Origin: Vibrio kanaloae
GTDB taxonomy: Bacteria > Pseudomonadota > Gammaproteobacteria > Enterobacterales > Vibrionaceae
Reading direction: 5' to 3'
Assembly: GCF_024347535.1 (NCBI RefSeq)
Contig: NZ_AP025497.1
Span: 1,302,001 to 1,366,000 of the forward strand
Length of the DNA stretch: 64,000 nt
Of this stretch, positions 1 through 64,000 are shown piece after piece (within the stretch, counting starts at the first letter, position 1; every line of letters begins with the position of its first letter). The notes beneath the pieces are model-generated. The model had not been told where the DNA came from, did no database searches, and was given only the letters and a program-made list of their open reading frames with translations. Both the position numbers and the translations under genes were made by a program.

Positions 1-884
1 AACGGCAGTAGGGTATTATTTGAGTGCATAACCTGAGCAAAGCTATCTTTATCAAGCTTAATCACTCGTGTTTGGGTTAGGGTTATCGCTGTAGAGAACG
101 AAGGTTCACCAGTCACAAAAGACATACCACCGACAATATTGCCTTTGGAGTGTCGTACTACTTCTCGTTGTTGTCCTAACTCATCCTTTTTGTAGAGCGC
201 TGCTTGACCTTCAATGATCAACCATAAAAAGCAATTGTCTTCACCTTCTACAGTAAGTAAATGTTCCGGCGAGTACTCCCTAATAGCTTTGGTTTTATCC
301 TCGATAGAGAATATATCTTGCAAGGCACTGACGACACGCTCTGCTAAAGCATTATCTGAAAGCTGATGATAATCGTGGATAAATCCGGATTGGAACGAAT
401 GAATTTTTTGTTCGATGTGAGCTCTCAATAGACGCTGTTGGTCTAACGTGTCGCTGTAGAATAGGAGGTTTTCGGAGTCGTATTGGATTACAAAAGAAGT
501 CAGTTCTTTTTGTGCTGACTTGAATAGAACTTGATCTTGAACTGGTTTGGTCAGGCAGTGATTGAGCCGACCTTCATTCACCGCGGTCAGAATTGATTGA
601 ATCTCTGACGAAGCACTGATTAATATTGTTCTTGCGATACTACTGTGAGGCAGTTGCTCAATTTCAATAAGAAATTGTACGCCATTAAAATGAGAGTGAT
701 GATGAGTAATAACTAGGGCAACTGTCTGGTGATTGTCACCGATATCTTGTAATGCATGATACGCATCTTCTATGTTCTCGGCAGTATAAATGTCGAATAC
801 CGAAGACAGTGGAGCTAACTCCGAATGTATTCTTTCAATGCTAACTGGATTATTGTCCAAACAAATAACAGCGTATTGATTCAC
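1..884 (-). CDS. Pseudo-receiver plus cyclic-nucleotide-binding domain protein (3' part beyond window)
   Basis: The gene runs off the left edge; about 294 codons are visible. The start is GTG at 884, with an in-frame TGA just upstream and AAGG seven bases before it. Residues 1 to about 125 fold like a CheY receiver, ending in LTKP with the conserved lysine. The expected phosphoacceptor position at the end of strand 3 reads VIT-HHHSHFNG, so threonine replaces aspartate, and the first acidic pair reads LDNN rather than DD. The visible C-terminal part (from about residue 190) resembles a cNMP-binding fold, with segments such as HLLTVEGEDN and GGMSFVTGEPSF. I infer a regulator not controlled by ordinary Asp phosphorylation. 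A partner kinase may lie to the left, outside the window. Confidence 0.75.
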   Translation of the reverse strand, partial: MNQYAVICLDNNPVSIERIHSELAPLSSVFDIYTAENIEDAYHALQDIGDNHQTVALVITHHHSHFNGVQFLIEIEQLPHSSIARTILISASSEIQSILTAVNEGRLNHCLTKPVQDQVLFKSAQKELTSFVIQYDSENLLFYSDTLDQQRLLRAHIEQKIHSFQSGFIHDYHQLSDNALAERVVSALQDIFSIEDKTKAIREYSPEHLLTVEGEDNCFLWLIIEGQAALYKKDELGQQREVVRHSKGNIVGGMSFVTGEPSFSTAITLTQTRVIKLDKDSFAQVMHSNNTLLP

Positions 885-1067
885 AGCTCAACCTTTGTAG
901 TAGTGATGCTTTTAGCTTAACAAGAACTATTGAATAAGGATGAGAGCTAGACGTTAATTTGTTGAGTGGGTTGAGGTATCTAGCAATAGACTGATTTAAC
1001 TCAATGTTCCTTGTTGGCTACTGATGGGGTAGACTGAAAAAAAACAGACTAGCGTAGAAGAGAACTC

Positions 1068-2330
1068 ATGAAACAGTTAAGAAAAATTGGTGCAATTGGC
1101 GGAGCAATCTCATTGGCACTTTGTTGGCCGCTGGCGGTTGGGCAAATTGGGCAGAATGCTATTACTGATGGTGTCGCAAAACTTAACAATTCAAGTATTC
1201 TGGCTGAAATAGTCGAATATGATAGGGGATACTTGTCTTCTAATGTTAAGACTCGTCTAACAGTGACCGATGATAACCTGAAGCAGCAACTAGCGCTTGA
1301 TGGGCTGCCGAGTGAGTTCGTGGTCAACAGTTCGGTCAGCCACGGTTTAGTGAGTCTGAATGCGTTGTCGACGCTTGAGAACTTAGAAACTTTGCCTCTA
1401 ACTCTGACGACTAGCACTGAGCTCAACGGTAATACAGATTTTAATTTTGAATTGGACCAGTTCAACCACCAAGGTTCTGGTGAAAATGGTACGTCTGTAT
1501 CCATCACTAAGTCTACGTTATCTGGCCATGCTACCGTGTTAGGTCAGGTTGATTACACGCTTTCTGTTCCTTCTGTACAAATTGATTTTGAAACAGGTGA
1601 AGAAGCGACACTATCAAATCTCAAGGGCACAGGCTCTGGCCAACAAGCGCAAGGCTACTGGCTGGGTTCACAGAGCTTTACTGTAGATCGATTTTTGGTT
1701 TCAGATTCAACCATGCAACCGTTCATGACCATAGAAAACTCACAGTACGACTTTGAATCTCATTTAGATGAAGAGACTAAGCGACTGCGCAGTAACTTGA
1801 AGTTGGGTGTCGAAAATCTTGAGACCAATGATGGGCAAGTCAATAACTTAAACGTCGATTTTGAAATGTCGAAACTGGATAGTCAGTCGTTTGAGAAAAT
1901 TTTTGAGATCTACCAATCGAGTCCTGTTTTGACTCAAGAAGACGTTTCGAAGATCATTCCATTTATCGATATATTGTTTGCTAAAGGTTTCGACCTCTCA
2001 ATGAATAATATGTCATTAGCTCTAGGCAAGGGGGATTTTCAATCAAACTGGTTGGTGAGCGTACCTGAAGGGACAGAGAACATTAGCAATAACCCTTCGA
2101 CAATTCTGCCAGCATTGACGGGAAATATTCACTCGAGCTTCTCATATGAACTGGTTGAAGAGTACCCATTCATCCGTGAGGGTATCGATGAATTGATTGT
2201 GATGGAAATGATCAAGGAAACCGATAGTGGTTATGAAATCAGCGCTGAATTAGAAAATGGAAATCTAGTGTTTGAAAATGGGCAAGAAATCCCATTAATC
2301 GCACTTCTTATGCCAGTTTTTGTTCAATAA
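1068..2330 (+). CDS. DUF945 (YdgA-like) family protein
   Basis: This 420-residue protein begins with a basic, hydrophobic stretch (residues 1-25) that looks like a signal peptide or membrane anchor. A long region rich in beta strands and repeated polar segments follows, typical of the DUF945/YdgA family. The family's molecular role is not established; it is thought to sit in the cell envelope. The features I recognise are the N-terminal pattern (GAIGGAISLALCWP), the early DRGYLSS motif and the overall length. It is transcribed alone and followed by a strong hairpin terminator at about 2397-2430. Confidence 0.7.
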   Translation: MKQLRKIGAIGGAISLALCWPLAVGQIGQNAITDGVAKLNNSSILAEIVEYDRGYLSSNVKTRLTVTDDNLKQQLALDGLPSEFVVNSSVSHGLVSLNALSTLENLETLPLTLTTSTELNGNTDFNFELDQFNHQGSGENGTSVSITKSTLSGHATVLGQVDYTLSVPSVQIDFETGEEATLSNLKGTGSGQQAQGYWLGSQSFTVDRFLVSDSTMQPFMTIENSQYDFESHLDEETKRLRSNLKLGVENLETNDGQVNNLNVDFEMSKLDSQSFEKIFEIYQSSPVLTQEDVSKIIPFIDILFAKGFDLSMNNMSLALGKGDFQSNWLVSVPEGTENISNNPSTILPALTGNIHSSFSYELVEEYPFIREGIDELIVMEMIKETDSGYEISAELENGNLVFENGQEIPLIALLMPVFVQ

Positions 2331-2396
2331 AAACAGTTGAGCTTATTACTGGTGGGTGATCTAGCGGGATAAGTTAAACATTTGATAATGTACGAA

Positions 2397-2430
2397 ACAA
2401 AAGAGGTCTTAAGACCTCTTTTGTTGTTTT
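2397..2430 (+). terminator. Rho-independent terminator after the DUF945 gene
   Basis: A perfect inverted repeat (AAAAGAGGTCTT / AAGACCTCTTTT, 2399-2422) is followed by TGTTGTTTTT. It separates the DUF945 gene from serC. Confidence 0.8.
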
Positions 2431-2499
2431 TATGTTGGAGAAAACATGGTATTAATTGCTTAGTTATTATTTAGCAGGATAGCAGGAGCAATCATCCCC

Positions 2500-3594
2500 A
2501 TGGAACTTACATTAGATAACGTATTCAATTTTAGTGCTGGTCCAGCGGCACTTCCTAAACCGGTAATGAAACAGGCGCAAGCTGATTTTATTGATTGGAA
2601 TGGTTTAGGGACTTCCGTTATGGAAATCAGCCATCGCAGCAAGCAGTTTATTCAAGTTGCTGATGAGTCGGAGCAAGACCTACGTGATCTTCTGAACATT
2701 CCAGACAACTATAAAGTGCTTTTCTGTCAGGGGGGCGCTCGTGCTCAATTCGCAGCTGTGCCTCTAAACCTTTTAGGTGACGCGACGAAGGCGACTTACA
2801 TTGACGCGGGTTACTGGGCCGAAAGTGCAGTGACTGAAGCAAGTAAGTATTGTGAAATTGATGTATTTAATGCCAAAACATCGATTGATGGTAAAGCGGC
2901 TGTTATTCCAGCAAAAGATTGGAAAATCGACCCAGAAGCGGCGTATGTTCACTTCTGTCCAAATGAAACCATCGACGGTATTGAGATCAGTGAGCTACCA
3001 CAAACTGACAAGCCTATCGTTGCAGACATGTCATCGAATATCTTGTCTCGCAAGATTGATGTGTCTCAATATGGTGTTATTTATGCTGGCGCGCAAAAGA
3101 ACATTGGCCCTGCGGGTATCTGCATCGCTATCGTGCGTGATGATCTGCTCGAGCTTGCGAACGAAGTATTGCCAAGCATTCTCAACTACAAAGTGCTTGC
3201 TGAAAAAGATTCTATGTTTAACACACCACCAACTTACGCTTGGTACCTATCTGGCCTAGTCTTCAAATGGCTGAAAGCTCAGGGGGGGGTTGAAGCGATG
3301 GAAGGTGTTAACCAAGAAAAAGCGGCACTACTTTACAACGCGATTGATGATTCTGATTTCTATAAGAACGACGTTCACACAGCAAACCGTTCAAGAATGA
3401 ACGTACCATTCCAACTAGCGAAACCTGAGCTAGATGCGAAGTTCTTAGAGCTGGCAGACGCTGCTGGTTTGAAGTCGCTAAAAGGGCACAGAGCTGTAGG
3501 CGGAATGAGAGCATCACTATACAATGCAATGTCATTGGAAGGTGTCCAAACATTGGTGAGCTTCATGAAAGATTTTGAAGAGAAATATGCTTAA
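2500..3594 (+). CDS. serC: Phosphoserine aminotransferase SerC
   Basis: SerC converts 3-phosphohydroxypyruvate and glutamate to phosphoserine and 2-oxoglutarate, and also serves pyridoxal phosphate synthesis. The 364-residue length is usual. The N-terminus [10 protein letters not shown], the MEISHRSK segment, the [10 protein letters not shown] phosphate-binding region and the PLP lysine motif [12 protein letters not shown] are all present. An AGGAG lies upstream with a fairly long spacer of 11 bases. The gene is flanked by terminators on both sides, so it appears monocistronic. Confidence 0.97.
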
Positions 3595-3625
3595 TTCAAT
3601 AGGCGAACTTCGATATTAACCAATA

Positions 3626-3656
3626 AAGAGAGGAGCCTGGGGCTCCTCTTTTTTTA
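3626..3656 (+). terminator. Rho-independent terminator after serC
   Basis: Stem AGAGGAGCC / GGCTCCTCT with a three-base loop, followed by a run of T. Confidence 0.85.
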
Positions 3657-3689
3657 TCTCTACAGATGCTAAAAATATAGAGGCTAAAA

Positions 3690-4502
3690 TTATCTTCGTC
3701 GACCATTTAAGCGAAACTGCTGCGGGGTGACATTGAAGGAAGCCTTGAATGCTTTGATGTAGGATGAGTCGTTTTGATAGCCAACTTGGTCAGCAATATG
3801 TTGGATCGAAAGCTCTTCATCGAGCAAAGACAACGAGTAAATCAGGCGGATTTGTTGTCGCCACAACTGAAATGATGTGTTGAACTCTTTTGAGAATAAG
3901 CGCGATAAGGTTCGCTCTGATGCGCCGACTTTATCTCCCCATTCCTTCAACGATAAATCCAACGTTGGTGCCTCTGTCAGCGCTTCAAATATAAGCTTCA
4001 ATCGTCGGTCTTCGGGTAGCAACAATTGATAGGTCTGAACGTTGTCTTTCATGATCTGATCGTGCAATACCGAAAGCAATCGCGATACCTCTTCATCACT
4101 CACAAATCCTTCGCACTGTCTGCGAATTTCCTGTAATAACTCATTTAAAAACGGTGTAAGGGTAATGGTTCGTACTTGAGGTTCATACTTAGTACCAAAG
4201 GCTGGATTGAGGTAAATGCCGACAAACGTCGTATGGCTGAGTGCGATAGATTCATGTTGAATCCCTGCAGGCACAAACAAAGCCGAGGTATGGGGCACAA
4301 GATGTTGGTAGTGCTCGGTTTTCGTTTGCAGCAGACCTTTGATCGGGAAGATCACTTGATGCCATGTATGTTGGTGCATTGCATCGACGTAACCCTTGGG
4401 CATATCGATGGTCTTCACCAACGCGGGCGAATTCGGGTTAGCGACCATCATCTCATTTGAGGTGATGACTCCGGAGTGAGAATCTATTTGGCGGGTTAGC
4501 AT
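3690..4502 (-). CDS. AraC-family regulator with N-terminal cupin
   Basis: The protein has 270 residues. Residues about 20-100 form a small cupin with histidines (MHQHTWHQ, then IQHES) that may bind a metal or small ligand. The C-terminal third carries the double helix-turn-helix of AraC regulators: LKEWGDKVGASERTLSRLF, then IQHIADQVGYQNDSSYIKAFK. AraC/cupin regulators of this layout often control a neighbouring divergent gene. Here the divergent neighbours are the small ORF at 4590 and the MOSC gene at 4886. The ligand is unknown. Confidence 0.88.
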   Translation of the reverse strand: MLTRQIDSHSGVITSNEMMVANPNSPALVKTIDMPKGYVDAMHQHTWHQVIFPIKGLLQTKTEHYQHLVPHTSALFVPAGIQHESIALSHTTFVGIYLNPAFGTKYEPQVRTITLTPFLNELLQEIRRQCEGFVSDEEVSRLLSVLHDQIMKDNVQTYQLLLPEDRRLKLIFEALTEAPTLDLSLKEWGDKVGASERTLSRLFSKEFNTSFQLWRQQIRLIYSLSLLDEELSIQHIADQVGYQNDSSYIKAFKASFNVTPQQFRLNGRRR

Positions 4503-4589
4503 GGTTAAGTGTCTTTATATCCCTATTCTGACGTGGCGAGACTAGGCTATCATGCCCGGCAGAGTGAATGAAGTAGAGAGGGCACGCGT

Positions 4590-4832
4590 ATGCGATATCA
4601 AGTTGAAATATCGAAAGAAAACCAACTACTATTCAAAGTCGATATTGAAGGTATTAACCAAAATAAGTGTGAAACATCGCTCGAAACGGTCTTGGCTAAG
4701 TTTCCGAAAACAGAAGGTTATCAGCGTCATCTATTGCTTTCGAACAGCGAAACGCGTTACTTAAAGAGCACAGAAAACCACATTGAAGTATTAGCAGCGG
4801 TTCCGGTATTTAAATCACTGGGCGAGCAATAA
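4590..4832 (+). CDS. Small conserved-looking hypothetical protein (80 aa)
   Basis: I do not recognise this family. The protein is soluble, with alternating strand-like and helical segments and no signal peptide or membrane stretch. The start at 4590 has AGAGGG about seven bases upstream. It lies 53 bp before the MOSC gene on the same strand and may be cotranscribed with it. Confidence 0.6.
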   Translation: MRYQVEISKENQLLFKVDIEGINQNKCETSLETVLAKFPKTEGYQRHLLLSNSETRYLKSTENHIEVLAAVPVFKSLGEQ

Positions 4833-4885
4833 GTTGGCTTTAGCTCGTATAAAACAGCAAATAAGTTTAGGTAAAAGGGAAAGAT

Positions 4886-5578
4886 ATGAAGAAGTTAGGC
4901 TTAGTAAATAGCGTATTGGTTGGTAAAACTGTTGCCTTTGCATACGGTGCAAATAGTGCCATCAACAAGCAGATTTCACCTGAGCGTCAGCATGCCACAG
5001 AACTTGGTTTTACCACTGATGAACAAGGCGACCCTCGCTTTCACGGTGGTATTCAAAAAGCCCTTCATATCTACCCAAGCGAGCACTACCCAGTTTGGCA
5101 GGAAGAGTTAGGTGACAAAATCATCTTTCAATCTGCAGGCGCATTTGGCGAGAACCTAAGCTCAAGCGGCATCACGGAGCACTCCATTTGCTTGAAAGAT
5201 AAGATTCGTATTGGTTCAACATTGTTGGAAGTCTCGCAAGGGCGTATGCCGTGCTGGAAGCTGAACGTGAGATTCGATCAAAATGATATGGCAAGAAGGC
5301 TGCAAGATACGCTAAGAACTGGCTGGTATTTCCGTGTATTGGAAGAGGGGGATATCGGTGCTGGAGATGAGATCATTCTATGTGAAAGACCTTATCCAGA
5401 ATGGTCGTTAACTCGAATCATGGGAGCGGTGTTCACAGGTTGTTTAGATAAACAAGATCTTAAAGAATTGGCGGAGCTACCTTTAGTCGAATCTTGGGGA
5501 GCACTTATAGATCGTCGCCTTGAAACCGGCAAAGTCGAAGATTGGGAAATGCGATTAGTTGGTCCGACAGCGGAGTAA
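4886..5578 (+). CDS. MOSC domain protein, YiiM-like
   Basis: This 230-residue protein matches the YiiM group, MOSC-domain proteins linked in E. coli to molybdenum-dependent detoxification of N-hydroxylated bases. It shows the early GDPRFHGGIQKALH segment, FGENLSSSGITE, and the conserved cysteine context GRMPCWKLN that is expected to bind the molybdenum cofactor sulfur. A short C-terminal helical domain follows. AAGGGAAAG precedes the start. The detoxification role is by family, not shown here. Confidence 0.85.
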   Translation: MKKLGLVNSVLVGKTVAFAYGANSAINKQISPERQHATELGFTTDEQGDPRFHGGIQKALHIYPSEHYPVWQEELGDKIIFQSAGAFGENLSSSGITEHSICLKDKIRIGSTLLEVSQGRMPCWKLNVRFDQNDMARRLQDTLRTGWYFRVLEEGDIGAGDEIILCERPYPEWSLTRIMGAVFTGCLDKQDLKELAELPLVESWGALIDRRLETGKVEDWEMRLVGPTAE

Positions 5579-5598
5579 GCTTTTCCTAATACGCAAAA

Positions 5599-5634
5599 AC
5601 AAAACGCTCACTATTTAGATGATGTGAGCGTTAT
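5599..5634 (-). terminator. Hairpin terminator between convergent genes
   Basis: Arms AACGCTCAC (5603-5611) and GTGAGCGTT (5624-5632). Read on the minus strand the stem is followed by TTTGTTTTTG, so it probably ends the exonuclease operon. It may also stop transcripts from the MOSC gene. Confidence 0.6.
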
Positions 5635-5717
5635 GAGTATTAAGGTGTAAAACGGCTAATGGCTAATGGTTAATGCCTAATCGCTTCACGTACGATTTAA
5701 ACAGTATTTAAATCTAG

Positions 5718-6434
5718 CTATAACCAGAAATCTTTAACCGGCATGTCAGGGCTAAAATGATGCGCAATCTGCGCTTGTAGTAACTCTGCTGTTGCAATGG
5801 CATCAGTCAAAGCGTGGTGTGGGGTGTAATCTGGTAAATGGTAGCGACGTCGGCTTTGTCCAAGCCTTATTGATGCGGGTTTCTTACCTTTTAGTCTATT
5901 CCAGAAACCACCAACCAATCTATTCTGAATTTGAGATTCGATTTCTAGTGTATCTAATACTGGAAATTCAATACCTTCTCCTAACCTTACTTTCAACGCG
6001 TTGTCTAAGAACTCACGCTCAATACGGCGGTAGTGAACAACAGGAATATGCCCGGCGATTGCGTCCAAAATCTCATCAAGCACCTCGTTTAAGTCCGGCG
6101 CATCGATGATGTCATTGTGTGTGATACCGTGAATAACGACAGATTCTTCTTCCAGTTTTTGCTTAGGCCTTAGCGTCCAATGCCTTGCTTGTCTTAGATA
6201 AATACGATTGAGTGTAAAAGGTACTAGTCCAATGGTAATAATGCCATCCTTCGCCGAATTTAAGCCTGTGGTTTCAAAATCCACAGCTAAAAAGGTCACC
6301 TCAGACAGCGGAGTGTCTGGATCGGGAAGTGGCTCACTGTAGAACTTCTTTAAACGCTTATCCTTTGAACGCTCTAGTTTTTGAGCAAATTTAAAAGGCC
6401 AATCGACCGCAGGTGATCTAAATAGTTTGTTCAT
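5718..6434 (-). CDS. DnaQ-like 3'-5' exonuclease
   Basis: This 238-residue protein has the DEDDh exonuclease signature. Exo I is VDFETTGLNSAKDGIITIG; Exo II lies around the HGITHNDI and LDEILDAI region; Exo III ends in HHALTDAIATAELL, with the catalytic histidine and aspartate. It lies five bases downstream of the cNMP/CBS/DUF294 gene, so the two are very likely cotranscribed and translationally coupled. Whether it acts on DNA, RNA or a nucleotide signal is unknown. A proofreading subunit role is possible but unlikely given this neighbour. Confidence 0.88.
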   Translation of the reverse strand: MNKLFRSPAVDWPFKFAQKLERSKDKRLKKFYSEPLPDPDTPLSEVTFLAVDFETTGLNSAKDGIITIGLVPFTLNRIYLRQARHWTLRPKQKLEEESVVIHGITHNDIIDAPDLNEVLDEILDAIAGHIPVVHYRRIEREFLDNALKVRLGEGIEFPVLDTLEIESQIQNRLVGGFWNRLKGKKPASIRLGQSRRRYHLPDYTPHHALTDAIATAELLQAQIAHHFSPDMPVKDFWL

Positions 6435-6439
6435 AGGCC

Positions 6440-8338
6440 CTACTTAAACTTATTGCTAGCTTGGTAACGGAACTTAAGGAAGTTTTGCGCATTACTTAAG
6501 ATTTGGAATGCGTCCTTTAGGTTACGTCGCTCGAAGTCAGACAGGTTCTCTGGCTCGATGTTGTTATCAGGCTCGATGTTGTTGTCGACATCGTGCGCTT
6601 GGTGGCGAATACGAACCAAAGAGATGAACTCCATGGCATCTTTCAGGTCTTGTGCTCTGCCTTTTGGCAAAATACCTGCGTCGATAATGTCATCTAATCG
6701 TTCAAATGAGTTCTTCGAACGAGAGGCCACCGCCAAAGAGTGAACACGAATCAGATCCGCCAACGGTGCAGTACCGCGACGCTTAAGGTTGATTGAGTTG
6801 TTATGGCGGCCATCTTTTTCCATAACGAAATCTTTGAAGAAGCCCAGAGGCGGTGTTCGATTGAGTGCGTTACGAGCAAGACACGCTAGGAAGCGGTTGT
6901 TCTTGCGTGCGCGTCTTACGATGAAACTGTTCAGCTGTTCAGCCCATTTCAAACGGCCGTAGACACCATCTAAGTCGAAGAAGATAGAAGCATTCAGTAA
7001 GGCTTTCGGATTTGGATCATCAATCCAGTCCGCAAAGCACTCTTCCCATTCTCTACGTGTCATACGCCAAGTCGGGTTGGTTGCCATGATGTCACCGGTA
7101 CAGTAAACATAACCACATTGGTCTAAGCCGTCACAAATGAACTTTGAAAGCTCTTCAAAGTACTTGCCGTGTTTTGCTTCGTCGTATGTGTCATCAAGAA
7201 TAATGGCGTTGTCTTGGTCGGTCACAAGCAGCTGTTCATCACGCCCCATAGAGCCGAGAGCTAGGAAGCAATAAGGAATGGGCGCCGTACCCAATTGCTC
7301 TTCCCCTAACTCGATAATACGTTGTTTGAAGCTACGCCCAATTACTGACATCGCGGTGCCGACCATGTGAGCATTGGCATCTTCGTTAACCAAGCGTACA
7401 AAGCTATCTTTCACTTGTTCCGAAAGCACTTTAAGGTCTTCAATACTTTGTTGTTGGAAGATACTACTTACCAGTAGCAGAGAGTTTTGAGATTCATACC
7501 GTACGATATCAGTCGCTTCGATAATGCCGATTGGCTTCTTATCTTTTAGCACGGGCAGGTGGTGTACGTTATAGCGAAGCATGGTCATCATGGCTTCGTA
7601 TACGTAAGCATTGTGGTCGAGTGAGATAACTTCTGGCGTCATGACACTTGAAACTTCATTTGATGGCTCTAGACCTTCTGCAAGTACACGTGTACACAAG
7701 TCGCGGTCGGTAATAATACCGATCACAGGGGTTGAATCGTCCTCATCATCTTCAACAATATCTGGGTCGATGATCAGTAAGGAAGAGACGTTGTCTTCTG
7801 CCATCATGGTGGCGGCTTGTTGGATAGTGCACGTTTTCTCTATCATTGGGGCTTCGCCGGTGAGCAGCGTTTTTACCTTTGATGTCGATAGATCGTTAGC
7901 ATCGTTATTATTGGAATTGGCTTGGCGTAATCGCGCATTGTCTTCCACTTCGACAAAATCAGCAAAAGAGTCATAGTTGTCATAAAGTTCTTGAAAAATT
8001 GCCTCTGGGACACAGTAGAGCAGAGTGTCTTCTATTGCTTTAACAGGGAAGCGAACTTTGTTGTTAGTGAGTAGACCCATTTGGCCGAATAGGTGACCTT
8101 CATCAAGGCGATTATAGAGTTCGCCCTTACGACGATACACCTCAACCTCACCGCTTCGCACGATGTAAAGGTCGTGAATTTGGTCACCAAAGTGAATGAT
8201 AGGTGTGTCTTGGCGATAATAAGAAATTTCCACACTACTGGTGACTTTCGCCAACATATCTTCAGGGAGATCGGTGAAAGGAGGGTATTGTGCCAGAAAG
8301 TTTTGAATCTCTAATAACTCAGCATCCATAATGATCAT
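6440..8338 (-). CDS. cNMP-binding/CBS/DUF294 nucleotidyltransferase-like protein
   Basis: The domains in order are a cyclic-nucleotide-binding fold (about 15-130), a CBS pair (about 155-290; GIITDRDLCTRVL and GIIEATDIVRYE), a DUF294 nucleotidyltransferase-like core (about 320-480) with ALGSMGRDEQLLVTDQDNAII, and a DUF294 substrate-binding helical domain. The GSMGR...DQDNA pattern matches the GlnD-type catalytic loop. It is probably a cytoplasmic sensor of nucleotides or energy state that modifies a partner; no substrate can be named. Two close ATGs exist. The one at 8329 has GGA eight bases upstream and may be the true start. Confidence 0.85.
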   Translation of the reverse strand: MIIMDAELLEIQNFLAQYPPFTDLPEDMLAKVTSSVEISYYRQDTPIIHFGDQIHDLYIVRSGEVEVYRRKGELYNRLDEGHLFGQMGLLTNNKVRFPVKAIEDTLLYCVPEAIFQELYDNYDSFADFVEVEDNARLRQANSNNNDANDLSTSKVKTLLTGEAPMIEKTCTIQQAATMMAEDNVSSLLIIDPDIVEDDEDDSTPVIGIITDRDLCTRVLAEGLEPSNEVSSVMTPEVISLDHNAYVYEAMMTMLRYNVHHLPVLKDKKPIGIIEATDIVRYESQNSLLLVSSIFQQQSIEDLKVLSEQVKDSFVRLVNEDANAHMVGTAMSVIGRSFKQRIIELGEEQLGTAPIPYCFLALGSMGRDEQLLVTDQDNAIILDDTYDEAKHGKYFEELSKFICDGLDQCGYVYCTGDIMATNPTWRMTRREWEECFADWIDDPNPKALLNASIFFDLDGVYGRLKWAEQLNSFIVRRARKNNRFLACLARNALNRTPPLGFFKDFVMEKDGRHNNSINLKRRGTAPLADLIRVHSLAVASRSKNSFERLDDIIDAGILPKGRAQDLKDAMEFISLVRIRHQAHDVDNNIEPDNNIEPENLSDFERRNLKDAFQILSNAQNFLKFRYQASNKFK

Positions 8339-8479
8339 CCATTAGTTCGTATGATTTCATGGTACAACATTTCATAATAATTTGCCGTCACAAATCAATC
8401 TGTGAGGTAAAACCTTTTTGAAGTCTTATGGATAGGCTAATCTTTCAACTAATGGAGTGCTAGTTTAAGGATGATAGAA

Positions 8480-9121
8480 ATGTCGAAGTGGAAGCTTAGT
8501 TTGGTATCTACCGTTTTTATGTTTTCTCCAAGTTTGTGGGCAGAAACTCATAGTGTACCCATTCTTGATTATGACCATATATATGCCACGGCGTATTCGG
8601 GGAGCTTAAATGAAGATGCTGGTGGAAATAACAATGCTTCGTCGTTTGGATTGGGTGGCAGTTATGCGATGACTGGCGGTTGGTTGTTGTTGGGCGACTA
8701 CAGTGCACGCTTCATTCACCCAGATGACACCACAACTCGAATTGATACGCTTATGCCGGGTGTTGGTTACCGTTACGGCATTAAGAAAGATCTAGATGTG
8801 GTTGCTTACTACCTGCTTGGTATCACTAAAGGTCAGGTCGAAGATAATGATACCAACCGAACTGAATCTTCAGACACGGAGTTCATTCAAGGGGTAAAAG
8901 TTGGGCTTAACTATGGCTTTGCGAAACGTTGGATTGCCAACGGGAGTGTGCAAGTGAATCGAAGTGATCTGTTTGATGAAGAGATCTATCATTTAGGTTT
9001 ACGTTATCTAGTGACCAACAAGTTTGCGATTGGTGGGTCATACCAACATCGAGATGGTGAAGGTAAGATTCGTAGTGAACGTACTAATGAACTGGGCGTG
9101 GAGTTTTTCCTAGAGTACTAA
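8480..9121 (+). CDS. Putative outer-membrane beta-barrel protein
   Basis: I set the start at 8480 rather than 8471 because AAGG lies nine bases before it and directly abuts the earlier ATG. This gives 213 residues with a signal peptide ending near LWA-ETHS. The rest alternates aromatic and polar residues in strand-like stretches, for example FGLGGSYAMTGGWLLLGDYS and LGVEFFLEY, with a C-terminal aromatic. This suits a small outer-membrane barrel. Function unknown. Confidence 0.75.
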   Translation: MSKWKLSLVSTVFMFSPSLWAETHSVPILDYDHIYATAYSGSLNEDAGGNNNASSFGLGGSYAMTGGWLLLGDYSARFIHPDDTTTRIDTLMPGVGYRYGIKKDLDVVAYYLLGITKGQVEDNDTNRTESSDTEFIQGVKVGLNYGFAKRWIANGSVQVNRSDLFDEEIYHLGLRYLVTNKFAIGGSYQHRDGEGKIRSERTNELGVEFFLEY

Positions 9122-9176
9122 CTAGTAACGCAAAGACAACGTGTCTTAACCGCTCATAAATAAAGAAGACAGACAC

Positions 9177-9206
9177 AAAAAAGCCAGCTTAGTCGCTGGC
9201 TTTTGC
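9177..9206. terminator. Bidirectional terminator between barrel gene and aspC
   Basis: Stem AAAAGCCAGC / GCTGGCTTTT with a six-base loop, with A and T tracts on both sides. It serves the convergent neighbours. Confidence 0.85.
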
Positions 9207-9244
9207 ATATCTATAGGTCTACAAATACAGGTTTCGCTTTACGA

Positions 9245-10435
9245 TTAAAGAACCGCAGCGATACCTTTACATAGAGGACCCATGTTTGACTTAGTCATAC
9301 CAGCAACACTGATACGGCCAGAACCAACAATGTAGATAGCGAATTCATCTTTTAGGCGAGTTACTTGCTCTTTGCTTAGGCCAGAGAACGAGAACATGCC
9401 GTTTTGACGTTCGATGAATGTGAAGTCTGCGTCTACACCTTCAGATTTCAGTGTAGTTACGAATAGCTCACGCATCTCTTGGATACGGTCACGCATTTCT
9501 GCTACTTCTGCTTCCCATTCAGCACGTAGATCAGCATCACCAAGGATGTGAGTAACGACAGCACTGCCGTGCGCTGGTGGGTTAGAGTAGATAGAGCGGA
9601 TAATGCTCTTAACTTGAGAGAACGCTGTCGTTGCTACGTCTGCAGATTCTGCAACCAGAGTGAATGCACCTACACGTTCGTTGTACAAGCCGAAGTTCTT
9701 AGAGAACGAGCTAGCAACAAGGATCTCTTTGTTGTATTGAGCAAAAACACGTAGGCCAGCAGCATCTTCTTCAACGCCTTTTGCAAAACCTTGGTAAGCA
9801 AAATCGAATAGAGGAAGCAGTTTCTTCTCAGCAACCAGTTTAGCCAGTACTTCCCATTCATCAGCAGTAGGGTCGATACCTGTTGGGTTGTGACAGCAGC
9901 CGTGAAGAAGAACGATATCGCCTTCAGAAGCGTTCTCTAGGTCAGCAACCATGCCAGCGAAGTCTTTGTCTTTAGTTTCAGCGTTGTAGTAGCTGTATTG
10001 AGCCGTTTCGATACCCGCAGCAGCGAAAACGCCGTTGTGGTTAGCCCAAGTTGGGTTACTGATCCAGATTTTCACATCGCCCAGTTGGCGTTTGATGAAT
10101 TCACCCGCTACGCGAAGTGCACCTGTACCACCTGGCGCTTGTGCTGTTTTAGCGCGTTGAGACGTAACGATCTCAGTATCTGAACCGAAAAGAAGCTTCT
10201 GAACCGCTAAACCGTATTCAGCTGTACCTTCAATTGTTAGGTAAGATTTGGTTTTTTCGTTTTCAAGAAGTGCAGCTTCTGCTTTCTTTACTGTTTTAAG
10301 TACAGGCGTTTGACCATCTTCATTTTTGTAGATGCCCACACCAAGGTTGATTTTCTCTGCACGAGAGTCTTTTTTAAACTCTTCAGTAAGGCCGAGGATA
10401 GGATCGGCGGGAGCAGCTAACACTTTTTCAAACAT
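9245..10435 (-). CDS. aspC: Aspartate/aromatic aminotransferase AspC
   Basis: AspC swaps amino groups between aspartate or aromatic amino acids and 2-oxoglutarate using PLP. The start [16 protein letters not shown] at 10435 matches E. coli AspC and has GGATGAAG just upstream. Two earlier in-frame ATGs lack a ribosome site. Visible motifs are [22 protein letters not shown], and [15 protein letters not shown] with the PLP lysine. The length of 396 residues is typical. Confidence 0.96.
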
Positions 10436-10585
10436 AATCTTCATCCATGTCAATTGAGAGGGGATAGTATCTATGGGTATTTATACCTGTATGGGATTTT
10501 TATGACAATACGAAGTGAACAGAAAGACCAAAAAAAATCCATTTCAATCAGATTTATTGACTAAAGAGGAAATTTGATAACAAAA

Positions 10586-10612
10586 CACCCTACGGGTTAC
10601 CCATAGGGTGCA
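10586..10612 (-). terminator. Hairpin terminator after the HD-GYP gene
   Basis: Arms CACCCTA (10586-10592) and TAGGGTG (10604-10610). On the minus strand the stem is followed by TTTTGTT, just past the end of the HD-GYP gene. Confidence 0.6.
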
Positions 10613-10636
10613 AGAAGTTAGTGGTTTTTGAATAGA

Positions 10637-12139
10637 TTAGGCAGGTTGAGCAATAAAGCTTTCGCGCTCGAGTTCGTTGGCTACATTTTTTCCATCTTTG
10701 TAGGTCGCGGCAATTAAAACGAACGCTTGTTCAACAGCTAGAAAAGCTTGGACAACTTGCGGATCAAAATGCGTCCCATTGCCTTCTAAGATGATCTGTT
10801 TGGCTTGTTCGTGAGTAAAGGCTGGCTTGTAGACTCGCTTCGAGATGAGCGCATCATAAACATCGGCCAATGCCATTAAACGGCCAGATAACGGGATATC
10901 TTCACCAGACAACTGATTAGGATAACCATTGCCATTCCATTTCTCGTGGTGAGTCAGAGATATCTCCTTTGCGACTCTTAAGAAAGAGCTACTTCCTAGC
11001 TGCTTTTCTGCAATAGAAAGTGCTTCAGCACCAATCGCGGGGTGACCTTTCATTATCTCAAACTCTTCGTCAGTCAATTTGCCCGGCTTCAATAACACGC
11101 TATCAGGCACACCGACTTTGCCTACGTCGTGTAAAGGCGCAGATTTGTAAAGCAACTCGATGTAGTTTGGTGTTAACAAGCTTGAGTGGGTTTCTGATTT
11201 GCTGAGCTCTTGTGCGAGCACCTTGACGTACTCTTGAGTTCTTAGGATATGTGCGCCCGTTTCATTGTCTCGAGATTCAGCCAATGCCGATAAGCTCACA
11301 ATGGCCACGTCACGTGTGGTTTTCACTTCGTTTTGCGCGGTTTCAAGGCTATCAAGCATGGTATTGGTCATAGATGCCATTGATCCAAGCTCGTTGTAGC
11401 CGAAAATAGGTAAGCGAACGCCTTGCTCGCCATTGGTGACTTTGTTTAATGCGTGCTCTTGGCTTAGGAGAATACGCTTAATTAGCTTACTCCAAAGCGT
11501 CATGATGGTTATCGCGTAGCCACCCAGTACCACAGCCAAATAAATAAACTCTTTGATCACGCTGATCTTGCCGGTGCCATCCAATAAGCGGTCAGGGTTA
11601 TGTTCTAACCAGAAGATGTCTTTGACAGCAATCATCGTCAACATAGTCGTCAGTGTTACCAGAAGCACGATAACCAAGCCTATCATCTGCTTGACTAGTG
11701 AACTTCTTTCACCAACCAGTTGGAAGTTGAATTGTCCAGTCGTCTCCATTTTATCCATTTGGCTGAGCTTAGCGTTCAATTGAAGAATGGTTCCGGTAAA
11801 GAAGCCGAATAGACTCATTCCAAACAGCACCTTCAAATTACTATCTATGGTGAATTCATAGCTTAAGTTGTAGTAGAGCGCGAAAGGCACACTTGCAACA
11901 AAAAATAGCAGGGTATCGAGTTGCGCGAATCGGCCTTGCTTGACCAAGGTATGTTGCGCTAATAGGTAACGACGCGCGAGCCATAATAAGACAAACACAA
12001 TACTGACTTGTGTGAAAATCTCTAACGTCGTTAAGCTCTCGAGCATAGGACACACCCGACTGCCATAGGTGCCAAACAGCACGCCAGCAATGACGTATAA
12101 CTTAGTCGTTAGCGATTGATTGTAATTTGAAGTATCCAT
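10637..12139 (-). CDS. Membrane HD-GYP domain protein (putative c-di-GMP phosphodiesterase)
   Basis: The N-terminal half has about six hydrophobic membrane segments. A HAMP-like linker follows (about 220-270), then an HD-GYP domain in the C-terminal 200 residues. The metal-binding HDVGKVGVPD, the GHPAIGAEAL stretch, HHEKWNGNGYP and the following LADVYDALISKR are intact, so hydrolysis of cyclic di-GMP is likely. AAGG precedes the ATG by six bases. Its input signal is unknown; the multi-pass sensor region suggests a membrane-associated cue. Confidence 0.9.
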   Translation of the reverse strand: MDTSNYNQSLTTKLYVIAGVLFGTYGSRVCPMLESLTTLEIFTQVSIVFVLLWLARRYLLAQHTLVKQGRFAQLDTLLFFVASVPFALYYNLSYEFTIDSNLKVLFGMSLFGFFTGTILQLNAKLSQMDKMETTGQFNFQLVGERSSLVKQMIGLVIVLLVTLTTMLTMIAVKDIFWLEHNPDRLLDGTGKISVIKEFIYLAVVLGGYAITIMTLWSKLIKRILLSQEHALNKVTNGEQGVRLPIFGYNELGSMASMTNTMLDSLETAQNEVKTTRDVAIVSLSALAESRDNETGAHILRTQEYVKVLAQELSKSETHSSLLTPNYIELLYKSAPLHDVGKVGVPDSVLLKPGKLTDEEFEIMKGHPAIGAEALSIAEKQLGSSSFLRVAKEISLTHHEKWNGNGYPNQLSGEDIPLSGRLMALADVYDALISKRVYKPAFTHEQAKQIILEGNGTHFDPQVVQAFLAVEQAFVLIAATYKDGKNVANELERESFIAQPA

Positions 12140-12338
12140 CGTAAGCCTTTGTTCTCATTCTTATTAGATTTACGCATTCATTGATTCACGACTTTAGAAT
12201 TACGAACGATTAGCATAACTGACGTGAATAAGACCGGAGATTCTATCGATAGCTTTCGTGGATTGATACAAGAAACTGGTTTGTGTTGGATATTTGTTAG
12301 CTAGGTGTGGGTTATTGCTGCATTTTTATGAAGATACT

Positions 12339-12371
12339 TGAATAGCCTCGGTCGAGGTTCGAGGCTATTCA
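12339..12371. repeat. Strong 12-bp-stem hairpin
   Basis: TGAATAGCCTCG (12339-12350) pairs perfectly with CGAGGCTATTCA (12360-12371) across nine bases. It lies just past the 3' end of the small gene at 12428 but has no T tract on either strand. It may be an atypical terminator or an RNA stabiliser. Confidence 0.5.
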
Positions 12372-12427
12372 GTCTGTATACTGGGTTAGAATCGCGAGTG
12401 ATTGGGTTCGTTATCTACTTTACCCTG

Positions 12428-12727
12428 TTACTTTTTCAGATTGATTTCAGCTTCGATGGAGCCTGTTTCAATCTCAGGATGAGACGCTAGCTTGTCTGCA
12501 GCCCATTGGTTTAAATGCTTAAGAATGGCCGACACCGCGTGTTTTTCAGTTGGTGCTTGGTTTTGATCGACGTCGAGTTTCTGCTTTGGATGTGAACCTG
12601 TCGCATCTTCAGCGATATGGAGCCAGTCTGGGTGCCAGTAATATGGCTGTCCACTCGGTGTTGTCCAACTATGAACACCGTTTGACTTTCCTTTGTAACT
12701 TAGTTGGTCTGCTTCTATTTTTTTCAT
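12428..12727 (-). CDS. Hypothetical protein (99 aa)
   Basis: The family is not recognised. The protein is soluble and hydrophilic. It begins with a WTTPSGQPYYWHPDWLH segment rich in aromatics, followed by a lysine/glutamine-rich linker and a helix. It has no signal peptide. A perfect CRP-type site lies about 110 bp upstream of its start and may control it or the divergent MocR-type gene. Confidence 0.55.
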   Translation of the reverse strand: MKKIEADQLSYKGKSNGVHSWTTPSGQPYYWHPDWLHIAEDATGSHPKQKLDVDQNQAPTEKHAVSAILKHLNQWAADKLASHPEIETGSIEAEINLKK

Positions 12728-12828
12728 TATTGTCTCGCATGTTTTCTGGGTTACATCAAATAATTGAGGCGAAGAGCGACCTTAGCTCGCGCCTTGAGTA
12801 CAAAACTATCAAAGCTTACAAAGTTATC

Positions 12829-12844
12829 TGTGAACTATTTCACA
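12829..12844. promoter_or_regulatory. CRP-type binding site
   Basis: TGTGA-ACTATT-TCACA matches the core CRP consensus (TGTGA N6 TCACA) exactly. It lies midway between the divergent genes starting at 12727 and 12946. Confidence 0.6.
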
Positions 12845-12945
12845 CAATTATAGAAATCAGAAGTAATCACTTGGTTAGCAGCAATAGTTGTTAACGTTAG
12901 TGATAAAATCTGGGCCCACAGAATTTCTCTAGGTAGTACAATTAG

Positions 12946-14346
12946 ATGGCGCGTTATGAAGAGCTTGCAAAGGATATTCGAACTCAGATTGCTAATAACA
13001 CTTGGCGAACTGGGGAAAAGATTCCTTCTGTACGCGTGAGTTGCCGTAATTATAACGTCAGCAACAGTACTGTCTTACAAGCTTATCAATTGCTCGAAAG
13101 TGAGGGTTGGATCATCGCTAAGCCTCAGTCTGGCTATTTTGTAGCGCCACGAGTGGATGGCATTGATTATAAACTGCCATTCGTGCGCGAAAAGAAAGCG
13201 ATCAACGACCGCCTATTCGAGTTCTTGAAATCTAGCTCTGCAGAGGGTGTCATTCCTTTTGGCTCCGCATTCCCAGACCCTGACCTTTTCCCATTGCCGA
13301 CTTTGACTCGAAACCTTGCCAGTGCTGGCAGGAAGATGACCGGCGCCAGTGTGATTAACAACTTGCCACCTGGAAGCGAGTCCCTAAGAAGACAAATCGC
13401 ACAGCGTTATCTGCAGCAAGGTATAACGGTTAACCATCAAGATATTGTGATTACGTCAGGCGCGATGGAAGCGCTAAATTTAAGCCTACAAACGGTTACT
13501 AAGTCGGGCGACAACGTGGTGATTGAGTCGCCTGCATTCTACGGGGCTTTGCAGGCTGTTGAGAGGTTAGGGCTTAACCCGATTGAAGTGGATGTTTGCC
13601 CAATTAATGGATTGAACATCGAACAGTTTGAACGTGCCTTAAAAAACCAAGATGTAAAAGCGTGCTGGCTGATGACAACCTTTCAAAACCCAACCGGAAC
13701 TAGCCTGTCTGAAGAGGCGAAGCGCCTTGTGGTAAAGATTGCGGAGCAGCATGAAGCCTACATTATTGAAGATGACGTGTATGGAGACCTTTATTATGAG
13801 GGGCACAAACCTAAGCCATTAAAAGCCTTTGATAATACCGATTCTGTTTTGCTTTGTGGTTCGTATTCGAAAAGCCTGTGCCCCGGCTATCGTGTCGGTT
13901 GGGTCGTGAACACACGCTTTAATGACGCGATTCAAAAGCTTCAACTTCTTTCTACCTTGTCGAGCAGCGCACCTGTGCAGCTTGGAGTTGCACATTTTTT
14001 GACTCATGAAAGCTACGATAATCACCTACGTAAACTGCGCAAAAACCTGTTGGTTAGAAAAGAGCGCTTTATTAGCGTCATCAAACAGTACTTCCCGCAT
14101 TCCATCAAGATTGAAGAGCCTGCTGGTGGTTACTTTGTCTGGGTTCGTTTCTCTCCTGACTTCGACAGCCAGCAATTCCATCAATTAGCTATTGCACAAG
14201 ACATCAGTGTGGCATCGGGTGACTTATTTAGTGAGCAAGGCAGAGTAGGCAATGCAATTCGATTGAATTTTTCTTATGAACTCACTGTAGAGAAAGAACA
14301 GGCACTTATCCTACTTGGTAAGATCGCGCATCAGATGACGTACTAA
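12946..14346 (+). CDS. MocR-type regulator (GntR DNA-binding plus aminotransferase domain)
   Basis: This 466-residue protein joins an N-terminal GntR winged helix (RYEELAKDIRTQI, then NVSNSTVLQAYQLLESEGWI) to a fold-type I aminotransferase domain from about residue 90. The PLP region SGAMEALNLSLQ, the FQNPTGTSLS motif and the lysine motif GSYSKSLCPGYRVGWV are intact. MocR/YdcR-type proteins use PLP as a sensor and often control vitamin B6 or amino acid genes. No target is evident nearby. Confidence 0.92.
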   Translation: MARYEELAKDIRTQIANNTWRTGEKIPSVRVSCRNYNVSNSTVLQAYQLLESEGWIIAKPQSGYFVAPRVDGIDYKLPFVREKKAINDRLFEFLKSSSAEGVIPFGSAFPDPDLFPLPTLTRNLASAGRKMTGASVINNLPPGSESLRRQIAQRYLQQGITVNHQDIVITSGAMEALNLSLQTVTKSGDNVVIESPAFYGALQAVERLGLNPIEVDVCPINGLNIEQFERALKNQDVKACWLMTTFQNPTGTSLSEEAKRLVVKIAEQHEAYIIEDDVYGDLYYEGHKPKPLKAFDNTDSVLLCGSYSKSLCPGYRVGWVVNTRFNDAIQKLQLLSTLSSSAPVQLGVAHFLTHESYDNHLRKLRKNLLVRKERFISVIKQYFPHSIKIEEPAGGYFVWVRFSPDFDSQQFHQLAIAQDISVASGDLFSEQGRVGNAIRLNFSYELTVEKEQALILLGKIAHQMTY

Positions 14347-14457
14347 AATAAGAGGTAGCGATTGTAACTGTACGGGTTGTTTGTAGTGTAATTGTACGCC
14401 TTATAAAGTAAATAATTGTGATTCAATAACGGTAGATTAAATATTGGAGATACCGTT

Positions 14458-14664
14458 ATGTTGAAAATGACTATGGGAAACGAAGCTAAGCTGATTATTG
14501 TCGCGATTGTGTGTGCGCTTCTGCTTATTCTCGGCCACGTATTGTTGGCAAAAGCATTCGCTGATATGGCCTGGGCAGAATACACTACTGCGGCTATCCC
14601 GTTCGTTATGATGGCAATCTGCGGTCTCGCAATAAAATACGCTATCGACCAAGATGTTGATTAG
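14458..14664 (+). CDS. Small two-helix membrane protein (68 aa)
   Basis: It has two hydrophobic segments (about 12-32 and 42-60) joined by a short loop, with an acidic C-terminus. GGAGA lies seven bases before the ATG, which supports expression. No family recognised. It ends before the terminator shared with asnS. Confidence 0.6.
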   Translation: MLKMTMGNEAKLIIVAIVCALLLILGHVLLAKAFADMAWAEYTTAAIPFVMMAICGLAIKYAIDQDVD

Positions 14665-14731
14665 CTTTTGAATAACGAATCTTAGGCGGTGGTACGCAGA
14701 AGCAACCGTCGTCTCGTTTTATTCCGAACAT

Positions 14732-14763
14732 AAAAAAACCTCCGCAAGTGCGGAGGTTTTTTA
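14732..14763. terminator. Bidirectional terminator (small membrane gene / asnS)
   Basis: AAAAACCTCCGC / GCGGAGGTTTTT with loop AAGT, flanked by A and T tracts, between convergent genes. Confidence 0.85.
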
Positions 14764-14799
14764 TTTGTTCTTAACTTTTAATATCGAATTAGTTTCGAA

Positions 14800-16200
14800 T
14801 TAGAAGTTTGCAGAGCGTGGTGTACGTGGGAATGGAATCACGTCACGAACGTTGCCCATACCTGTTACGTAAGATACTAGACGCTCGAAACCAAGACCGA
14901 AACCAGCGTGTGGCACTGTGCCGTATTTACGTAGGTCGCGGTACCAGCTCATGTGCTCAGGGTCGATACCCATAGCAATCATACGCTCGTCTAGAATGTC
15001 TAGACGCTCTTCACGTTGTGCACCACCGATGATTTCACCGATGCCTGGTGCAAGTACGTCCATTGCTGCAACTGTTTTGCCGTCGTCGTTTAAGCGCATG
15101 TAGAAAGCTTTGATGTCTTTCGGGTAGTTCTTAACGATAACAGGTGCTTTGAAGTGCTCTTCAGCTAGGTAACGCTCATGCTCAGAAGACATGTCGATGC
15201 CCCACTCAACGTCAAACTCAAATTTCTTACCAGAGTCTAGTAGGATTTGGATTGCGTCAGTGTAGTCAACTTGTGCGAAGTCAGCGTCAACGAATTGCTC
15301 TAGACGAGTAATTGCTTGCTTGTCGATGCGAGAAGCGAAGAATTCAAGGTCGTCGCGGCGCTCTTCAAGAACAGCAGCGAAAACGTACTTAAGCATGTCT
15401 TCAGCCAGTTTCGCTACATCGTTAAGGTCTGCAAACGCAACTTCAGGCTCAACCATCCAGAACTCGGCTAGGTGGCGGCTTGTGTTTGAGTTTTCAGCAC
15501 GGAACGTAGGACCGAACGTGTAAACCTTGCTTAGTGCACAAGCATAAGCTTCAGCATTAAGTTGGCCAGATACTGTTAGGAACGTCTCTTTACCGAAGAA
15601 ATCTTCGTTGAAGTCTACGTCGCCTTTTTCAGTGCGTGGTAGGTTTTCCATGTCTAGCGTAGAAACACGGAACATTTCACCAGCGCCTTCTGCATCAGAT
15701 GCAGTGATAAGCGGAGCAGAAGTCCAGAAGAAGCCTTGCTCGTGGTAGAAACGGTGAATCGCTTGAGATAGACAGTTACGTACACGTGCTACTGCGCCAA
15801 TCACGTTTGTACGTGGACGTAGGTGAGCAACTTCACGAAGGTATTCGATAGAGTGACGTGTCTTAGCCATTGGGTAAGTGTCAGCGTCTTCAACCCAGCC
15901 TACAACTTTAACGTCAGTTGCTGCTAGTTCGAAGTCTTGACCTTTCGCAGGAGACTCAACAATCTTACCCGTTACTTCAACAGAGCAGCCAGTCGTTAGC
16001 TTTAATACTTCGTTTTCGTAATTATTAAGATTATTAGGAACCACGGCCTGAATCGGGTCGAAACAAGAGCCGTCATAAATGGCAAGGAAAGAGATTCCAG
16101 CTTTGGAATCACGACGTGAACGGATCCAGCCACGAACAGTTACTTCACTGTCTACCGCTAGCTTGCCGCCAAGTACGTCTGTTACAGGCGCGTAAGTCAT
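14800..16200 (-). CDS. asnS: Asparaginyl-tRNA synthetase AsnS
   Basis: AsnS charges tRNA-Asn with asparagine. I choose the start [12 protein letters not shown] at 16200 (466 residues), which matches the E. coli length and has GGAG upstream; six extra residues are possible from 16218. An N-terminal OB fold ([18 protein letters not shown]) is followed by the class II core, with motif 2 around [18 protein letters not shown] and motif 3 [10 protein letters not shown] near the end. It is monocistronic. Confidence 0.97.
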
Positions 16201-16647
16201 GTTGATTTCATTCTCCATTGAGGGACAAATTCAACTCAATGTTATTAGCATGGCCTCAAATTAATATAAATAATGAACAATTATTGGCCGAAACATTGAG
16301 TTGTATATACTTTCTAAATCGATTGAACATATTACCTGTCATACGGACAGCTTCAACCTTTATTCTTGTTCGGTGAAAGAAATATTGTGTCTACAGACAA
16401 GAAAAACCATGAAGGGTTATTTTTTGTTCGATCTCATAATGCGTTGCTGTGGCAGATCTAATAACAGAGCCTATTTAAAGTAAAGCTGAAGGGGTGAAGA
16501 GGGCTCGATTTTATTATTAAACTAGGTTAGTAGATTCTTCGGAGATAGTGGCAGTGCACTGAGGTTGCTTTCTAATATTGGGCAAAGACATAAGTGCTCA
16601 TGGCTGAGCACTTTTGGATTAGATGGTAATACTGCAGTTTGGCGGTG
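16201..16647. other. Intergenic region upstream of asnS
   Basis: No convincing gene. It must hold the asnS promoter. The only structured element is a hairpin at 16592-16613 (AAGTGCTCA / TGAGCACTT), just past the 3' end of the chemoreceptor gene, which may be a weak terminator lacking a T tract. A 60-codon open frame at 16301-16483 has no ribosome site and is probably chance. Confidence 0.5.
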
Positions 16648-18318
16648 CTATGAATTGTTCTTATAATGGGTGCTTGAGTTAGATAGAGTAAATTGATTAA
16701 TCAGTGATTCAAGGTGATCAGAAAGTTCTTCTAGGCCATTGCTGATGTCGCGGGTTTCAGCCGCAGATTGTGAGGTATTATCGGCATGAGAAGTAATAGC
16801 TTCGACTTTTTGTTGAACATCCATGGTCGCTAGTGTGGTGGATTGCGTCTGTTGCTGAATGTTTCGAGCGTGTGTTAATACTTGTTTCATCTCTTCCACA
16901 ACACCGTTCATTTCATTGGACAGCGTATCAATATCTGTTGAACTTTGATGTGCTTGTTCGCAAACGCGATCGGCAGAGGTTAATGATTCTTCGCTGCCTT
17001 GTTGGAATTGGAGGATAATCGATTCAATACTACTTGTCGCTTCAGCGGTTCGTGATGCTAGATGACGGACTTCGTCAGCGACCACCGCAAAGCCACGACC
17101 CTGTTCACCCGCACGAGCAGCTTCAATTGCAGCGTTAAGTGCCAATAAATTTGTTTGATCCGCAATGCCCCGAATTACGCCCAATATCGAAGACACTTCT
17201 CCAGTTTGTTCATTGAGCATTAGTATTTTCTGTTTAACTTCTTCAATGCTGGCCACTAAGTTCTTTATTTCATTACTGGCGTCGTGTGCTTGGTTGGCAC
17301 TTTGGCATGCTACGTCAGCGGTATGGTTGATAAGGTCTGATGCCGTTAAAGTAGCTTGTTCTACATTGACTTGTTGAGCTTGTATCCCTTCCACATTATT
17401 TTGTACTTCAGCGGTTTCATTCTGCTGATCACTGGCGGCTTGCTCTGTAATTTGGGCGACACTAGTTAGTTGGGTGGCGGAAGCATTCAGTTTGTGAGAT
17501 GTATTCTGCACCTGTTTTAGGCTGTCAGACACCGTCCCCATAAATGAATTAATAGAGTTCGCCAAAGTACCTATTTCATCTTTGCTTTGATCTGGTAGAC
17601 GAGTTGATAAGTTTTTGTCGTTGCTAACTTGAGTCATAAAGCGCGAGGTGTGTTGCAGTGGGCGAACAATAATTTTACGAACCAACCCCATTGTTAGAAT
17701 AAACCCAGCAAAAGAGATCACTGCCATAATACCGATTGCGGCCATCGTTTGAGTGTTGATCAAGGAGTTGACGTGATTTAGGTTGTATTCAAGACGAATG
17801 GCCCCCAACACTTCACCTTCCGGTGCCATATGGCAGGCCACACAGTTGGTACCACGATAGTTTTCGCTCGATTTCATAGGTAGGGCGATAACTAAGCCCT
17901 TCCCCCAATCTGCAGAAAATGACTCGATGACAGTTTCACCCGCTAGCGCGCGTTTATCAATATCATCTACAGGTGTTTGGTTGTCATTTCCAGGGCCGTA
18001 TAGCCTGCTCACAGTATCAGCCCGTAATACGCGAACATCTTCAATACCTTCTTGTGCCAATGCTTTCTGACGAAGCGTCTCTTTCTGTGCCATGGTGCCA
18101 GTCAGCATCATCATATTGAGGCTATCGAAATAGTTGCTCGCCTTATCATGGAGCTGTTCACTTAATACAGAATGAACAAGCTGCTTTTGCTGCGAATATT
18201 GAAAGTAGGTCGATATTACTAGCAAAAAAGTGAACACGATGGCGAGAGCCACTAGGATTTTAAAGGTGATCGTTGAGCGCATAAGGTGTTTGTTTTTTTT
18301 AATTATAATGACGCGCAC
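16648..18318 (-). CDS. Methyl-accepting chemotaxis protein with a haem-c motif in its sensor
   Basis: This chemoreceptor has up to 556 residues. A membrane helix (about 19-40) leads to a periplasmic domain of about 140 residues, a second helix (about 181-203), a HAMP domain, and a cytoplasmic signalling domain with the conserved tip [18 protein letters not shown]. The periplasmic part contains CVACH at residues 159-163, a canonical CxxCH covalent haem site, so the sensor may detect redox state, oxygen or NO. The start is uncertain: GTG at 18318 or ATG at 18282, neither with a good ribosome site. No chemotaxis genes adjoin it. Confidence 0.88.
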
Positions 18319-18524
18319 ACTTTACTTGTTAGAGTCTCTACTACCTATGGAGTAGGGTGAATTATGTGACCATACTCCGGTTGTGGTTGTGGTTGTGGTT
18401 TTGTTTCTGTGATGTAGCGAGATTGTGGCGCTTCTATTATGTAAATTAGGTTTTAATTTAGTGTTGAGCTTCCATTAATGTGCATATTGATTTTATGAAG
18501 CAGCATAATTAGCTTTTGGGGGAA

Positions 18525-18542
18525 TCCTTACTCGAGTAAGGA
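18525..18542. repeat. 18-bp perfect palindrome upstream of queD
   Basis: TCCTTACTCGAGTAAGGA is a perfect palindrome about 80 bp before the queD start. In RNA it would form a short stem with a TCGA loop. It could be an operator or a leader hairpin; no known motif matches. Confidence 0.4.
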
Positions 18543-18621
18543 CGTCCAACGGTGATAGAACTTGTAGTGTGTAGTGGTTTTACGTAAAATTGCGTGTCAT
18601 TTTTTTAGCCTGAGAAACACA

Positions 18622-18987
18622 ATGAGAACTGAGTTATACAAAGAGTTTATGTTTGAAGCTGCCCACCATCTTCCTCATGTGCCAGAAGGGCATAAATGCG
18701 GTCGTTTGCATGGCCACTCTTTTCTTGTTCGCTTGTACGTAGAAGGTGAAGTTGATCCACATACAGGCTGGGTAATTGACTTCTCGGAAATTAAAGCGGT
18801 ATTCAAACCGATTTACAACCGTTTAGATCATTACTACCTCAACGACATTAAGGGTTTAGAGAACCCTACAAGTGAAGTGTTGGCTAAGTGGATCTGGAAT
18901 GAGCTAAAACCAAACTTGCCGCTTTTGAGCAAAGTTGAAATTAAAGAAACCTGTACTGCAGGTTGTATTTATATTGGCGAAGCGTAA
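18622..18987 (+). CDS. queD: 6-carboxytetrahydropterin synthase QueD
   Basis: QueD makes 6-carboxy-tetrahydropterin from dihydroneopterin triphosphate, the first committed step to queuosine. The start MRTELYKEF at 18622 fits the family; an upstream extension would add 16 unlikely residues. Zinc histidines appear in FEAAHHLPH and LHGHS, and the catalytic cysteine context [10 protein letters not shown] is intact. The length of 121 residues is typical. A strong terminator follows immediately. Confidence 0.93.
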
Positions 18988-18994
18988 ACATTAG

Positions 18995-19025
18995 AATCCA
19001 CCTGCTAAAACAGGTGGATTTTTTT
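18995..19025 (+). terminator. Rho-independent terminator after queD
   Basis: AATCCACCTG / CAGGTGGATT with loop CTAAAA, followed by TTTTT. Confidence 0.9.
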
Positions 19026-19059
19026 AGTTGTCGGTTGAAGGTTAGTTGTTGATTGAAAG

Positions 19060-21384
19060 TTAGCTGACGGTTTCAAGGGGAATGGTGTCAGACACAGATT
19101 TTTCTAATCTAATGGCTATAAATTTCGAGGTCGGGGTAAACGTTCGTTCACCATAACTGTCTAGAGGAACTAAAGGGTTGGTTTCAGGATAGTAAGCCGC
19201 TGCCTGACCTTGTGGAACGTCATAAGCCACCAAGGTAAACCCTTTCACTTTTCTCGTTACACCATCTTCCCAAAGTGACACCATATCGACCTTGTCACCC
19301 GGTTCAAAACCGAGCTTCGATATATCTGCTTCATTGATAAACAGAACCTCACGCATACCAAAGATACCGCGGTACCGATCATTCAAGCCATATAACGTGG
19401 TGTTGTATTGATCATGGGAACGCATGGTTTGTAAGATCAAATCGGGTTTATTAACACCTTGCAAAACCGCTTCATTAATTAGCTGTTTTGGCAGTTCATT
19501 GGAGCCAAATTGCGCTTTACCGCTGTGGGTGTTCCATTGACGATTTGCGGCAGGATTAACTAAATGAAATCCCCCCGGATTTTCCAGCTTCTGATTGAAG
19601 TCGGTAAAGCCTGGAATCGTATCTGCAATGAGATCGCGGATATGCCCATAATCTTCAACGACCCAATTCCAATCTATTGGATGGCTGCCCAGAGTGGCAT
19701 TAGCAATACCCGCAATAATGGCTGGCTCAGAACGTAAATGTTCTGATCGAGGCTTGAGCTGCCCGTAAGAGATATGAACCATGCTGAACGTATCTTCAAC
19801 GGTGATGCCTTGTGGCCCATTAGCCTGTGTATCGATTTCCGTGCGTCCCAAACATGGCAGAATCAGGGCATCTTGACCGGTAACAAGGTGAGAGCGATTG
19901 AGCTTAGTTGAGATATGAACGGTTAGGTCACAATTTTGCATCGCTAGATGCGTGCGAGGAGTATCGGGTGTGGCTTGCGCAAAATTACCACCTAAACCAA
20001 TAAAGACTTTCGAGCGTTTTTCCTCCATCGCTTTAATCGCTTGTATGGTGTTGTGCCCTGCATCTCGTGGGACATTGAAGTTAAAGCGACGTTCAATGTT
20101 ATCAAGCAATTGGTTTGAGGGTTTTTCATCGATACCCATTGTACGATCGCCTTGAACATTACTATGCCCCCGAACGGGTGATAGCCCAGCGCCGGGCTTA
20201 CCGATGTTGCCGCGCAACAATTGTACATTGGCTATTTCTTTGATGGTTTGTACCGAATGACGATGTTGTGTTAACCCCATAGCCCAGCACATAATCACTT
20301 TTTCTGAACGGCGATACATGTCAGCGACCATTTCTATCTCGCTTAAAGCTAATCCCGATTGTTCAGCAATATGCTCCCATGTTGTCGCATCAACTTCTGC
20401 TAAGTATTCATCAATACCTGTGGTGTGTTCGTTGATGAATTGACGATCAAATATGGCTTTTCCTTTCGTTGCGAGCGCATCACGTTCCCATTGCAGTAAA
20501 TATTTAGCCATCCCACGAAAGACCGCCATATCACCACCTAATGCTGGTCTTAAGTAAGCAGTATTGGTTGGTTTTGAACCATTGCTTAGCATTTCAATCG
20601 GAACTTGAGGGTTTTGGAAGCGTTCAAGCCCACGTTCTTTCAATGGGTTGAAACAGATCACCTGCGCACCGCGTTTTACCGCTTCACGCAATGGCTCAAG
20701 CATGCGAGGGTGGTTAGTGCCTGGGTTTTGCCCGAGCACAAAGATCGCGTCTGCTTGTTCAAAGTCGTCAAAAATCACGGTTCCTTTGCCGACACCGACC
20801 GTATCTTTCATGCCAATTGCACTGGCTTCGTGGCACATGTTTGAACAGTCTGGGAAGTTATTTGTTCCAAACGCACGAACGAAGAGTTGGTACAAAAATG
20901 CTGCTTCATTACTGGCGCGACCCGAGGTGTAAAATTCGGCTTGATGTGGTGAGTCGAGTTGCTTCAAATGCTTGGCTATGAGCGAAAAGGCTTCGTCCCA
21001 TGAAATAGGAATATAGTGGTCGGATGCTGCGTCGTACTTCATCGGATGGGTTATTCGGCCTTGGTATTCCAGCCAGTAATCTGTTTGTGATAACAAGGAC
21101 GTTACGCTGTGTTCAGCGAAAAAGTCAGGATCCACAAATCGATTTGTGGCTTCCCAGTTCACGGCTTTTGCACCGTTCTCACAGAAGTTCACTTTACTGC
21201 CGTGTGGGGATTCACCCCATGCGCACCCTGGACAATCAAAACCACCGTTTTGATTCGTTTTAAGCATTGTTCGAATGTTTTTGATGGCGTTTTCGCTGCC
21301 CCACCAACTCTTAGTGACGGCTTTTAACGCGCCCCAACCGCCCGCGGGACCTTCATATTTTTTTATCTGTTCTTTTTGGCTCAC
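19060..21384 (-). CDS. FdhF/YdeP-type molybdopterin oxidoreductase
   Basis: The start is GTG at 21384, where AGGAG lies seven bases upstream; the 60 bases before it are open but lack a ribosome site. The 774-residue protein shows the YdeP-type N-terminus GFDCPGCAWGES. The segment SNMCHEASAIGM aligns with the formate dehydrogenase metal-ligand region, with cysteine where E. coli FdhF has selenocysteine. Further motifs are NPGTNHPRM and a C-terminal molydopterin dinucleotide-binding domain. The substrate is unknown; formate is possible. Divergent fdhD and a LysR gene suggest one functional unit. Confidence 0.87.
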   Translation of the reverse strand: MSQKEQIKKYEGPAGGWGALKAVTKSWWGSENAIKNIRTMLKTNQNGGFDCPGCAWGESPHGSKVNFCENGAKAVNWEATNRFVDPDFFAEHSVTSLLSQTDYWLEYQGRITHPMKYDAASDHYIPISWDEAFSLIAKHLKQLDSPHQAEFYTSGRASNEAAFLYQLFVRAFGTNNFPDCSNMCHEASAIGMKDTVGVGKGTVIFDDFEQADAIFVLGQNPGTNHPRMLEPLREAVKRGAQVICFNPLKERGLERFQNPQVPIEMLSNGSKPTNTAYLRPALGGDMAVFRGMAKYLLQWERDALATKGKAIFDRQFINEHTTGIDEYLAEVDATTWEHIAEQSGLALSEIEMVADMYRRSEKVIMCWAMGLTQHRHSVQTIKEIANVQLLRGNIGKPGAGLSPVRGHSNVQGDRTMGIDEKPSNQLLDNIERRFNFNVPRDAGHNTIQAIKAMEEKRSKVFIGLGGNFAQATPDTPRTHLAMQNCDLTVHISTKLNRSHLVTGQDALILPCLGRTEIDTQANGPQGITVEDTFSMVHISYGQLKPRSEHLRSEPAIIAGIANATLGSHPIDWNWVVEDYGHIRDLIADTIPGFTDFNQKLENPGGFHLVNPAANRQWNTHSGKAQFGSNELPKQLINEAVLQGVNKPDLILQTMRSHDQYNTTLYGLNDRYRGIFGMREVLFINEADISKLGFEPGDKVDMVSLWEDGVTRKVKGFTLVAYDVPQGQAAAYYPETNPLVPLDSYGERTFTPTSKFIAIRLEKSVSDTIPLETVS

Positions 21385-21542
21385 GACAGCACTCCTCACG
21401 CACAGAAAAGGCAATAAACAAGGGAACCAGTAAAACAGGCGCATTATAAAAATAAAGCGGGAGTAAAACGGTTTTTATGATTTAGTATTGATACCTGTTT
21501 ACTGCTTTGAATATTTAGAAATGGATTGGCGAATTGTTCGCC

Positions 21543-21556
21543 ATGATCTAAATCAA
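21543..21556. promoter_or_regulatory. Near-match FNR-type box
   Basis: ATGAT-CTAA-ATCAA differs from TTGAT-N4-ATCAA at one base. It lies on the oxidoreductase side of the divergent region. Confidence 0.4.
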
Positions 21557-21746
21557 AGGTTATGTCGTTAAGAGGCGATACGTCCAATTGATATTGCCGA
21601 CTGAGTGATAAATAGAATCTATCATGGCGAGTAAATATGGAAAATCTCGCTTTTGTCACAGTGATAAATAGAAATTATTACCCAGTGCGATGTGGGCTCT
21701 ATTTCATGAGAGATTCGTCGATCAGCCTTAGTATTGCTGGTCTTTC

Positions 21747-21769
21747 CATGATAGTTGTTGTCTATCATG
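21747..21769. promoter_or_regulatory. Inverted repeat, candidate LysR operator
   Basis: CATGATAG and CTATCATG flank TTGTTGT. The core ATAG-N7-CTAT is the kind of dyad bound by LysR-family proteins such as OxyR. It sits between the oxidoreductase and the LysR gene, so autoregulation or activation of the oxidoreductase is plausible. Confidence 0.45.
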
Positions 21770-21813
21770 CTATAGATAATTTAGATTTGACCTGTATTTA
21801 AATTAGGCATACT

Positions 21814-21827
21814 TTGATTTAAATCAA
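21814..21827. promoter_or_regulatory. Exact FNR-type box
   Basis: TTGAT-TTAA-ATCAA matches the FNR consensus without mismatch. It is centred about 143 bp before the LysR start and is compatible with anaerobic control of either direction. Confidence 0.6.
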
Positions 21828-21963
21828 AAAATACCGTTTTATTTTAGCTGTTGCTTTACAGATTGAGCCATTTCCCCGTGATAGGTATTTTCAATCGCAG
21901 AGAACCGTTAATGTAAGACGAACGCGAAGAAAACGCTTCATTTCAAGGTTTTACTAATCATTC

Positions 21964-22848
21964 ATGGATATAAAACAACTTAAGTACTTAATCGCTTTAG
22001 ATCAAACGAAACACTTTGGTCAGGCAGCGACACTTTGTCATATTACTCAGCCTACGTTGTCGATGAGGATAAGGCGTTTAGAAGAAGAGTTAGACCTCGA
22101 ATTGATTTCAAGAAGTCAACGTTTTGAAGGGTTTACCGAAGCGGGTGAACGTATATTGGCTTGGGCAAAGACTGTCTTAGCGGCTCATGACGGTTTACAA
22201 GCTGAAGCGGCTAACTGCCGTGGTCAACTGGTCGGTTCGCTAAGGATTGGCATGGTGCCCCTAGCCAGTCAAAACCCTATGCAGCTGATTAAGCCTTTGT
22301 CCGCAAAGTTCCCTGAACTCCGTTTTCAGATTTTATCGATGACTTCTGAGCAGATCATAGACCAGCTCAATCGTAATCAACTTGATTTAGGTATGTGTTA
22401 CGTTGACCAGATCAATACGGCTTACTTTGACGTTATAGAAATGAATTCAACGGATTTAGGTATTTTGTATGACAGCCGGTTCTTTGATTTTGCAGAGCCG
22501 GAGGTCTTGTGGGAATCACTCAATAACATTCCTTTAGGGCTTTTGTCTAAAGGTATGCACTATCGTCATTCGATTGATTTGAGCTTTGGTAGTAAAGGCT
22601 TAGTTCCGCAGACTGTGATTGAAAGTAATTCTACCTTTCACCTGATCCAAGCCGTCACCAGCGGTCTTTGCTGTGCCGTTATGCCGCTTAACTCGGGATT
22701 GGAAGAGCTTAATGAACAACTGCGTATCGTACCGATAGAAAAAGCTGTGGTGCATTCACCTTTAGGTTTACTTAAGCGCAAACAAGAGCCCTATTCGGCA
22801 GTCACTGACCAGTGTTTTGCTGAGGCAAAACACTTGTTTAATCAGTGA
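21964..22848 (+). CDS. LysR-family transcriptional regulator
   Basis: The protein has 294 residues. The N-terminal winged helix is clear: LKYLIALDQTKHFGQAA, then HITQPTLSMRIRRLEEELD. It is followed by a linker helix and a type 2 periplasmic-binding effector domain (GSLRIGMVPL onward). It is divergent from the molybdopterin oxidoreductase and 89 bp upstream of fdhD on the same strand, so control of the oxidoreductase is the natural inference. The effector is unknown. Confidence 0.9.
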   Translation: MDIKQLKYLIALDQTKHFGQAATLCHITQPTLSMRIRRLEEELDLELISRSQRFEGFTEAGERILAWAKTVLAAHDGLQAEAANCRGQLVGSLRIGMVPLASQNPMQLIKPLSAKFPELRFQILSMTSEQIIDQLNRNQLDLGMCYVDQINTAYFDVIEMNSTDLGILYDSRFFDFAEPEVLWESLNNIPLGLLSKGMHYRHSIDLSFGSKGLVPQTVIESNSTFHLIQAVTSGLCCAVMPLNSGLEELNEQLRIVPIEKAVVHSPLGLLKRKQEPYSAVTDQCFAEAKHLFNQ

Positions 22849-22937
22849 TGTTTGTTTAACCAGTGATATTTATTTAATAAGTAAGGTTTTCAGTCTGAGT
22901 CGATATCGTCAAGCTGACCGTCTTTCCGGGTGATTTT

Positions 22938-23768
22938 ATGAGATGTTTAACTCAATCCTATATTGAACTGCCTGATTTTAATCAAGCGCCTCCACAGCCC
23001 AATGCCATGAGCTATCGAGAGCTTACGGGCGATAGTATGGTAGTAGATGCTCCTTTGGCAAACGAATCTGCATTGGCGATCAGTTATAATGGGATAAATC
23101 AAGCGGTTATGATGGTCACGCCCGGACACATGGAAGATTTTGTGCGCGGTTTTAGTTTAAGCTCCGGTATTGTGAAAAGCTTCAATGAAATTCGCGATAT
23201 AGAGATTGGTCGCAATGGTGAATCTCATTTCGCACAAGTAGAAATTAGCAATCGTGCTTTTTGGGAAATGAAAACTCAGCGGCGTAACTTGGCTGGAACC
23301 ACAGGTTGTGGCTTGTGCGGTGTTGAGGCGCTTGAACAAGCACTTCCGGATTTAGTGCCATTGCCATCGTCGTTACCACCCAGTCCACTGGTTTTTCAGG
23401 GATTGAGAAGTCGAATTGCCGAACATCAAAAAGCAGCGAAAATATCCGGCGCCTTACATGCCTCGTTGTTTGCGAATTCGAAAGGTGAAATTGTCCTTTG
23501 CCGCGAAGATATCGGTCGCCATAACGCACTGGATAAACTAATAGGGGCAATGGCCGTGAACGGTACCAACCCTAAGTCGGGGTTCGCCATTATGACGAGT
23601 CGTTGCAGTTTAGAGCTTATCCATAAAGCGGTACGTGCTGAAATTGCAACCTTGGTTTGTTTGTCGGCACCGACATCATTGACTGTCGAATGGGCAAGGC
23701 GTAACCGTTTAAATTTGATTCACTTACCAAACAGCAGTCCACCTCGTTTATATAGCCCTGCGCCTTGA
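22938..23768 (+). CDS. fdhD: Formate dehydrogenase accessory sulfurtransferase FdhD
   Basis: FdhD carries sulfur from IscS to the molybdenum cofactor of formate dehydrogenases. The 276-residue protein has the hallmark TGCGLCGVE with the CxxC sulfur-carrying cysteines, an early EDFVRGFSLSSGI region, and REDIGRHNALDKLIG. Its placement by an FdhF/YdeP-type oxidoreductase suggests that this enzyme is its client. Confidence 0.93.
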   Translation: MRCLTQSYIELPDFNQAPPQPNAMSYRELTGDSMVVDAPLANESALAISYNGINQAVMMVTPGHMEDFVRGFSLSSGIVKSFNEIRDIEIGRNGESHFAQVEISNRAFWEMKTQRRNLAGTTGCGLCGVEALEQALPDLVPLPSSLPPSPLVFQGLRSRIAEHQKAAKISGALHASLFANSKGEIVLCREDIGRHNALDKLIGAMAVNGTNPKSGFAIMTSRCSLELIHKAVRAEIATLVCLSAPTSLTVEWARRNRLNLIHLPNSSPPRLYSPAP

Positions 23769-24028
23769 TGTAATGTTTCGTTCGGATAAAAAGAGATACC
23801 ATTGCGTCTCTCTTTGGTTCTTATTATAAATGATTATTGTTTTACGCAGTTTGGTGGTTGAATTTTGTTCAAACAGCTGTTTTGTTCAATTTAATAGCAA
23901 AAAGTGTGGTTATAGCGTTGTGTTTCGAGGCTTATTCGATAAGATAAAAAGGTCTCTAATGCTAGAGGAAGGGCAGCAACGGATACGCTGTTTCAATTGC
24001 TATGGAATGTGATTTACTGGACACATAC

Positions 24029-24226
24029 ATGAAATTTAAGATTACCTCACCGATTATTGAACCGACGGAAGGTTCGCCACATCAGTTAACGAAAATTTAT
24101 GCATCTCGTTTTCCCTTTTTTAAGACAAGCTCCCCTTTGAACGCCCTGTTCGACAACGTTTCTGCACGCTTCTTTACTGCTTATCGCTCCTATTGTTATT
24201 CGTTTTATAACTTTATTTCTATCTGA
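24029..24226 (+). CDS. Aromatic-rich leader ORF upstream of TyrP-like permease (65 codons)
   Basis: The open frame from ATG at 24029 encodes 65 residues and ends 69 bases before the permease. Residues 48-62 contain eight aromatics: two Phe, then Tyr, Tyr, Tyr, Phe, Tyr, Phe, in the context RFFTAYRSYCYSFYNF. An earlier cluster reads RFPFF. Such clusters of regulatory codons are typical of leader peptides that sense tyrosine or phenylalanine supply. A weak GGA lies seven bases before the ATG. A longer start at 24002 has no ribosome site. No hairpin terminator follows, so a Rho-dependent (tnaC-like) or arrest mechanism is inferred. It could instead be a chance frame. Confidence 0.5.
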   Translation: MKFKITSPIIEPTEGSPHQLTKIYASRFPFFKTSSPLNALFDNVSARFFTAYRSYCYSFYNFISI

Positions 24227-24295
24227 ATTCCTTTGTCATCCACTTGATGCACGAAGACTCACACCTATAAAAACTAAACAAATAAGTTAAAAATA

Positions 24296-25450
24296 ATGAA
24301 TATTAAAATGATGGGTAGCTCCCTAATTATCGCTGGTACCGCTCTCGGTGCTGGTATGCTTGCGATCCCAATGGTATTAGCTCAATTTGGATTGCTGTAC
24401 GGTACATTGCTGATGGTACTAATTTGCTTCGGTACCACCTATGCAGCGTTACTACTTCTAGAAGCGACCATCAAAGCGGGTGGCGGTCTAGGATTAAACT
24501 CAATTGCAAGAAAAACACTGGGCAAGCAGGGCCAGCTGATCACCAATGGTTTGCTTTATGCGTTACTGATTTGCCTATTAATGGCCTACATCCTAGGCGC
24601 TGGTGATCTACTGAGTAAGGTACTGTCTAACTTTGGCTTAGAAATAACAGCAACGAATGGTCAGATCGGTTTCACAGTGATCGCTGGTGCGATTGTGGCA
24701 AGTGGTACAGGAGTGGTCGATAAGCTCAATCGTTTGTTGTTTTTCGTGATGCTAGGCAGTTTGGTAACAACCATGGTGTTTTTGGCTCCGGGAATGACGG
24801 TGTCTAACTTGTCGCAAGTGACAAGTCATGATCATCTTGACCTAATCAAAACCAGTGCAATTCTGTTTACCAGTTTTGGTTTTATGGTAGTGATCCCGAC
24901 CTTGGTTTCTTACAACCACGAAGCGACAGACACACAGTTAAGAAATATGGTGATTGCAGGTTCCCTTATTCCACTAGTGTGCTACCTATGCTGGTTATTC
25001 GCTGTCGTGGGCAATTTGAATGAAGAGCAATTCAGAAGCTTTAAGAATGTCTCAGACTTGATGGCAGCGTTTGAGGCTCAGTCTCCTTGGGTGGGTAACG
25101 TTCTGTCTACCTTCACTGGCTTGGCGTTGTTGACCTCTTTCTTTGGTGTAGCTATGTCTTTATTCAACCAGAATAAGGACATGTTCAACCAAAATACCGC
25201 GGTAACGTACTGCATTAGTTTCATCTTACCTTTGGCGGGTTCTCTGCTTGCTGCTGACAAATTCTTACAAGTACTGAATTACGCCGGCATCATCTTAGTG
25301 TTCTTAGCCGTGTTCGTTCCGTTGATGATGGTTCACAAGCAGCGCTTTATGAAAGTAGCGGAAGACAGATACAGCGCAGAAGGTGGCCGACTAATGATGC
25401 TTTTCTCATTGCTATTTGGTTGCTTCTTGCTTATTTCACAAGTGATTTAG
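24296..25450 (+). CDS. tyrP: Aromatic amino acid permease, TyrP/Mtr family
   Basis: This 384-residue inner-membrane carrier of the hydroxy/aromatic amino acid permease family has about eleven hydrophobic helices. The N-terminal signature GSSLIIAGTALGAGMLAIP and the middle segment FTSFGFMVVIPTLVSYN match TyrP-type proteins. Tyrosine is the likeliest substrate, but tryptophan or phenylalanine cannot be excluded. It has no clear ribosome site before ATG 24296, which fits control by the upstream leader ORF. A bidirectional terminator follows. Confidence 0.8.
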   Translation: MNIKMMGSSLIIAGTALGAGMLAIPMVLAQFGLLYGTLLMVLICFGTTYAALLLLEATIKAGGGLGLNSIARKTLGKQGQLITNGLLYALLICLLMAYILGAGDLLSKVLSNFGLEITATNGQIGFTVIAGAIVASGTGVVDKLNRLLFFVMLGSLVTTMVFLAPGMTVSNLSQVTSHDHLDLIKTSAILFTSFGFMVVIPTLVSYNHEATDTQLRNMVIAGSLIPLVCYLCWLFAVVGNLNEEQFRSFKNVSDLMAAFEAQSPWVGNVLSTFTGLALLTSFFGVAMSLFNQNKDMFNQNTAVTYCISFILPLAGSLLAADKFLQVLNYAGIILVFLAVFVPLMMVHKQRFMKVAEDRYSAEGGRLMMLFSLLFGCFLLISQVI

Positions 25451-25514
25451 CAAGCCAATTTGGTCGGTTGAATCAATCAGTCACCAAGCTTCATCTACAG
25501 AAGCTTTAGATACA

Positions 25515-25545
25515 AAAAAAGGAACGCATCGGCGTTCCTTTTTAT
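25515..25545. terminator. Bidirectional terminator (permease / sdaA)
   Basis: AAAAAGGAACGC / GCGTTCCTTTTT with loop ATCG, between convergent genes. Confidence 0.88.
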
Positions 25546-25581
25546 TATCTGCTCATTAAAAGCAGGTTGATTCGAAAGCTA

Positions 25582-26943
25582 TTAACAAACTACCTTAACT
25601 GCCAAACCACCTTGAGAAGTCTCACGGTATTTAGCGTTCATGTCTTTACCGGTTTCTAGCATTGTTTCGATAACTTTATCGAGAGAAACAGTCGGAGCAG
25701 AAGAGCGACGAAGTGCCATACGAGTTGAGTTGATTGCTTTAACTGCAGCAATACCGTTACGCTCGATACATGGTACTTGTACTTGGCCAGCAACTGGGTC
25801 ACATGTTAGACCTAGGTTGTGCTCCATACCGATTTCTGCCGCCATACATACTTGCTCTGGGCTACCACCCATAAGTTCAGCAAGGCCTGCAGCAGCCATA
25901 GAACATGCCACACCAACTTCACCCTGACAGCCAACTTCAGCGCCAGAGATAGAAGCGTTACGCTTGTATAGACCTCCGATCGCGCCAGAAGCTGCGAAGT
26001 AACGGATGTAGTCTTTTTCTGTCACTGTTTGGATGAACTTATCATAGTAAGCCAATACCGCTGGGATGATGCCACATGCGCCGTTTGTTGGTGCCGTTAC
26101 TACACGGCCGCCAGCTGCGTTTTCTTCGTTTACAGCAATCGCAAACATATTTACCCAATCAACAACTGTCATTGGGTCGTTAGTTGTTTTTTCTGAAGTA
26201 ATTAGCTGTTGGCGAAGTGCTGAAGCGCGGCGAGGTACGCGTAATGGACCAGGCAGGATACCTTCGGTATTCATACCGCGATCCATACATTCACGCATCG
26301 TTTTCCAGATGTTCGAGAAGTAAATGCGAGACTCCTCGTCTGAGTGGAAAGCCGCTTGGTTTTTCATAACCAGTGTACTAATAGAAAGGCCACTTTCTTT
26401 ACATTGATTAACCAGCTCTTCAGCTGTTGTGAATTCGTAAGGTGCTTTGATTGGGTTTGCTTCTTCTTTGCCGAAATTCTCTTCGTCAACGATGAAACCG
26501 CCACCAATTGAGTAGTATGTTTTTGAGTATGCTACTTCGTCATCAACCCAAGCATGAATGCTCATGCCATTTTCATGCAATGAAAGGTTCGAAGTATGAA
26601 AATTCATTCCGCCATCTTTAGGGAACGAAACAGTATGACAGTGCATACCAACAGGTAGACGTTCAGTTTCTTCTACGCGAGCCATAAAACCTGCGATGGA
26701 ATCAATATCTACTTTCTCAGGAGTATTGCCAGCAAGACCCATGATGATAGCGATATCTGTGTGGTGACCTTTCCCTGTCAGTGATAGTGATCCATATACG
26801 TCCACGGTGATTTTAGTGATGTCGCGCAACTTTCCCATTGAACGTAGGTCATCAATAAACTCTTTACCCGCTTTCATTGGTCCTACTGTATGTGAGCTCG
26901 ATGGACCAACACCGATTTTAAAGATATCAAATACACTAATCAT
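25582..26943 (-). CDS. sdaA: L-serine ammonia-lyase SdaA
   Basis: SdaA deaminates L-serine to pyruvate and ammonia with a [4Fe-4S] cluster. The start MISVFDIFKIG at 26943 has GAGG eight bases upstream and gives 453 residues, the usual length. The N-terminal GVGPSSSHTVGPM motif, APTNGACGIIPAV, and the cysteines in the C-terminal half (for example GLTCDPVAG) fit the single-chain bacterial type. It is downstream of the serine carrier sdaC. Confidence 0.95.
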   Translation of the reverse strand: MISVFDIFKIGVGPSSSHTVGPMKAGKEFIDDLRSMGKLRDITKITVDVYGSLSLTGKGHHTDIAIIMGLAGNTPEKVDIDSIAGFMARVEETERLPVGMHCHTVSFPKDGGMNFHTSNLSLHENGMSIHAWVDDEVAYSKTYYSIGGGFIVDEENFGKEEANPIKAPYEFTTAEELVNQCKESGLSISTLVMKNQAAFHSDEESRIYFSNIWKTMRECMDRGMNTEGILPGPLRVPRRASALRQQLITSEKTTNDPMTVVDWVNMFAIAVNEENAAGGRVVTAPTNGACGIIPAVLAYYDKFIQTVTEKDYIRYFAASGAIGGLYKRNASISGAEVGCQGEVGVACSMAAAGLAELMGGSPEQVCMAAEIGMEHNLGLTCDPVAGQVQVPCIERNGIAAVKAINSTRMALRRSSAPTVSLDKVIETMLETGKDMNAKYRETSQGGLAVKVVC

Positions 26944-26954
26944 AGCGATTACCT

Positions 26955-26990
26955 CAAAAAGAGAGCCTCCCAAGTGGAGTAGGGAGGCTC
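26955..26990 (-). terminator. Intercistronic hairpin with T tract between sdaC and sdaA
   Basis: Arms GAGCCTCCC (26963-26971) and GGGAGGCTC (26982-26990). On the minus strand the stem is followed by TCTTTTTG, and the sdaA ribosome site GAGG starts right after it. This looks like a partial terminator that sets the sdaC:sdaA ratio. Confidence 0.7.
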
Positions 26991-27062
26991 ATTTATTATC
27001 ATTATATTTGTGTTTAATCTCGAGACATAAGATGAATACCATCTTATAAAAAATGCTTAAGA

Positions 27063-28316
27063 TTAAAGAGCGCCGTAGATTACAGAACTAATAGCCGCTA
27101 GACCACATAAAGCTGTAAACATTTGTACAGGTGTTGAAGTTTTGTACTTAGCCATTGCTGGTACTTTTTGCATCGCGAATACTGGCATTAGGAACAGGAT
27201 AGCTGCAATCATTGGAGCACCCATTGTTTCAATCATACCTAGGATACTTGGGTTAACGACTGCAACAATCCAAGTTGTAACAACGATGAACGCTAAAGAT
27301 ACTTTTTCAATCTTGCTTACTGAAGAGTCAGAGCGAGACTTGATTAGACCAACAAGACCTTCGTGAGCACCTAAGAAGTGACCGAAGTAGCTTGAAGTAA
27401 TCGCTGCGAACGCGACTAGAGGACCCATGTAAGAGATAAGTGGAGACTCGTGAATGTTAGCTAGGTAAGAAAGTACAGAGATGTTCTGTGCTTGTGCTGT
27501 TGCTAGTTGCTCTGGAGATAGAGAAAGCACGACAGAGAATACAAAGAACATTACAAAGCCCATCAGCATCATTGCTGCGCCGCCGGTGATAGCGTCAGTT
27601 TTCTTAACTGCGTTTTCACCGTATACACGACGTTGCTCTTTAGAGAACTGTGAAATGATTGGACTGTGGTTGAAAGAGAACACGATGATTGGAATTGCAA
27701 GCCAGATGATAGAAGGCATTGTTGACCACTCAGGTTCAACGTCCATCATAGAAGTGTTCCATTCAGGAACTAGGTAAAAAGAAAGAGCTAATAGGATGAA
27801 TACTAGCGGATAAACCATTGCTGAAGTTGCCTTTAGCATCAGCTCTTTACCGAATACAACACCTGCTGTCATAGCAAGGATAAGTGCACCAGAAAGAAGA
27901 GGACGAGGAATAGATTCCATGCCGATTTGGTTTACTAAAAAAGAATCAACAGTGTTTGTGATACCAACACCGTAGATAAGAACGATCGGGTAGATAGCGA
28001 AGAAGTAAGCGAAAGTGATAATGTTTGCGCCAGTCTTACCGAAGTGTTCTTCAACTGTGTCTGTAATATCGGCTTCAGGGTTTTTAGCTGACAGTACGAA
28101 ACGAGCTAGAGATTTGTGTGCGAACCAAGTCATTGGTGCCGCGATTAGAGCTAGGATAACTAGTGGCCAAAAACCACCCGCACCAGCTTTGATTGGAAGG
28201 AACAGTACGCCAGCACCAACTGCTGTACCAAATAGTGATAAACACCAGGTAAAATCTTTATAGTTAAACTTGCTTGAATTTTTAACGGCACTTACCGAAG
28301 AAGTTGTTGTGTTCAT
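27063..28316 (-). CDS. sdaC: Serine transporter, SdaC-like (HAAAP family)
   Basis: This 417-residue inner-membrane proton/serine symporter has about eleven membrane helices. The early motif LFGTAVGAGVLFLPIKAG and the segment SFNHSPIISQFSKEQRR are typical of SdaC/TdcC proteins. It precedes sdaA on the same strand, giving a serine uptake and breakdown operon like E. coli sdaCB. The 318 bp upstream (28317-28634) hold its promoter; I see no further gene there. Confidence 0.92.
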   Translation of the reverse strand: MNTTTSSVSAVKNSSKFNYKDFTWCLSLFGTAVGAGVLFLPIKAGAGGFWPLVILALIAAPMTWFAHKSLARFVLSAKNPEADITDTVEEHFGKTGANIITFAYFFAIYPIVLIYGVGITNTVDSFLVNQIGMESIPRPLLSGALILAMTAGVVFGKELMLKATSAMVYPLVFILLALSFYLVPEWNTSMMDVEPEWSTMPSIIWLAIPIIVFSFNHSPIISQFSKEQRRVYGENAVKKTDAITGGAAMMLMGFVMFFVFSVVLSLSPEQLATAQAQNISVLSYLANIHESPLISYMGPLVAFAAITSSYFGHFLGAHEGLVGLIKSRSDSSVSKIEKVSLAFIVVTTWIVAVVNPSILGMIETMGAPMIAAILFLMPVFAMQKVPAMAKYKTSTPVQMFTALCGLAAISSVIYGAL

Positions 28317-28634
28317 GTTAAATTACTCATTTTTTGGGAACAGGAAATAAGTCGGGGCTAATTTTGCAGAATTTTCTTTAGTAAAAAGTAGATCTAAATC
28401 ATGTAATGAAACGGCGTGTCACATGATATGCGAAAAACGGATTTTTGATCACGAAAATAGCGTGCCACAGGTGATTTATGCTCATGCCTGTTATTAGTTT
28501 TTCTAATTTGAAGGGGTGGTTTGTACAGATTTATATCAGATAAACGTTTGCGTAAAATTGCATTAATAAATCTGTTCCATAGAAAGGCTCGAATTTGTTA
28601 ACAAAGATTAAACAAGGTGTGGTTTCAGTGTGAT

Positions 28635-29225
28635 CTATTGCATTACGTGCTGTTGCAATGACTGAATGATTTGAGCTGTAACGCCCCAAATTAGGTGCTC
28701 TTGGAAGGGCATGGCAAAAACACGGTGTTTGATTTTTCTTAAATTAACGGTATGACTATGAAGCTTGGCTTGGTCCAAAATATAGGTGGCAGGTACCTCA
28801 AAAATAGAGGCGACTTCGTTCGCATCTATAACCGCTTTGTAGTTGGGATCGACGAATACAACAATTGGCGTAACATAAAATTTACTAATGGTACTTAATG
28901 CTGGTAATTGCCCAACAATTTTAACTTGATCCGATCGAATTCCTACTTCCTCGTGAAGTTCTCTCAGTGCTGTGAACTGCATTGAAGGGTCGGAAAGTTC
29001 GTGTTTTCCGCCAGGGAAGCTCACTTGTCCTGGGTGATGCTTTAAATGAGCGGCTCTTTTAGTAAAAATTACATGTAAACCGTCTTCGCGATCAACTAAA
29101 CCGACTACAACTGCCGCTTTGCGAAGTTGTTCCCGGCTTATGTGAGCAACACGCTCAATAGACTCAGGGTGGTAACCGACAGCTGTATTCAGTTGGAATT
29201 GCTGAAGGAAGTTCTTTCTATTCAT
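28635..29225 (-). CDS. nudL: Nudix CoA pyrophosphatase-like protein NudL
   Basis: The 196-residue protein has the Nudix box: GGKHEL, then ALRELHEEVGI. It also has the upstream HHPGQVSFPGG segment that marks the CoA/UPF0035 group. Proteins of this type hydrolyse coenzyme A or related nucleotides. The start ATG at 29225 follows GGGTTGAT. A hexanucleotide repeat (29243-29278) begins 17 bases before the start codon. Confidence 0.88.
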   Translation of the reverse strand: MNRKNFLQQFQLNTAVGYHPESIERVAHISREQLRKAAVVVGLVDREDGLHVIFTKRAAHLKHHPGQVSFPGGKHELSDPSMQFTALRELHEEVGIRSDQVKIVGQLPALSTISKFYVTPIVVFVDPNYKAVIDANEVASIFEVPATYILDQAKLHSHTVNLRKIKHRVFAMPFQEHLIWGVTAQIIQSLQQHVMQ

Positions 29226-29553
29226 ATCAACCCAATATATTGATAATTATAATTATAATTATAATTATAAGTATAAGCATAACACCGAGTAGATTACCAA
29301 CTTTGACTAAAATTTGCCTTGCTTCCCATAGTTTTAACAAGAGAACTCTGTTCTTTTGGATAATTAGTTAATAGTAAAAGTGCAAAATTCAACTTAAAAA
29401 TAACCATTCCCCCATACTCAATATGTGCATTTAAATTGGTAAGCGTTATCCATGTCATATAATTGGGTGATGAAACGTATATTTTTTGTTTAAGAATTTG
29501 ATCACAATAATTTAGTAGCCCATTCTAAAAAGAAATAAAAAAAAAGGCATGCG
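29226..29553. other. Divergent intergenic region nudL / H-NOX
   Basis: There is no gene in 328 bp. Apart from the ATAATT repeat near nudL it is AT-rich sequence. I could not assign promoters or a known operator, and found no clear NO-responsive site. Confidence 0.5.
29243..29278. repeat. ATAATT hexanucleotide tandem repeat
   Basis: Four perfect ATAATT units (29243-29266) are followed by two variants, ATAAGT and ATAAGC. It lies in the likely promoter or 5' leader of nudL. Confidence 0.85.
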
Positions 29554-30096
29554 ATGAAAGGAATCATATTCACCGAATTTTTAGAGCTTGTTGAAGACAA
29601 ATTTGGATTAGAGTTGTTGGAAGAAGTTTTAGAGATGTCAGAAGATGAAGGGATTTACACATCTGTAGGTAGTTACGACCATAAAAATCTTGTGAAGCTC
29701 ATCATTAACCTAAGTAAAAAAACCAATATAGATGCTGCCAGTTTACAGCGAGTGTTTGGTCAGTCTGTCTTTAAGAACCTGTTAGCTTCTATACCTAATA
29801 AAGCCAGCCTTAAGCACAGCAATACCACTTTCCAATTTATCCAACACGTAGAGCATTATATTCATGTAGAAGTGAAGAAGCTCTATCCGGATGCTGAGCC
29901 ACCAGAATTTAGTTTTATAACGACTACAGAAGCGCAGCTTATATTCGATTATAAGAGTGCGAGGTGTATGTCGCATGTATGTTTAGGACTCATTGAGGGT
30001 TGTGCTGATTACTATAGTGAATCGATTGTAATAGAGATGACACCTCAAAATGATGAGCAAAGTGTGGTTAGGTTTAATCTTAAAGTAGAAAAGTAA
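29554..30096 (+). CDS. H-NOX haem NO-binding sensor protein
   Basis: This 180-residue protein is a stand-alone H-NOX domain. The proximal haem histidine is H104 in HYIHVEVKKLYPDA. The propionate-binding YxSxR motif is Y133, S135 and R137 (DYKSARCMS). Proteins of this group in facultative anaerobes bind NO and CO and regulate a partner kinase. The next gene starts one base after this stop, so the two are coupled. In Vibrio harveyi an H-NOX pairs with the kinase HqsK to feed NO signals into quorum sensing; the same role is inferred here. Confidence 0.92.
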   Translation: MKGIIFTEFLELVEDKFGLELLEEVLEMSEDEGIYTSVGSYDHKNLVKLIINLSKKTNIDAASLQRVFGQSVFKNLLASIPNKASLKHSNTTFQFIQHVEHYIHVEVKKLYPDAEPPEFSFITTTEAQLIFDYKSARCMSHVCLGLIEGCADYYSESIVIEMTPQNDEQSVVRFNLKVEK

Positions 30097-30097
30097 T

Positions 30098-31816
30098 ATG
30101 AGTTTGGCATCCGCGCTAGAAAAGAAACTTAAGCGACAGATCGCGGCAAGAAAAGAAGCTGAAAGATTGTTGGAGCAAAAAAGTCTGGAACTATTTGAGA
30201 CTAACCAGCAACTTGAACTTGCTTTGCGCCAGTTAGAGAAGCGCTCTAAAGCGAATTTGCGTCGTATTGAGTTTCAAGAACAAGTCGATAACCTGTTGAT
30301 TGATTTTGGACGAGCGTTTCTCCGTAATGATCTGGATGATGTTATGTTGTCTGAACTAACGACTAATGTAATGAACAGTTACCTTATCGAAGCCAGCCGC
30401 TTAATACTGCCACCTAAGCTAATCCCAGAACTTCAAACGTACGACTATGGCGACAAAACCGTTGGCGAGCTAACACATGATATACAGATGCCTCAATGGG
30501 AAGGCAATATACTGACGGTGCCCCTTGAAGTCGAGAAGGTGATTGTTGGTGCACTGATTGTTAAAGTTAATTTGTCTGTACAAGACTATGAGTTTATTGA
30601 GAGTCAATTATCGTTGGTGGCCGACCTTATATGCAGTGCGTTGGCTCATCAGCTTGCCATTAACCGCAATATTAAATCACGTCAACGAGCGGAAGAATCT
30701 GAAAGGGCGACACGCGATTTTGTTGCCATGATAAACCACGAGTTAAGGACCCCATTAAACGGATTGTTGGGTAGTGCGGAACTGATTAGTGATACCGAAT
30801 TAACAAGTTCACAGCGCGAATTAGTGAACAACCTAAGCCAATCTGGTGAGTTTCTAAGAACCATCATTAATGACCTACTCGATTACAGTAAAATAAATGC
30901 GGGCATGTTGGAACTTATTCCGAAGAAGTTTGCGTTGAAGGATTTGAGAAACACTATCGACAGCATCTTTACAAATAGAGCCATTGAGAAACAACTGCAA
31001 TTTAATGTCAATGTTGCCCAAAATATGCCGACTCACTTCAATGGGGATTTGGAGCGCATTACACAGTTGTTTGTGAACCTGATTGGTAATGCCATCAAGT
31101 TTACTGAAGAAGGTCACGTAAGTGTTGATATAGAATGGCGACATAATCAATTTTTCTTTTCGGTACAAGATTCTGGGGTTGGAATCGCTGAGTCTGCTCA
31201 TGAAACACTCTTCGAACCTTTTACACAAGCTGATAACTCTAGTAGCCGAAACTATGAAGGTACAGGGTTGGGGTTAGCGATTTGTCGCAAGTTAGTCGCG
31301 ATGATGCACGGTGATATTAAAGTTTCGAGTACCGTGGGTGTAGGAACGACTTTTTCTATCGCAATTCCGCTGCAAGTTATCGATATATTGCCTAATAGCG
31401 AACGAGAGGCTAAAGATCTCGAGTCAGATGTCGAACTGTCGTTATTAAAAGTACTGGTGGTTGATGATATTAAGATGAACCAGGTCATCATCCAACAAAT
31501 GCTTCGTAAGTATGAGATAGAGCCTGCGATCGCAAGCAATGGTGTCGAAGGGCTTGAGTTAGCATGTACCAATGAATACGACATTTTATTTATGGACTGC
31601 AGAATGCCAGTAATGGATGGCTTTGAAGCAACACAAACCTTAAGAGAGAAAGGGTATAACAAGTCGATTGTGGCACTGACTGCGGGCACAACACTGGAAG
31701 AGCGTGAACGCTGTATTCAGTGTGGTATGGACGACATACTCAGTAAACCCTACACAGCGGATGACCTCAAAGATATGCTTAAGAAGTGGGGTTCCACACC
31801 TGCTGCTGTTGTTTAG
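30098..31816 (+). CDS. Hybrid sensor histidine kinase, H-NOX partner (HqsK-like)
   Basis: This 572-residue cytoplasmic protein has no membrane segments. An N-terminal coiled coil (1-60) and a sensor-like region (about 70-200) precede the HisKA domain, with H214 in MINHELRTPLNG. The HATPase motifs are NLIGNAIKFTEEG, DSGVGI and GTGLGLAICRK. A C-terminal receiver carries LVVDDIKMN and LFMDCRMPVMDG. Adjacency to H-NOX identifies it as the NO-responsive kinase. Phosphotransfer to LuxU or another HPt protein is inferred by analogy with V. harveyi HqsK. Confidence 0.9.
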   Translation: MSLASALEKKLKRQIAARKEAERLLEQKSLELFETNQQLELALRQLEKRSKANLRRIEFQEQVDNLLIDFGRAFLRNDLDDVMLSELTTNVMNSYLIEASRLILPPKLIPELQTYDYGDKTVGELTHDIQMPQWEGNILTVPLEVEKVIVGALIVKVNLSVQDYEFIESQLSLVADLICSALAHQLAINRNIKSRQRAEESERATRDFVAMINHELRTPLNGLLGSAELISDTELTSSQRELVNNLSQSGEFLRTIINDLLDYSKINAGMLELIPKKFALKDLRNTIDSIFTNRAIEKQLQFNVNVAQNMPTHFNGDLERITQLFVNLIGNAIKFTEEGHVSVDIEWRHNQFFFSVQDSGVGIAESAHETLFEPFTQADNSSSRNYEGTGLGLAICRKLVAMMHGDIKVSSTVGVGTTFSIAIPLQVIDILPNSEREAKDLESDVELSLLKVLVVDDIKMNQVIIQQMLRKYEIEPAIASNGVEGLELACTNEYDILFMDCRMPVMDGFEATQTLREKGYNKSIVALTAGTTLEERERCIQCGMDDILSKPYTADDLKDMLKKWGSTPAAVV

Positions 31817-31903
31817 GTCAAGCTATTTATTATTTAGGTAAAACTACAGTGATTTAAGTTGAGCTAGTGAATTCCGTGGACAACATGCATTTAGAAAGAA
31901 ACT

Positions 31904-31955
31904 AAAAACCCTAAGTGGTCATGATGACAACCGGATAACCTAGGGTTTGCTTTAT
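31904..31955. terminator. Hairpin between convergent kinase and pabB genes
   Basis: AAACCCTA (31906-31913) pairs with TAGGGTTT (31941-31948) across a loop that can itself fold, with A-rich and T-rich flanks. Confidence 0.55.
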
Positions 31956-32001
31956 TTGCTGAACGCCAACGGGTAAACGTCGTCAAACATTGGACTGATG
32001 C

Positions 32002-33375
32002 TTAGCTGTCTTCGAGCACGGGCAAGATCCGACTCAACTTGTCCAGCGTCTCTTGGTATTCAGATGCACAATCACTATCAAACACCACACCACCACCAGC
32101 CCAAGCGTAAAGGGTATTGTTCTCTGCCACTAACGTACGAATGGTAATACTAGTATCCATTCTACCGTTTCGGCTGATGTAGCCAATACTGCCGCAATAT
32201 GCTGAACGTCGATGAGGCTCTAGCTCTTCAATGATCTGCATTGCGCGAACTTTAGGTGCACCAGTAATCGAACCACCAGGGAAGCAAGCTCTCAGTAGAG
32301 CAGTTGCTGAATATTGGTCATCAAGGTCAGCTCTTATTGTGCTTACTAAATGATGAACCGCAGGGAAGCTTTCAATGTCGAACAGTTTTGGTACATGAAC
32401 GGTGCCCGGTTTTGCTACTCGACCAATGTCATTACGAAGCAGGTCAACGATCATCAAGTTTTCTGCCTGATCTTTATCGGCACTTGCTAAGTCTTGTGCG
32501 TTGGCATCATCAATTATAGGGTCTTCAGAACGAGGGCGTGTGCCTTTGATCGGTTTTGTTTCAATAGTGCCACTATTGAGTTCTAAGAATCGTTCAGGCG
32601 AAACACTGATTATTGCGCATTCGGTCAAACGGATAAAACCGGAGAAGGGGGCTGAGTTATACTGTTCAAGCTTTTCATAGGCCAGCCATTCACTGCCTTG
32701 GTATTTGGCATTGAAGCGCTGAGCTAAATTAATCTGATAACAGTCGCCAGAGAGCAGGTATTCTTGAACGTGCTCGAACTTGTCAGAATAACTCTGTTCA
32801 CTCATGTTCGATTGCCACGGTGTCGTTAGGCGAAATTCCTCTGTTTGAGATTTGCCTTGCTGCTCAGATAACCAATTCCAGTGCGCCTCGATGTTCTGTC
32901 CAACCACACACGCTGTCTTAAGCTTGTGATCAACCACTATTGCCCATTCATACAAACCAACCGCCATGTCGGGTGCGTTAATATCGCGCTTTGCAAGAGA
33001 CGGAAGTGTTTCAACTCTGCGCCCCAAATCGTAACTAAAGTAGCCTAAAGCACCGCCAACGAATGGTAATTCAGGGTGGCCTTTGGCTGCAGGCAATAAT
33101 TGCTGCTGATATTGGTCGAGTAGTTCGAAAGGATCTGACTCTGACACCTTACGTTCTTCGTTTACATTAACGGTCGTTTTGACGCCGATTGTCTCGAAGG
33201 TGGCGATGGGTTGAGCAACTAAAATATCGTATCGACTATCAACGTGGTTTTCTGAAGCGGAGCGTAATAGCATTGCCCACGGTAGGTTCTCAATATGGGA
33301 AAACAGCTGTTTAGCTAAAGTTGATTGATATTCAAGCGGCTTTATTTGGATAGAGCGAAATTCGTTGTTATTCAT
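32002..33375 (-). CDS. pabB: Aminodeoxychorismate synthase component I PabB
   Basis: PabB makes 4-amino-4-deoxychorismate from chorismate for folate synthesis. The PIKGTRPR motif carries the lysine that marks PabB rather than TrpE. Further motifs are PGGSITGAPKVRAMQII and CGSIGYISRNGRMD. I favour ATG 33375; a TTG at 33393 in frame is an alternative, and neither has a good ribosome site. No glutaminase (pabA) is nearby. Confidence 0.92.
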   Translation of the reverse strand: MNNNEFRSIQIKPLEYQSTLAKQLFSHIENLPWAMLLRSASENHVDSRYDILVAQPIATFETIGVKTTVNVNEERKVSESDPFELLDQYQQQLLPAAKGHPELPFVGGALGYFSYDLGRRVETLPSLAKRDINAPDMAVGLYEWAIVVDHKLKTACVVGQNIEAHWNWLSEQQGKSQTEEFRLTTPWQSNMSEQSYSDKFEHVQEYLLSGDCYQINLAQRFNAKYQGSEWLAYEKLEQYNSAPFSGFIRLTECAIISVSPERFLELNSGTIETKPIKGTRPRSEDPIIDDANAQDLASADKDQAENLMIVDLLRNDIGRVAKPGTVHVPKLFDIESFPAVHHLVSTIRADLDDQYSATALLRACFPGGSITGAPKVRAMQIIEELEPHRRSAYCGSIGYISRNGRMDTSITIRTLVAENNTLYAWAGGGVVFDSDCASEYQETLDKLSRILPVLEDS

Positions 33376-33621
33376 TTGTTTAATTTGTGACAAAGAGTTC
33401 GATCACTGCATGGCGTGTGAGAGGAAGCAAGAGTATCATAAATTGAAAATAAAATGGGTTCTTGATTAGAACGGTGTAATACAAATGGTTTAGTTTACAG
33501 CTATGCAAGCGATTGCTAAAGCAACTAAATACAGCTTAACACAATAAAAAGCTAAGCCAATTAGGCCTGAAATAGTCAAACCATGGACCCACATGGAACC
33601 AGAACAATAAAGAGGCATGCA

Positions 33622-35139
33622 ATGACGGTTATTCGTAAGCAAGATGTGATCAGCAGTGTCGCTGACGCACTTCAGTACATTTCTTATTATCACCCTTTAG
33701 ACTTTGTCCAAGCCCTAGAAAAAGCGTATGAGAAAGAAGAGAGCCAAGCAGCAAAAGATGCGATCGCTCAGATTCTTATCAACTCGCGCATGTCTGCGGA
33801 AGGTCATCGTCCAATTTGTCAGGATACGGGTATTGTTACTTGTTTCGTGAACATCGGCATGGATGTTAGGTGGGAAACGGATCAAACAGTACAACAGATG
33901 GTTGATGAAGGTGTTCGTCAAGCTTACAACAATCCAGACAACCCATTGCGTGCGTCTGTCCTAATGGACCCTGCAGGTAAGCGTATTAATACAAAAGACA
34001 ACACACCAGCGGTTGTTCACATTAATATGGTTCCAGGCAACAAAGTTGAAATTCAAATCGCGGCGAAAGGCGGCGGTTCTGAGAACAAAACCAAGATGGT
34101 TATGCTGAACCCTTCTGATGATATTGCAGAGTGGGTAGAGAAGACGCTACCAACAATGGGCGCAGGCTGGTGTCCTCCGGGCATGCTTGGTATAGGCATC
34201 GGCGGTACGGCTGAGAAAGCAGCGGTACTAGCGAAAGAATCTCTTATGGAACACATCGATATCCAAGAGCTTATCGACAAAGGTCCAGAGAACGCTGAAG
34301 AAGAGCTTCGTTTAGACATCTTCAACCGCGTAAACAAACTGGGTATTGGTGCTCAAGGCCTTGGCGGCCTAACGACTGTGGTTGATGTGAAAATCAAAAC
34401 AGCACCAACACACGCAGCCTCTAAGCCTGTTTGCTTAATCCCGAACTGTGCAGCGACTCGTCACGTTCACTTCACACTAGACGGCAGCGGCCCTGCAGAG
34501 CTAACGCCACCTAAGCTAGAAGAATGGCCAGACATCACTTGGGAAGCGGGCGCAAACACACGTCGTGTTAACCTTGATGAAGTAACCAAAGAAGACGTAC
34601 AAGAGTGGAAGACAGGCGAAACGGTTCTGCTATCAGGTAAGATCTTAACAGGTCGTGATGCAGCGCATAAACGTATTCAAGGCATGCTCGAAAGCGGCGA
34701 AGGCCTTCCAGCTGGCGTTGATTTCAAAGGCAAGTTCATTTACTACGTTGGCCCTGTTGATGCGGTAGGCGATGAAGCGGTAGGCCCTGCGGGTCCAACA
34801 ACGTCAACACGTATGGATAAGTTCACTGACATGATGCTAAACGAAACTGGCATCATGGGCATGATAGGTAAAGCGGAACGTGGTCCTGCAACGGTTGAAT
34901 CAATCAAGGAGCACAAAGCGGTTTATCTAATGGCGGTTGGCGGTGCAGCTTATTTAGTCGCGAAAGCAATTAAAAAAGCACGCGTTGTTGCGTTTGAAGA
35001 TCTCGGTATGGAAGCGATTTACGAGTTTGAAGTTGAAGATATGCCCGTAACAGTAGCGGTTGACTCTAACGGCGTGAACGCGCACCAGATCGGCCCTGAC
35101 ACGTGGAAAGTGAAAATTGCTGAAGCTGAAAAAGCATAA
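33622..35139 (+). CDS. Fumarate hydratase, class I (Fe-S)
   Basis: This 505-residue class I fumarase interconverts fumarate and malate. ATG 33622 follows AGAGG at six bases. Likely cluster cysteines are in RPICQDTGI, GAGWCPPG or PNCAATRH, and the active-site segment GPAGPTTSTRMDKF is intact. It is oxygen-sensitive by family and belongs to the shorter single-chain group rather than E. coli FumA. It stands alone, ending at the terminator at 35211-35250. Confidence 0.94.
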   Translation: MTVIRKQDVISSVADALQYISYYHPLDFVQALEKAYEKEESQAAKDAIAQILINSRMSAEGHRPICQDTGIVTCFVNIGMDVRWETDQTVQQMVDEGVRQAYNNPDNPLRASVLMDPAGKRINTKDNTPAVVHINMVPGNKVEIQIAAKGGGSENKTKMVMLNPSDDIAEWVEKTLPTMGAGWCPPGMLGIGIGGTAEKAAVLAKESLMEHIDIQELIDKGPENAEEELRLDIFNRVNKLGIGAQGLGGLTTVVDVKIKTAPTHAASKPVCLIPNCAATRHVHFTLDGSGPAELTPPKLEEWPDITWEAGANTRRVNLDEVTKEDVQEWKTGETVLLSGKILTGRDAAHKRIQGMLESGEGLPAGVDFKGKFIYYVGPVDAVGDEAVGPAGPTTSTRMDKFTDMMLNETGIMGMIGKAERGPATVESIKEHKAVYLMAVGGAAYLVAKAIKKARVVAFEDLGMEAIYEFEVEDMPVTVAVDSNGVNAHQIGPDTWKVKIAEAEKA

Positions 35140-35210
35140 TTTTCTGAAGTCAAAAAGTCGAAACAGACGCTAGCTTCAGTGTTTGAATTGCAATTCTTGA
35201 CAGAAAGTTG

Positions 35211-35250
35211 AAGACAAAAGTGCAGCATTATTTGCACTTTTGTCTTATTA
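35211..35250 (+). terminator. Terminator after the fumarase gene
   Basis: A 14-bp perfect stem (35211-35224 with 35233-35246) around an eight-base loop, ending in CTTATT. Confidence 0.85.
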
Positions 35251-35303
35251 TCAATGATATAGTGATAAACATATCGTTTGATATAAGAACATAGGAGAGA
35301 GGA

Positions 35304-35489
35304 ATGCCTCGTTTTATTCAGATCCTACAGATTATCTTGGCAGTGGTGATTGGTAGTTTCATTGGTTACGATTTGATCTTGCACGGAATCAGCATCTTTA
35401 ACGACAAATACGTAACCATAACATGTGTATTGTGGTTGATTTCTGAGATAACACTGTTTGTTATCTACAAGCTAATAGAAGACGATTAG
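35304..35489 (+). CDS. Small two-helix membrane protein (61 aa)
   Basis: Hydrophobic segments span about 6-27 and 37-56, with an acidic tail ending EDD. AGGAGAGAGG directly upstream is a strong ribosome site, so it is probably translated. No family recognised. It lies between two terminators, a single small transcript. Confidence 0.65.
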   Translation: MPRFIQILQIILAVVIGSFIGYDLILHGISIFNDKYVTITCVLWLISEITLFVIYKLIEDD

Positions 35490-35510
35490 TAGACATCAAC
35501 GAAAAAATTT

Positions 35511-35545
35511 AAAGCCCCTGATTATGTATGTAGTCAGGGGCTTTT
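35511..35545 (+). terminator. Terminator after the small membrane gene
   Basis: AAAGCCCCTGA / TCAGGGGCTTT with a 12-base loop, followed by TATT. Confidence 0.85.
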
Positions 35546-35684
35546 ATTCATCTAGCATTAAGAATGGGTATTGCATACTCTCCACTATTAGCAAAAGCAT
35601 ACAAACTATCCCAACAGGGAAAGAACATAGGCTTCCCTCTCTATTATCTTAAGCAGCTAGCCTATTTATAACGGAGTCGTTCAA

Positions 35685-37058
35685 ATGAAACACCTAACTC
35701 AAGAAATGAGTGACTTTATAAGCAGAGGAACGGATTCTCACATTCGAGTAGCGGTCACGGGGCTTTCTCGTGCGGGCAAGACAGCATTCATTACTTCGCT
35801 GGTTAATCAGCTTCTTTATACGTCTACCCACAAAAATTTACCACTTCTTGCCTCGGCGAGAGATGGAAGAATTATTGGTGCTAAACGTATTCCACAACAC
35901 AACATGATGATTCCCCGTTTCTCGTACGATGAAGCGATGGAATCTTTGAATGCGCAGCCACCAGAATGGCCGGTGCCAACGCGTGATGTCAGTGAGATTC
36001 GTCTAGCCATCAAATATAAGCCTGCGAAGGGCGCGAAAAAGCTACTGAGTAAAAACAGCACCCTTTATCTCGATATTGTCGATTATCCAGGAGAGTGGCT
36101 GCTTGATTTGCCGTTACTGGATATGGACTTCGATACCTGGAGCCAATCTCAGTTTGCCGCATTGAAAGGCGACAGAGAAACTTACTCGCAACAGTGGAAC
36201 GCAATGCGTGGTGACGTTGACTTGCTAGCAGAAGCGGACGAAAAGAAACTGGTCGCCATTGCCGATAGCTATACTCAGTATCTTCACACTTGTAAGGATA
36301 ACGGGTTGCACTGGGTGCAGCCGGGTCGATTCGTATTACCCGGTGAGCTTGAAGGCGCGCCTGTGCTGCAATTCTTTCCGTGTATCGCACCTGAGGGTAA
36401 GTTCTTAAAAACAAGTAACTATGCGGTACTGAAAGCGCGTTATGAAGAGTATCAACAGAAGGTCGTCAAAGCGTTCTACAAAAATCACTTCGCGACGTTC
36501 GACAGACAAATCGTACTGGTGGATTGCTTACAGCCACTTAATGCGGGCTATGACTCTTTCATGGACATGCGTGGCGCGTTAGAACAGTTACTTAAGAGCT
36601 TTAAGTACGGTCGAAGCAATATTTTAAGGCGTCTGTTTGCACCGAAGATCGACAAGATCTTGTTTGCAGCCACTAAGGCTGACCACGTGACACCGGATCA
36701 ACATCCGAACTTGGTGTCACTGCTACAACAGATGGTGCATCCGGCTTGGCAACAGGCGGCGTTTGAACACATCGACATGAGTTGTATGAGTATCGCGTCT
36801 ATTCAAGCGACCAGCGCGGGTTATATCTCGTCAGGTTCAGACAATGTCCCAGCGTTGCAAGGTGTGACTTTGGATAATGTCCCTCAAACCATGTATCCGG
36901 GAGAAGTGCCGCGTAAGTTGCCCAACAAACAGTATTGGGAAACCAACCAGTTTGATTTCACGAGCTTTAGACCGATGGAGCAATATTCCGATGAGCCTTG
37001 CCAACATCTAAGAGTCGACAAGGTTTTAGAGTATCTCATTGGCGACAAGTTGAAATAA
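35685..37058 (+). CDS. ycjX: YcjX family P-loop protein (DUF463)
   Basis: The 457-residue protein has a Walker A motif, GLSRAGKT (residues 26-33), and a Walker-B-like DIVDYPGEW. It belongs to the YcjX/DUF463 family of predicted GTPases, stress-linked in enterobacteria where the gene follows the psp operon. The same order ycjX-ycjF-tyrR occurs in E. coli; no psp genes are seen here. ycjF starts 14 bases after its stop. Confidence 0.92.
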
Positions 37059-37072
37059 TTGAGGTAATCAAA

Positions 37073-38125
37073 ATGAGTGAATTAAAAACAAAGCAGGTCT
37101 TTAATGAACCGTTGAAAACCTCTTTTGATGAGCAAGATAAGAGCGACGTTGGCCCGGATTTAGGCGCACAACAACTGTTCACAGAGCAAGAGAAATTTAT
37201 CCCTGTTGCACCGCAAGTGGAAGCCGATCTTGATGGTGAAGCTGAGCAGCAATTGGAACAAGTGATTCGACCGAGCAAAAAGAAGAAGTGGTTTGGAACG
37301 GGTTTATTGGTCGCTTTCTCTGGCCTAGTTGGATGGCAGGCAATTGATTCGGTGATTACCGCGATTCAAACGGCTGACTGGCTTGCGTTGGGTTGGTCAG
37401 GCTTTATGGCTGCCATTGCTTCATTGGGTTTAGGCGCAATAGGCAAAGAGCTGTGGAAACTGCGCTCACTTAAAGATCACTTTAGTGTGCAAGAGCAGAG
37501 TGAAGAGCTATTGCAAAGCCAAAGTGTCGGTAAGGGCAAAGCGTTCTGTGAAAACATCGCGAAGCAGGGCGGAATTATCGCTGAGTCGCCTTCGTACGAT
37601 AAGTGGCGAAACAGCATTAACCCAGCACACAGCGATGCTGAGGTGTTGGATATGTACGATGCTCTAGTGGTGAGCAAACAAGATAAGGTTGCGACTCAAA
37701 TCGTCACTAAGTTCTCGACCGAATCGGCGGCTTTGGTTGCAGTGAGTCCATTGGCGGCGGCTGATATGTTGCTGGTGGCGTGGCGCAATTTCACCATGAT
37801 AGACAAGCTTGCTGATGTGTATGGCATTGAGCTTGGCTACTGGTCGCGTATTAAGTTATTCAAGTTGGTGTTGATCAATATGGCAGCTGCGGGGGCCAGT
37901 GAACTCGCAATAGACGCGAGTATGGATCTTGTCTCGATGGATCTTGCTGGCAAAGTATCCGCGAGAGCAGGACAGGGCCTAGGTGTTGGTATCCTAACCG
38001 CTCGATTGGGCTTAAAAGCCATGACGTTACTTCGCCCAATGCCTTGGCATAACGAGCGCAAAGTAAAACTGGCAGATATGCGAAAAGCCGTCCTTTCTGA
38101 AATAAAACGAATCACGCTGAAATAG
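37073..38125 (+). CDS. ycjF: YcjF family membrane protein (TIGR01620/DUF697)
   Basis: ATG 37073 has GAGG eight bases upstream, giving 350 residues. An acidic N-terminal region (1-70) is followed by two membrane helices (about 80-130) and a C-terminal DUF697-like domain with conserved helices ([20 protein letters not shown]). It is the usual partner of YcjX; precise function unknown. Confidence 0.9.
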
Positions 38126-38177
38126 TGCATACGACTTTGAAACAAAATGTATGACATTGAGTGGTATGCGAGCGAAG

Positions 38178-38195
38178 AGTAAACATATGTTTACT
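38178..38195. promoter_or_regulatory. TyrR-type box upstream of tyrR
   Basis: AGTAAA-CATATG-TTTACT matches the TyrR box TGTAAA-N6-TTTACA except at the outermost base of each arm. It is the core of a 24-bp perfect palindrome (38175-38198), 75-92 bp before tyrR, suggesting autoregulation. It could also act as a weak ycjF terminator. Confidence 0.6.
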
Positions 38196-38269
38196 CTTCT
38201 TCTTGACTGAACTTAGACCTTAATCCACACTACTGTCAACTTATCCTGACACCTATAATAGGACTATTT

Positions 38270-39814
38270 GTGCGTCTTGAAGTATTGTGTGAAGACAGAC
38301 TCGGCTTAACGCGTGAGTTGCTCGATATCTTGGCCTCAAAAAGCATTGATTTAAGAGGAATCGAAATTGATGTTAAAGGCATTATTTACCTAAACTGCCC
38401 TGATATCAATTTTGATGCTTTTAGTGAACTTATGGCTGAAATTCGCAGAATTTCTGGTGTGAAGGATGTACGAAAAATCCAATTTATGCCAAGCGAAAGA
38501 CATAACACAGAGTTAATTGCTCTGTTGGCTAATCTACCAGACCCCGTTATAGCGATTGACCTTAAAGGGTCAGTTGATATAGCGAATCACGCTGCATTGA
38601 ACTTATTCGGCAAGCAAGAAGACGAAGTAATCGGCGAGCCGCTTTCGACATTCGTACCTAGCTTCAACTTTGCTCGTTGGATCGAAGGTGACGTCACTCG
38701 TCATCGTGAAGTGGTGGTGTTGGATGGTTTAGATTTCTCGATTGAGGTTCTGCCTATTTATCTTGGTGGCGATGTTAACGAAGCAGTACTGGCGAGTGCA
38801 GTAATGACGATTCGGTCGTGTAATCAAGAGACGAACACGCCAGATGCAATCCCAGAACAGAACAACTTAGGTTTTGAACACTTTGTTGGTGTCTCTAATC
38901 GCCATAAAGCCTTGATCAGTCAAGCTAAGAAACTGGCGATGCTGGATCAGCCTTTGTTAATTGAGGGCGATACAGGTACAGGTAAAGAGATGTTGGCAAA
39001 AGCGTGTCATAACCGCTCAAATCGTTCGTCTTTCCCATTTTTGATTCTAAGCTGTGCATCAATGCCTGATGACGTAGCGGAAACCGAATTGTTTGGTCAT
39101 GCTCCGGGTTCATTCAACCATGAGCAAGGTCATAAAGGTATTTTCGAACAAGCGAATGGCGGCACGGTATTTTTAGATGAGATTGGCGAAATGAGCCCAC
39201 ATCTACAAATCAAATTGCTTCGTTTTCTACAAGATGGTTCGTTCCGTCGTGTTGGAGAAGAAGAAGAGATGCACGCTGATGTGCGTATTATAGCCTCAAC
39301 GCGCCACCGCCTTTCTGAACTCGCTGATTCTGGCTCATTCCGTGAAGACTTATTCTACCGCTTGAATGTACTGACGCTGTCAATTCCAGCTTTGCGTGAA
39401 CGTTCTAATGACGTAGCATCATTGCTAGAGCTGTTCGTGGCTAAATATGCGCAGCAATTAGGTATGCTAAAGCCAAAGCTCACTCAAGAGTTAATTGATC
39501 AGCTTGGTAATTACCAATGGCCGGGTAACATTCGTCAATTAGACAACATGGTTCTACGTGCACTGACAGAGTTGGATTCGGATACTTTAACGGTTGAGCA
39601 ATTCCACTTGCCTCAGCTAGACACCATGACGGCAGGAATGGCAAACCTAAGCTTAGATGGTTCTCTGGATGAGATCATGAAAGACTATGAATCTCAGATT
39701 CTAGAGAAGCTTTACCAGTCGTTCCCATCAAGCCGTAAGTTAGCAAAGCGCTTGAATGTTTCTCACACCTCAATTGCCAACAAACTGCGCGACTACGGTA
39801 TTAGAAAGAACTGA
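38270..39814 (+). CDS. tyrR: Transcriptional regulator TyrR
   Basis: TyrR controls aromatic amino acid synthesis and transport genes in response to Tyr, Phe and Trp. The start is GTG at 38270 (MRLEVLCEDRLGLTRELLDIL, an ACT domain). A PAS domain (about 80-190) follows. The AAA+ domain has a Walker A-like GDTGTGKEMLAKA and a weak GAFTGA position (GHAPGSFNHE), as in TyrR of E. coli, which does not need sigma-54. The C-terminal helix-turn-helix is SRKLAKRLNVSHTSIANKL. Confidence 0.96.
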   Translation: MRLEVLCEDRLGLTRELLDILASKSIDLRGIEIDVKGIIYLNCPDINFDAFSELMAEIRRISGVKDVRKIQFMPSERHNTELIALLANLPDPVIAIDLKGSVDIANHAALNLFGKQEDEVIGEPLSTFVPSFNFARWIEGDVTRHREVVVLDGLDFSIEVLPIYLGGDVNEAVLASAVMTIRSCNQETNTPDAIPEQNNLGFEHFVGVSNRHKALISQAKKLAMLDQPLLIEGDTGTGKEMLAKACHNRSNRSSFPFLILSCASMPDDVAETELFGHAPGSFNHEQGHKGIFEQANGGTVFLDEIGEMSPHLQIKLLRFLQDGSFRRVGEEEEMHADVRIIASTRHRLSELADSGSFREDLFYRLNVLTLSIPALRERSNDVASLLELFVAKYAQQLGMLKPKLTQELIDQLGNYQWPGNIRQLDNMVLRALTELDSDTLTVEQFHLPQLDTMTAGMANLSLDGSLDEIMKDYESQILEKLYQSFPSSRKLAKRLNVSHTSIANKLRDYGIRKN

Positions 39815-39919
39815 TTGAGCCTGTTTGGGTATGTTATTAAGTAAGTGGGTAGTATTGAACAAGCAAACGGTATTGAGTAAGAAATTAGAACAAGACCAGA
39901 TAACGGAATAAGAAAGCGA

Positions 39920-40519
39920 ATGGAAGATCTGAGTACACCTGAACGCATTTATAAGCACGATGGAAACCTTATTCTACGTACAGCGCAAATTGACGATGCG
40001 AACATGATCAGTGAGTATTTTCAAACAAACCGAGAGCACCTTAAACCTTGGGAACCGATTCGAGAAGATGCGTTCTTCGAAAGAGAAGGTTGGGCGCAGC
40101 GACTGATCAAGCTAAACGAGCTTCATAAAATGGGGCTTGGTTATTACTGTTTATTGATCAATGCCGACTCAAACGAAATGTTAGGCACGATATCATTCAG
40201 TAACTTGTCTCGCTTTCCGTTTTACGCCTGTAATGTGGGCTACTCGTTGGCTGAAAGTGAACAAGGCCACGGTTACATGCGAAGAGGTTTGAGCATGGCC
40301 AAAGACTATATGTTTGATGTGCAAAACATGCACCGCTTAATGGCGGGCTACATGCCTCACAACGAACGCAGCGCTGGTGTATTAGAACATCTTGGCTTTG
40401 TTCGAGAAGGTTTTGCTAAAGACTACCTACAGATTAACGGTAAATGGGAAGACCATATACTGACCGCGTTAGTTAACCCTAACTGGGAAGACAGACGCAA
40501 TGCTCAGACGCAGTTGTAG
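39920..40519 (+). CDS. rimJ: Ribosomal protein S5 alanine N-acetyltransferase RimJ
   Basis: The 199-residue GNAT acetyltransferase matches RimJ along its length: NREHLKPWEPIREDAF, the acetyl-CoA region ESEQGHGYMRRGLSMA, MPHNERSAGVLEHLGF, and the C-terminal WEDHILTALVNP. RimJ acetylates the N-terminus of ribosomal protein S5. Confidence 0.9.
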   Translation: MEDLSTPERIYKHDGNLILRTAQIDDANMISEYFQTNREHLKPWEPIREDAFFEREGWAQRLIKLNELHKMGLGYYCLLINADSNEMLGTISFSNLSRFPFYACNVGYSLAESEQGHGYMRRGLSMAKDYMFDVQNMHRLMAGYMPHNERSAGVLEHLGFVREGFAKDYLQINGKWEDHILTALVNPNWEDRRNAQTQL

Positions 40520-40678
40520 TTAGCTACAGTTGTATTTAGCAGTAAGCGTATTTAAGTAAACAAGCGAACAACGAATTTAAAGGCAGCGAATATCAAGCGA
40601 TCTCTAATCGCCGCTGCATCAGAAAGAACAGATAGGCATGGTAATCCATCAGCCTAAGACGAAATTTGAGGAATTTTG

Positions 40679-41152
40679 ATGTCATATACAACTTTGGACG
40701 AATACCAAAGAAAATGGATTTTCACTCATCAGTCGATGCCACTGCCAGCGGAAGACTTGGAAAAGATTAAGCCAATGACACAGGCAAGAGCATCTCAGTT
40801 TTGGAAAGAGAACGTAAGCCCTCAAAGCCCAGATGCAGAAAGGCTAAGCTCGCAAGATTGGCCGAGCAAAGCATCGAACTGGAATGAAGAGATCAGCTGG
40901 ATGGCACATTGGGAAGCAGATGAACCAGAAATGCCAGAAGAGATCCTAAACTTCATTGATTGGCAAGATGACGTAACTGTTTATTTTTGTTACGAAAAAT
41001 ACAATGTACTTGAGACCAAGTGGGCGATTTTTAAGAAGCATTGGAAGAACTTTTTGTTTTACGATGATGGTCCGATTCTACTCGGCCGCCGTCGTTCAGA
41101 AGCGCTTTGGTTTTCAACAAACGGTACAGTGAAAATCGGCAACCGAGCTTAA
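40679..41152 (+). CDS. DUF2947 family protein
   Basis: The start is ATG 40679, with GAGG seven bases upstream (157 residues). The sequence is rich in tryptophan and acidic residues, for example ISWMAHWEADEPEMP, with no signal peptide. It matches my memory of the DUF2947 family, common in Vibrio and of unknown function. Confidence 0.65.
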   Translation: MSYTTLDEYQRKWIFTHQSMPLPAEDLEKIKPMTQARASQFWKENVSPQSPDAERLSSQDWPSKASNWNEEISWMAHWEADEPEMPEEILNFIDWQDDVTVYFCYEKYNVLETKWAIFKKHWKNFLFYDDGPILLGRRRSEALWFSTNGTVKIGNRA

Positions 41153-41196
41153 TGACAGCATGATTTGATTAAGCCTGTGTTGAATAAACGACAGAT

Positions 41197-41226
41197 AAAA
41201 AGCGAGCATCGAGCTCGCTTTTTTTA
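41197..41226. terminator. Bidirectional terminator (DUF2947 gene / GGDEF pseudogene)
   Basis: AAAAAGCGAGC / GCTCGCTTTTT with loop ATCGA, between convergent genes. Confidence 0.88.
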
Positions 41227-42242
41227 TTTAAATTTAGCACAACGTTTAGTCATCTTGTTTTCATACATTTTTATATCTGCTAACTTTATTAATTCATGGA
41301 TAGGAGGGGGATTCGATGAGTAGATTAGTGTTCCTTGACTAAAGTCAGCCCGAGAATTGATCCCCAAATTGTTGAAGTACTTATCAAAATCTGACTTAAC
41401 TCGAGTTACTATTTGTTCTAAAGAGGTTTCTGATACATCTCTACACAATAGAACGAACTCATCACCTCCAATTCGGCCACAAATGTCTTCCTTGCGAGTG
41501 TTTTTTTTCAGTGAATTGGAAAAGCATTTTATATATTGGTCACCAATATTATGCCCGAAGTTATCATTGATATATTTCAGACCATCAATGTCAAAATAAA
41601 TGAACCCAATTGCTAAGCCATATTCAGAAGCACTATCAATAATCTTAGGAGATTCATTCAACACACCGCGCCGATTAAAAACTTGAGTTAGTTCATCGTG
41701 AATTGATGTGAATTTTAAATTTCTAACTCTTTCGGCGGTATGGACTTCGCGCTCCAATAAAGCTCGAATGCTTTCCATTAAGTTTATCTGGACAGTTTGA
41801 TAAGATGTTTCTTTAGTATCTAGAGCACAAAGCGTAGCAAACATACTTCCATCGGAGTGAAAGATAGGTAACCCAAGATAAGAGACATAGCCCATCTGTG
41901 TTAGTTTTGGATTGTCGCTCCACTCTTCTTGGCCTGTAGCGTTGTGAACGTAGAGCATAGCTCTTGTGTCCATTACTTAGCTCTTGTGTCCATTACTTTC
42001 TTGCAATATAGGTTGATGTCCTTAGGGATTATCTTCCCTGGTTTTGCTTTGACCCCTGAAGATGTGGACATAGCAATGCTTTGAAATCCTACTTCAGCAG
42101 TAAGAACAAGTTCAACAGCAGGAGCATTAAGCACTTCTGCAATATTGTTGAGCATGCTTTTCCATAAAGATAGATCCATATCTTTAACTAGATCATTTAT
42201 GGCATGTTTGGAGCTTGACTTATATATGTTACTAAATGGCAT
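41224..42242 (-). pseudogene. GAF-GGDEF diguanylate cyclase gene split by a 20-bp tandem duplication
   Basis: Two frames (41973-42242 and 41224-41973) together encode one GAF-GGDEF protein. They break exactly at a perfect tandem 20-bp duplication (41958-41977 and 41978-41997). Removing one copy leaves 999 bp, an intact 332-codon frame reading KKVMDTRAMLYVHN across the junction. The GGDEF domain is otherwise complete (GRIGGDEFVLL) with an RKED inhibitory site five residues before it. The frames now overlap as TAATG, so the downstream half with the cyclase could still be made by reinitiation. A sequencing or assembly error is possible. Confidence 0.85.
41958..41997. repeat. Perfect 20-bp tandem duplication inside the GGDEF gene
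   Basis: The unit TAGCTCTTGTGTCCATTACT occurs twice back to back, shifting the reading frame by two bases. Confidence 0.95.
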
Positions 42243-42562
42243 TAATGATCACCTGATGGAATGTCATACTATTGACTATAATGTCAAAAAATTGTCTTTA
42301 CAATCTGAAATAATACATTTTTCTTTATTTATAGCCTTGATTGAAAAACACAGTACCTCCTAGGTGGTGCGTTTATAGATAACACCATAACCATATTTAT
42401 TTTTTAATAAAAAATAAATGAGTTCTCTCTGTTCAAACAATGCACTTATAAAGCCGTTTTCGATATGTAAATCACAAATTCACTATGGTTTAATCGGAAA
42501 GTATTGAATCAAAAGGGGGGAGTTCTATATTGGAAGTGTAGCCTTAGTGGAGGTGAAGTATT
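42243..42562. other. Intergenic region with no gene seen
   Basis: AT-rich, 320 bp between divergent genes. It presumably holds the promoters of the GGDEF gene and of the small gene at 42563. No known motif was found. Confidence 0.5.
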
Positions 42563-42778
42563 ATGATTTGGGATACTCTCGAACGTGTAAATAAACTTCG
42601 CAAGGAAGCAATGGAGGATCCAGAGTTTTTGGATTCGGCAAAAATGCATGAGGAATGGCTTTTAAGCGAAACTCATAATCAATCAACCAAAGGAGCCAAG
42701 GATAAGAAACCGAAAAAACTGTCCGATATTTATGAAAACACGGATTTTCCTATCAACCCAACTGGAACGAAACATTAA
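42563..42778 (+). CDS. Small hydrophilic hypothetical protein (71 aa)
   Basis: GGAGGTG seven bases before the ATG is a strong ribosome site. The protein is charged and helical at the N-terminus (ERVNKLRKEAMEDPEFLDSA), with a lysine-rich linker. No family recognised. It is followed by a terminator. Confidence 0.6.
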   Translation: MIWDTLERVNKLRKEAMEDPEFLDSAKMHEEWLLSETHNQSTKGAKDKKPKKLSDIYENTDFPINPTGTKH

Positions 42779-42859
42779 CAATGATGAACTGCAACACGGC
42801 TGAGGCTCTTAACTCGAAAACTGATTATCAACGACACATACCAGGCTTAAGCCACCAAT

Positions 42860-42902
42860 AAAAAAGCCACTTTCAACGAATCGAAAGTGGCTTTTCTTTT
42901 TT
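42860..42902. terminator. Bidirectional terminator before the Hsp70 operon end
   Basis: AAAAGCCACTTTC / GAAAGTGGCTTTT with an eight-base loop, followed by CTTTTTT. Confidence 0.88.
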
Positions 42903-42933
42903 CACTAGTAACGCAAGCTCATCGTTTTTAAAA

Positions 42934-45786
42934 CTAGCTATTGATCAGGCTTAATCCGCTTGGCAATGCATCACCAAATACACGCTTAGACTCGCTCTCA
43001 GAAAGTTCAGTCACTTCACTCACTAGCATTAGCCAAGATTCAGGCACCTTACTTTGTTTCAGTTTCTCAATCACTTGGTTGCGATAGTCATCAGAGATAT
43101 CAAACTGACGGTCACCCGTCTTACGACAAATCATCACAGCTGCAAAGGCTATCATTTGTTCTTTATGCCAGTTCTGTTCAAGTAGTTTCGGTAACCATTG
43201 CTCCGCTTGCTCTCTAGGAATCACGCTGTGCTGACTGCCATATAAAGGCGTTCTTGATGCTAATCGACCTAGTGCCCACCAGTGTGCTTGCTCAAACTGA
43301 TTCTGGTTAATCGCTTTGCTCAAAAACCAGCTCGCCAGCAGCACTTTGTCTTCAACCTCAAGTTGCTCAAGTGATGCGGCTAAACGAACCATGGCTTCAT
43401 AACCATTGTCTTGTGCATCTTTGGCCGTCTTCGGGTTTTTCATTGCGCCAGGGTGAAGGTACTTCGCAATGTCAGCCAAGATAGTTTCTTGCTGTTCTTG
43501 GTTTAAACCGCCTGCAACACGACGCCAGAATACCCACCAGTCCGTCCAACCTTGGTGGTTTTGGAATTGGATGTTTTGTTGGTAGAGTCCCCAAATTTGC
43601 TCAATACGCCATGAGTCCGTTGGGTCACCAAAGCCAGGACGCAGCGAGTAACCCGCCAAACGCAGCCAGTTCTTCTCGTGTGCCTCTGAGCGACGGCGAC
43701 GCTTGCGACCTAATGAGAAGCTATCGAACAAATGACGAAGAGTCGTGAAGTCCCATTCATCACGTTTACCGAGTCGTTTCTCAAGGTCTTTGGAGAGAGT
43801 CTTGATCTCTTTCGATTCAGCACTCTTCTTGTTGCCACTATATAGACGAGAGATTAATTCCTTACACTCTTCTAATCTTGGATGAAGTGCAGAGGTATCA
43901 GACTCATCACCTTGCTTGTTTCTTACTTCGAACTCAAGCAACCAACGCTTAGAGTCATCTTCAGTGCTCACACATTCTATTTTAAGTGTGCCGACTTCGG
44001 TCAACTGACAAGCGAGCAATACTTCAACGCGCTCTTTTTGGTTGGCTTGAAGCTCGACAGTCCCCGAACTTTCCAAGGTAGAAATGTAAGGTGGAAGAGG
44101 GGAGAACAGATCGGCATCCACATCCACCATCACACCGTTTTGGATTGCAGTGTTGTGTGCGATTTGATCGTGTGTTGAAGTCAGTAGGTTAAAACGAACC
44201 GGTTCGCCCAGCGTCAATGAGAAACGACGGCTGTTCAAACGGATTTCTTGGCCTTCTTCAGTCCCTTTGGCAAGTAGACAAAGTGCTTTGCCCATCTTGT
44301 TCTTTTCTTGTAAATGTAAGAAGTAAGAACGAGCAGCACCGCCACCGATTTTCAGCTGCGCACCACGGCGAGCTTTACCAAAAGCAACAGCCCCTAGAGC
44401 GACTGACCAATCAGGGTGAGGGTTATCTAATACTGTGATTGGAGAACCTTTCCAGTTACCTAGAAGCTGAGTAATACGTTCTGTGACAAGTTCACTGTTG
44501 AACACACCACCATTAAGTAGCACACCGACAGGAATAGCAGGTTTAGTATCGTCAAACTCGATAGAATCAGAGTTTTTTAGTGCTGTTTTCGACACTTGTT
44601 GATGCGTTGTTAGGAACTCTGCAACGTGCTTACTCACGGCAGGGTCAGCCACGTAAGGCAGACCAAACTCAACCACTGCACTGCGGCGTTTGTCTGGCAC
44701 TTCTGTAAACTCAGAAAGCGGGAAGAAACCTTCCAATGCGATTTGATGAACTTCTTGTTTGGTTAAGCCAATACTCTTAGTACCGCCAAGCAGTTTTGAA
44801 CCGCTGCCCAGCATGGTGATCTTTACATCGTCTGGTGCATTAGCAGAAAGCAGGCTCTCTTTTGCAGCGCGAGTTTGTTGAATCAGTTTGGTTAGGCTAG
44901 AGGCGTTTAGCTTCTTGTTTTGATTGAATCGTTGCTCTGCAAGGTGAGCAAGCGCTAAATCGAGGTTATCACCACCGAGCATCAAGTGTTCGCCAACGCC
45001 GATACGGTCGAGTTCTAGCTCGCTATGACCTTGTTTTTCCGCATCACCATTCGCATCGAATTTGGCTTCAATTAAGCTCAAGTCGGTGGTACCACCGCCT
45101 ACATCGCACACTAAGATCAGCGGGATCTGTTGAAGCTCTTCCGCAGCCGTTTGCTGGTGACGAGCATACCAGTCGTAACAAACCGCTTGAGGCTCTTCGA
45201 GTAATAGAATCTTGCCTAAGCCAGCAAGTTCTGCGGCTTCAAGCGTCAGCTTGCGTGCAGTCTCGTCGAATGATGCTGGAACCGTTACTACTACATCTTG
45301 GTCTTCAAGTTTGTTACTCGGGTTACGGTAATTCCATGCTTGGCGAATGTGATTCAGGTAGCTCGCACTCGCGACAACGGGTGATACTTTATCGACATCA
45401 TTCGCACCAGCCCAAGGGAGAATGTCTGAGCTGCGATCAACCGCTTGGTGCGATAGCCAGCTCTTAGCACTGGATACTTGACGGCCTTCCACTTTAGCAC
45501 CTAATTCACGCGCCCATTCACCGACGATAACGTTCTTGATATCGCCTTTTACTGGGCTTGTTTCCCAAGGCATGGTTAGGTCAGAAGGGGAGATTTGACC
45601 TTGTGCTGGGTGGTAACGAAATGATGGAAGTAGGGGCTTACGAACCACTTCACCGGGGCCGATGAGTTGATCAATATCGAAAAGAGAAACGGGAGCATGT
45701 TGTAGGTCGTCGTTGATTTCACAGTAGGCAACCACAGTGTTGGTTGTGCCTAAGTCAATGCCGACTAAAAAACGAGGAGATGCCAT
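42934..45786 (-). CDS. Hsp70-like protein with C-terminal DUF3731
   Basis: This 950-residue protein begins with an Hsp70 ATPase domain: GIDLGTTNTVVAYCEI, VCDVGGGTTDLSLIEA, MLGGDNLDLALAHLA and LLNGGVFNSELV. A shortened beta-rich segment (about 490-650) replaces the usual substrate domain. A roughly 300-residue helical C-terminal region follows, resembling DUF3731 (SLRPGFGDPTDSWRIEQIW, WVFWRRVAGGLNQEQ). It is the third gene of an operon with another Hsp70-like gene and a DUF2760 gene. It is likely an ATP-driven chaperone-like partner; clients unknown. Confidence 0.87.
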   Translation of the reverse strand: MASPRFLVGIDLGTTNTVVAYCEINDDLQHAPVSLFDIDQLIGPGEVVRKPLLPSFRYHPAQGQISPSDLTMPWETSPVKGDIKNVIVGEWARELGAKVEGRQVSSAKSWLSHQAVDRSSDILPWAGANDVDKVSPVVASASYLNHIRQAWNYRNPSNKLEDQDVVVTVPASFDETARKLTLEAAELAGLGKILLLEEPQAVCYDWYARHQQTAAEELQQIPLILVCDVGGGTTDLSLIEAKFDANGDAEKQGHSELELDRIGVGEHLMLGGDNLDLALAHLAEQRFNQNKKLNASSLTKLIQQTRAAKESLLSANAPDDVKITMLGSGSKLLGGTKSIGLTKQEVHQIALEGFFPLSEFTEVPDKRRSAVVEFGLPYVADPAVSKHVAEFLTTHQQVSKTALKNSDSIEFDDTKPAIPVGVLLNGGVFNSELVTERITQLLGNWKGSPITVLDNPHPDWSVALGAVAFGKARRGAQLKIGGGAARSYFLHLQEKNKMGKALCLLAKGTEEGQEIRLNSRRFSLTLGEPVRFNLLTSTHDQIAHNTAIQNGVMVDVDADLFSPLPPYISTLESSGTVELQANQKERVEVLLACQLTEVGTLKIECVSTEDDSKRWLLEFEVRNKQGDESDTSALHPRLEECKELISRLYSGNKKSAESKEIKTLSKDLEKRLGKRDEWDFTTLRHLFDSFSLGRKRRRRSEAHEKNWLRLAGYSLRPGFGDPTDSWRIEQIWGLYQQNIQFQNHQGWTDWWVFWRRVAGGLNQEQQETILADIAKYLHPGAMKNPKTAKDAQDNGYEAMVRLAASLEQLEVEDKVLLASWFLSKAINQNQFEQAHWWALGRLASRTPLYGSQHSVIPREQAEQWLPKLLEQNWHKEQMIAFAAVMICRKTGDRQFDISDDYRNQVIEKLKQSKVPESWLMLVSEVTELSESESKRVFGDALPSGLSLINS

Positions 45787-45894
45787 ACAAAACCTTATTC
45801 TTCCAGAGTGATGACCAGTGTGTTGATAGTCTTGGTCTTATTATTGTCTTTTAAATGTTTTTAATACAGGGTTAGGGAATCGCATTGATAAAGT

Positions 45895-45918
45895 AACGGC
45901 ACCCGTTAAGGTGCCGTT
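45895..45918 (-). terminator. Hairpin between the two Hsp70-like genes
   Basis: AACGGCACC / GGTGCCGTT around loop CGTTAA. On the minus strand it is followed by ACTTTA, so it is a weak terminator or a processing hairpin that may lower expression of the distal gene. Confidence 0.5.
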
Positions 45919-45924
45919 GCTTCG

Positions 45925-47877
45925 TTATGCTTGTTCGTTTGAGTCGTTATTCGCGTCTTCACGAACATCAAACTCTACGTGCCATTTCTGACCGTTATCA
46001 GCAGCAATTGCTTCTAGGTAAAGCGTGCCGAGTTCAGTAACACGAGAGGCTAGGGTTACTGGAACCACTTCACCCTCACGGCGACCTTCAGATACTGGCA
46101 GTGTCACTTGAATCTCTGGAAGTTCATCAAGGTCTTCTGGTGCCCAATGATCAAGGTGCGTACCCGCTACGTCTTCACGACGGGTCGTAGAACCGAAGAA
46201 TTGGAAGTGTACTGGCTGGCCAATCACCAAACCAAACTCTTGGCTAGGAACTTGAACGCTTGAACCTTCTTCCATACCAAATGGCGCAACACACAGTGCT
46301 TCCATTGGCGGAGCCATACCTGGGATAGCTGGCATGGCGCTTTCGATTCCTACGTAGTAAGAAGAAGCGATACCACCACGGATACGAACGCCTTGGCCGC
46401 GACGCACTGCGCCGTAGTAAGAAGCGCCACTTGCAACTGCAAGGTCTAAATCCAATCCAGAAAGCTGTTTAGCAAATTCTGCATCAGCATTGATCAACCA
46501 TTCGTTGATCGTATCTGAAAGACGATCAGCAAGTAGGTTAGATTTTAGAACACCACCATTGAACAACACCGCTGTTGGTTTGATGAAATCTGCCGCTGCC
46601 GCTGGTGCTTCTGCGCCTGGCATACCGGGCATGTTTGCAAACGGGTTGAAATCTTGTTGAGCCGTTTCGCTATTTCCAGAAAGCGCATTGGCTTGCTTAG
46701 AAAGAAATGCAGCAATATGACGAGTGATACCCGCATCTTGAGCGTAAGGCAGACCCATTTGAGTCAGTGCGCCACGCGTCTTTTGTACTGGATGCTCAGT
46801 CACGGCTACTTTCGGGAAGAAGCCATCAACCAATGTTTGTTGTACTTCTTGCTGAGTCAGTTCTGTTTTCAGTGTCGCGCCAAGCAGTTTAGAACCGCGG
46901 CTTGGGACAACGATCGGCACAGATTGAAGTTCACCATCGTTTAGCAGTGCTTCTTTCGCATCACGACAAGCGTGAGTCATAGCTTGAACTTGCCAAGGTG
47001 CTAGCTCTTTGCCGTCTTGCGCCAGTTTCATCTTCAAGCGGTAAGCAAGAGCTAAGTCCATGTTGTCACCGCCCAGTAGGATGTGTTCACCTACTGCGAT
47101 ACGGTTCAAGCTTAGGTTGCCGTCGTCTTGTGTTACTTCAACTAACGAAAGGTCGGTAGTACCACCACCGATATCAACAACAAGCACGATGTCGCCAACG
47201 TCTACTTCGTCACGCCATGTGTCGTTGCTGTTATCAATCCAGCTGTAAAGAGCCGCTTGTGGCTCTTCTAAAAGCGTTAGGTGAGTGAACCCGACATTAC
47301 GCGCAGCTTCAGCTGTTAGGTCACGAGCAGCAGGGTCAAACGAAGCAGGAACCGTGATTGTTACATCTTGGTCTGCCAGTTTGTGTTCTGGGTTTGCGTG
47401 GTTCCAAGCATCTTTAAGGTGCTCAAGGTACAGTTCAGTAGTTTTAAGCGGAGATACTTTTTCAACCTCTTCAGGGCTGCCTGCAGGAAGGAACGCATCA
47501 CGACGGTTAACACCACCGTGGCATAGCCAAGATTTTGCACTTGCTACCAAACGGATAGGGGTTTTTGAGCCAAGGTTACGCGCAATCGCACCAACCAGTG
47601 CTTTAGGCTCAGAAGACCAAGGTAGAACGCGAGAACCTGAGTTCATTTCATGTTCGTGCGGTTGGTATAGGAACGAGCCAAGTTGGCTGCGAGTTTCTAC
47701 TGTACCTGGAGCCGTCAGTTGAGGGATTGGCATCACCTCAACACGAGCATCTTCATTGGTTGTGTCGATGAAAGACAAAACGCAGTGTGTTGTACCTAGA
47801 TCTATACCAACACTGAACTTAGGTGCTTGCTGTTGTTGTGAACGCTCTTGCGATGAAGAATGATTTTGGTGTTCCAT
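45925..47877 (-). CDS. Hsp70-like protein without a standard substrate-binding lid
   Basis: This 650-residue protein has an intact Hsp70 ATPase: VGIDLGTTHCVLSFIDT, LVVDIGGGTTDLSLVEV, LLGGDNMDLALAY and LFNGGVLKSNLL. It lacks the standard DnaK C-terminal lid and instead ends in a short beta-rich segment (TELGTLYLEAIAADNGQKWH) closely similar to one in the downstream 950-residue protein. An acidic and Gln-rich N-terminus precedes the ATPase. Its ATG overlaps the DUF2760 stop as TAATG, so the two are translationally coupled. Confidence 0.9.
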   Translation of the reverse strand: MEHQNHSSSQERSQQQQAPKFSVGIDLGTTHCVLSFIDTTNEDARVEVMPIPQLTAPGTVETRSQLGSFLYQPHEHEMNSGSRVLPWSSEPKALVGAIARNLGSKTPIRLVASAKSWLCHGGVNRRDAFLPAGSPEEVEKVSPLKTTELYLEHLKDAWNHANPEHKLADQDVTITVPASFDPAARDLTAEAARNVGFTHLTLLEEPQAALYSWIDNSNDTWRDEVDVGDIVLVVDIGGGTTDLSLVEVTQDDGNLSLNRIAVGEHILLGGDNMDLALAYRLKMKLAQDGKELAPWQVQAMTHACRDAKEALLNDGELQSVPIVVPSRGSKLLGATLKTELTQQEVQQTLVDGFFPKVAVTEHPVQKTRGALTQMGLPYAQDAGITRHIAAFLSKQANALSGNSETAQQDFNPFANMPGMPGAEAPAAAADFIKPTAVLFNGGVLKSNLLADRLSDTINEWLINADAEFAKQLSGLDLDLAVASGASYYGAVRRGQGVRIRGGIASSYYVGIESAMPAIPGMAPPMEALCVAPFGMEEGSSVQVPSQEFGLVIGQPVHFQFFGSTTRREDVAGTHLDHWAPEDLDELPEIQVTLPVSEGRREGEVVPVTLASRVTELGTLYLEAIAADNGQKWHVEFDVREDANNDSNEQA

Positions 47878-48509
47878 TATAGCTCCACCTCAGCCGGTGC
47901 AATCACAGATGTATCGTAATTCTCAGCAAGCTTAGGTAGGTTCATGTCAGTGGCTTTCCAACCTTTGTGAACCAGTGTGCCGTTGAATGGTGCGTTACCC
48001 GTTACATTGCCTGTTAGGCGGATCTCTTGCGGGTTGAAACCTTCAGCTACTGTGATGCGCGTTTCTTCATCTTCAGTACGGATGTGAGAAAGCGTTACGT
48101 AGTCTGCTAATACTTTTTGGCCGCCAGTGTGGATAACACGTGCCGCTGCGCCAACTTCTTCATCAGAGAACGAAGTTAGGTCTTCTTGTAGGAAGTCGAT
48201 TAAGCGCGCTTCTTGTTGCATGATAGACAGAAGTTGCATTGCTGAATCTGTTGGCGCTGTCGCCAGCTTAGATTCCACTTCAACGACTTTTTCGATCACT
48301 TTTTCAACTTCAACAACTTTCTCTACTTCGACAATTTTTTCAACTGGCTTTTCAACTTCAACGATCTTCTCTACTGGTTTTTCTATGACTTTCTCAACCA
48401 CTTTGGTTTTACGAGAAACGGCAATTAACAGTAGTAAAACGCTTGATGCAGTTAGGCCTGCGTGAAGCATATCAAACGTCTGTGGGATTAGGTTCAAATC
48501 AACGATCAT
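47877..48509 (-). CDS. DUF2760 membrane protein with a VEK-repeat stalk
   Basis: The 210-residue protein has one membrane segment (about 14-32, GLTASSVLLLLIAV). A charged stalk of repeated V-E-K units (about 35-80, such as VEKIVEVEK) then probably forms a long helix, and the DUF2760 domain makes up the last 120 residues. It is the first gene of the Hsp70 operon and may tether the two Hsp70-like proteins to the membrane. Function is otherwise unknown. Confidence 0.8.
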   Translation of the reverse strand: MIVDLNLIPQTFDMLHAGLTASSVLLLLIAVSRKTKVVEKVIEKPVEKIVEVEKPVEKIVEVEKVVEVEKVIEKVVEVESKLATAPTDSAMQLLSIMQQEARLIDFLQEDLTSFSDEEVGAAARVIHTGGQKVLADYVTLSHIRTEDEETRITVAEGFNPQEIRLTGNVTGNAPFNGTLVHKGWKATDMNLPKLAENYDTSVIAPAEVEL

Positions 48510-48858
48510 AGTGATTTCTCTTTAAGATTGATTTAACGGTATATTCGCTGGTTTTGTAGAATATACAGGTTGGAAAGAAAACTCATTTATGCAAAGGCAA
48601 AATAGATTCTTTCAAGCTATAAATATGGGGTGGATACTAGCATGTTCAAGGCTTAAGGGCTTTATTAAATGTTTTCAATAAATTGGCTTTTTAGCGAGTT
48701 AGCTTGAAATTTAATCGAGAATTGTTGGTTTATTCGTCGTAAATGTCCACACTTTGTAAATAGTGTTAGTTTTGTCCCATTGTTAAAGTCAAAGATAATT
48801 AGAGAGTAATATTCTGGCAGTGTATACTTTCAAATCAATCAATATGAATGGAAACTGT
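48510..48858. other. Divergent intergenic region, Hsp70 operon / GGDEF gene
   Basis: No gene in 349 bp. It holds the sigma-32-like promoter of the Hsp70 operon (48623-48651). I see no clear promoter for the GGDEF gene. Confidence 0.5.
48623..48651 (-). promoter_or_regulatory. Sigma-32-like heat-shock promoter of the DUF2760-Hsp70 operon
   Basis: On the minus strand CCTTGAAC (48651-48644) is followed, 13 bases on, by CCCCATAT (48630-48623). This matches the heat-shock consensus CTTGAAA-N11 to N15-CCCCATnT closely. Initiation would be about 105 bases before the DUF2760 start. Confidence 0.7.
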
Positions 48859-50397
48859 ATGCCCCATACAATCGACCCTATGACGGGGTTGAAAAAACGA
48901 ACTCTGCCGTTAGTCGCCTTTTCGGTTTCATTTTTGATAATGGTATTGTGCTTTGTTCTAGTCGCGATTAATCAACATAATTCCTTAAATACGAACTTGG
49001 ATAGCTTTGCTAAGCAACAAACGTTGAGCTTGAAAGCATTTATCGATAATGATGTGGCTTATATAGGTTCAGGTGCTAATTTTTTCTATTCCTCTGAGCC
49101 AGGGGGCTGGGATAAATTCGACCGTTTTGCTGAGCAAATTATGAATGGTTCGAAAAGCTTGATTGGATTGCAATGGATGCAAAAAGTGGCGGCAGAAGAT
49201 ATCGCCGAACATACCGCACAAATGATAGCGAAGTACCCATCCTACAAAATGTTTACTATTCCTAAACATGGCCCAAAAACATACGGTTATGTTTTGAGTG
49301 GTGAACCCGCATTTATTGCGACCGATATCTACCCCAATGACCCAGTAAACAATGATGTGTTGGGTTTTTATTCTTCTCGTGAACGCTTTAAGTTGATCCT
49401 TGATAACATCAGAGAGACGGGTGAGGCTAATATTTCAGACAAAGTTCGTTTACTGCAAGACGGTTTAGATAGTGATACGCCGAAAAGGGGGATGTTGGTT
49501 TTCCATCCAGTGTTTGATGACCACAGTGACAACTTATTAGGGATTGTGATTGGTATAGTTCGTACTACGGCCTACTTTGATAACCTTTTGGCGTCAACAA
49601 TCGGAGATATAGACGTCTATGTACGTGTTACTGATAACGGCTTTGAATCCGAAGATGCTCCTATTTTATTTGAATCTGACGGCTACGAAGGTGTGTCTGG
49701 ACACCATATTACAAAAACAATCACGTTGACTAACCGAGAATGGACGGTCGATTACAAGATAGATTCATGCATCTCTTTTAATGGTTATCTTGTATTGGCG
49801 GGTATTGCTTTTGTTGGTACAACCATCTCACTGCTTCTTGCTTATATTGTCAATTTACAAATTCGTGAGAAAGAGCGTTTATACCGAATGATTGATGAAA
49901 GAACGGAAGAGCTTCGTTTCTTAGCCAATCATGATAGCCTGACCGAAATTTATAACCGCCGTGCTTTCAATAAAATGCTCGACAAAGCCATTGAGCGAAA
50001 CCAGCCCTTTAGTTTGATTGGGTTTGATGTCGATAAATTTAAAGGTATTAATGACCAATTCGGCCATCCGGCTGGCGATGCTTTACTTATTCATGTTATC
50101 AAGCTGATTTCTGTCAATCTGAAGCAAGGAGATGGTCTGTTCCGTTTAGGCGGTGATGAGTTCTGTATTATCTCTAGCATTTCGAATCATGAAGCTTTGA
50201 ATCGTTACTTAGAATGCATTCGAAACACAGTGAGTCACTCTCATTGTGAGTATAAAGGTCGACAACTGAGTTGTACTTTAAGTATTGGTGCTGCCATTCG
50301 TAGCGGTGAGGACTCTGAAGAGATCATGCAAAAAGCGGACAGCATGCTCTACCACAGTAAGTCAAATGGCCGAAATCGAGTCACAATTGCAGGCTAA
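48859..50397 (+). CDS. CHASE-domain diguanylate cyclase
   Basis: Two membrane helices (about 16-38 and 310-333 from this start) flank a periplasmic CHASE domain with the typical LIGLQWMQKV and DIYPNDPVNNDVLGFYSS segments. The cytoplasmic GGDEF domain is intact (FRLGGDEFCII). The position of the inhibitory site reads KQGD, lacking the usual arginine. I favour ATG 48859 (GGA upstream); GTG 48820 and ATG 48844 are in frame. It probably makes cyclic di-GMP in response to an external small ligand. Confidence 0.9.
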   Translation: MPHTIDPMTGLKKRTLPLVAFSVSFLIMVLCFVLVAINQHNSLNTNLDSFAKQQTLSLKAFIDNDVAYIGSGANFFYSSEPGGWDKFDRFAEQIMNGSKSLIGLQWMQKVAAEDIAEHTAQMIAKYPSYKMFTIPKHGPKTYGYVLSGEPAFIATDIYPNDPVNNDVLGFYSSRERFKLILDNIRETGEANISDKVRLLQDGLDSDTPKRGMLVFHPVFDDHSDNLLGIVIGIVRTTAYFDNLLASTIGDIDVYVRVTDNGFESEDAPILFESDGYEGVSGHHITKTITLTNREWTVDYKIDSCISFNGYLVLAGIAFVGTTISLLLAYIVNLQIREKERLYRMIDERTEELRFLANHDSLTEIYNRRAFNKMLDKAIERNQPFSLIGFDVDKFKGINDQFGHPAGDALLIHVIKLISVNLKQGDGLFRLGGDEFCIISSISNHEALNRYLECIRNTVSHSHCEYKGRQLSCTLSIGAAIRSGEDSEEIMQKADSMLYHSKSNGRNRVTIAG

Positions 50398-50483
50398 ATG
50401 AGCACTTGATGAAACTGGGGTCGAGTTCTTTATTGGGCTCATGTACAATTTCACGAAATTTTGACGAGAGAACTAGGCGACGT

Positions 50484-51014
50484 ATGAATCACAATCGAGT
50501 GGTGTGTTTCGATTTGGAAATGTGCTGTTGGAGCGAAGACGGTGTAGGTACAACAGGGGAGATCATTGAAGTTGGTCTTGCTGAGATTGACCTAGCATCC
50601 GGCACTATCGTGAAGCGCGCACAATACTACGTTAAGCCAGAGAAAGACGAAGTCTCTCTGTTCTGTGCCGAGTTAACGGGCATTACACCTCGTAAAATTG
50701 AAAAGCAAGGCCGCCCGCTAGAGTCTGTCATCAAGTCGATGATCAAGAACTTTGGTGGTCCAAACAAGATTTACGCAGCGTGGGGACGCGATGACCTCAT
50801 CTTACACAACGAGTGTAAAGAAAAAGGCATTGAACCTCCTTTCAGCGAGTTCTTAAACATTGCAACGCTTTATCGTGTTCAAAATAGATTGAAAGACAAA
50901 CGCATTGGTCACAGAGCCGCTCAAGAAGCTAAGAACATTGAATGGGAAGGGCGTCAGCACTCGGGTTATGTTGATGCTTATAATCTTGCGAAACTCACAT
51001 TAACTATGTTGTAG
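50484..51014 (+). CDS. ERI1/KapD-like DEDDh 3'-5' exonuclease
   Basis: ATG 50484 with AGG upstream gives 176 residues. The Exo I motif is VCFDLEMCCW, followed by GEIIEVGLAEID. The Exo II region is YAAWGRDDLILHNEC and Exo III is HSGYVDAYNLAKL. This pattern fits the ERI1-like branch, which acts on RNA in other organisms. The bacterial role is unknown. Confidence 0.85.
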   Translation: MNHNRVVCFDLEMCCWSEDGVGTTGEIIEVGLAEIDLASGTIVKRAQYYVKPEKDEVSLFCAELTGITPRKIEKQGRPLESVIKSMIKNFGGPNKIYAAWGRDDLILHNECKEKGIEPPFSEFLNIATLYRVQNRLKDKRIGHRAAQEAKNIEWEGRQHSGYVDAYNLAKLTLTML

Positions 51015-51137
51015 CTGAATTTTTAGCTCCTTTCAGCCCTGTTTAGCCAGCTTTCAGCTTACCGATTCAAAAAAGCGACCGGTTTCTTAATCCGTCGCTT
51101 CTTATTTATTTCAGTTTCCAATTCATTATTTCAGGCA

Positions 51138-51587
51138 CTAATTTTTGCCTAAAACACTTAACTTACTCTTGATAAAGTCACTGTGGTCAACGTAGAGTAG
51201 CTCTGCTGTTTTACGGATCACAGAGTCTTCAATTGGGTCTATTTCACCATCTGCATGCGCTACTTCCCACATCGCTTTTATTAAGTCGATTCTTACTTGC
51301 TGAGACAATTCTCTTAGTTGAGATGTGTAATCATACAGCGATACCGATTGCTCTACTTTTGGCTCGGCTTGTTCCAGTAACGCCTTTGCTTGCTTCTCAT
51401 CTAAGTCTAGCAAGCGCTGAATAAGCTGAAGCTTAGCCACTCTTTCCGATTCATCGATCTGGTGGTCGGCACCCGCAACTTCACATAATAAACTCGCGAT
51501 GGCGAGATTGGGTGATGCGACTTGGTTTTTGCTTAGGTCTTGGCCTTCTATTAATTGTTTGAAGATTGATGTAAGAGAATTAAACAT
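51138..51587 (-). CDS. TerB/DjlA-like helical protein
   Basis: GGAG six bases before ATG 51587 supports this start (149 residues). Two motifs typical of TerB-fold proteins appear: EVAGADHQIDESERV and EVAHADGEIDPIEDSVI, with acidic residues that may bind a metal ion. It is a single-domain, cytoplasmic protein. A role in tellurite resistance should not be assumed; the fold is widespread. Confidence 0.82.
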   Translation of the reverse strand: MFNSLTSIFKQLIEGQDLSKNQVASPNLAIASLLCEVAGADHQIDESERVAKLQLIQRLLDLDEKQAKALLEQAEPKVEQSVSLYDYTSQLRELSQQVRIDLIKAMWEVAHADGEIDPIEDSVIRKTAELLYVDHSDFIKSKLSVLGKN

Positions 51588-51720
51588 AACGAGCTCCAGT
51601 GAATGTTTATATCGAGTTTGCAACGCTGATAGATATAACTATTGGGTTTACAGAGCGTGATCGCAAGCGTCTTTACTCAAAGCTGACATTACGGATAAGC
51701 GAGGGATAAGGAACACTTGT

Positions 51721-53727
51721 TTAATCCGGTTCAGGGAAGCGTGTGACTTTACCATCACTGCCTAATGTCGTGATTGACTGTGGTTTACCGTCACTGTCTA
51801 ACTTTAACTCACCAATAGCACTGCGATTTGAAAGGCGATAAAAGGTCTGATTATCTGGACTTCGTTTCTCAATTTTTAAGCGTTTACGCTTGGTGAAATA
51901 GTTAAGAATCGAACGCGGGCTGTATAACAACCGGTCCCAAGCATCACAGAATTTAAGCAGTGAACCAGGAAAATGATTTTTGATCCCGCTGCACGTTATT
52001 TGGTAAATGTTCGGACTGTTTCTGCGATATCTTAGCTTTATATCGTAAGCAAAAGAGTAATGAACATCGCCAGAAAGAACGACAAAGTTGGTTGGTGTTT
52101 TAGTATGCGTAAAAATACTGATCAGCGTGTTGGCACTACCAGGGTGAGCCATCCAGTTTTCAGCATCAATTACCAGTGGCTTGCCTAGCGTGGTCATCAT
52201 CTTTTGCAGCGTTTCAATAAACTTCACGCCAAACATCGGTGCCGCAGAAACGATCACCACTTTATCTTGATTCATTAACTGATGTTGAAACTCAATCAAG
52301 GCTTCCCAGTCCATTAAACCGGAGGGCTTATTCATGCGTGACTCTGAACGCCAACGACGCGTTCGAGTATCCAACACAATGAGTTTGGGTGAGGTATCTA
52401 TTGTATAATGCCACTCTTCAAAGCGACTCAGCATCTCAATAAAGGCTTGATGTTTTTCTGGCTCGATGTTGCTAACAGAGTGAGTAGTCACAGCATTGCC
52501 GGCTTTATTATGAGTTTGTTTAGTAATGAGCGGTTGATCGACAAAAAGCTGTTTTGCTTGCTCGATAAACGTTTCGTCGAAGCTTTCCGGTTTGTTACCC
52601 CAACCCTGACACATCCAATAAGCCGCAAGGCCGTTACCAATGACTTGAGTCGCGAACTGGTTTTGGTCGACGGCATGTTCCCAACCCACGGTAAGGTTCC
52701 AATCATCAGTCACATCGTGATCGTCAAAGATCATGTACGTTGGAATATGCGCGAACAGACGCTGCACTTGCGGTAAGCCAGCAATGAAATCATCGATGAT
52801 GACGCTTTCATCTCGCCATTTTTGTTGCTCTGCAGGCGTTAATTTATTGCCGCCTTGTGTGAAATCGTTTTCTATTAATCGTTCACGGTTGATGTATTCC
52901 CATAGCGTGGGGGACCAAACCAGTATGTACATAGCAATGAATTCAGACAAGGTGACCAAGTGGTTTTCACAATCAGTCGAACTGAAGATTGGAACTCCGC
53001 GACTTGGAAATATCTTATCGAGTAGAGAATTGGAACTTTTGTGGTGCGGTAAAAGGTGATGGCGTCGGTACAAGTGATATTCACTCATAAACAACATTTC
53101 GCTATTTTTTATATCGCTAGCTTGCGAATCGGTTGGCAAATTCTCACTAGCAAGTCCAAGTAATTGAATCACCTGTTGTATAGCATCAAGCGTTGGGCCT
53201 GCGACGTGATCGGCATAGATCTGATCTCCGCTCATCATCAATATATCTGGTCGCTCAAGCACCGTTTGTTGTGCGACTTTGTTGTCAGCCGCAACGAGAC
53301 TATCTTTACTTGGGTGATGGGGGTTGCGACAAGAGCCATGCAAGATGTAGTCAGCCGTTGTCGATATCTTAAATTCGATCCGAGAGCTGTCATTGTTGGT
53401 TCGCCTGTCTGTGTAAACCAAATGAGGTGCAAGGTCGGTTAACGAACCTTGCTCAGTCTTTATTTGGTATTCCAACGGAACGTTGGTTGGAAACTCACCT
53501 TGTAAATGAATCAAGGTTACCCAAGCATGTGTACCCACTTGAATCGATTCTTGTTCATCGAGTTGCGACGTATAAAAAGGCGCCTCTTGTCCTGCATTGA
53601 ATAGTTTGGTTGTGCCAGTAAGCGGTGAGCTAGTCACTATCCATAGTACAACTTCAGTTACCGTAGTTTTTCTTAAAATCGGGCCAGCAAGTAAAAATGG
53701 AAGAGATGATGTCGTCGAGCGTTTCAA
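51721..53727 (-). CDS. PhoD-like metallophosphatase/alkaline phosphatase D family protein
   Basis: This long protein (668 residues) has the PhoD-type core: ILHGSCRNPHHPSKDS, MMSGDQIYAD, IFDDHDVTDDWNL, and LSGDVHYSF with metal-binding Asp and His residues. The start is TTG at 53727, with AGGA six bases upstream. No signal peptide is obvious, unlike classical secreted PhoD, so it may act inside the cell. It begins eight bases after the acidic protein gene. Confidence 0.85.
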   Translation of the reverse strand: MKRSTTSSLPFLLAGPILRKTTVTEVVLWIVTSSPLTGTTKLFNAGQEAPFYTSQLDEQESIQVGTHAWVTLIHLQGEFPTNVPLEYQIKTEQGSLTDLAPHLVYTDRRTNNDSSRIEFKISTTADYILHGSCRNPHHPSKDSLVAADNKVAQQTVLERPDILMMSGDQIYADHVAGPTLDAIQQVIQLLGLASENLPTDSQASDIKNSEMLFMSEYHLYRRHHLLPHHKSSNSLLDKIFPSRGVPIFSSTDCENHLVTLSEFIAMYILVWSPTLWEYINRERLIENDFTQGGNKLTPAEQQKWRDESVIIDDFIAGLPQVQRLFAHIPTYMIFDDHDVTDDWNLTVGWEHAVDQNQFATQVIGNGLAAYWMCQGWGNKPESFDETFIEQAKQLFVDQPLITKQTHNKAGNAVTTHSVSNIEPEKHQAFIEMLSRFEEWHYTIDTSPKLIVLDTRTRRWRSESRMNKPSGLMDWEALIEFQHQLMNQDKVVIVSAAPMFGVKFIETLQKMMTTLGKPLVIDAENWMAHPGSANTLISIFTHTKTPTNFVVLSGDVHYSFAYDIKLRYRRNSPNIYQITCSGIKNHFPGSLLKFCDAWDRLLYSPRSILNYFTKRKRLKIEKRSPDNQTFYRLSNRSAIGELKLDSDGKPQSITTLGSDGKVTRFPEPD

Positions 53728-53735
53728 AACGGTTC

Positions 53736-54278
53736 CTAAATCGTTGGAGGTGTGTCGTTGAGTTTTTTTGTTTCAAGCGCAGAGGTGCCGAGTTCTGGTG
53801 TTTCAGGTTCGTTACCTTCGAGAGTCGATGTTTCCAATTCTGAAATTTCAGACTCTATTACCTCTTGCTCTACTACCTCTGACTCTGCCATCTCAAGGAC
53901 TTCGATAACTTCTGAGCTAGAAAGTTCATGACCCATGAGAAATATCGCTAATAGGGCGTCGGCTTTAGTCTGGGTATCGGAAGGGTCGTCTAAGACTTGC
54001 TCAAGCTTCTCTCTAATCATCGAAATTTCGTGCTCAACAAAACCACGGCCTTCGTCGTCCCCTTGGTTTTCTTCGGGAGCATTATCGAATTCCAGAAACA
54101 GCAGTTCACCGTCTAACTTTGTGTTGACCAATCGCTCTGGTAACCACTCCTCACCCATAACGATATCTGGGTCGGAATCACTGGGTAAGTGGTTTATAAT
54201 GTTTTGTAATTCTGAAACTTTCACAATACTTTCATTTGACCGAGAATATCCTTCATTGTAACGGTCATTGCTGTTCAA
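53736..54278 (-). CDS. Acidic hypothetical protein (180 aa)
   Basis: No family recognised. The C-terminal third is a glutamate-rich low-complexity tail with repeated E-x-E-x-E blocks (VVEQEVIESEISELE). The middle is helical and soluble. The start is a TTG with AGG close by, so the N-terminus is uncertain; GTG 54224 is an alternative. It shares an operon with the PhoD-like gene. Confidence 0.6.
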   Translation of the reverse strand: MNSNDRYNEGYSRSNESIVKVSELQNIINHLPSDSDPDIVMGEEWLPERLVNTKLDGELLFLEFDNAPEENQGDDEGRGFVEHEISMIREKLEQVLDDPSDTQTKADALLAIFLMGHELSSSEVIEVLEMAESEVVEQEVIESEISELETSTLEGNEPETPELGTSALETKKLNDTPPTI

Positions 54279-54359
54279 ACCTAAAATTAGTTAGCCGGAA
54301 TAACTAAGAAATGTCTATTCAGTAACACAATATTTATTACAAAGAGTAATTACACAAGA

Positions 54360-55676
54360 ATGAAGCACAAATTTTCACCGAAGCTCATCTCGTATGGGGC
54401 GGTTTTATTAAGTACCGCTTTTTTAGGTAACAGCGTGGCGTGGGCTGCGGAAGAGCAAGAATGGGGCATTGCTGCAATGTTCCGAACCGCGAGCATTCCT
54501 TACGACACTTCTGGTGGCGACCAGTCGGTTAATTCATTTGTCCCGATGTTATTCTTCAAGAACGATTACGTGTTTATTGACGGAACAGAAATGGGAGCAT
54601 ACCTGTACCAAACCGAAGATGAAAAGTGGTCATTTAACGCTATTTCTCGTATGCGTTTTATTGATATTTCAGCTTCAGAGCAAAACGCCATTGAGGGCGA
54701 TACCGCCGATTTCGGTGCTCAATTCACTTACCAACTTGATGAGCAATGGGCTGTCGAGACGGAAATTATGAGTGACAGTGAGTACAACTTCCACGGTAAT
54801 CTGCGTGTGAAAGCCAAGTATGAAACGGGCGATTGGGAATTCTCTCCAAGCGCGACGCTGCGTTATAAAAGTGCCGACTTCAATAGCGAATACTACTCAG
54901 CATCTAATGAAGCCATTGGTGCAGCTGTTGACCTCAATGTCGGCGTAGAAGCGCGTTATCATGTATTTTCAAACCTTTATCTATTGGGTTCGACCAGCGT
55001 GACTCGATTGGACGATAATGCTTACGATTCTTCCATTGTGGAAGACCGTTATCAAGGTGAACTCTACCTTGGCTTTGGTTTCTTCAACGACAAAGAAAAG
55101 GCTCCAAAACCTGAGCTAAGTAACGCACCTTATCTGCGTGTTGCTCACGGCTGGGCAACGCCATCGAACATTGGTGAAATCATCACTTTCAACGGTGAGA
55201 AAGACGAATACAACAATCAGCTTACATCCTTCTTCTATGGTCACCCTTTAACTGACGAAGTGTTTGGTTTCCCGTTGGACATCTACCTAACGCCGGGTAT
55301 TGCACACCACTGGAGTTCAGATGTGCAATCTAGGAGTACGGAATACATCATTGCGATCAAAGCCTACTACACGTTTGATTGGCCGACACAGTGGCGATTT
55401 GGTGTCGCAGAAGGTATGTCGTACATCGATTCGATTACCTACATTGAAGGCTCTGAGATGGATCGTAAAGGTTACACCGCAAGTCACTTGTTGAACTACC
55501 TAGACTTCTCATTCGATGTGAATGTGGGTGATTTAATTGGTAACAACGATTTGAACAACTTGTGGTTCGGTTATTCATTACACCATCGCTCGGCGATCTT
55601 TGAAAACGCCTCTCAGTTTGGTCGAATCAAAGGTGGCAGTAACTACAACACCGTTTATTTCCAATATGAGTTTTAA
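54360..55676 (+). CDS. MipA/OmpV family outer-membrane protein with a longer C-terminus
   Basis: The 438-residue protein has a signal peptide (cleavage near AWA-AEEQ). Strand-rich sequence follows, resembling MipA/OmpV barrel proteins for about 250 residues. The remaining 180 residues also look like a barrel, ending in NTVYFQYEF with a C-terminal phenylalanine. A two-domain or fused barrel is possible: the C-terminal part (YSLHHRSAIFEN, then GGSNYNTVYF) resembles acyloxyacyl hydrolase-like barrels. Confidence 0.75.
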   Translation: MKHKFSPKLISYGAVLLSTAFLGNSVAWAAEEQEWGIAAMFRTASIPYDTSGGDQSVNSFVPMLFFKNDYVFIDGTEMGAYLYQTEDEKWSFNAISRMRFIDISASEQNAIEGDTADFGAQFTYQLDEQWAVETEIMSDSEYNFHGNLRVKAKYETGDWEFSPSATLRYKSADFNSEYYSASNEAIGAAVDLNVGVEARYHVFSNLYLLGSTSVTRLDDNAYDSSIVEDRYQGELYLGFGFFNDKEKAPKPELSNAPYLRVAHGWATPSNIGEIITFNGEKDEYNNQLTSFFYGHPLTDEVFGFPLDIYLTPGIAHHWSSDVQSRSTEYIIAIKAYYTFDWPTQWRFGVAEGMSYIDSITYIEGSEMDRKGYTASHLLNYLDFSFDVNVGDLIGNNDLNNLWFGYSLHHRSAIFENASQFGRIKGGSNYNTVYFQYEF

Positions 55677-55708
55677 CGATTGATTTAGGTGCTGATTGGA
55701 CCTGAGAT

Positions 55709-55785
55709 AAGAGCCTGACAGCCGCTGTGGAATCGCTGAGTTTTTAAACGTTAGCGCAGTTTTCACATAGCCCTCAGGCTTTTTT
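55709..55785 (+). terminator. Possible terminator after the MipA-type gene
   Basis: AGCCTGA near 55711 pairs with TCAGGCT (55771-55777) before TTTTTATT, across a long loop. Plausible but weak. Confidence 0.4.
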
Positions 55786-55843
55786 ATTGAATACTTGTGG
55801 TACAATCGCGCGAGTTTATATAAGAGAAAGAATAGGACACGCT

Positions 55844-58800
55844 GTGACTTCGTCTCCGGAAAAAGCAGACAAAAACAACGATACTGCGAATCAGATCCAT
55901 GCCGCGAATTCAAACGCGACACCTGATTCCTCTGCAAATCAAGTTAAGCAAAACCCAAAACAAAACCAAAAACCAAAGCAGCAAGCACCTAAAGCTAGCG
56001 CATCTCAAAATACCCCAGCCTCGCTTCGCAAGGCATTGAATGAGTGCATGATGCGCGATCGCTTCCGTTTAAGTAAGCGCATCTCTGGTGCAAGCCGCAT
56101 TAAGAACGAACAATCCAAGCACGTTGTTTTCGATGAAATTGCATTAGATATTGCCAAGTCGATGATGACGGCAACCCAGCGCGCTGCACAAAAACCAACG
56201 ATTGAATATCCAGAGATTCTCCCTGTCAGCCAAAAGCGCGAAGACATCGCGAAAGCCATTGCTGAAAACCAAGTGGTTATCGTGGCGGGTGAAACAGGCT
56301 CGGGTAAAACCACTCAGTTACCAAAAATTTGTTCTGAACTTGGCCGTGGCCGCTTTGGCTTAATTGGTCACACTCAGCCTCGTCGTCTTGCGGCGCGTTC
56401 GGTTGCGAACCGTATTGCTGAAGAGATGGAAACACAACTGGGTGAGTTTGTTGGTTATAAGGTTCGATTCAACGATCAGATTTCTGATAACACCCAAATC
56501 AAATTGATGACCGACGGTATTCTACTGGCGGAGATTCAACACGACCGTTTTTTAAATCAGTACGACACCATCATCATCGATGAAGCGCACGAACGTAGCC
56601 TGAACATCGACTTCATCATGGGTTACCTGAAAGAGTTGCTACCGAAGCGTCCCGATCTCAAAGTGATCATCACGTCGGCAACCATCGACCCAGAGCGTTT
56701 CTCTAAGCACTTCAACAATGCGCCTATCATTGAAGTTTCTGGCCGTACCTACCCAGTTGATACGCGTTACCGCCCATTAGGGGGGGATGAAAGTGATTCA
56801 GACCGCGACCAAATCGAAGGCATCTTTGAAGCGGTTGATGAGTTGTGTGATGAAGGTTCTGGCGATATCTTGATCTTCATGAACGGTGAGCGAGAAATTC
56901 GTGATACCGCAGATGCGCTAAGTAAGCGTAACCTGCGTGATACAGAGGTTGTTCCGTTGTATGCGCGCTTGTCGGCGGGTGAACAGAACCGTATCTTCCA
57001 GTCCCACACTGGTCGACGCATCGTTCTGGCAACCAACGTGGCAGAAACCTCGTTAACCGTTCCGGGCATCAAGTATGTTATCGACCCGGGTACGGCGCGT
57101 ATCAGCCGCTACAGCTACCGAACTAAAGTACAACGCCTACCGATTGAGCCAGTATCTCAAGCGAGTGCTAACCAGCGTAAAGGTCGTTGTGGTCGTGTTG
57201 CGGAAGGTATCTGTATTCGTCTGTACTCTGAGGAAGATTTCGAGTCACGCCCAGAGTTTACCGATCCAGAGATTCTTCGTACGAACCTAGCATCGGTTAT
57301 CCTTCAGATGACAGCCTTAGGTCTAGGCGACATTCAAGCCTTCCCATTTGTTGAAGCGCCAGATAAGCGTAACATTCAAGACGGTGTAAGGCTGCTTGAA
57401 GAACTAGGTGCTATCGCGACAGCCGGGCCCGCCGCGAACAAAAACAAGAATCAAGGCGACGATAAGAAGAAGCTAACGGCGATTGGTCGTAAGCTAGCGA
57501 AGCTACCTATCGATCCACGTTTAGCACGTATGGTGATTGAAGCGCCAAGCAACCGTTGCCTGCATGAAGTGATGGTTATTGCGTCTGCATTGTCGATTCA
57601 AGATCCGCGTGAGCGTCCATCAGACAAGCAGCAATCGTCTGACGATAAGCACAAGCGCTTCTTCGATAAAGAGTCGGACTTCATCACGTTTGTGAACCTA
57701 TGGGATTACATTAAGCAGCAGCAAAAAGCGCTGTCGAGTAACCAGTTCCGCAAACAGTGTAAACAAGATTATCTGAACTATTTACGTATTCGTGAATGGC
57801 AAGATGTATATTTCCAAGTTCACCAAGCAATGCGTGAATTGGATACCAAGTTGAACGACGAACCGGGCAGCTACGATGGTATTCACATGTCGCTGCTATC
57901 AGGTTTGCTTTCGCACATCGGCATGAAAGACCAAGAGAAGAATGAATATCAAGGTGCTCGTAATGCGCGCTTCCATATCTTCCCTGCGTCTGGCCTATTT
58001 AAGAAACAACCTAAATGGATCATGTCTGCTGAGCTGGTGGAAACCTCCAAACTTTGGGGTCGTGTTATCGCGAAGATTCAACCGGAATGGATTGAACCTT
58101 TGGCTAAACATCTGATCAAGCGCAGCTACAGCGAACCACACTGGTCGAAGAAGCAAGCGGCAGTAATGGCTCACGAGAAAGTGATGCTCTACGGAATCCC
58201 AATCATTCCGAAACGTTTGGTGAACTACGGAGCGATTGACGCCACCGTCAGCCGTGAGTTGTTTGTGCGTAGTGCATTAGTAGAAGGTGAGTGGGAAACC
58301 AAACACGCCTTCTTCAAGCAGAACCGTAAGCTTCTACAAGAAGTCGAAGAGCTAGAGCATAAATCACGTCGTCGTGACATCTTGATCGACGATGATGAAC
58401 TGTTCGATTTCTATGACCAGCGTGTAGGTGAAGAGGCGGTTTCAGGCCGTCACTTTGATACATGGTGGAAGAAGACTAGCCAGAAAACACCTGAGCTGCT
58501 TAACTTTGAAAAGTCGATGCTGTTCCGAGGCGATGCAAGCCACGTTACTGATTTGGATTACCCGAACTTCTGGCACCAAAACGGTATTAAGTTGAAACTG
58601 AGCTACCAATTTGAGCCGGGCGACGACAATGATGGTGTAACGGTACACATTCCGCTGCCTATCTTGAACCAAATCGACCAGAACGGTTTTGATTGGCAGA
58701 TCCCAGGCTTACGCCAGGAATTGGTGATTAGTTTAATCAAGTCACTGCCTAAAACGCTACGCCGTAACTTTGTGCCTGCGCCAAACTACGCCGATGCGTT

Positions 58801-59914
58801 CTTAGCTCGCGTTACACCACTTGAAGCGCCACTGTTGGACTCTCTTGAGAAAGAGCTGCGCCGCATGACAGGTGTTGAAGTAGTTCGTGAAGACTGGAAG
58901 TTAGACCAGATACCAGAGCACTTAAAGGTAACATTCCGTGCTGTGGATCATCGCAAGCGTAAGCTGAAAGAACAGAAAGACCTGCATGAGCTGAAAGAGA
59001 GCTTGAAAGACAAGGTTCAAGAAACGCTTTCTAAAGTGGCAGACGATGATATCGAACAACAGAACCTGCATACGTGGAGCTTTGGTGAGTTACCAAAAGT
59101 CTACCAACAGAAGCGTGGTGGCTACGATGTGAAAGCTTTCCCTGCGCTGGTGGATACTAAAGACAGCGTCGAGATCAAACTGTTCGAAACCGAGCAAGAG
59201 CAGATCTCAGCAATGAAATCGGGTCAGCGTCGTTTAATCCTGTTGAACGTGCCATCACCGATCAAATACTTGCACTCGAACCTGCCGAACAAATCGAAAC
59301 TTGGCCTGTACTTTAACCCATACGGACAGGTGCTCGATCTTATCGATGACTGTATCGCTTGTGGTATTGATAAGCTGATTGAAGAGAAGGGCGGTTTGGT
59401 TTGGGAACCAGAGCAGTTTGAAGCACTGAAAGAACACGTACGTGCAGAGCTGGGTGATACGGTTGTTGAGATTGCTCAACAGGTTGAAACCATCTTAACC
59501 ACGGCATTCAGCATCAGTAAAAAGCTGAAAGGTCGTGTTGATCTTTCTATGGCATTCGCACTTTCTGACATAAAAGCTCAAGTAGAAGGTTTGATTTTTA
59601 AGGGGTTTGCCACAGAATGTGGATGGAAACGCTTGCCAGATACTCTACGCTATATGAAGGCGATAGAACGCCGCATGGAGAAGCTGCCGATTGACCCGAA
59701 CAAAGATCGCTTACACATGATCAAAGTTGAGTCAGTAATGAACGATTACAAAGAGCTGTTGAATAAGATTCCAAAGGGGATCGCGGTTCCAGAAAACGTG
59801 AAAGAGGTGCGTTGGATGATAGAAGAGCTTCGTGTAAGCTTCTTCGCTCAGCAGCTTGGTACGCCTTACCCGGTGTCAGATAAGCGTGTTAAAAACGCGA
59901 TTGATGCTTGCTAA
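55844..59914 (+). CDS. hrpA: ATP-dependent RNA helicase HrpA
   Basis: The start is GTG 55844, with AGGA six bases upstream (1356 residues). A Gln/Lys/Asn-rich N-terminal extension (1-60) precedes the helicase core: GETGSGKTTQLPK (Walker A), IIDEAHERSLN (DEAH box), TSATIDPERFSKHF, QASANQRKGRCGR (motif VI). The HA2 and long C-terminal regions follow. HrpA is a DEAH-box helicase acting in RNA processing and rescue of stalled ribosomes. Confidence 0.96.
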   Translation: MTSSPEKADKNNDTANQIHAANSNATPDSSANQVKQNPKQNQKPKQQAPKASASQNTPASLRKALNECMMRDRFRLSKRISGASRIKNEQSKHVVFDEIALDIAKSMMTATQRAAQKPTIEYPEILPVSQKREDIAKAIAENQVVIVAGETGSGKTTQLPKICSELGRGRFGLIGHTQPRRLAARSVANRIAEEMETQLGEFVGYKVRFNDQISDNTQIKLMTDGILLAEIQHDRFLNQYDTIIIDEAHERSLNIDFIMGYLKELLPKRPDLKVIITSATIDPERFSKHFNNAPIIEVSGRTYPVDTRYRPLGGDESDSDRDQIEGIFEAVDELCDEGSGDILIFMNGEREIRDTADALSKRNLRDTEVVPLYARLSAGEQNRIFQSHTGRRIVLATNVAETSLTVPGIKYVIDPGTARISRYSYRTKVQRLPIEPVSQASANQRKGRCGRVAEGICIRLYSEEDFESRPEFTDPEILRTNLASVILQMTALGLGDIQAFPFVEAPDKRNIQDGVRLLEELGAIATAGPAANKNKNQGDDKKKLTAIGRKLAKLPIDPRLARMVIEAPSNRCLHEVMVIASALSIQDPRERPSDKQQSSDDKHKRFFDKESDFITFVNLWDYIKQQQKALSSNQFRKQCKQDYLNYLRIREWQDVYFQVHQAMRELDTKLNDEPGSYDGIHMSLLSGLLSHIGMKDQEKNEYQGARNARFHIFPASGLFKKQPKWIMSAELVETSKLWGRVIAKIQPEWIEPLAKHLIKRSYSEPHWSKKQAAVMAHEKVMLYGIPIIPKRLVNYGAIDATVSRELFVRSALVEGEWETKHAFFKQNRKLLQEVEELEHKSRRRDILIDDDELFDFYDQRVGEEAVSGRHFDTWWKKTSQKTPELLNFEKSMLFRGDASHVTDLDYPNFWHQNGIKLKLSYQFEPGDDNDGVTVHIPLPILNQIDQNGFDWQIPGLRQELVISLIKSLPKTLRRNFVPAPNYADAFLARVTPLEAPLLDSLEKELRRMTGVEVVREDWKLDQIPEHLKVTFRAVDHRKRKLKEQKDLHELKESLKDKVQETLSKVADDDIEQQNLHTWSFGELPKVYQQKRGGYDVKAFPALVDTKDSVEIKLFETEQEQISAMKSGQRRLILLNVPSPIKYLHSNLPNKSKLGLYFNPYGQVLDLIDDCIACGIDKLIEEKGGLVWEPEQFEALKEHVRAELGDTVVEIAQQVETILTTAFSISKKLKGRVDLSMAFALSDIKAQVEGLIFKGFATECGWKRLPDTLRYMKAIERRMEKLPIDPNKDRLHMIKVESVMNDYKELLNKIPKGIAVPENVKEVRWMIEELRVSFFAQQLGTPYPVSDKRVKNAIDAC

Positions 59915-60057
59915 AAGAATAAAGCTAGACGCAATGGCAAGGTTTGGGTATAAATCTTGCTTTATTGCATTACTAATTGAATAGTTAATACATACAGGGC
60001 GACTTGGTGGCAATTTATTACCACTTAAGGTCGGTCATTAGGACGAAAAGGTCGAAT

Positions 60058-60552
60058 ATGAAAAAAACGTTATTGGCACTAGCACTGCTAGGTGCATCTT
60101 CAACAGCAATGGCTGATTCATGGGTATATGGTGGTGTAATGGGTGGTCAAAACTCATTAGGCAATGAAGAAGAAACTGCGGTGGGTATCCACGTGGGTAC
60201 AGGTATTCTGCCATTAATCGGTGTTGAAGCGGGTTACTGGGATCTAGGTTCTTTCGATAGCGTAAAATATGGCAACACGGTTCGTAGTAACCTAGATGCG
60301 AGCACGGCATATCTAGCGATCAAACCAAGTATCGATTTCGGTCCTCTTCACATATACGCGAAAGGTGGTCTTCATTCATACGAGTTGAAAGCTGACGGCT
60401 TCAAACAAGACGATGTAGATATCATGTACGGTGTAGGCGCTGAGTACTTTATTTTTGGCCCACTATCTGTAGGCGCTAGCTACCAAAACTTCAAAATGAA
60501 AGATGACGACTCAGGCGTTTTCTCTCTAAACGCAACTATCCACCTGCTGTAA
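60058..60552 (+). CDS. Small outer-membrane beta-barrel protein
   Basis: AAGG six bases before ATG 60058 gives 164 residues with a signal peptide ending TAMA-DSWV. Strand-like repeats such as GVEAGYWDLG and SVGASYQNFKMK suggest an eight-strand OmpA-like barrel. Function unknown. A terminator follows. Confidence 0.78.
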   Translation: MKKTLLALALLGASSTAMADSWVYGGVMGGQNSLGNEEETAVGIHVGTGILPLIGVEAGYWDLGSFDSVKYGNTVRSNLDASTAYLAIKPSIDFGPLHIYAKGGLHSYELKADGFKQDDVDIMYGVGAEYFIFGPLSVGASYQNFKMKDDDSGVFSLNATIHLL

Positions 60553-60621
60553 TTACTTGCAGTCAGTGACGGACTTACCGCTGGTCACGGATATTTGTTA
60601 AAGAGTTCGTAAGAATTCATA

Positions 60622-60653
60622 AAAAATGCCAGCTTGATAGCTGGCATTTTTGT
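60622..60653. terminator. Bidirectional terminator
   Basis: AAAAATGCCAGC / GCTGGCATTTTT with loop TTGATA, between convergent genes. Confidence 0.88.
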
Positions 60654-60707
60654 ATCTGTAGAATAGTAATGTTGTTGACTTAAGCGGTATAAGTTAAGCG
60701 ATCAGCG

Positions 60708-61544
60708 CTATTTTTTGCTGTTCAGAATCTTCTGAATTCTTGGGTTAATTGCTTTACCGTGTTTGCTTTCGTACTCTTCTCGTTTTAAATCGTTTAGGTT
60801 CTTTACGGAGTTAGCGGTAAGAAGGAAATCTGGCAACTCGGTGTCAAGCATACCTTTTTCATCTAAACGTTTCGCTTCTAAGTAGTATTTCTTGAACAGG
60901 CCATCGAGCTTGTTTTCAGCTGTGCGTTTTAAATCGTACAGCTTGTTTTGGATTAACCACTTCTCAATCTTGTTCACACCACCGCGCGATAACACTCGAA
61001 TACGGCTATCCAATAATTCCTCTTCAGTCAAAGAGTCTTTTAGGATCCAAAGCTCACCCATTTGCGGCGGCCAACTGTTGCCAAGTTGAATACGTTCATG
61101 GCAGTGCATTAGCACACGGTTTAGGCCGTCTGAATCGACAGAGTTAGCAAATTCAATAAACTTACCGCTCGGCTCACTACCATATTGATATTCCCATTGT
61201 GTTTCATATACGCTCAAAAAAGAGCCGAACACGTGAATACACCAATCGGTTAGTTCCAGCTTTGCAGGATCTTGATCAACAACAGGTACTTGTTGAGACG
61301 CACCAGAATCCGCAGTTTGTCCCGCCGCTACTTTCACTTCGGTACTTTGATTTTCAATTACTTCAGGTACTACTGGAGCTTCACGTTGAACTTTCGGAGC
61401 TGGCTCAGAAGGTTGGCTTTTTGCCTTTTTGGATGAGCTGCTGCCTGAAGCGTTCAGATGGGCTAAGCTTTTGTCGATACCCATTTCCTTGAGCTTGTCC
61501 TGCATTTCCTGAATATTGAGAGGTTTTCTGGTTCTGTCTTTCAT
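60708..61544 (-). CDS. Putative replication protein, phage lambda P-like (helicase-loader type)
   Basis: The 278-residue protein has a Ser/Lys/Pro-rich linker (about 32-90) and a helical domain. Its central stretch (PSGKFIEFANSVDS, then ERIQLGNSWPPQMGELWIL) recalls the lambda P/phage replication protein P family. The resemblance is weak. The first 140 bases overlap the 3' end of the upstream DnaT-like gene in another frame. I infer a possible helicase-loading partner; function unproven. Confidence 0.55.
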   Translation of the reverse strand: MKDRTRKPLNIQEMQDKLKEMGIDKSLAHLNASGSSSSKKAKSQPSEPAPKVQREAPVVPEVIENQSTEVKVAAGQTADSGASQQVPVVDQDPAKLELTDWCIHVFGSFLSVYETQWEYQYGSEPSGKFIEFANSVDSDGLNRVLMHCHERIQLGNSWPPQMGELWILKDSLTEEELLDSRIRVLSRGGVNKIEKWLIQNKLYDLKRTAENKLDGLFKKYYLEAKRLDEKGMLDTELPDFLLTANSVKNLNDLKREEYESKHGKAINPRIQKILNSKK

Positions 61545-62181
61545 TTTGCTTCTCGTTAACTAGCCAGTACTGCAGCTTGGATTCAATCCGAGATAATGGC
61601 ATTAATTCATTGGCTTTGGCTTTATACCAGAGGACAAATTTCTTCCATACTAAACTATGGTCACCGGACAAGCCGGAGAACTTAAATGCACGTTCTGCCC
61701 ATGATGGTATCTCTTCTTCGTTGAGATCATGAGTCGAAACAGTATTGCTGTTCATTGAGCCTCGGCCTTGTGGGCGAGGGGCTTGCTGCATATTTTGCAT
61801 TGGCGCCGGCGCAGGTTGAAACTTAGGTGCTGGTGCTGGTGCTGGTGCAGTAGAATACACGGGTATGCTATTGGGCGGTTGCGCTTCAACATCAACCTGA
61901 GCTTGTTCTTGTGCTTCCTCAATGAGCATTTTGAAAACGTGAATCTCTTTTTTGTCTCGATAATCTACTTTTAGTTTATCGAGAAAGCCTTGGTCGACCA
62001 AGCATTTAAGGCAGTCGGCCAAACCAAAGGTAGAGAGAGCACAAAGCTGACCTGCTGATTGTAAGCACACATTGGTGTAGCCGCATTCATCAGCACCGTC
62101 TGCAAGCATCAATAAAACAAGCTTTTCTGCTGGGCTAGAAGTATTCACTTGCCAAGCTAAATAAGAATATTTGGCGCTCAA
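61405..62181 (-). CDS. Winged-helix/DnaT-like primosome-type protein
   Basis: The 258-residue protein has an N-terminal winged-helix-like region (EKLVLLMLADGADECGYTNV) resembling phage O/DnaD-type replication proteins. A Pro/Ala-rich linker with an APAPAPAP repeat follows. The C-terminal domain pattern SLVWKKFVLWYKAKANEL resembles DnaT, and the protein ends in a conserved-looking basic tail (KLSPSERFRQQLIQKGKK). The downstream gene overlaps its end by 140 bases. Confidence 0.6.
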   Translation of the reverse strand: MSAKYSYLAWQVNTSSPAEKLVLLMLADGADECGYTNVCLQSAGQLCALSTFGLADCLKCLVDQGFLDKLKVDYRDKKEIHVFKMLIEEAQEQAQVDVEAQPPNSIPVYSTAPAPAPAPKFQPAPAPMQNMQQAPRPQGRGSMNSNTVSTHDLNEEEIPSWAERAFKFSGLSGDHSLVWKKFVLWYKAKANELMPLSRIESKLQYWLVNEKQNERQNQKTSQYSGNAGQAQGNGYRQKLSPSERFRQQLIQKGKKPTF

Positions 62182-62301
62182 GGTAGTGTTCTCAATAAAG
62201 GTAAATCGTTGCCACCATTGTAAGTCACCCCTAACTGAATTTATAGCAACTTAACAGAAAACGGCATTAGTAAGCCAAATATTAACCATAAGGAGAAGTC
62301 T

Positions 62302-62382
62302 GCCCCAAAAAGTAAGCCTACACTAATTCATTCTAGGTAAAAAGATGGCTAAAGATGAGGTCTACGGTCGTATTTTTGGGGC
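62302..62382. repeat. 81-bp segment bounded by inverted 10-mers
   Basis: GCCCCAAAAA at 62302-62311 and TTTTTGGGGC at 62373-62382. It could be a small structured RNA or the end remnants of a mobile element; no target duplication is evident. Confidence 0.4.
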
Positions 62383-62464
62383 TGATTCTGCACCAAGGCT
62401 TAAAGTAACGTGGTCTATTAGCATTTTCGAATGCGCTTCTAAATTTTGTCTTGTCCCCTCATGA
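62345..62464 (+). CDS. Possible short ORF (39 aa) or gene fragment
   Basis: ATG 62345 follows AGG at seven to eight bases and runs 39 codons to TGA, starting MAKDEVYGRIFGADSAP. No family recognised. It overlaps the right arm of the inverted repeat, so it may be a remnant of a larger gene. Confidence 0.25.
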   Translation: MAKDEVYGRIFGADSAPRLKVTWSISIFECASKFCLVPS

Positions 62465-62570
62465 ACGTGCCTATCTTCCCTCTATACTGATTATTGATTG
62501 TTTTCTTATCTATTCATTAATTGTATCTAATTGACAAAATATCTTGATATGGTCGATATTTGCGCTATTA

Positions 62571-62600
62571 TGACGATAGGTCAGAAATGACGAAGCGTCA
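62571..62600. promoter_or_regulatory. Two TetR-type operators upstream of the tetR gene
   Basis: TGACGATAGGTCA (62571-62583) and TGACGAAGCGTCA (62588-62600) are both close to the dyad TGACGA-N-TCGTCA. They overlap or follow a likely promoter, so repression of the TetR gene itself is inferred. Confidence 0.7.
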
Positions 62601-62712
62601 CAAAATGGTTGGATACATGAATTTATCATTCGTGTTAATATATTGGATAGGAGTGTTTTAAATACTGGCGAAGCTTAGATAACGGCTAAGCTCATATGTG
62701 GACTGAGAAATT

Positions 62713-63498
62713 ATGTTTGGCTTTGGTTGTAAAGGCGATAAACAAGGTATCTTTGGTTGCAAAGGCGTGTTGTCTAAAAAGCAGCAGTCTATCGCAGACC
62801 GAGAAGTAGAATTGATGTTGTTAGCAAAAGATCTGGTTCGAGAACAAGGGTTCGGAAACCTCACGATGGATAAGCTAACGGCCGCGAGCTGTTATTCTAA
62901 AGGTACGATATACAATCACTTTTGCAGCAAAGAAGACGTGGTTTTAGCCTTGTGTATTCATTCTTTAAAGGCCGAGGCATTGATGTTTGCTCGCTCTGGA
63001 GAGTTTGAAGGCAACACACGCGAAAAGATCGTCGCATTACACGTTGCTTACCGAATCTATGCTCGCATGGAACCGGTACTATCAACTTGTGCGATCATGG
63101 CGAAAAGCCCGTGGGTACTAGAGAAAGCGTCTAGTGCACGCGTTACCGAGATGAACGAACTGGAAGAGCTGGTGATTGAACAAGCCGACTCTATGGTTAA
63201 CCAAGCAGTAGAAGCGGGTGACCTAAAGTTCTCTTCTGGTGTGGGTTCAGATGCCATCGTGTTTGCAAACTGGTCAATCGCATTCGGTTCAAATGCCTTG
63301 TCACAGAACGCATCAAACAGTCGTTGTATCAAGCGGTTACAAGACCCGTATTCAGTATTACATAACGCAAATATGCTTCTAGATGGCCTAAACTGGCAAC
63401 CCCTTTCTAGCGATTGGGATTACCGAAAAACCTGGCGTCGTGTAGAGCATGAATTGTTCAGTGAAGAAATTGCTTACTTAGAATCAGTAGGACGATAA
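62713..63498 (+). CDS. TetR-family regulator with an unusual FGCKG-repeat N-terminus
   Basis: The 261-residue protein has the TetR helix-turn-helix LTMDKLTAASCYSKGTIYNHF at about 55-75. A C-terminal ligand-binding domain follows. The first 20 residues contain two FGCKG units, each with a cysteine, before the usual TetR start. Four matching operators surround this gene and the downstream exporter gene, strongly suggesting that it represses both. The inducer is unknown. Confidence 0.88.
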   Translation: MFGFGCKGDKQGIFGCKGVLSKKQQSIADREVELMLLAKDLVREQGFGNLTMDKLTAASCYSKGTIYNHFCSKEDVVLALCIHSLKAEALMFARSGEFEGNTREKIVALHVAYRIYARMEPVLSTCAIMAKSPWVLEKASSARVTEMNELEELVIEQADSMVNQAVEAGDLKFSSGVGSDAIVFANWSIAFGSNALSQNASNSRCIKRLQDPYSVLHNANMLLDGLNWQPLSSDWDYRKTWRRVEHELFSEEIAYLESVGR

Positions 63499-63542
63499 CC
63501 TTCCATTAAGCCCACTCATGTGGGTTTATTAATGACCATTTT

Positions 63543-63555
63543 TGACGATTCGTCA
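63543..63555. promoter_or_regulatory. TetR-type operator
   Basis: TGACGA-T-TCGTCA, perfect arms, 45 bp past the TetR stop codon. Confidence 0.75.
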
Positions 63556-63652
63556 TAACGTAAAATTGACCAAGTGTAGTTTTGGTTTTCTTGAACGTAT
63601 GACTAAGAATTGTGTCTGTGTCAGCTTTGGCTGATTTTTTATGACACAAATA

Positions 63653-63665
63653 TGACGAATCGTCA
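63653..63665. promoter_or_regulatory. TetR-type operator next to the exporter ribosome site
   Basis: TGACGA-A-TCGTCA, perfect arms, ending five bases before the GGAG ribosome site of the MMPL gene. Confidence 0.75.
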
Positions 63666-63680
63666 CAAATGGAGACTGTG

Positions 63681-64000
63681 ATGGAACATGACAGCCAGAA
63701 GCCCGCTTTAGAAACCCCTAATCTAAGCCGTAGCCGCTCAGATAGCAGTAACTTAGATAACGTGAATCTAAATAACTGTTGGTACTCAATACCTACCAAG
63801 CGTTCGTTTATCGTTTTGCTGGTGGTTCTTTCAATCATTATGCTCTCTGCATTAGGGGCAAAGAACCTCTACTTCAGAGGAGACTACAATATCTTCTTCG
63901 AAGGCACCAACAAACAGTTGATGGCGTTCGAAGAAATCCAAACCACCTTTGCGAAAACCGACAACCTAGCGATTGTTGTCGCGCCTGAAAATGGCAATGT
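63681..64000 (+). CDS. MMPL/RND-family exporter, N-terminal part (runs off right edge)
   Basis: GGAG lies six bases before ATG 63681; 106 codons are visible. A 38-residue Ser/Asn-rich cytoplasmic lead is followed by a membrane helix (SFIVLLVVLSIIML). The first periplasmic segment GDYNIFFEGTNKQL and TFAKTDNLAIVV are typical of MMPL-type RND exporters. It is probably repressed by the upstream TetR protein. Substrate unknown. Confidence 0.82.
   Translation, partial: MEHDSQKPALETPNLSRSRSDSSNLDNVNLNNCWYSIPTKRSFIVLLVVLSIIMLSALGAKNLYFRGDYNIFFEGTNKQLMAFEEIQTTFAKTDNLAIVVAPENGN

Follow-up and report, generated by a model that had tools for sequence, protein, structure and literature searches.

In the tna operon of Escherichia coli, the leader peptide TnaC is encoded by a short ORF in front of genes that include one for an aromatic-amino-acid transporter. 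As described in PMC10941005, it ends in UGA, read by RF2, its conserved residues are W12, D16, I19 and P24, and C-rich RNA suited to Rho, with rut next to the stop codon, belongs to the arrangement. The Vibrio leader analysed here is alike in its short ORF before an aromatic-amino-acid-type transporter gene, in its UGA and in its C-rich RNA. It differs from TnaC, as that account presents it, in having a conserved N-terminal module, rut-like RNA inside the ORF and a CsrA-like 5′ UTR, and no sequence relation was seen: in an alignment of 28 leaders neither Trp nor Asp is conserved and the last codon does not encode Pro, and the Trp/Asp/Ile/Pro set is not conserved. Because the TnaC residues are absent and the rut-like RNA is part of the ORF, we rejected TnaC membership.

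Three further systems invite comparison. In SpeFL, which senses ornithine, a ribosome stalled on the leader peptide affects Rho access; its stall lies beside the stop codon according to PMC7815308 and PMC10941005, whereas the most conserved module of the Vibrio leader lies far upstream of the stop, at a variable distance. The E. coli uORF mdtU (34 codons, stop 106 nt before mdtJ) also joins a transporter to Rho-dependent control, but as reported in PMC7815308 MdtU is conserved most at its C-terminus and the Vibrio leader at its N-terminus. CsrA sites consist of GGA, in many cases within a hairpin loop, and evgL and iraD are cases of CsrA control through leader peptides, with GGA motifs before and over the leader-peptide SD, as in Vibrio; in the description of PMC11210196 the stop of evgL and the start of evgA overlap, whereas the Vibrio leader and its permease are 57-130 nt apart and the peptide is under selection.

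The DNA analysed, here called the window, is a stretch of 64 kb, positions 1302001-1366000 of contig 1 in a two-contig Vibrio kanaloae genome of 4.65 Mb; coordinates are those of the window, and features lie on its + strand unless stated otherwise. TnaC has 24 codons, compared with 39-65 in the Vibrio leader. In classic attenuators such as pheL and trpL, the run of regulatory codons lies near the end of the leader peptide, as it does in Vibrio; unlike these, no terminator was found with the Vibrio leader, and its conserved N-terminal peptide lacks the regulatory residue. Full-text searches returned nothing for EPTEGSPH, the motif described below, nor for leader peptide combined with tyrP, Vibrio and attenuation, and no description of a leader of this Vibrio/Aliivibrio permease was found in the literature searched by title and abstract start, a scope outside which most subscription papers fall.

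The leader frame and its N-terminal module

The leader is a frame of 65 codons (24029..24226) with its ATG at 24029 and a UGA at 24224-24226, 69 nt before the permease ATG at 24296; a 65-codon frame 69 bases before a TyrP-like permease was the core of the earlier note on this DNA, and these dimensions stand. The window also contains an in-frame ATG at 24002. Since several relatives (L024-L026, L034 and L052) have an in-frame stop immediately 5′ of the ATG matching 24029, we take 24029 as the conserved start. The permease (24296..25450) is a Trp_Tyr_perm protein (Pfam E 1.5e-73) that scores 234 bits against TIGR00837 (curated cut-off 350) and 207 bits against NCBIfam TyrP (curated cut-off 482). 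Because it falls under both cut-offs, "TyrP-like" is correct and "TyrP" unproven, and we treat it as a putative aromatic-amino-acid-type permease with a candidate substrate assignment. As the note had also observed, it has no clear SD, and by eye its SD is poor in the leader-bearing Vibrio relatives read as well. Where relatives whose permease is more than 90% identical are named, they are Splendidus-group Vibrio. A sequence search at E 0.001 found no related solved structure, and a search of the plasmid collection found no near match that would speak for mobile origin. Downstream, in convergent orientation (25582-28316, − strand), are genes whose translations suggest an L-serine dehydratase and another permease from the same superfamily.

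The leader follows one branch of this permease family. The family is present in 138 of 148 genomes of the genus, and upstream DNA was taken from 53 genomes with a permease at least 66% identical, from 16 at 57-62% and from 21 more distant copies. All 53 of the first group have the leader, and in the other 37 stretches the leader motif was not found within 700 nt. The earlier note had named loss of the reading frame in relatives beforehand as grounds for giving up its proposal; the frame is conserved, and it is kept across many length changes. Written as a DNA pattern with the Ser codon relaxed to WSN, EPTEGSPH matches 101 of 329 Vibrionaceae genomes, with one place each among the matches listed, and its reversed control matches none of the 329. 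The positive genomes fall in three of the 13 Vibrionaceae genera and include all 14 genomes of one genus, which its leaders suggest is Aliivibrio. With Ser restricted to TCN, the pattern found 67 stretches in a GTDB-based collection, 61 from Vibrio, Aliivibrio or 'Vibrionales' and six from unrelated organisms; these six, outside Vibrionaceae, have no permease match downstream and are read as chance. The permease lies downstream of the motif in 89 of the 91 Vibrionaceae stretches inspected (30 of the 101 places and the 61 of the GTDB-based collection, some genomes being present twice), and the other two are cut off. A protein search with the motif gave 27 proteins, of which the named ones are each a 'hypothetical protein', from Vibrio where the organism is given.

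Clustering at 90% reduced 141 loci to 45 representatives, of which the permease search supplied 29 and the motif search 16; L130 and L168, cut inside the leader, were dropped before the counts. Loci found by EPTEGSPH carry it by construction, as do 16 of the 45 representatives, and only the 53 permease-found loci test it (52 in part of the analyses, since L036 has the leader but was missed by the start pattern). Over the representatives the leader is 39-65 codons long and ends 57-130 nt before the permease. The shortest, with 39 codons, occurs in L107 and L176 (Aliivibrio sp. MAG NORP241), reads MKTIATGPILEPTEGSPH...LLSYRY and may be a minimal form.

Conservation is concentrated in codons 1-18 (24029..24082), the N-terminal module, which ends in EPTEGSPH and is the most conserved part of the leader. 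The motif is identical in 53 of 53 permease-found loci, scored with a looser pattern, and its codons vary: third positions carry 1.0-2.0 bits except that of E14 (0.15 bits, nearly always GAA), so that the change within the motif is synonymous. The residues before it are conserved too, mostly as F-K-I-T-x-P-I-I and in Aliivibrio mostly as F-Q-L-T-S-G-P-L-L. Conservation ends abruptly after H18, with 3.4 bits at the next residue over the 45 representatives, and the module sits 21-47 residues before the stop, a distance that is variable. As a yardstick, 48% of the first 110 columns of the permease are invariant in 44 sequences, with a longest run of 14; since the permease core is conserved too, the leader motif is as conserved as the permease and not more so. 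The sharp end of conservation at residue 18 fits a nascent chain that would act on its own ribosome, close to the peptidyl-transferase centre, and whether the first 18 residues would bring about an arrest or pause is, in our judgement, an evenly balanced question. The earlier note does not report the motif, the 5′ UTR hairpin with its GGA, or how far relatives share the leader. That the frame is a cis-acting regulatory leader peptide for the aromatic-amino-acid-type permease we regard as almost certain from its pattern of conservation.

The linker, the spacer and the Tyr/Phe tail

Between the N-terminal module and the stop lies a linker that varies in both sequence and length among the 45 representatives and that, together with the tail (24083..24223), is G-poor and YC-rich. 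Over the representatives it has a C/G ratio of 2.38 and 12% G, with 17.6 YC per 100 nt compared with 8.8 in the spacer that follows the stop. The window's own linker has 67% pyrimidine and 12% G, its G content is below that of all 1476 windows of the long ORFs in the 64-kb stretch, and by C minus G it ranks in the top 0.7% of them. In the window, linker and spacer together fold no better than shuffles (z −0.42). The composition of the linker agrees with the account of rut sites as C-rich, G-poor, YC-rich and unstructured in PMC7815308 and PMC12121999. Rho sites also carry little information, as stated in PMC12121999, so the composition argument is weak, and the linker is suggestive only of rut-like RNA and a candidate Rho entry site. 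By the same measure no rut is seen in the spacer beside the stop, its place in TnaC.

The spacer had been described in the earlier note as pyrimidine-rich and unstructured, and neither part held: in the window it has 48% pyrimidine and 43.5% A, the pyrimidine-rich, G-poor part being the leader's own linker, and it contains a 10-bp hairpin (hairpin 4, 24231..24256; z −3.3). This hairpin is clear in the Splendidus group, has no U tract and is not a terminator. Because the signal is weak over the 45 representatives (mean z −0.65; best hairpin 11.6 compared with 10.0 in shuffles), we keep it out of our claim. The absence of a visible terminator, by contrast, was borne out: none was found on the + strand of the window in the interval from leader to permease, by eye the best spacer hairpin of the relatives has no U tract either, and control by an intrinsic terminator or antiterminator was rejected since none was found before the permease. 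Rfam gave nothing over the gathering score in the window stretch or in eight leader-bearing loci; among the sub-threshold matches, those to Leu_leader (E 0.0025) and Phe_leader (E 0.19) in L147, both scoring far under the gathering cut-offs, lie about 4 kb from the leader. The tnaC-type switch of the earlier note thus survives in half: its preference for Rho or arrest over classic attenuation fits the missing terminator, the rut-like linker and the UGA, whereas the likeness to tnaC fails on the TnaC residues and on the place of the C-rich RNA, which is in the ORF and not in the spacer. We lean, by a little, towards a Rho-dependent outcome.

The E. coli tyrP gene belongs to the TyrR regulon, and the TyrR box has the consensus TGTAAA-N6-TTTACA. 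Against this consensus, the best match 5′ of the leader in the 44 representatives with sufficient sequence has 3-5 mismatches, as in shuffles, and TyrR control of the leader-bearing permease was rejected for want of a box.

The leader ends in a Tyr/Phe-rich C-terminal module with the UGA stop (24179..24226). Each of the 45 representatives has at least one Tyr among its last ten codons. The tail statistics, from representatives that are related and thus not independent cases, are a mean of 2.16 Tyr per last ten codons compared with 0.66 in codon-position shuffles (largest shuffle mean 0.89), 2.33 Phe compared with 1.11 (largest 1.44), and 4.5 Phe plus Tyr in frame compared with 2.6 and 1.5 in the shifted frames. 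The dense Phe/Tyr end that had been remarked on earlier is thereby confirmed over the 45 representatives, and with these Tyr and Phe means the leader has the run of codons for a regulating amino acid that marks an attenuator. UAU accounts for 94 of the 97 Tyr codons in the tails, compared with 41% of those in the long ORFs of the window. UGA ends 38 of 45 leaders (UAA six, UAG one), compared with four of the window's 38 long ORFs. The expectation that amino acids would be conserved and codons would vary is thus borne out by the N-terminal motif and fails for the Tyr run, which is almost always UAU. Aromatic residues occupy positions −1 (37/45), −3 (37/45) and −5 (29/45), and Arg position −6 (27/45). 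We infer that the UAU-rich tail before UGA may be a sensor of tyrosine supply. As a separate observation, the UAU bias of the terminal Tyr codons (24179-24223 and relatives) could be linked to queuosine-modified tRNA-Tyr.

Most leaders of the Splendidus group, including that of the window, run six codons (24206-24226) beyond the stop of near relatives (L008 type), an extension that shifts the Tyr/Phe run away from the stop. This bears on two readings of the tail. The tail could do the whole work by sensing charged tRNA, in the manner of an attenuator in which Rho replaces the intrinsic terminator: the ribosome would slow over the UAU/UUU-rich end when Tyr- or Phe-tRNA is low, and the N-terminal motif would only set timing or initiation. 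The presence of Tyr in every tail, the strong preference for UAU, an aromatic order and register that are not fixed, and a Splendidus-group extension that retains Tyr and Phe codons would all agree with this, but the conserved EPTEGSPH, which has no Tyr, is left unexplained and the alternative terminator hairpin is absent, and we consider it unlikely that charged-tRNA sensing is sufficient. An arrest of the TnaC/SpeFL type, in which free Tyr (or Phe) in the tunnel would block release at UGA and mask the spacer from Rho, draws on the preference for UGA and on the aromatic and Arg positions just given, and TnaC itself, in the description of PMC10941005, uses UGA/RF2 with rut next to the stop. 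However, the C-terminal register varies, a variable 21-47 residues separate the most conserved module from the stop, and the C-rich stretch precedes the stop rather than following it. Because the Tyr/Phe end of the Splendidus group has six more codons, arrest exactly at the stop is not universal, and we hold this second reading to be improbable.

The 5′ UTR and candidate CsrA sites

By eye, a candidate promoter (23918..23945) consists of TTGTGT (−35, 23918-23923) and TAAGAT (−10, 23940-23945) separated by 16 nt; many relatives have a TTGCAA-like element and TAAGAT or TAATAT at the matching place, in a TTGCAA-N16/17-TAAGAT layout. The promoter of the window is absent from the matches listed by a consensus promoter scan. 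For the region between promoter and leader, 140 upstream regions were clustered at 90% into 42, of which 41 were used; L107 was left out, since it looks unrelated there, with an SD only and no GGA hairpin. Close to where the RNA probably begins, the fold places hairpin 1 (23953..23968, TCTCTA/TAGAGG), for which the best stems average 6.26 in the 41 relatives compared with 4.37 (sd 1.05) in base shuffles. Hairpin 2 (23971..23993) presents a GGA (23981-23983) in its loop, a candidate CsrA site, and is the element with covariation: its stem scores 6.05, compared with 3.96 (sd 0.21, maximum 4.72 of 1000) after arms were swapped between species, and all five RNAalifold pairs have changed on both sides, each being broken or gapped in 2-4 of the 41.

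Two more GGA follow. The second (24004..24006; ATGGAATGT in the window, AAAGGATTGTCT in many relatives) occurs in all 41 representatives, between −31 and −23, with no covarying stem in them (2.57 compared with 2.59 with swapped arms). The third belongs to the leader SD (24019-24021 in the window), stands at −12 to −8 in 40 of 41 representatives and likewise has no covarying stem among the 41 (2.1 compared with 2.38). This GGA is a third candidate CsrA site, and in the window fold it would be in the loop of a possible hairpin 3 (24007..24026, ATGTG/CACAT), a hairpin seen in a single fold and absent from the covariation. The window's whole 5′ UTR folds no better than shuffles (z −0.31). The three places, at about −50, −28/−25 and −10, thus hold GGA in 37, 41 and 40 of the 41 representatives (four lack the GGA of hairpin 2 and one that of the SD); GGA occurs 3.34 times per 72 nt compared with 1.63 in dinucleotide shuffles (largest 1.98), twice the expected number; and, with L107 excluded, the layout of a GGA in a hairpin loop and a GGA over the SD is found at these same counts. 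The genome of the window has csrA, with one match over the cut-off. Because of the GGA layout, the covariation of hairpin 2, the evgL/iraD precedent and the presence of csrA, binding of CsrA is likely, and we think it probable, with the sites as candidates, that CsrA acts on translation of the leader.

The same layout could be taken to mean that CsrA and translational coupling are everything, in the manner of evgL and iraD: the permease would need ribosomes from the leader, or their reinitiation, and the sequence of the peptide would matter little. A poor permease SD in Vibrio and the precedent described in PMC11210196 would favour this, but leader stop and permease start do not overlap, being 57-130 nt apart, and the conserved N-terminal residues stay unexplained; coupling as the sole mechanism seems to us quite improbable. 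Still less credible is a small trans-acting protein (for example one acting on the permease) encoded just upstream by chance, since 18 residues strongly conserved at the amino-acid level would suit it but the remainder is conserved neither in sequence nor in length (39-65 aa), the permease follows wherever an inspected stretch is not cut off, and each matching genome listed in the 329-genome search has one copy.

Ribosome position as a candidate switch, and the sister clade

The reading we prefer is that the permease is controlled by the position of the ribosome on the leader and that Rho probably executes this control, a proposition to which we give as much belief as doubt. In our model, CsrA bound to the GGA of hairpin 2 and to the GGA of the leader SD would set how often the leader is translated, and the place of the ribosome on the leader would decide whether Rho can reach the nascent RNA. 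The rut-like linker would be protected as long as ribosomes sit on it or between it and RNA polymerase. The 18-residue N-terminal module would act as a nascent-chain pause or arrest that ends at H18 (codon 17/18); a ribosome held at codon 18, before rut, would leave the linker exposed, let Rho in and turn the permease off. The tail would sense tyrosine supply, as charged tRNA or as the free amino acid, and slow decoding of UAU after rut would place a ribosome where it blocks Rho, with the permease on. That CsrA, Rho, N-terminal arrest and tyrosine tail all operate together as written is a tentative proposal that we would not expect to hold in full, and a switch with two stops round rut, in which two ribosome positions have opposite outcomes and CsrA sets the frequency of starting, is in that exact form unlikely.

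A tree was built from permease N-termini, with fragments of at least 114 residues and without one representative that was too short. It groups the 44 leader-bearing sequences in a single clade (support 0.85), to which a clade of the 16 leaderless ones (0.965) is sister. The 5′ region conserved in the leaderless clade is a different one, and its permease has a proper SD. About 300 nt 5′ of the leaderless permease, which starts with GTG, 15 of its 16 loci (L055-L070) have TTTGCTTCGAACCCAA and L067 has CTTGCTTCGAACCCAA, an element that by eye sits inside an apparent ATTTTG/CAAAAT stem. In this 5′ UTR, RNAalifold pairs TGCTTC with the permease SD through six invariant pairs, without covariation and at −1.4 kcal/mol. 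Rfam gave no match over threshold in eight leaderless loci, and the core of the 5′ UTR occurs in eight of 99 genomes of the genus, once each and always with the leaderless permease; it is possibly a further regulatory RNA of a new kind. Among 12 distant permease copies examined (about 48% identical, of the 21 fetched), five (L071, L072, L075, L079 and L081) carry TGGAAA/TGGCAA-N6-TTTACA at −56 to −59, a TyrR-box-like site with 1-2 mismatches; among 160 shuffles from other loci, none had one TyrR mismatch or fewer and 11 had two.

If our reading is true, EPTEGSPH would be an apparently new nascent-chain motif for the short list of regulatory arrest peptides. The sister clades of one permease, with two unrelated 5′ control regions, would provide a natural comparison of how control is replaced. 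In this marine family, which has laboratory species among its members, a single leader would also link a local amino-acid signal to the global regulator CsrA.
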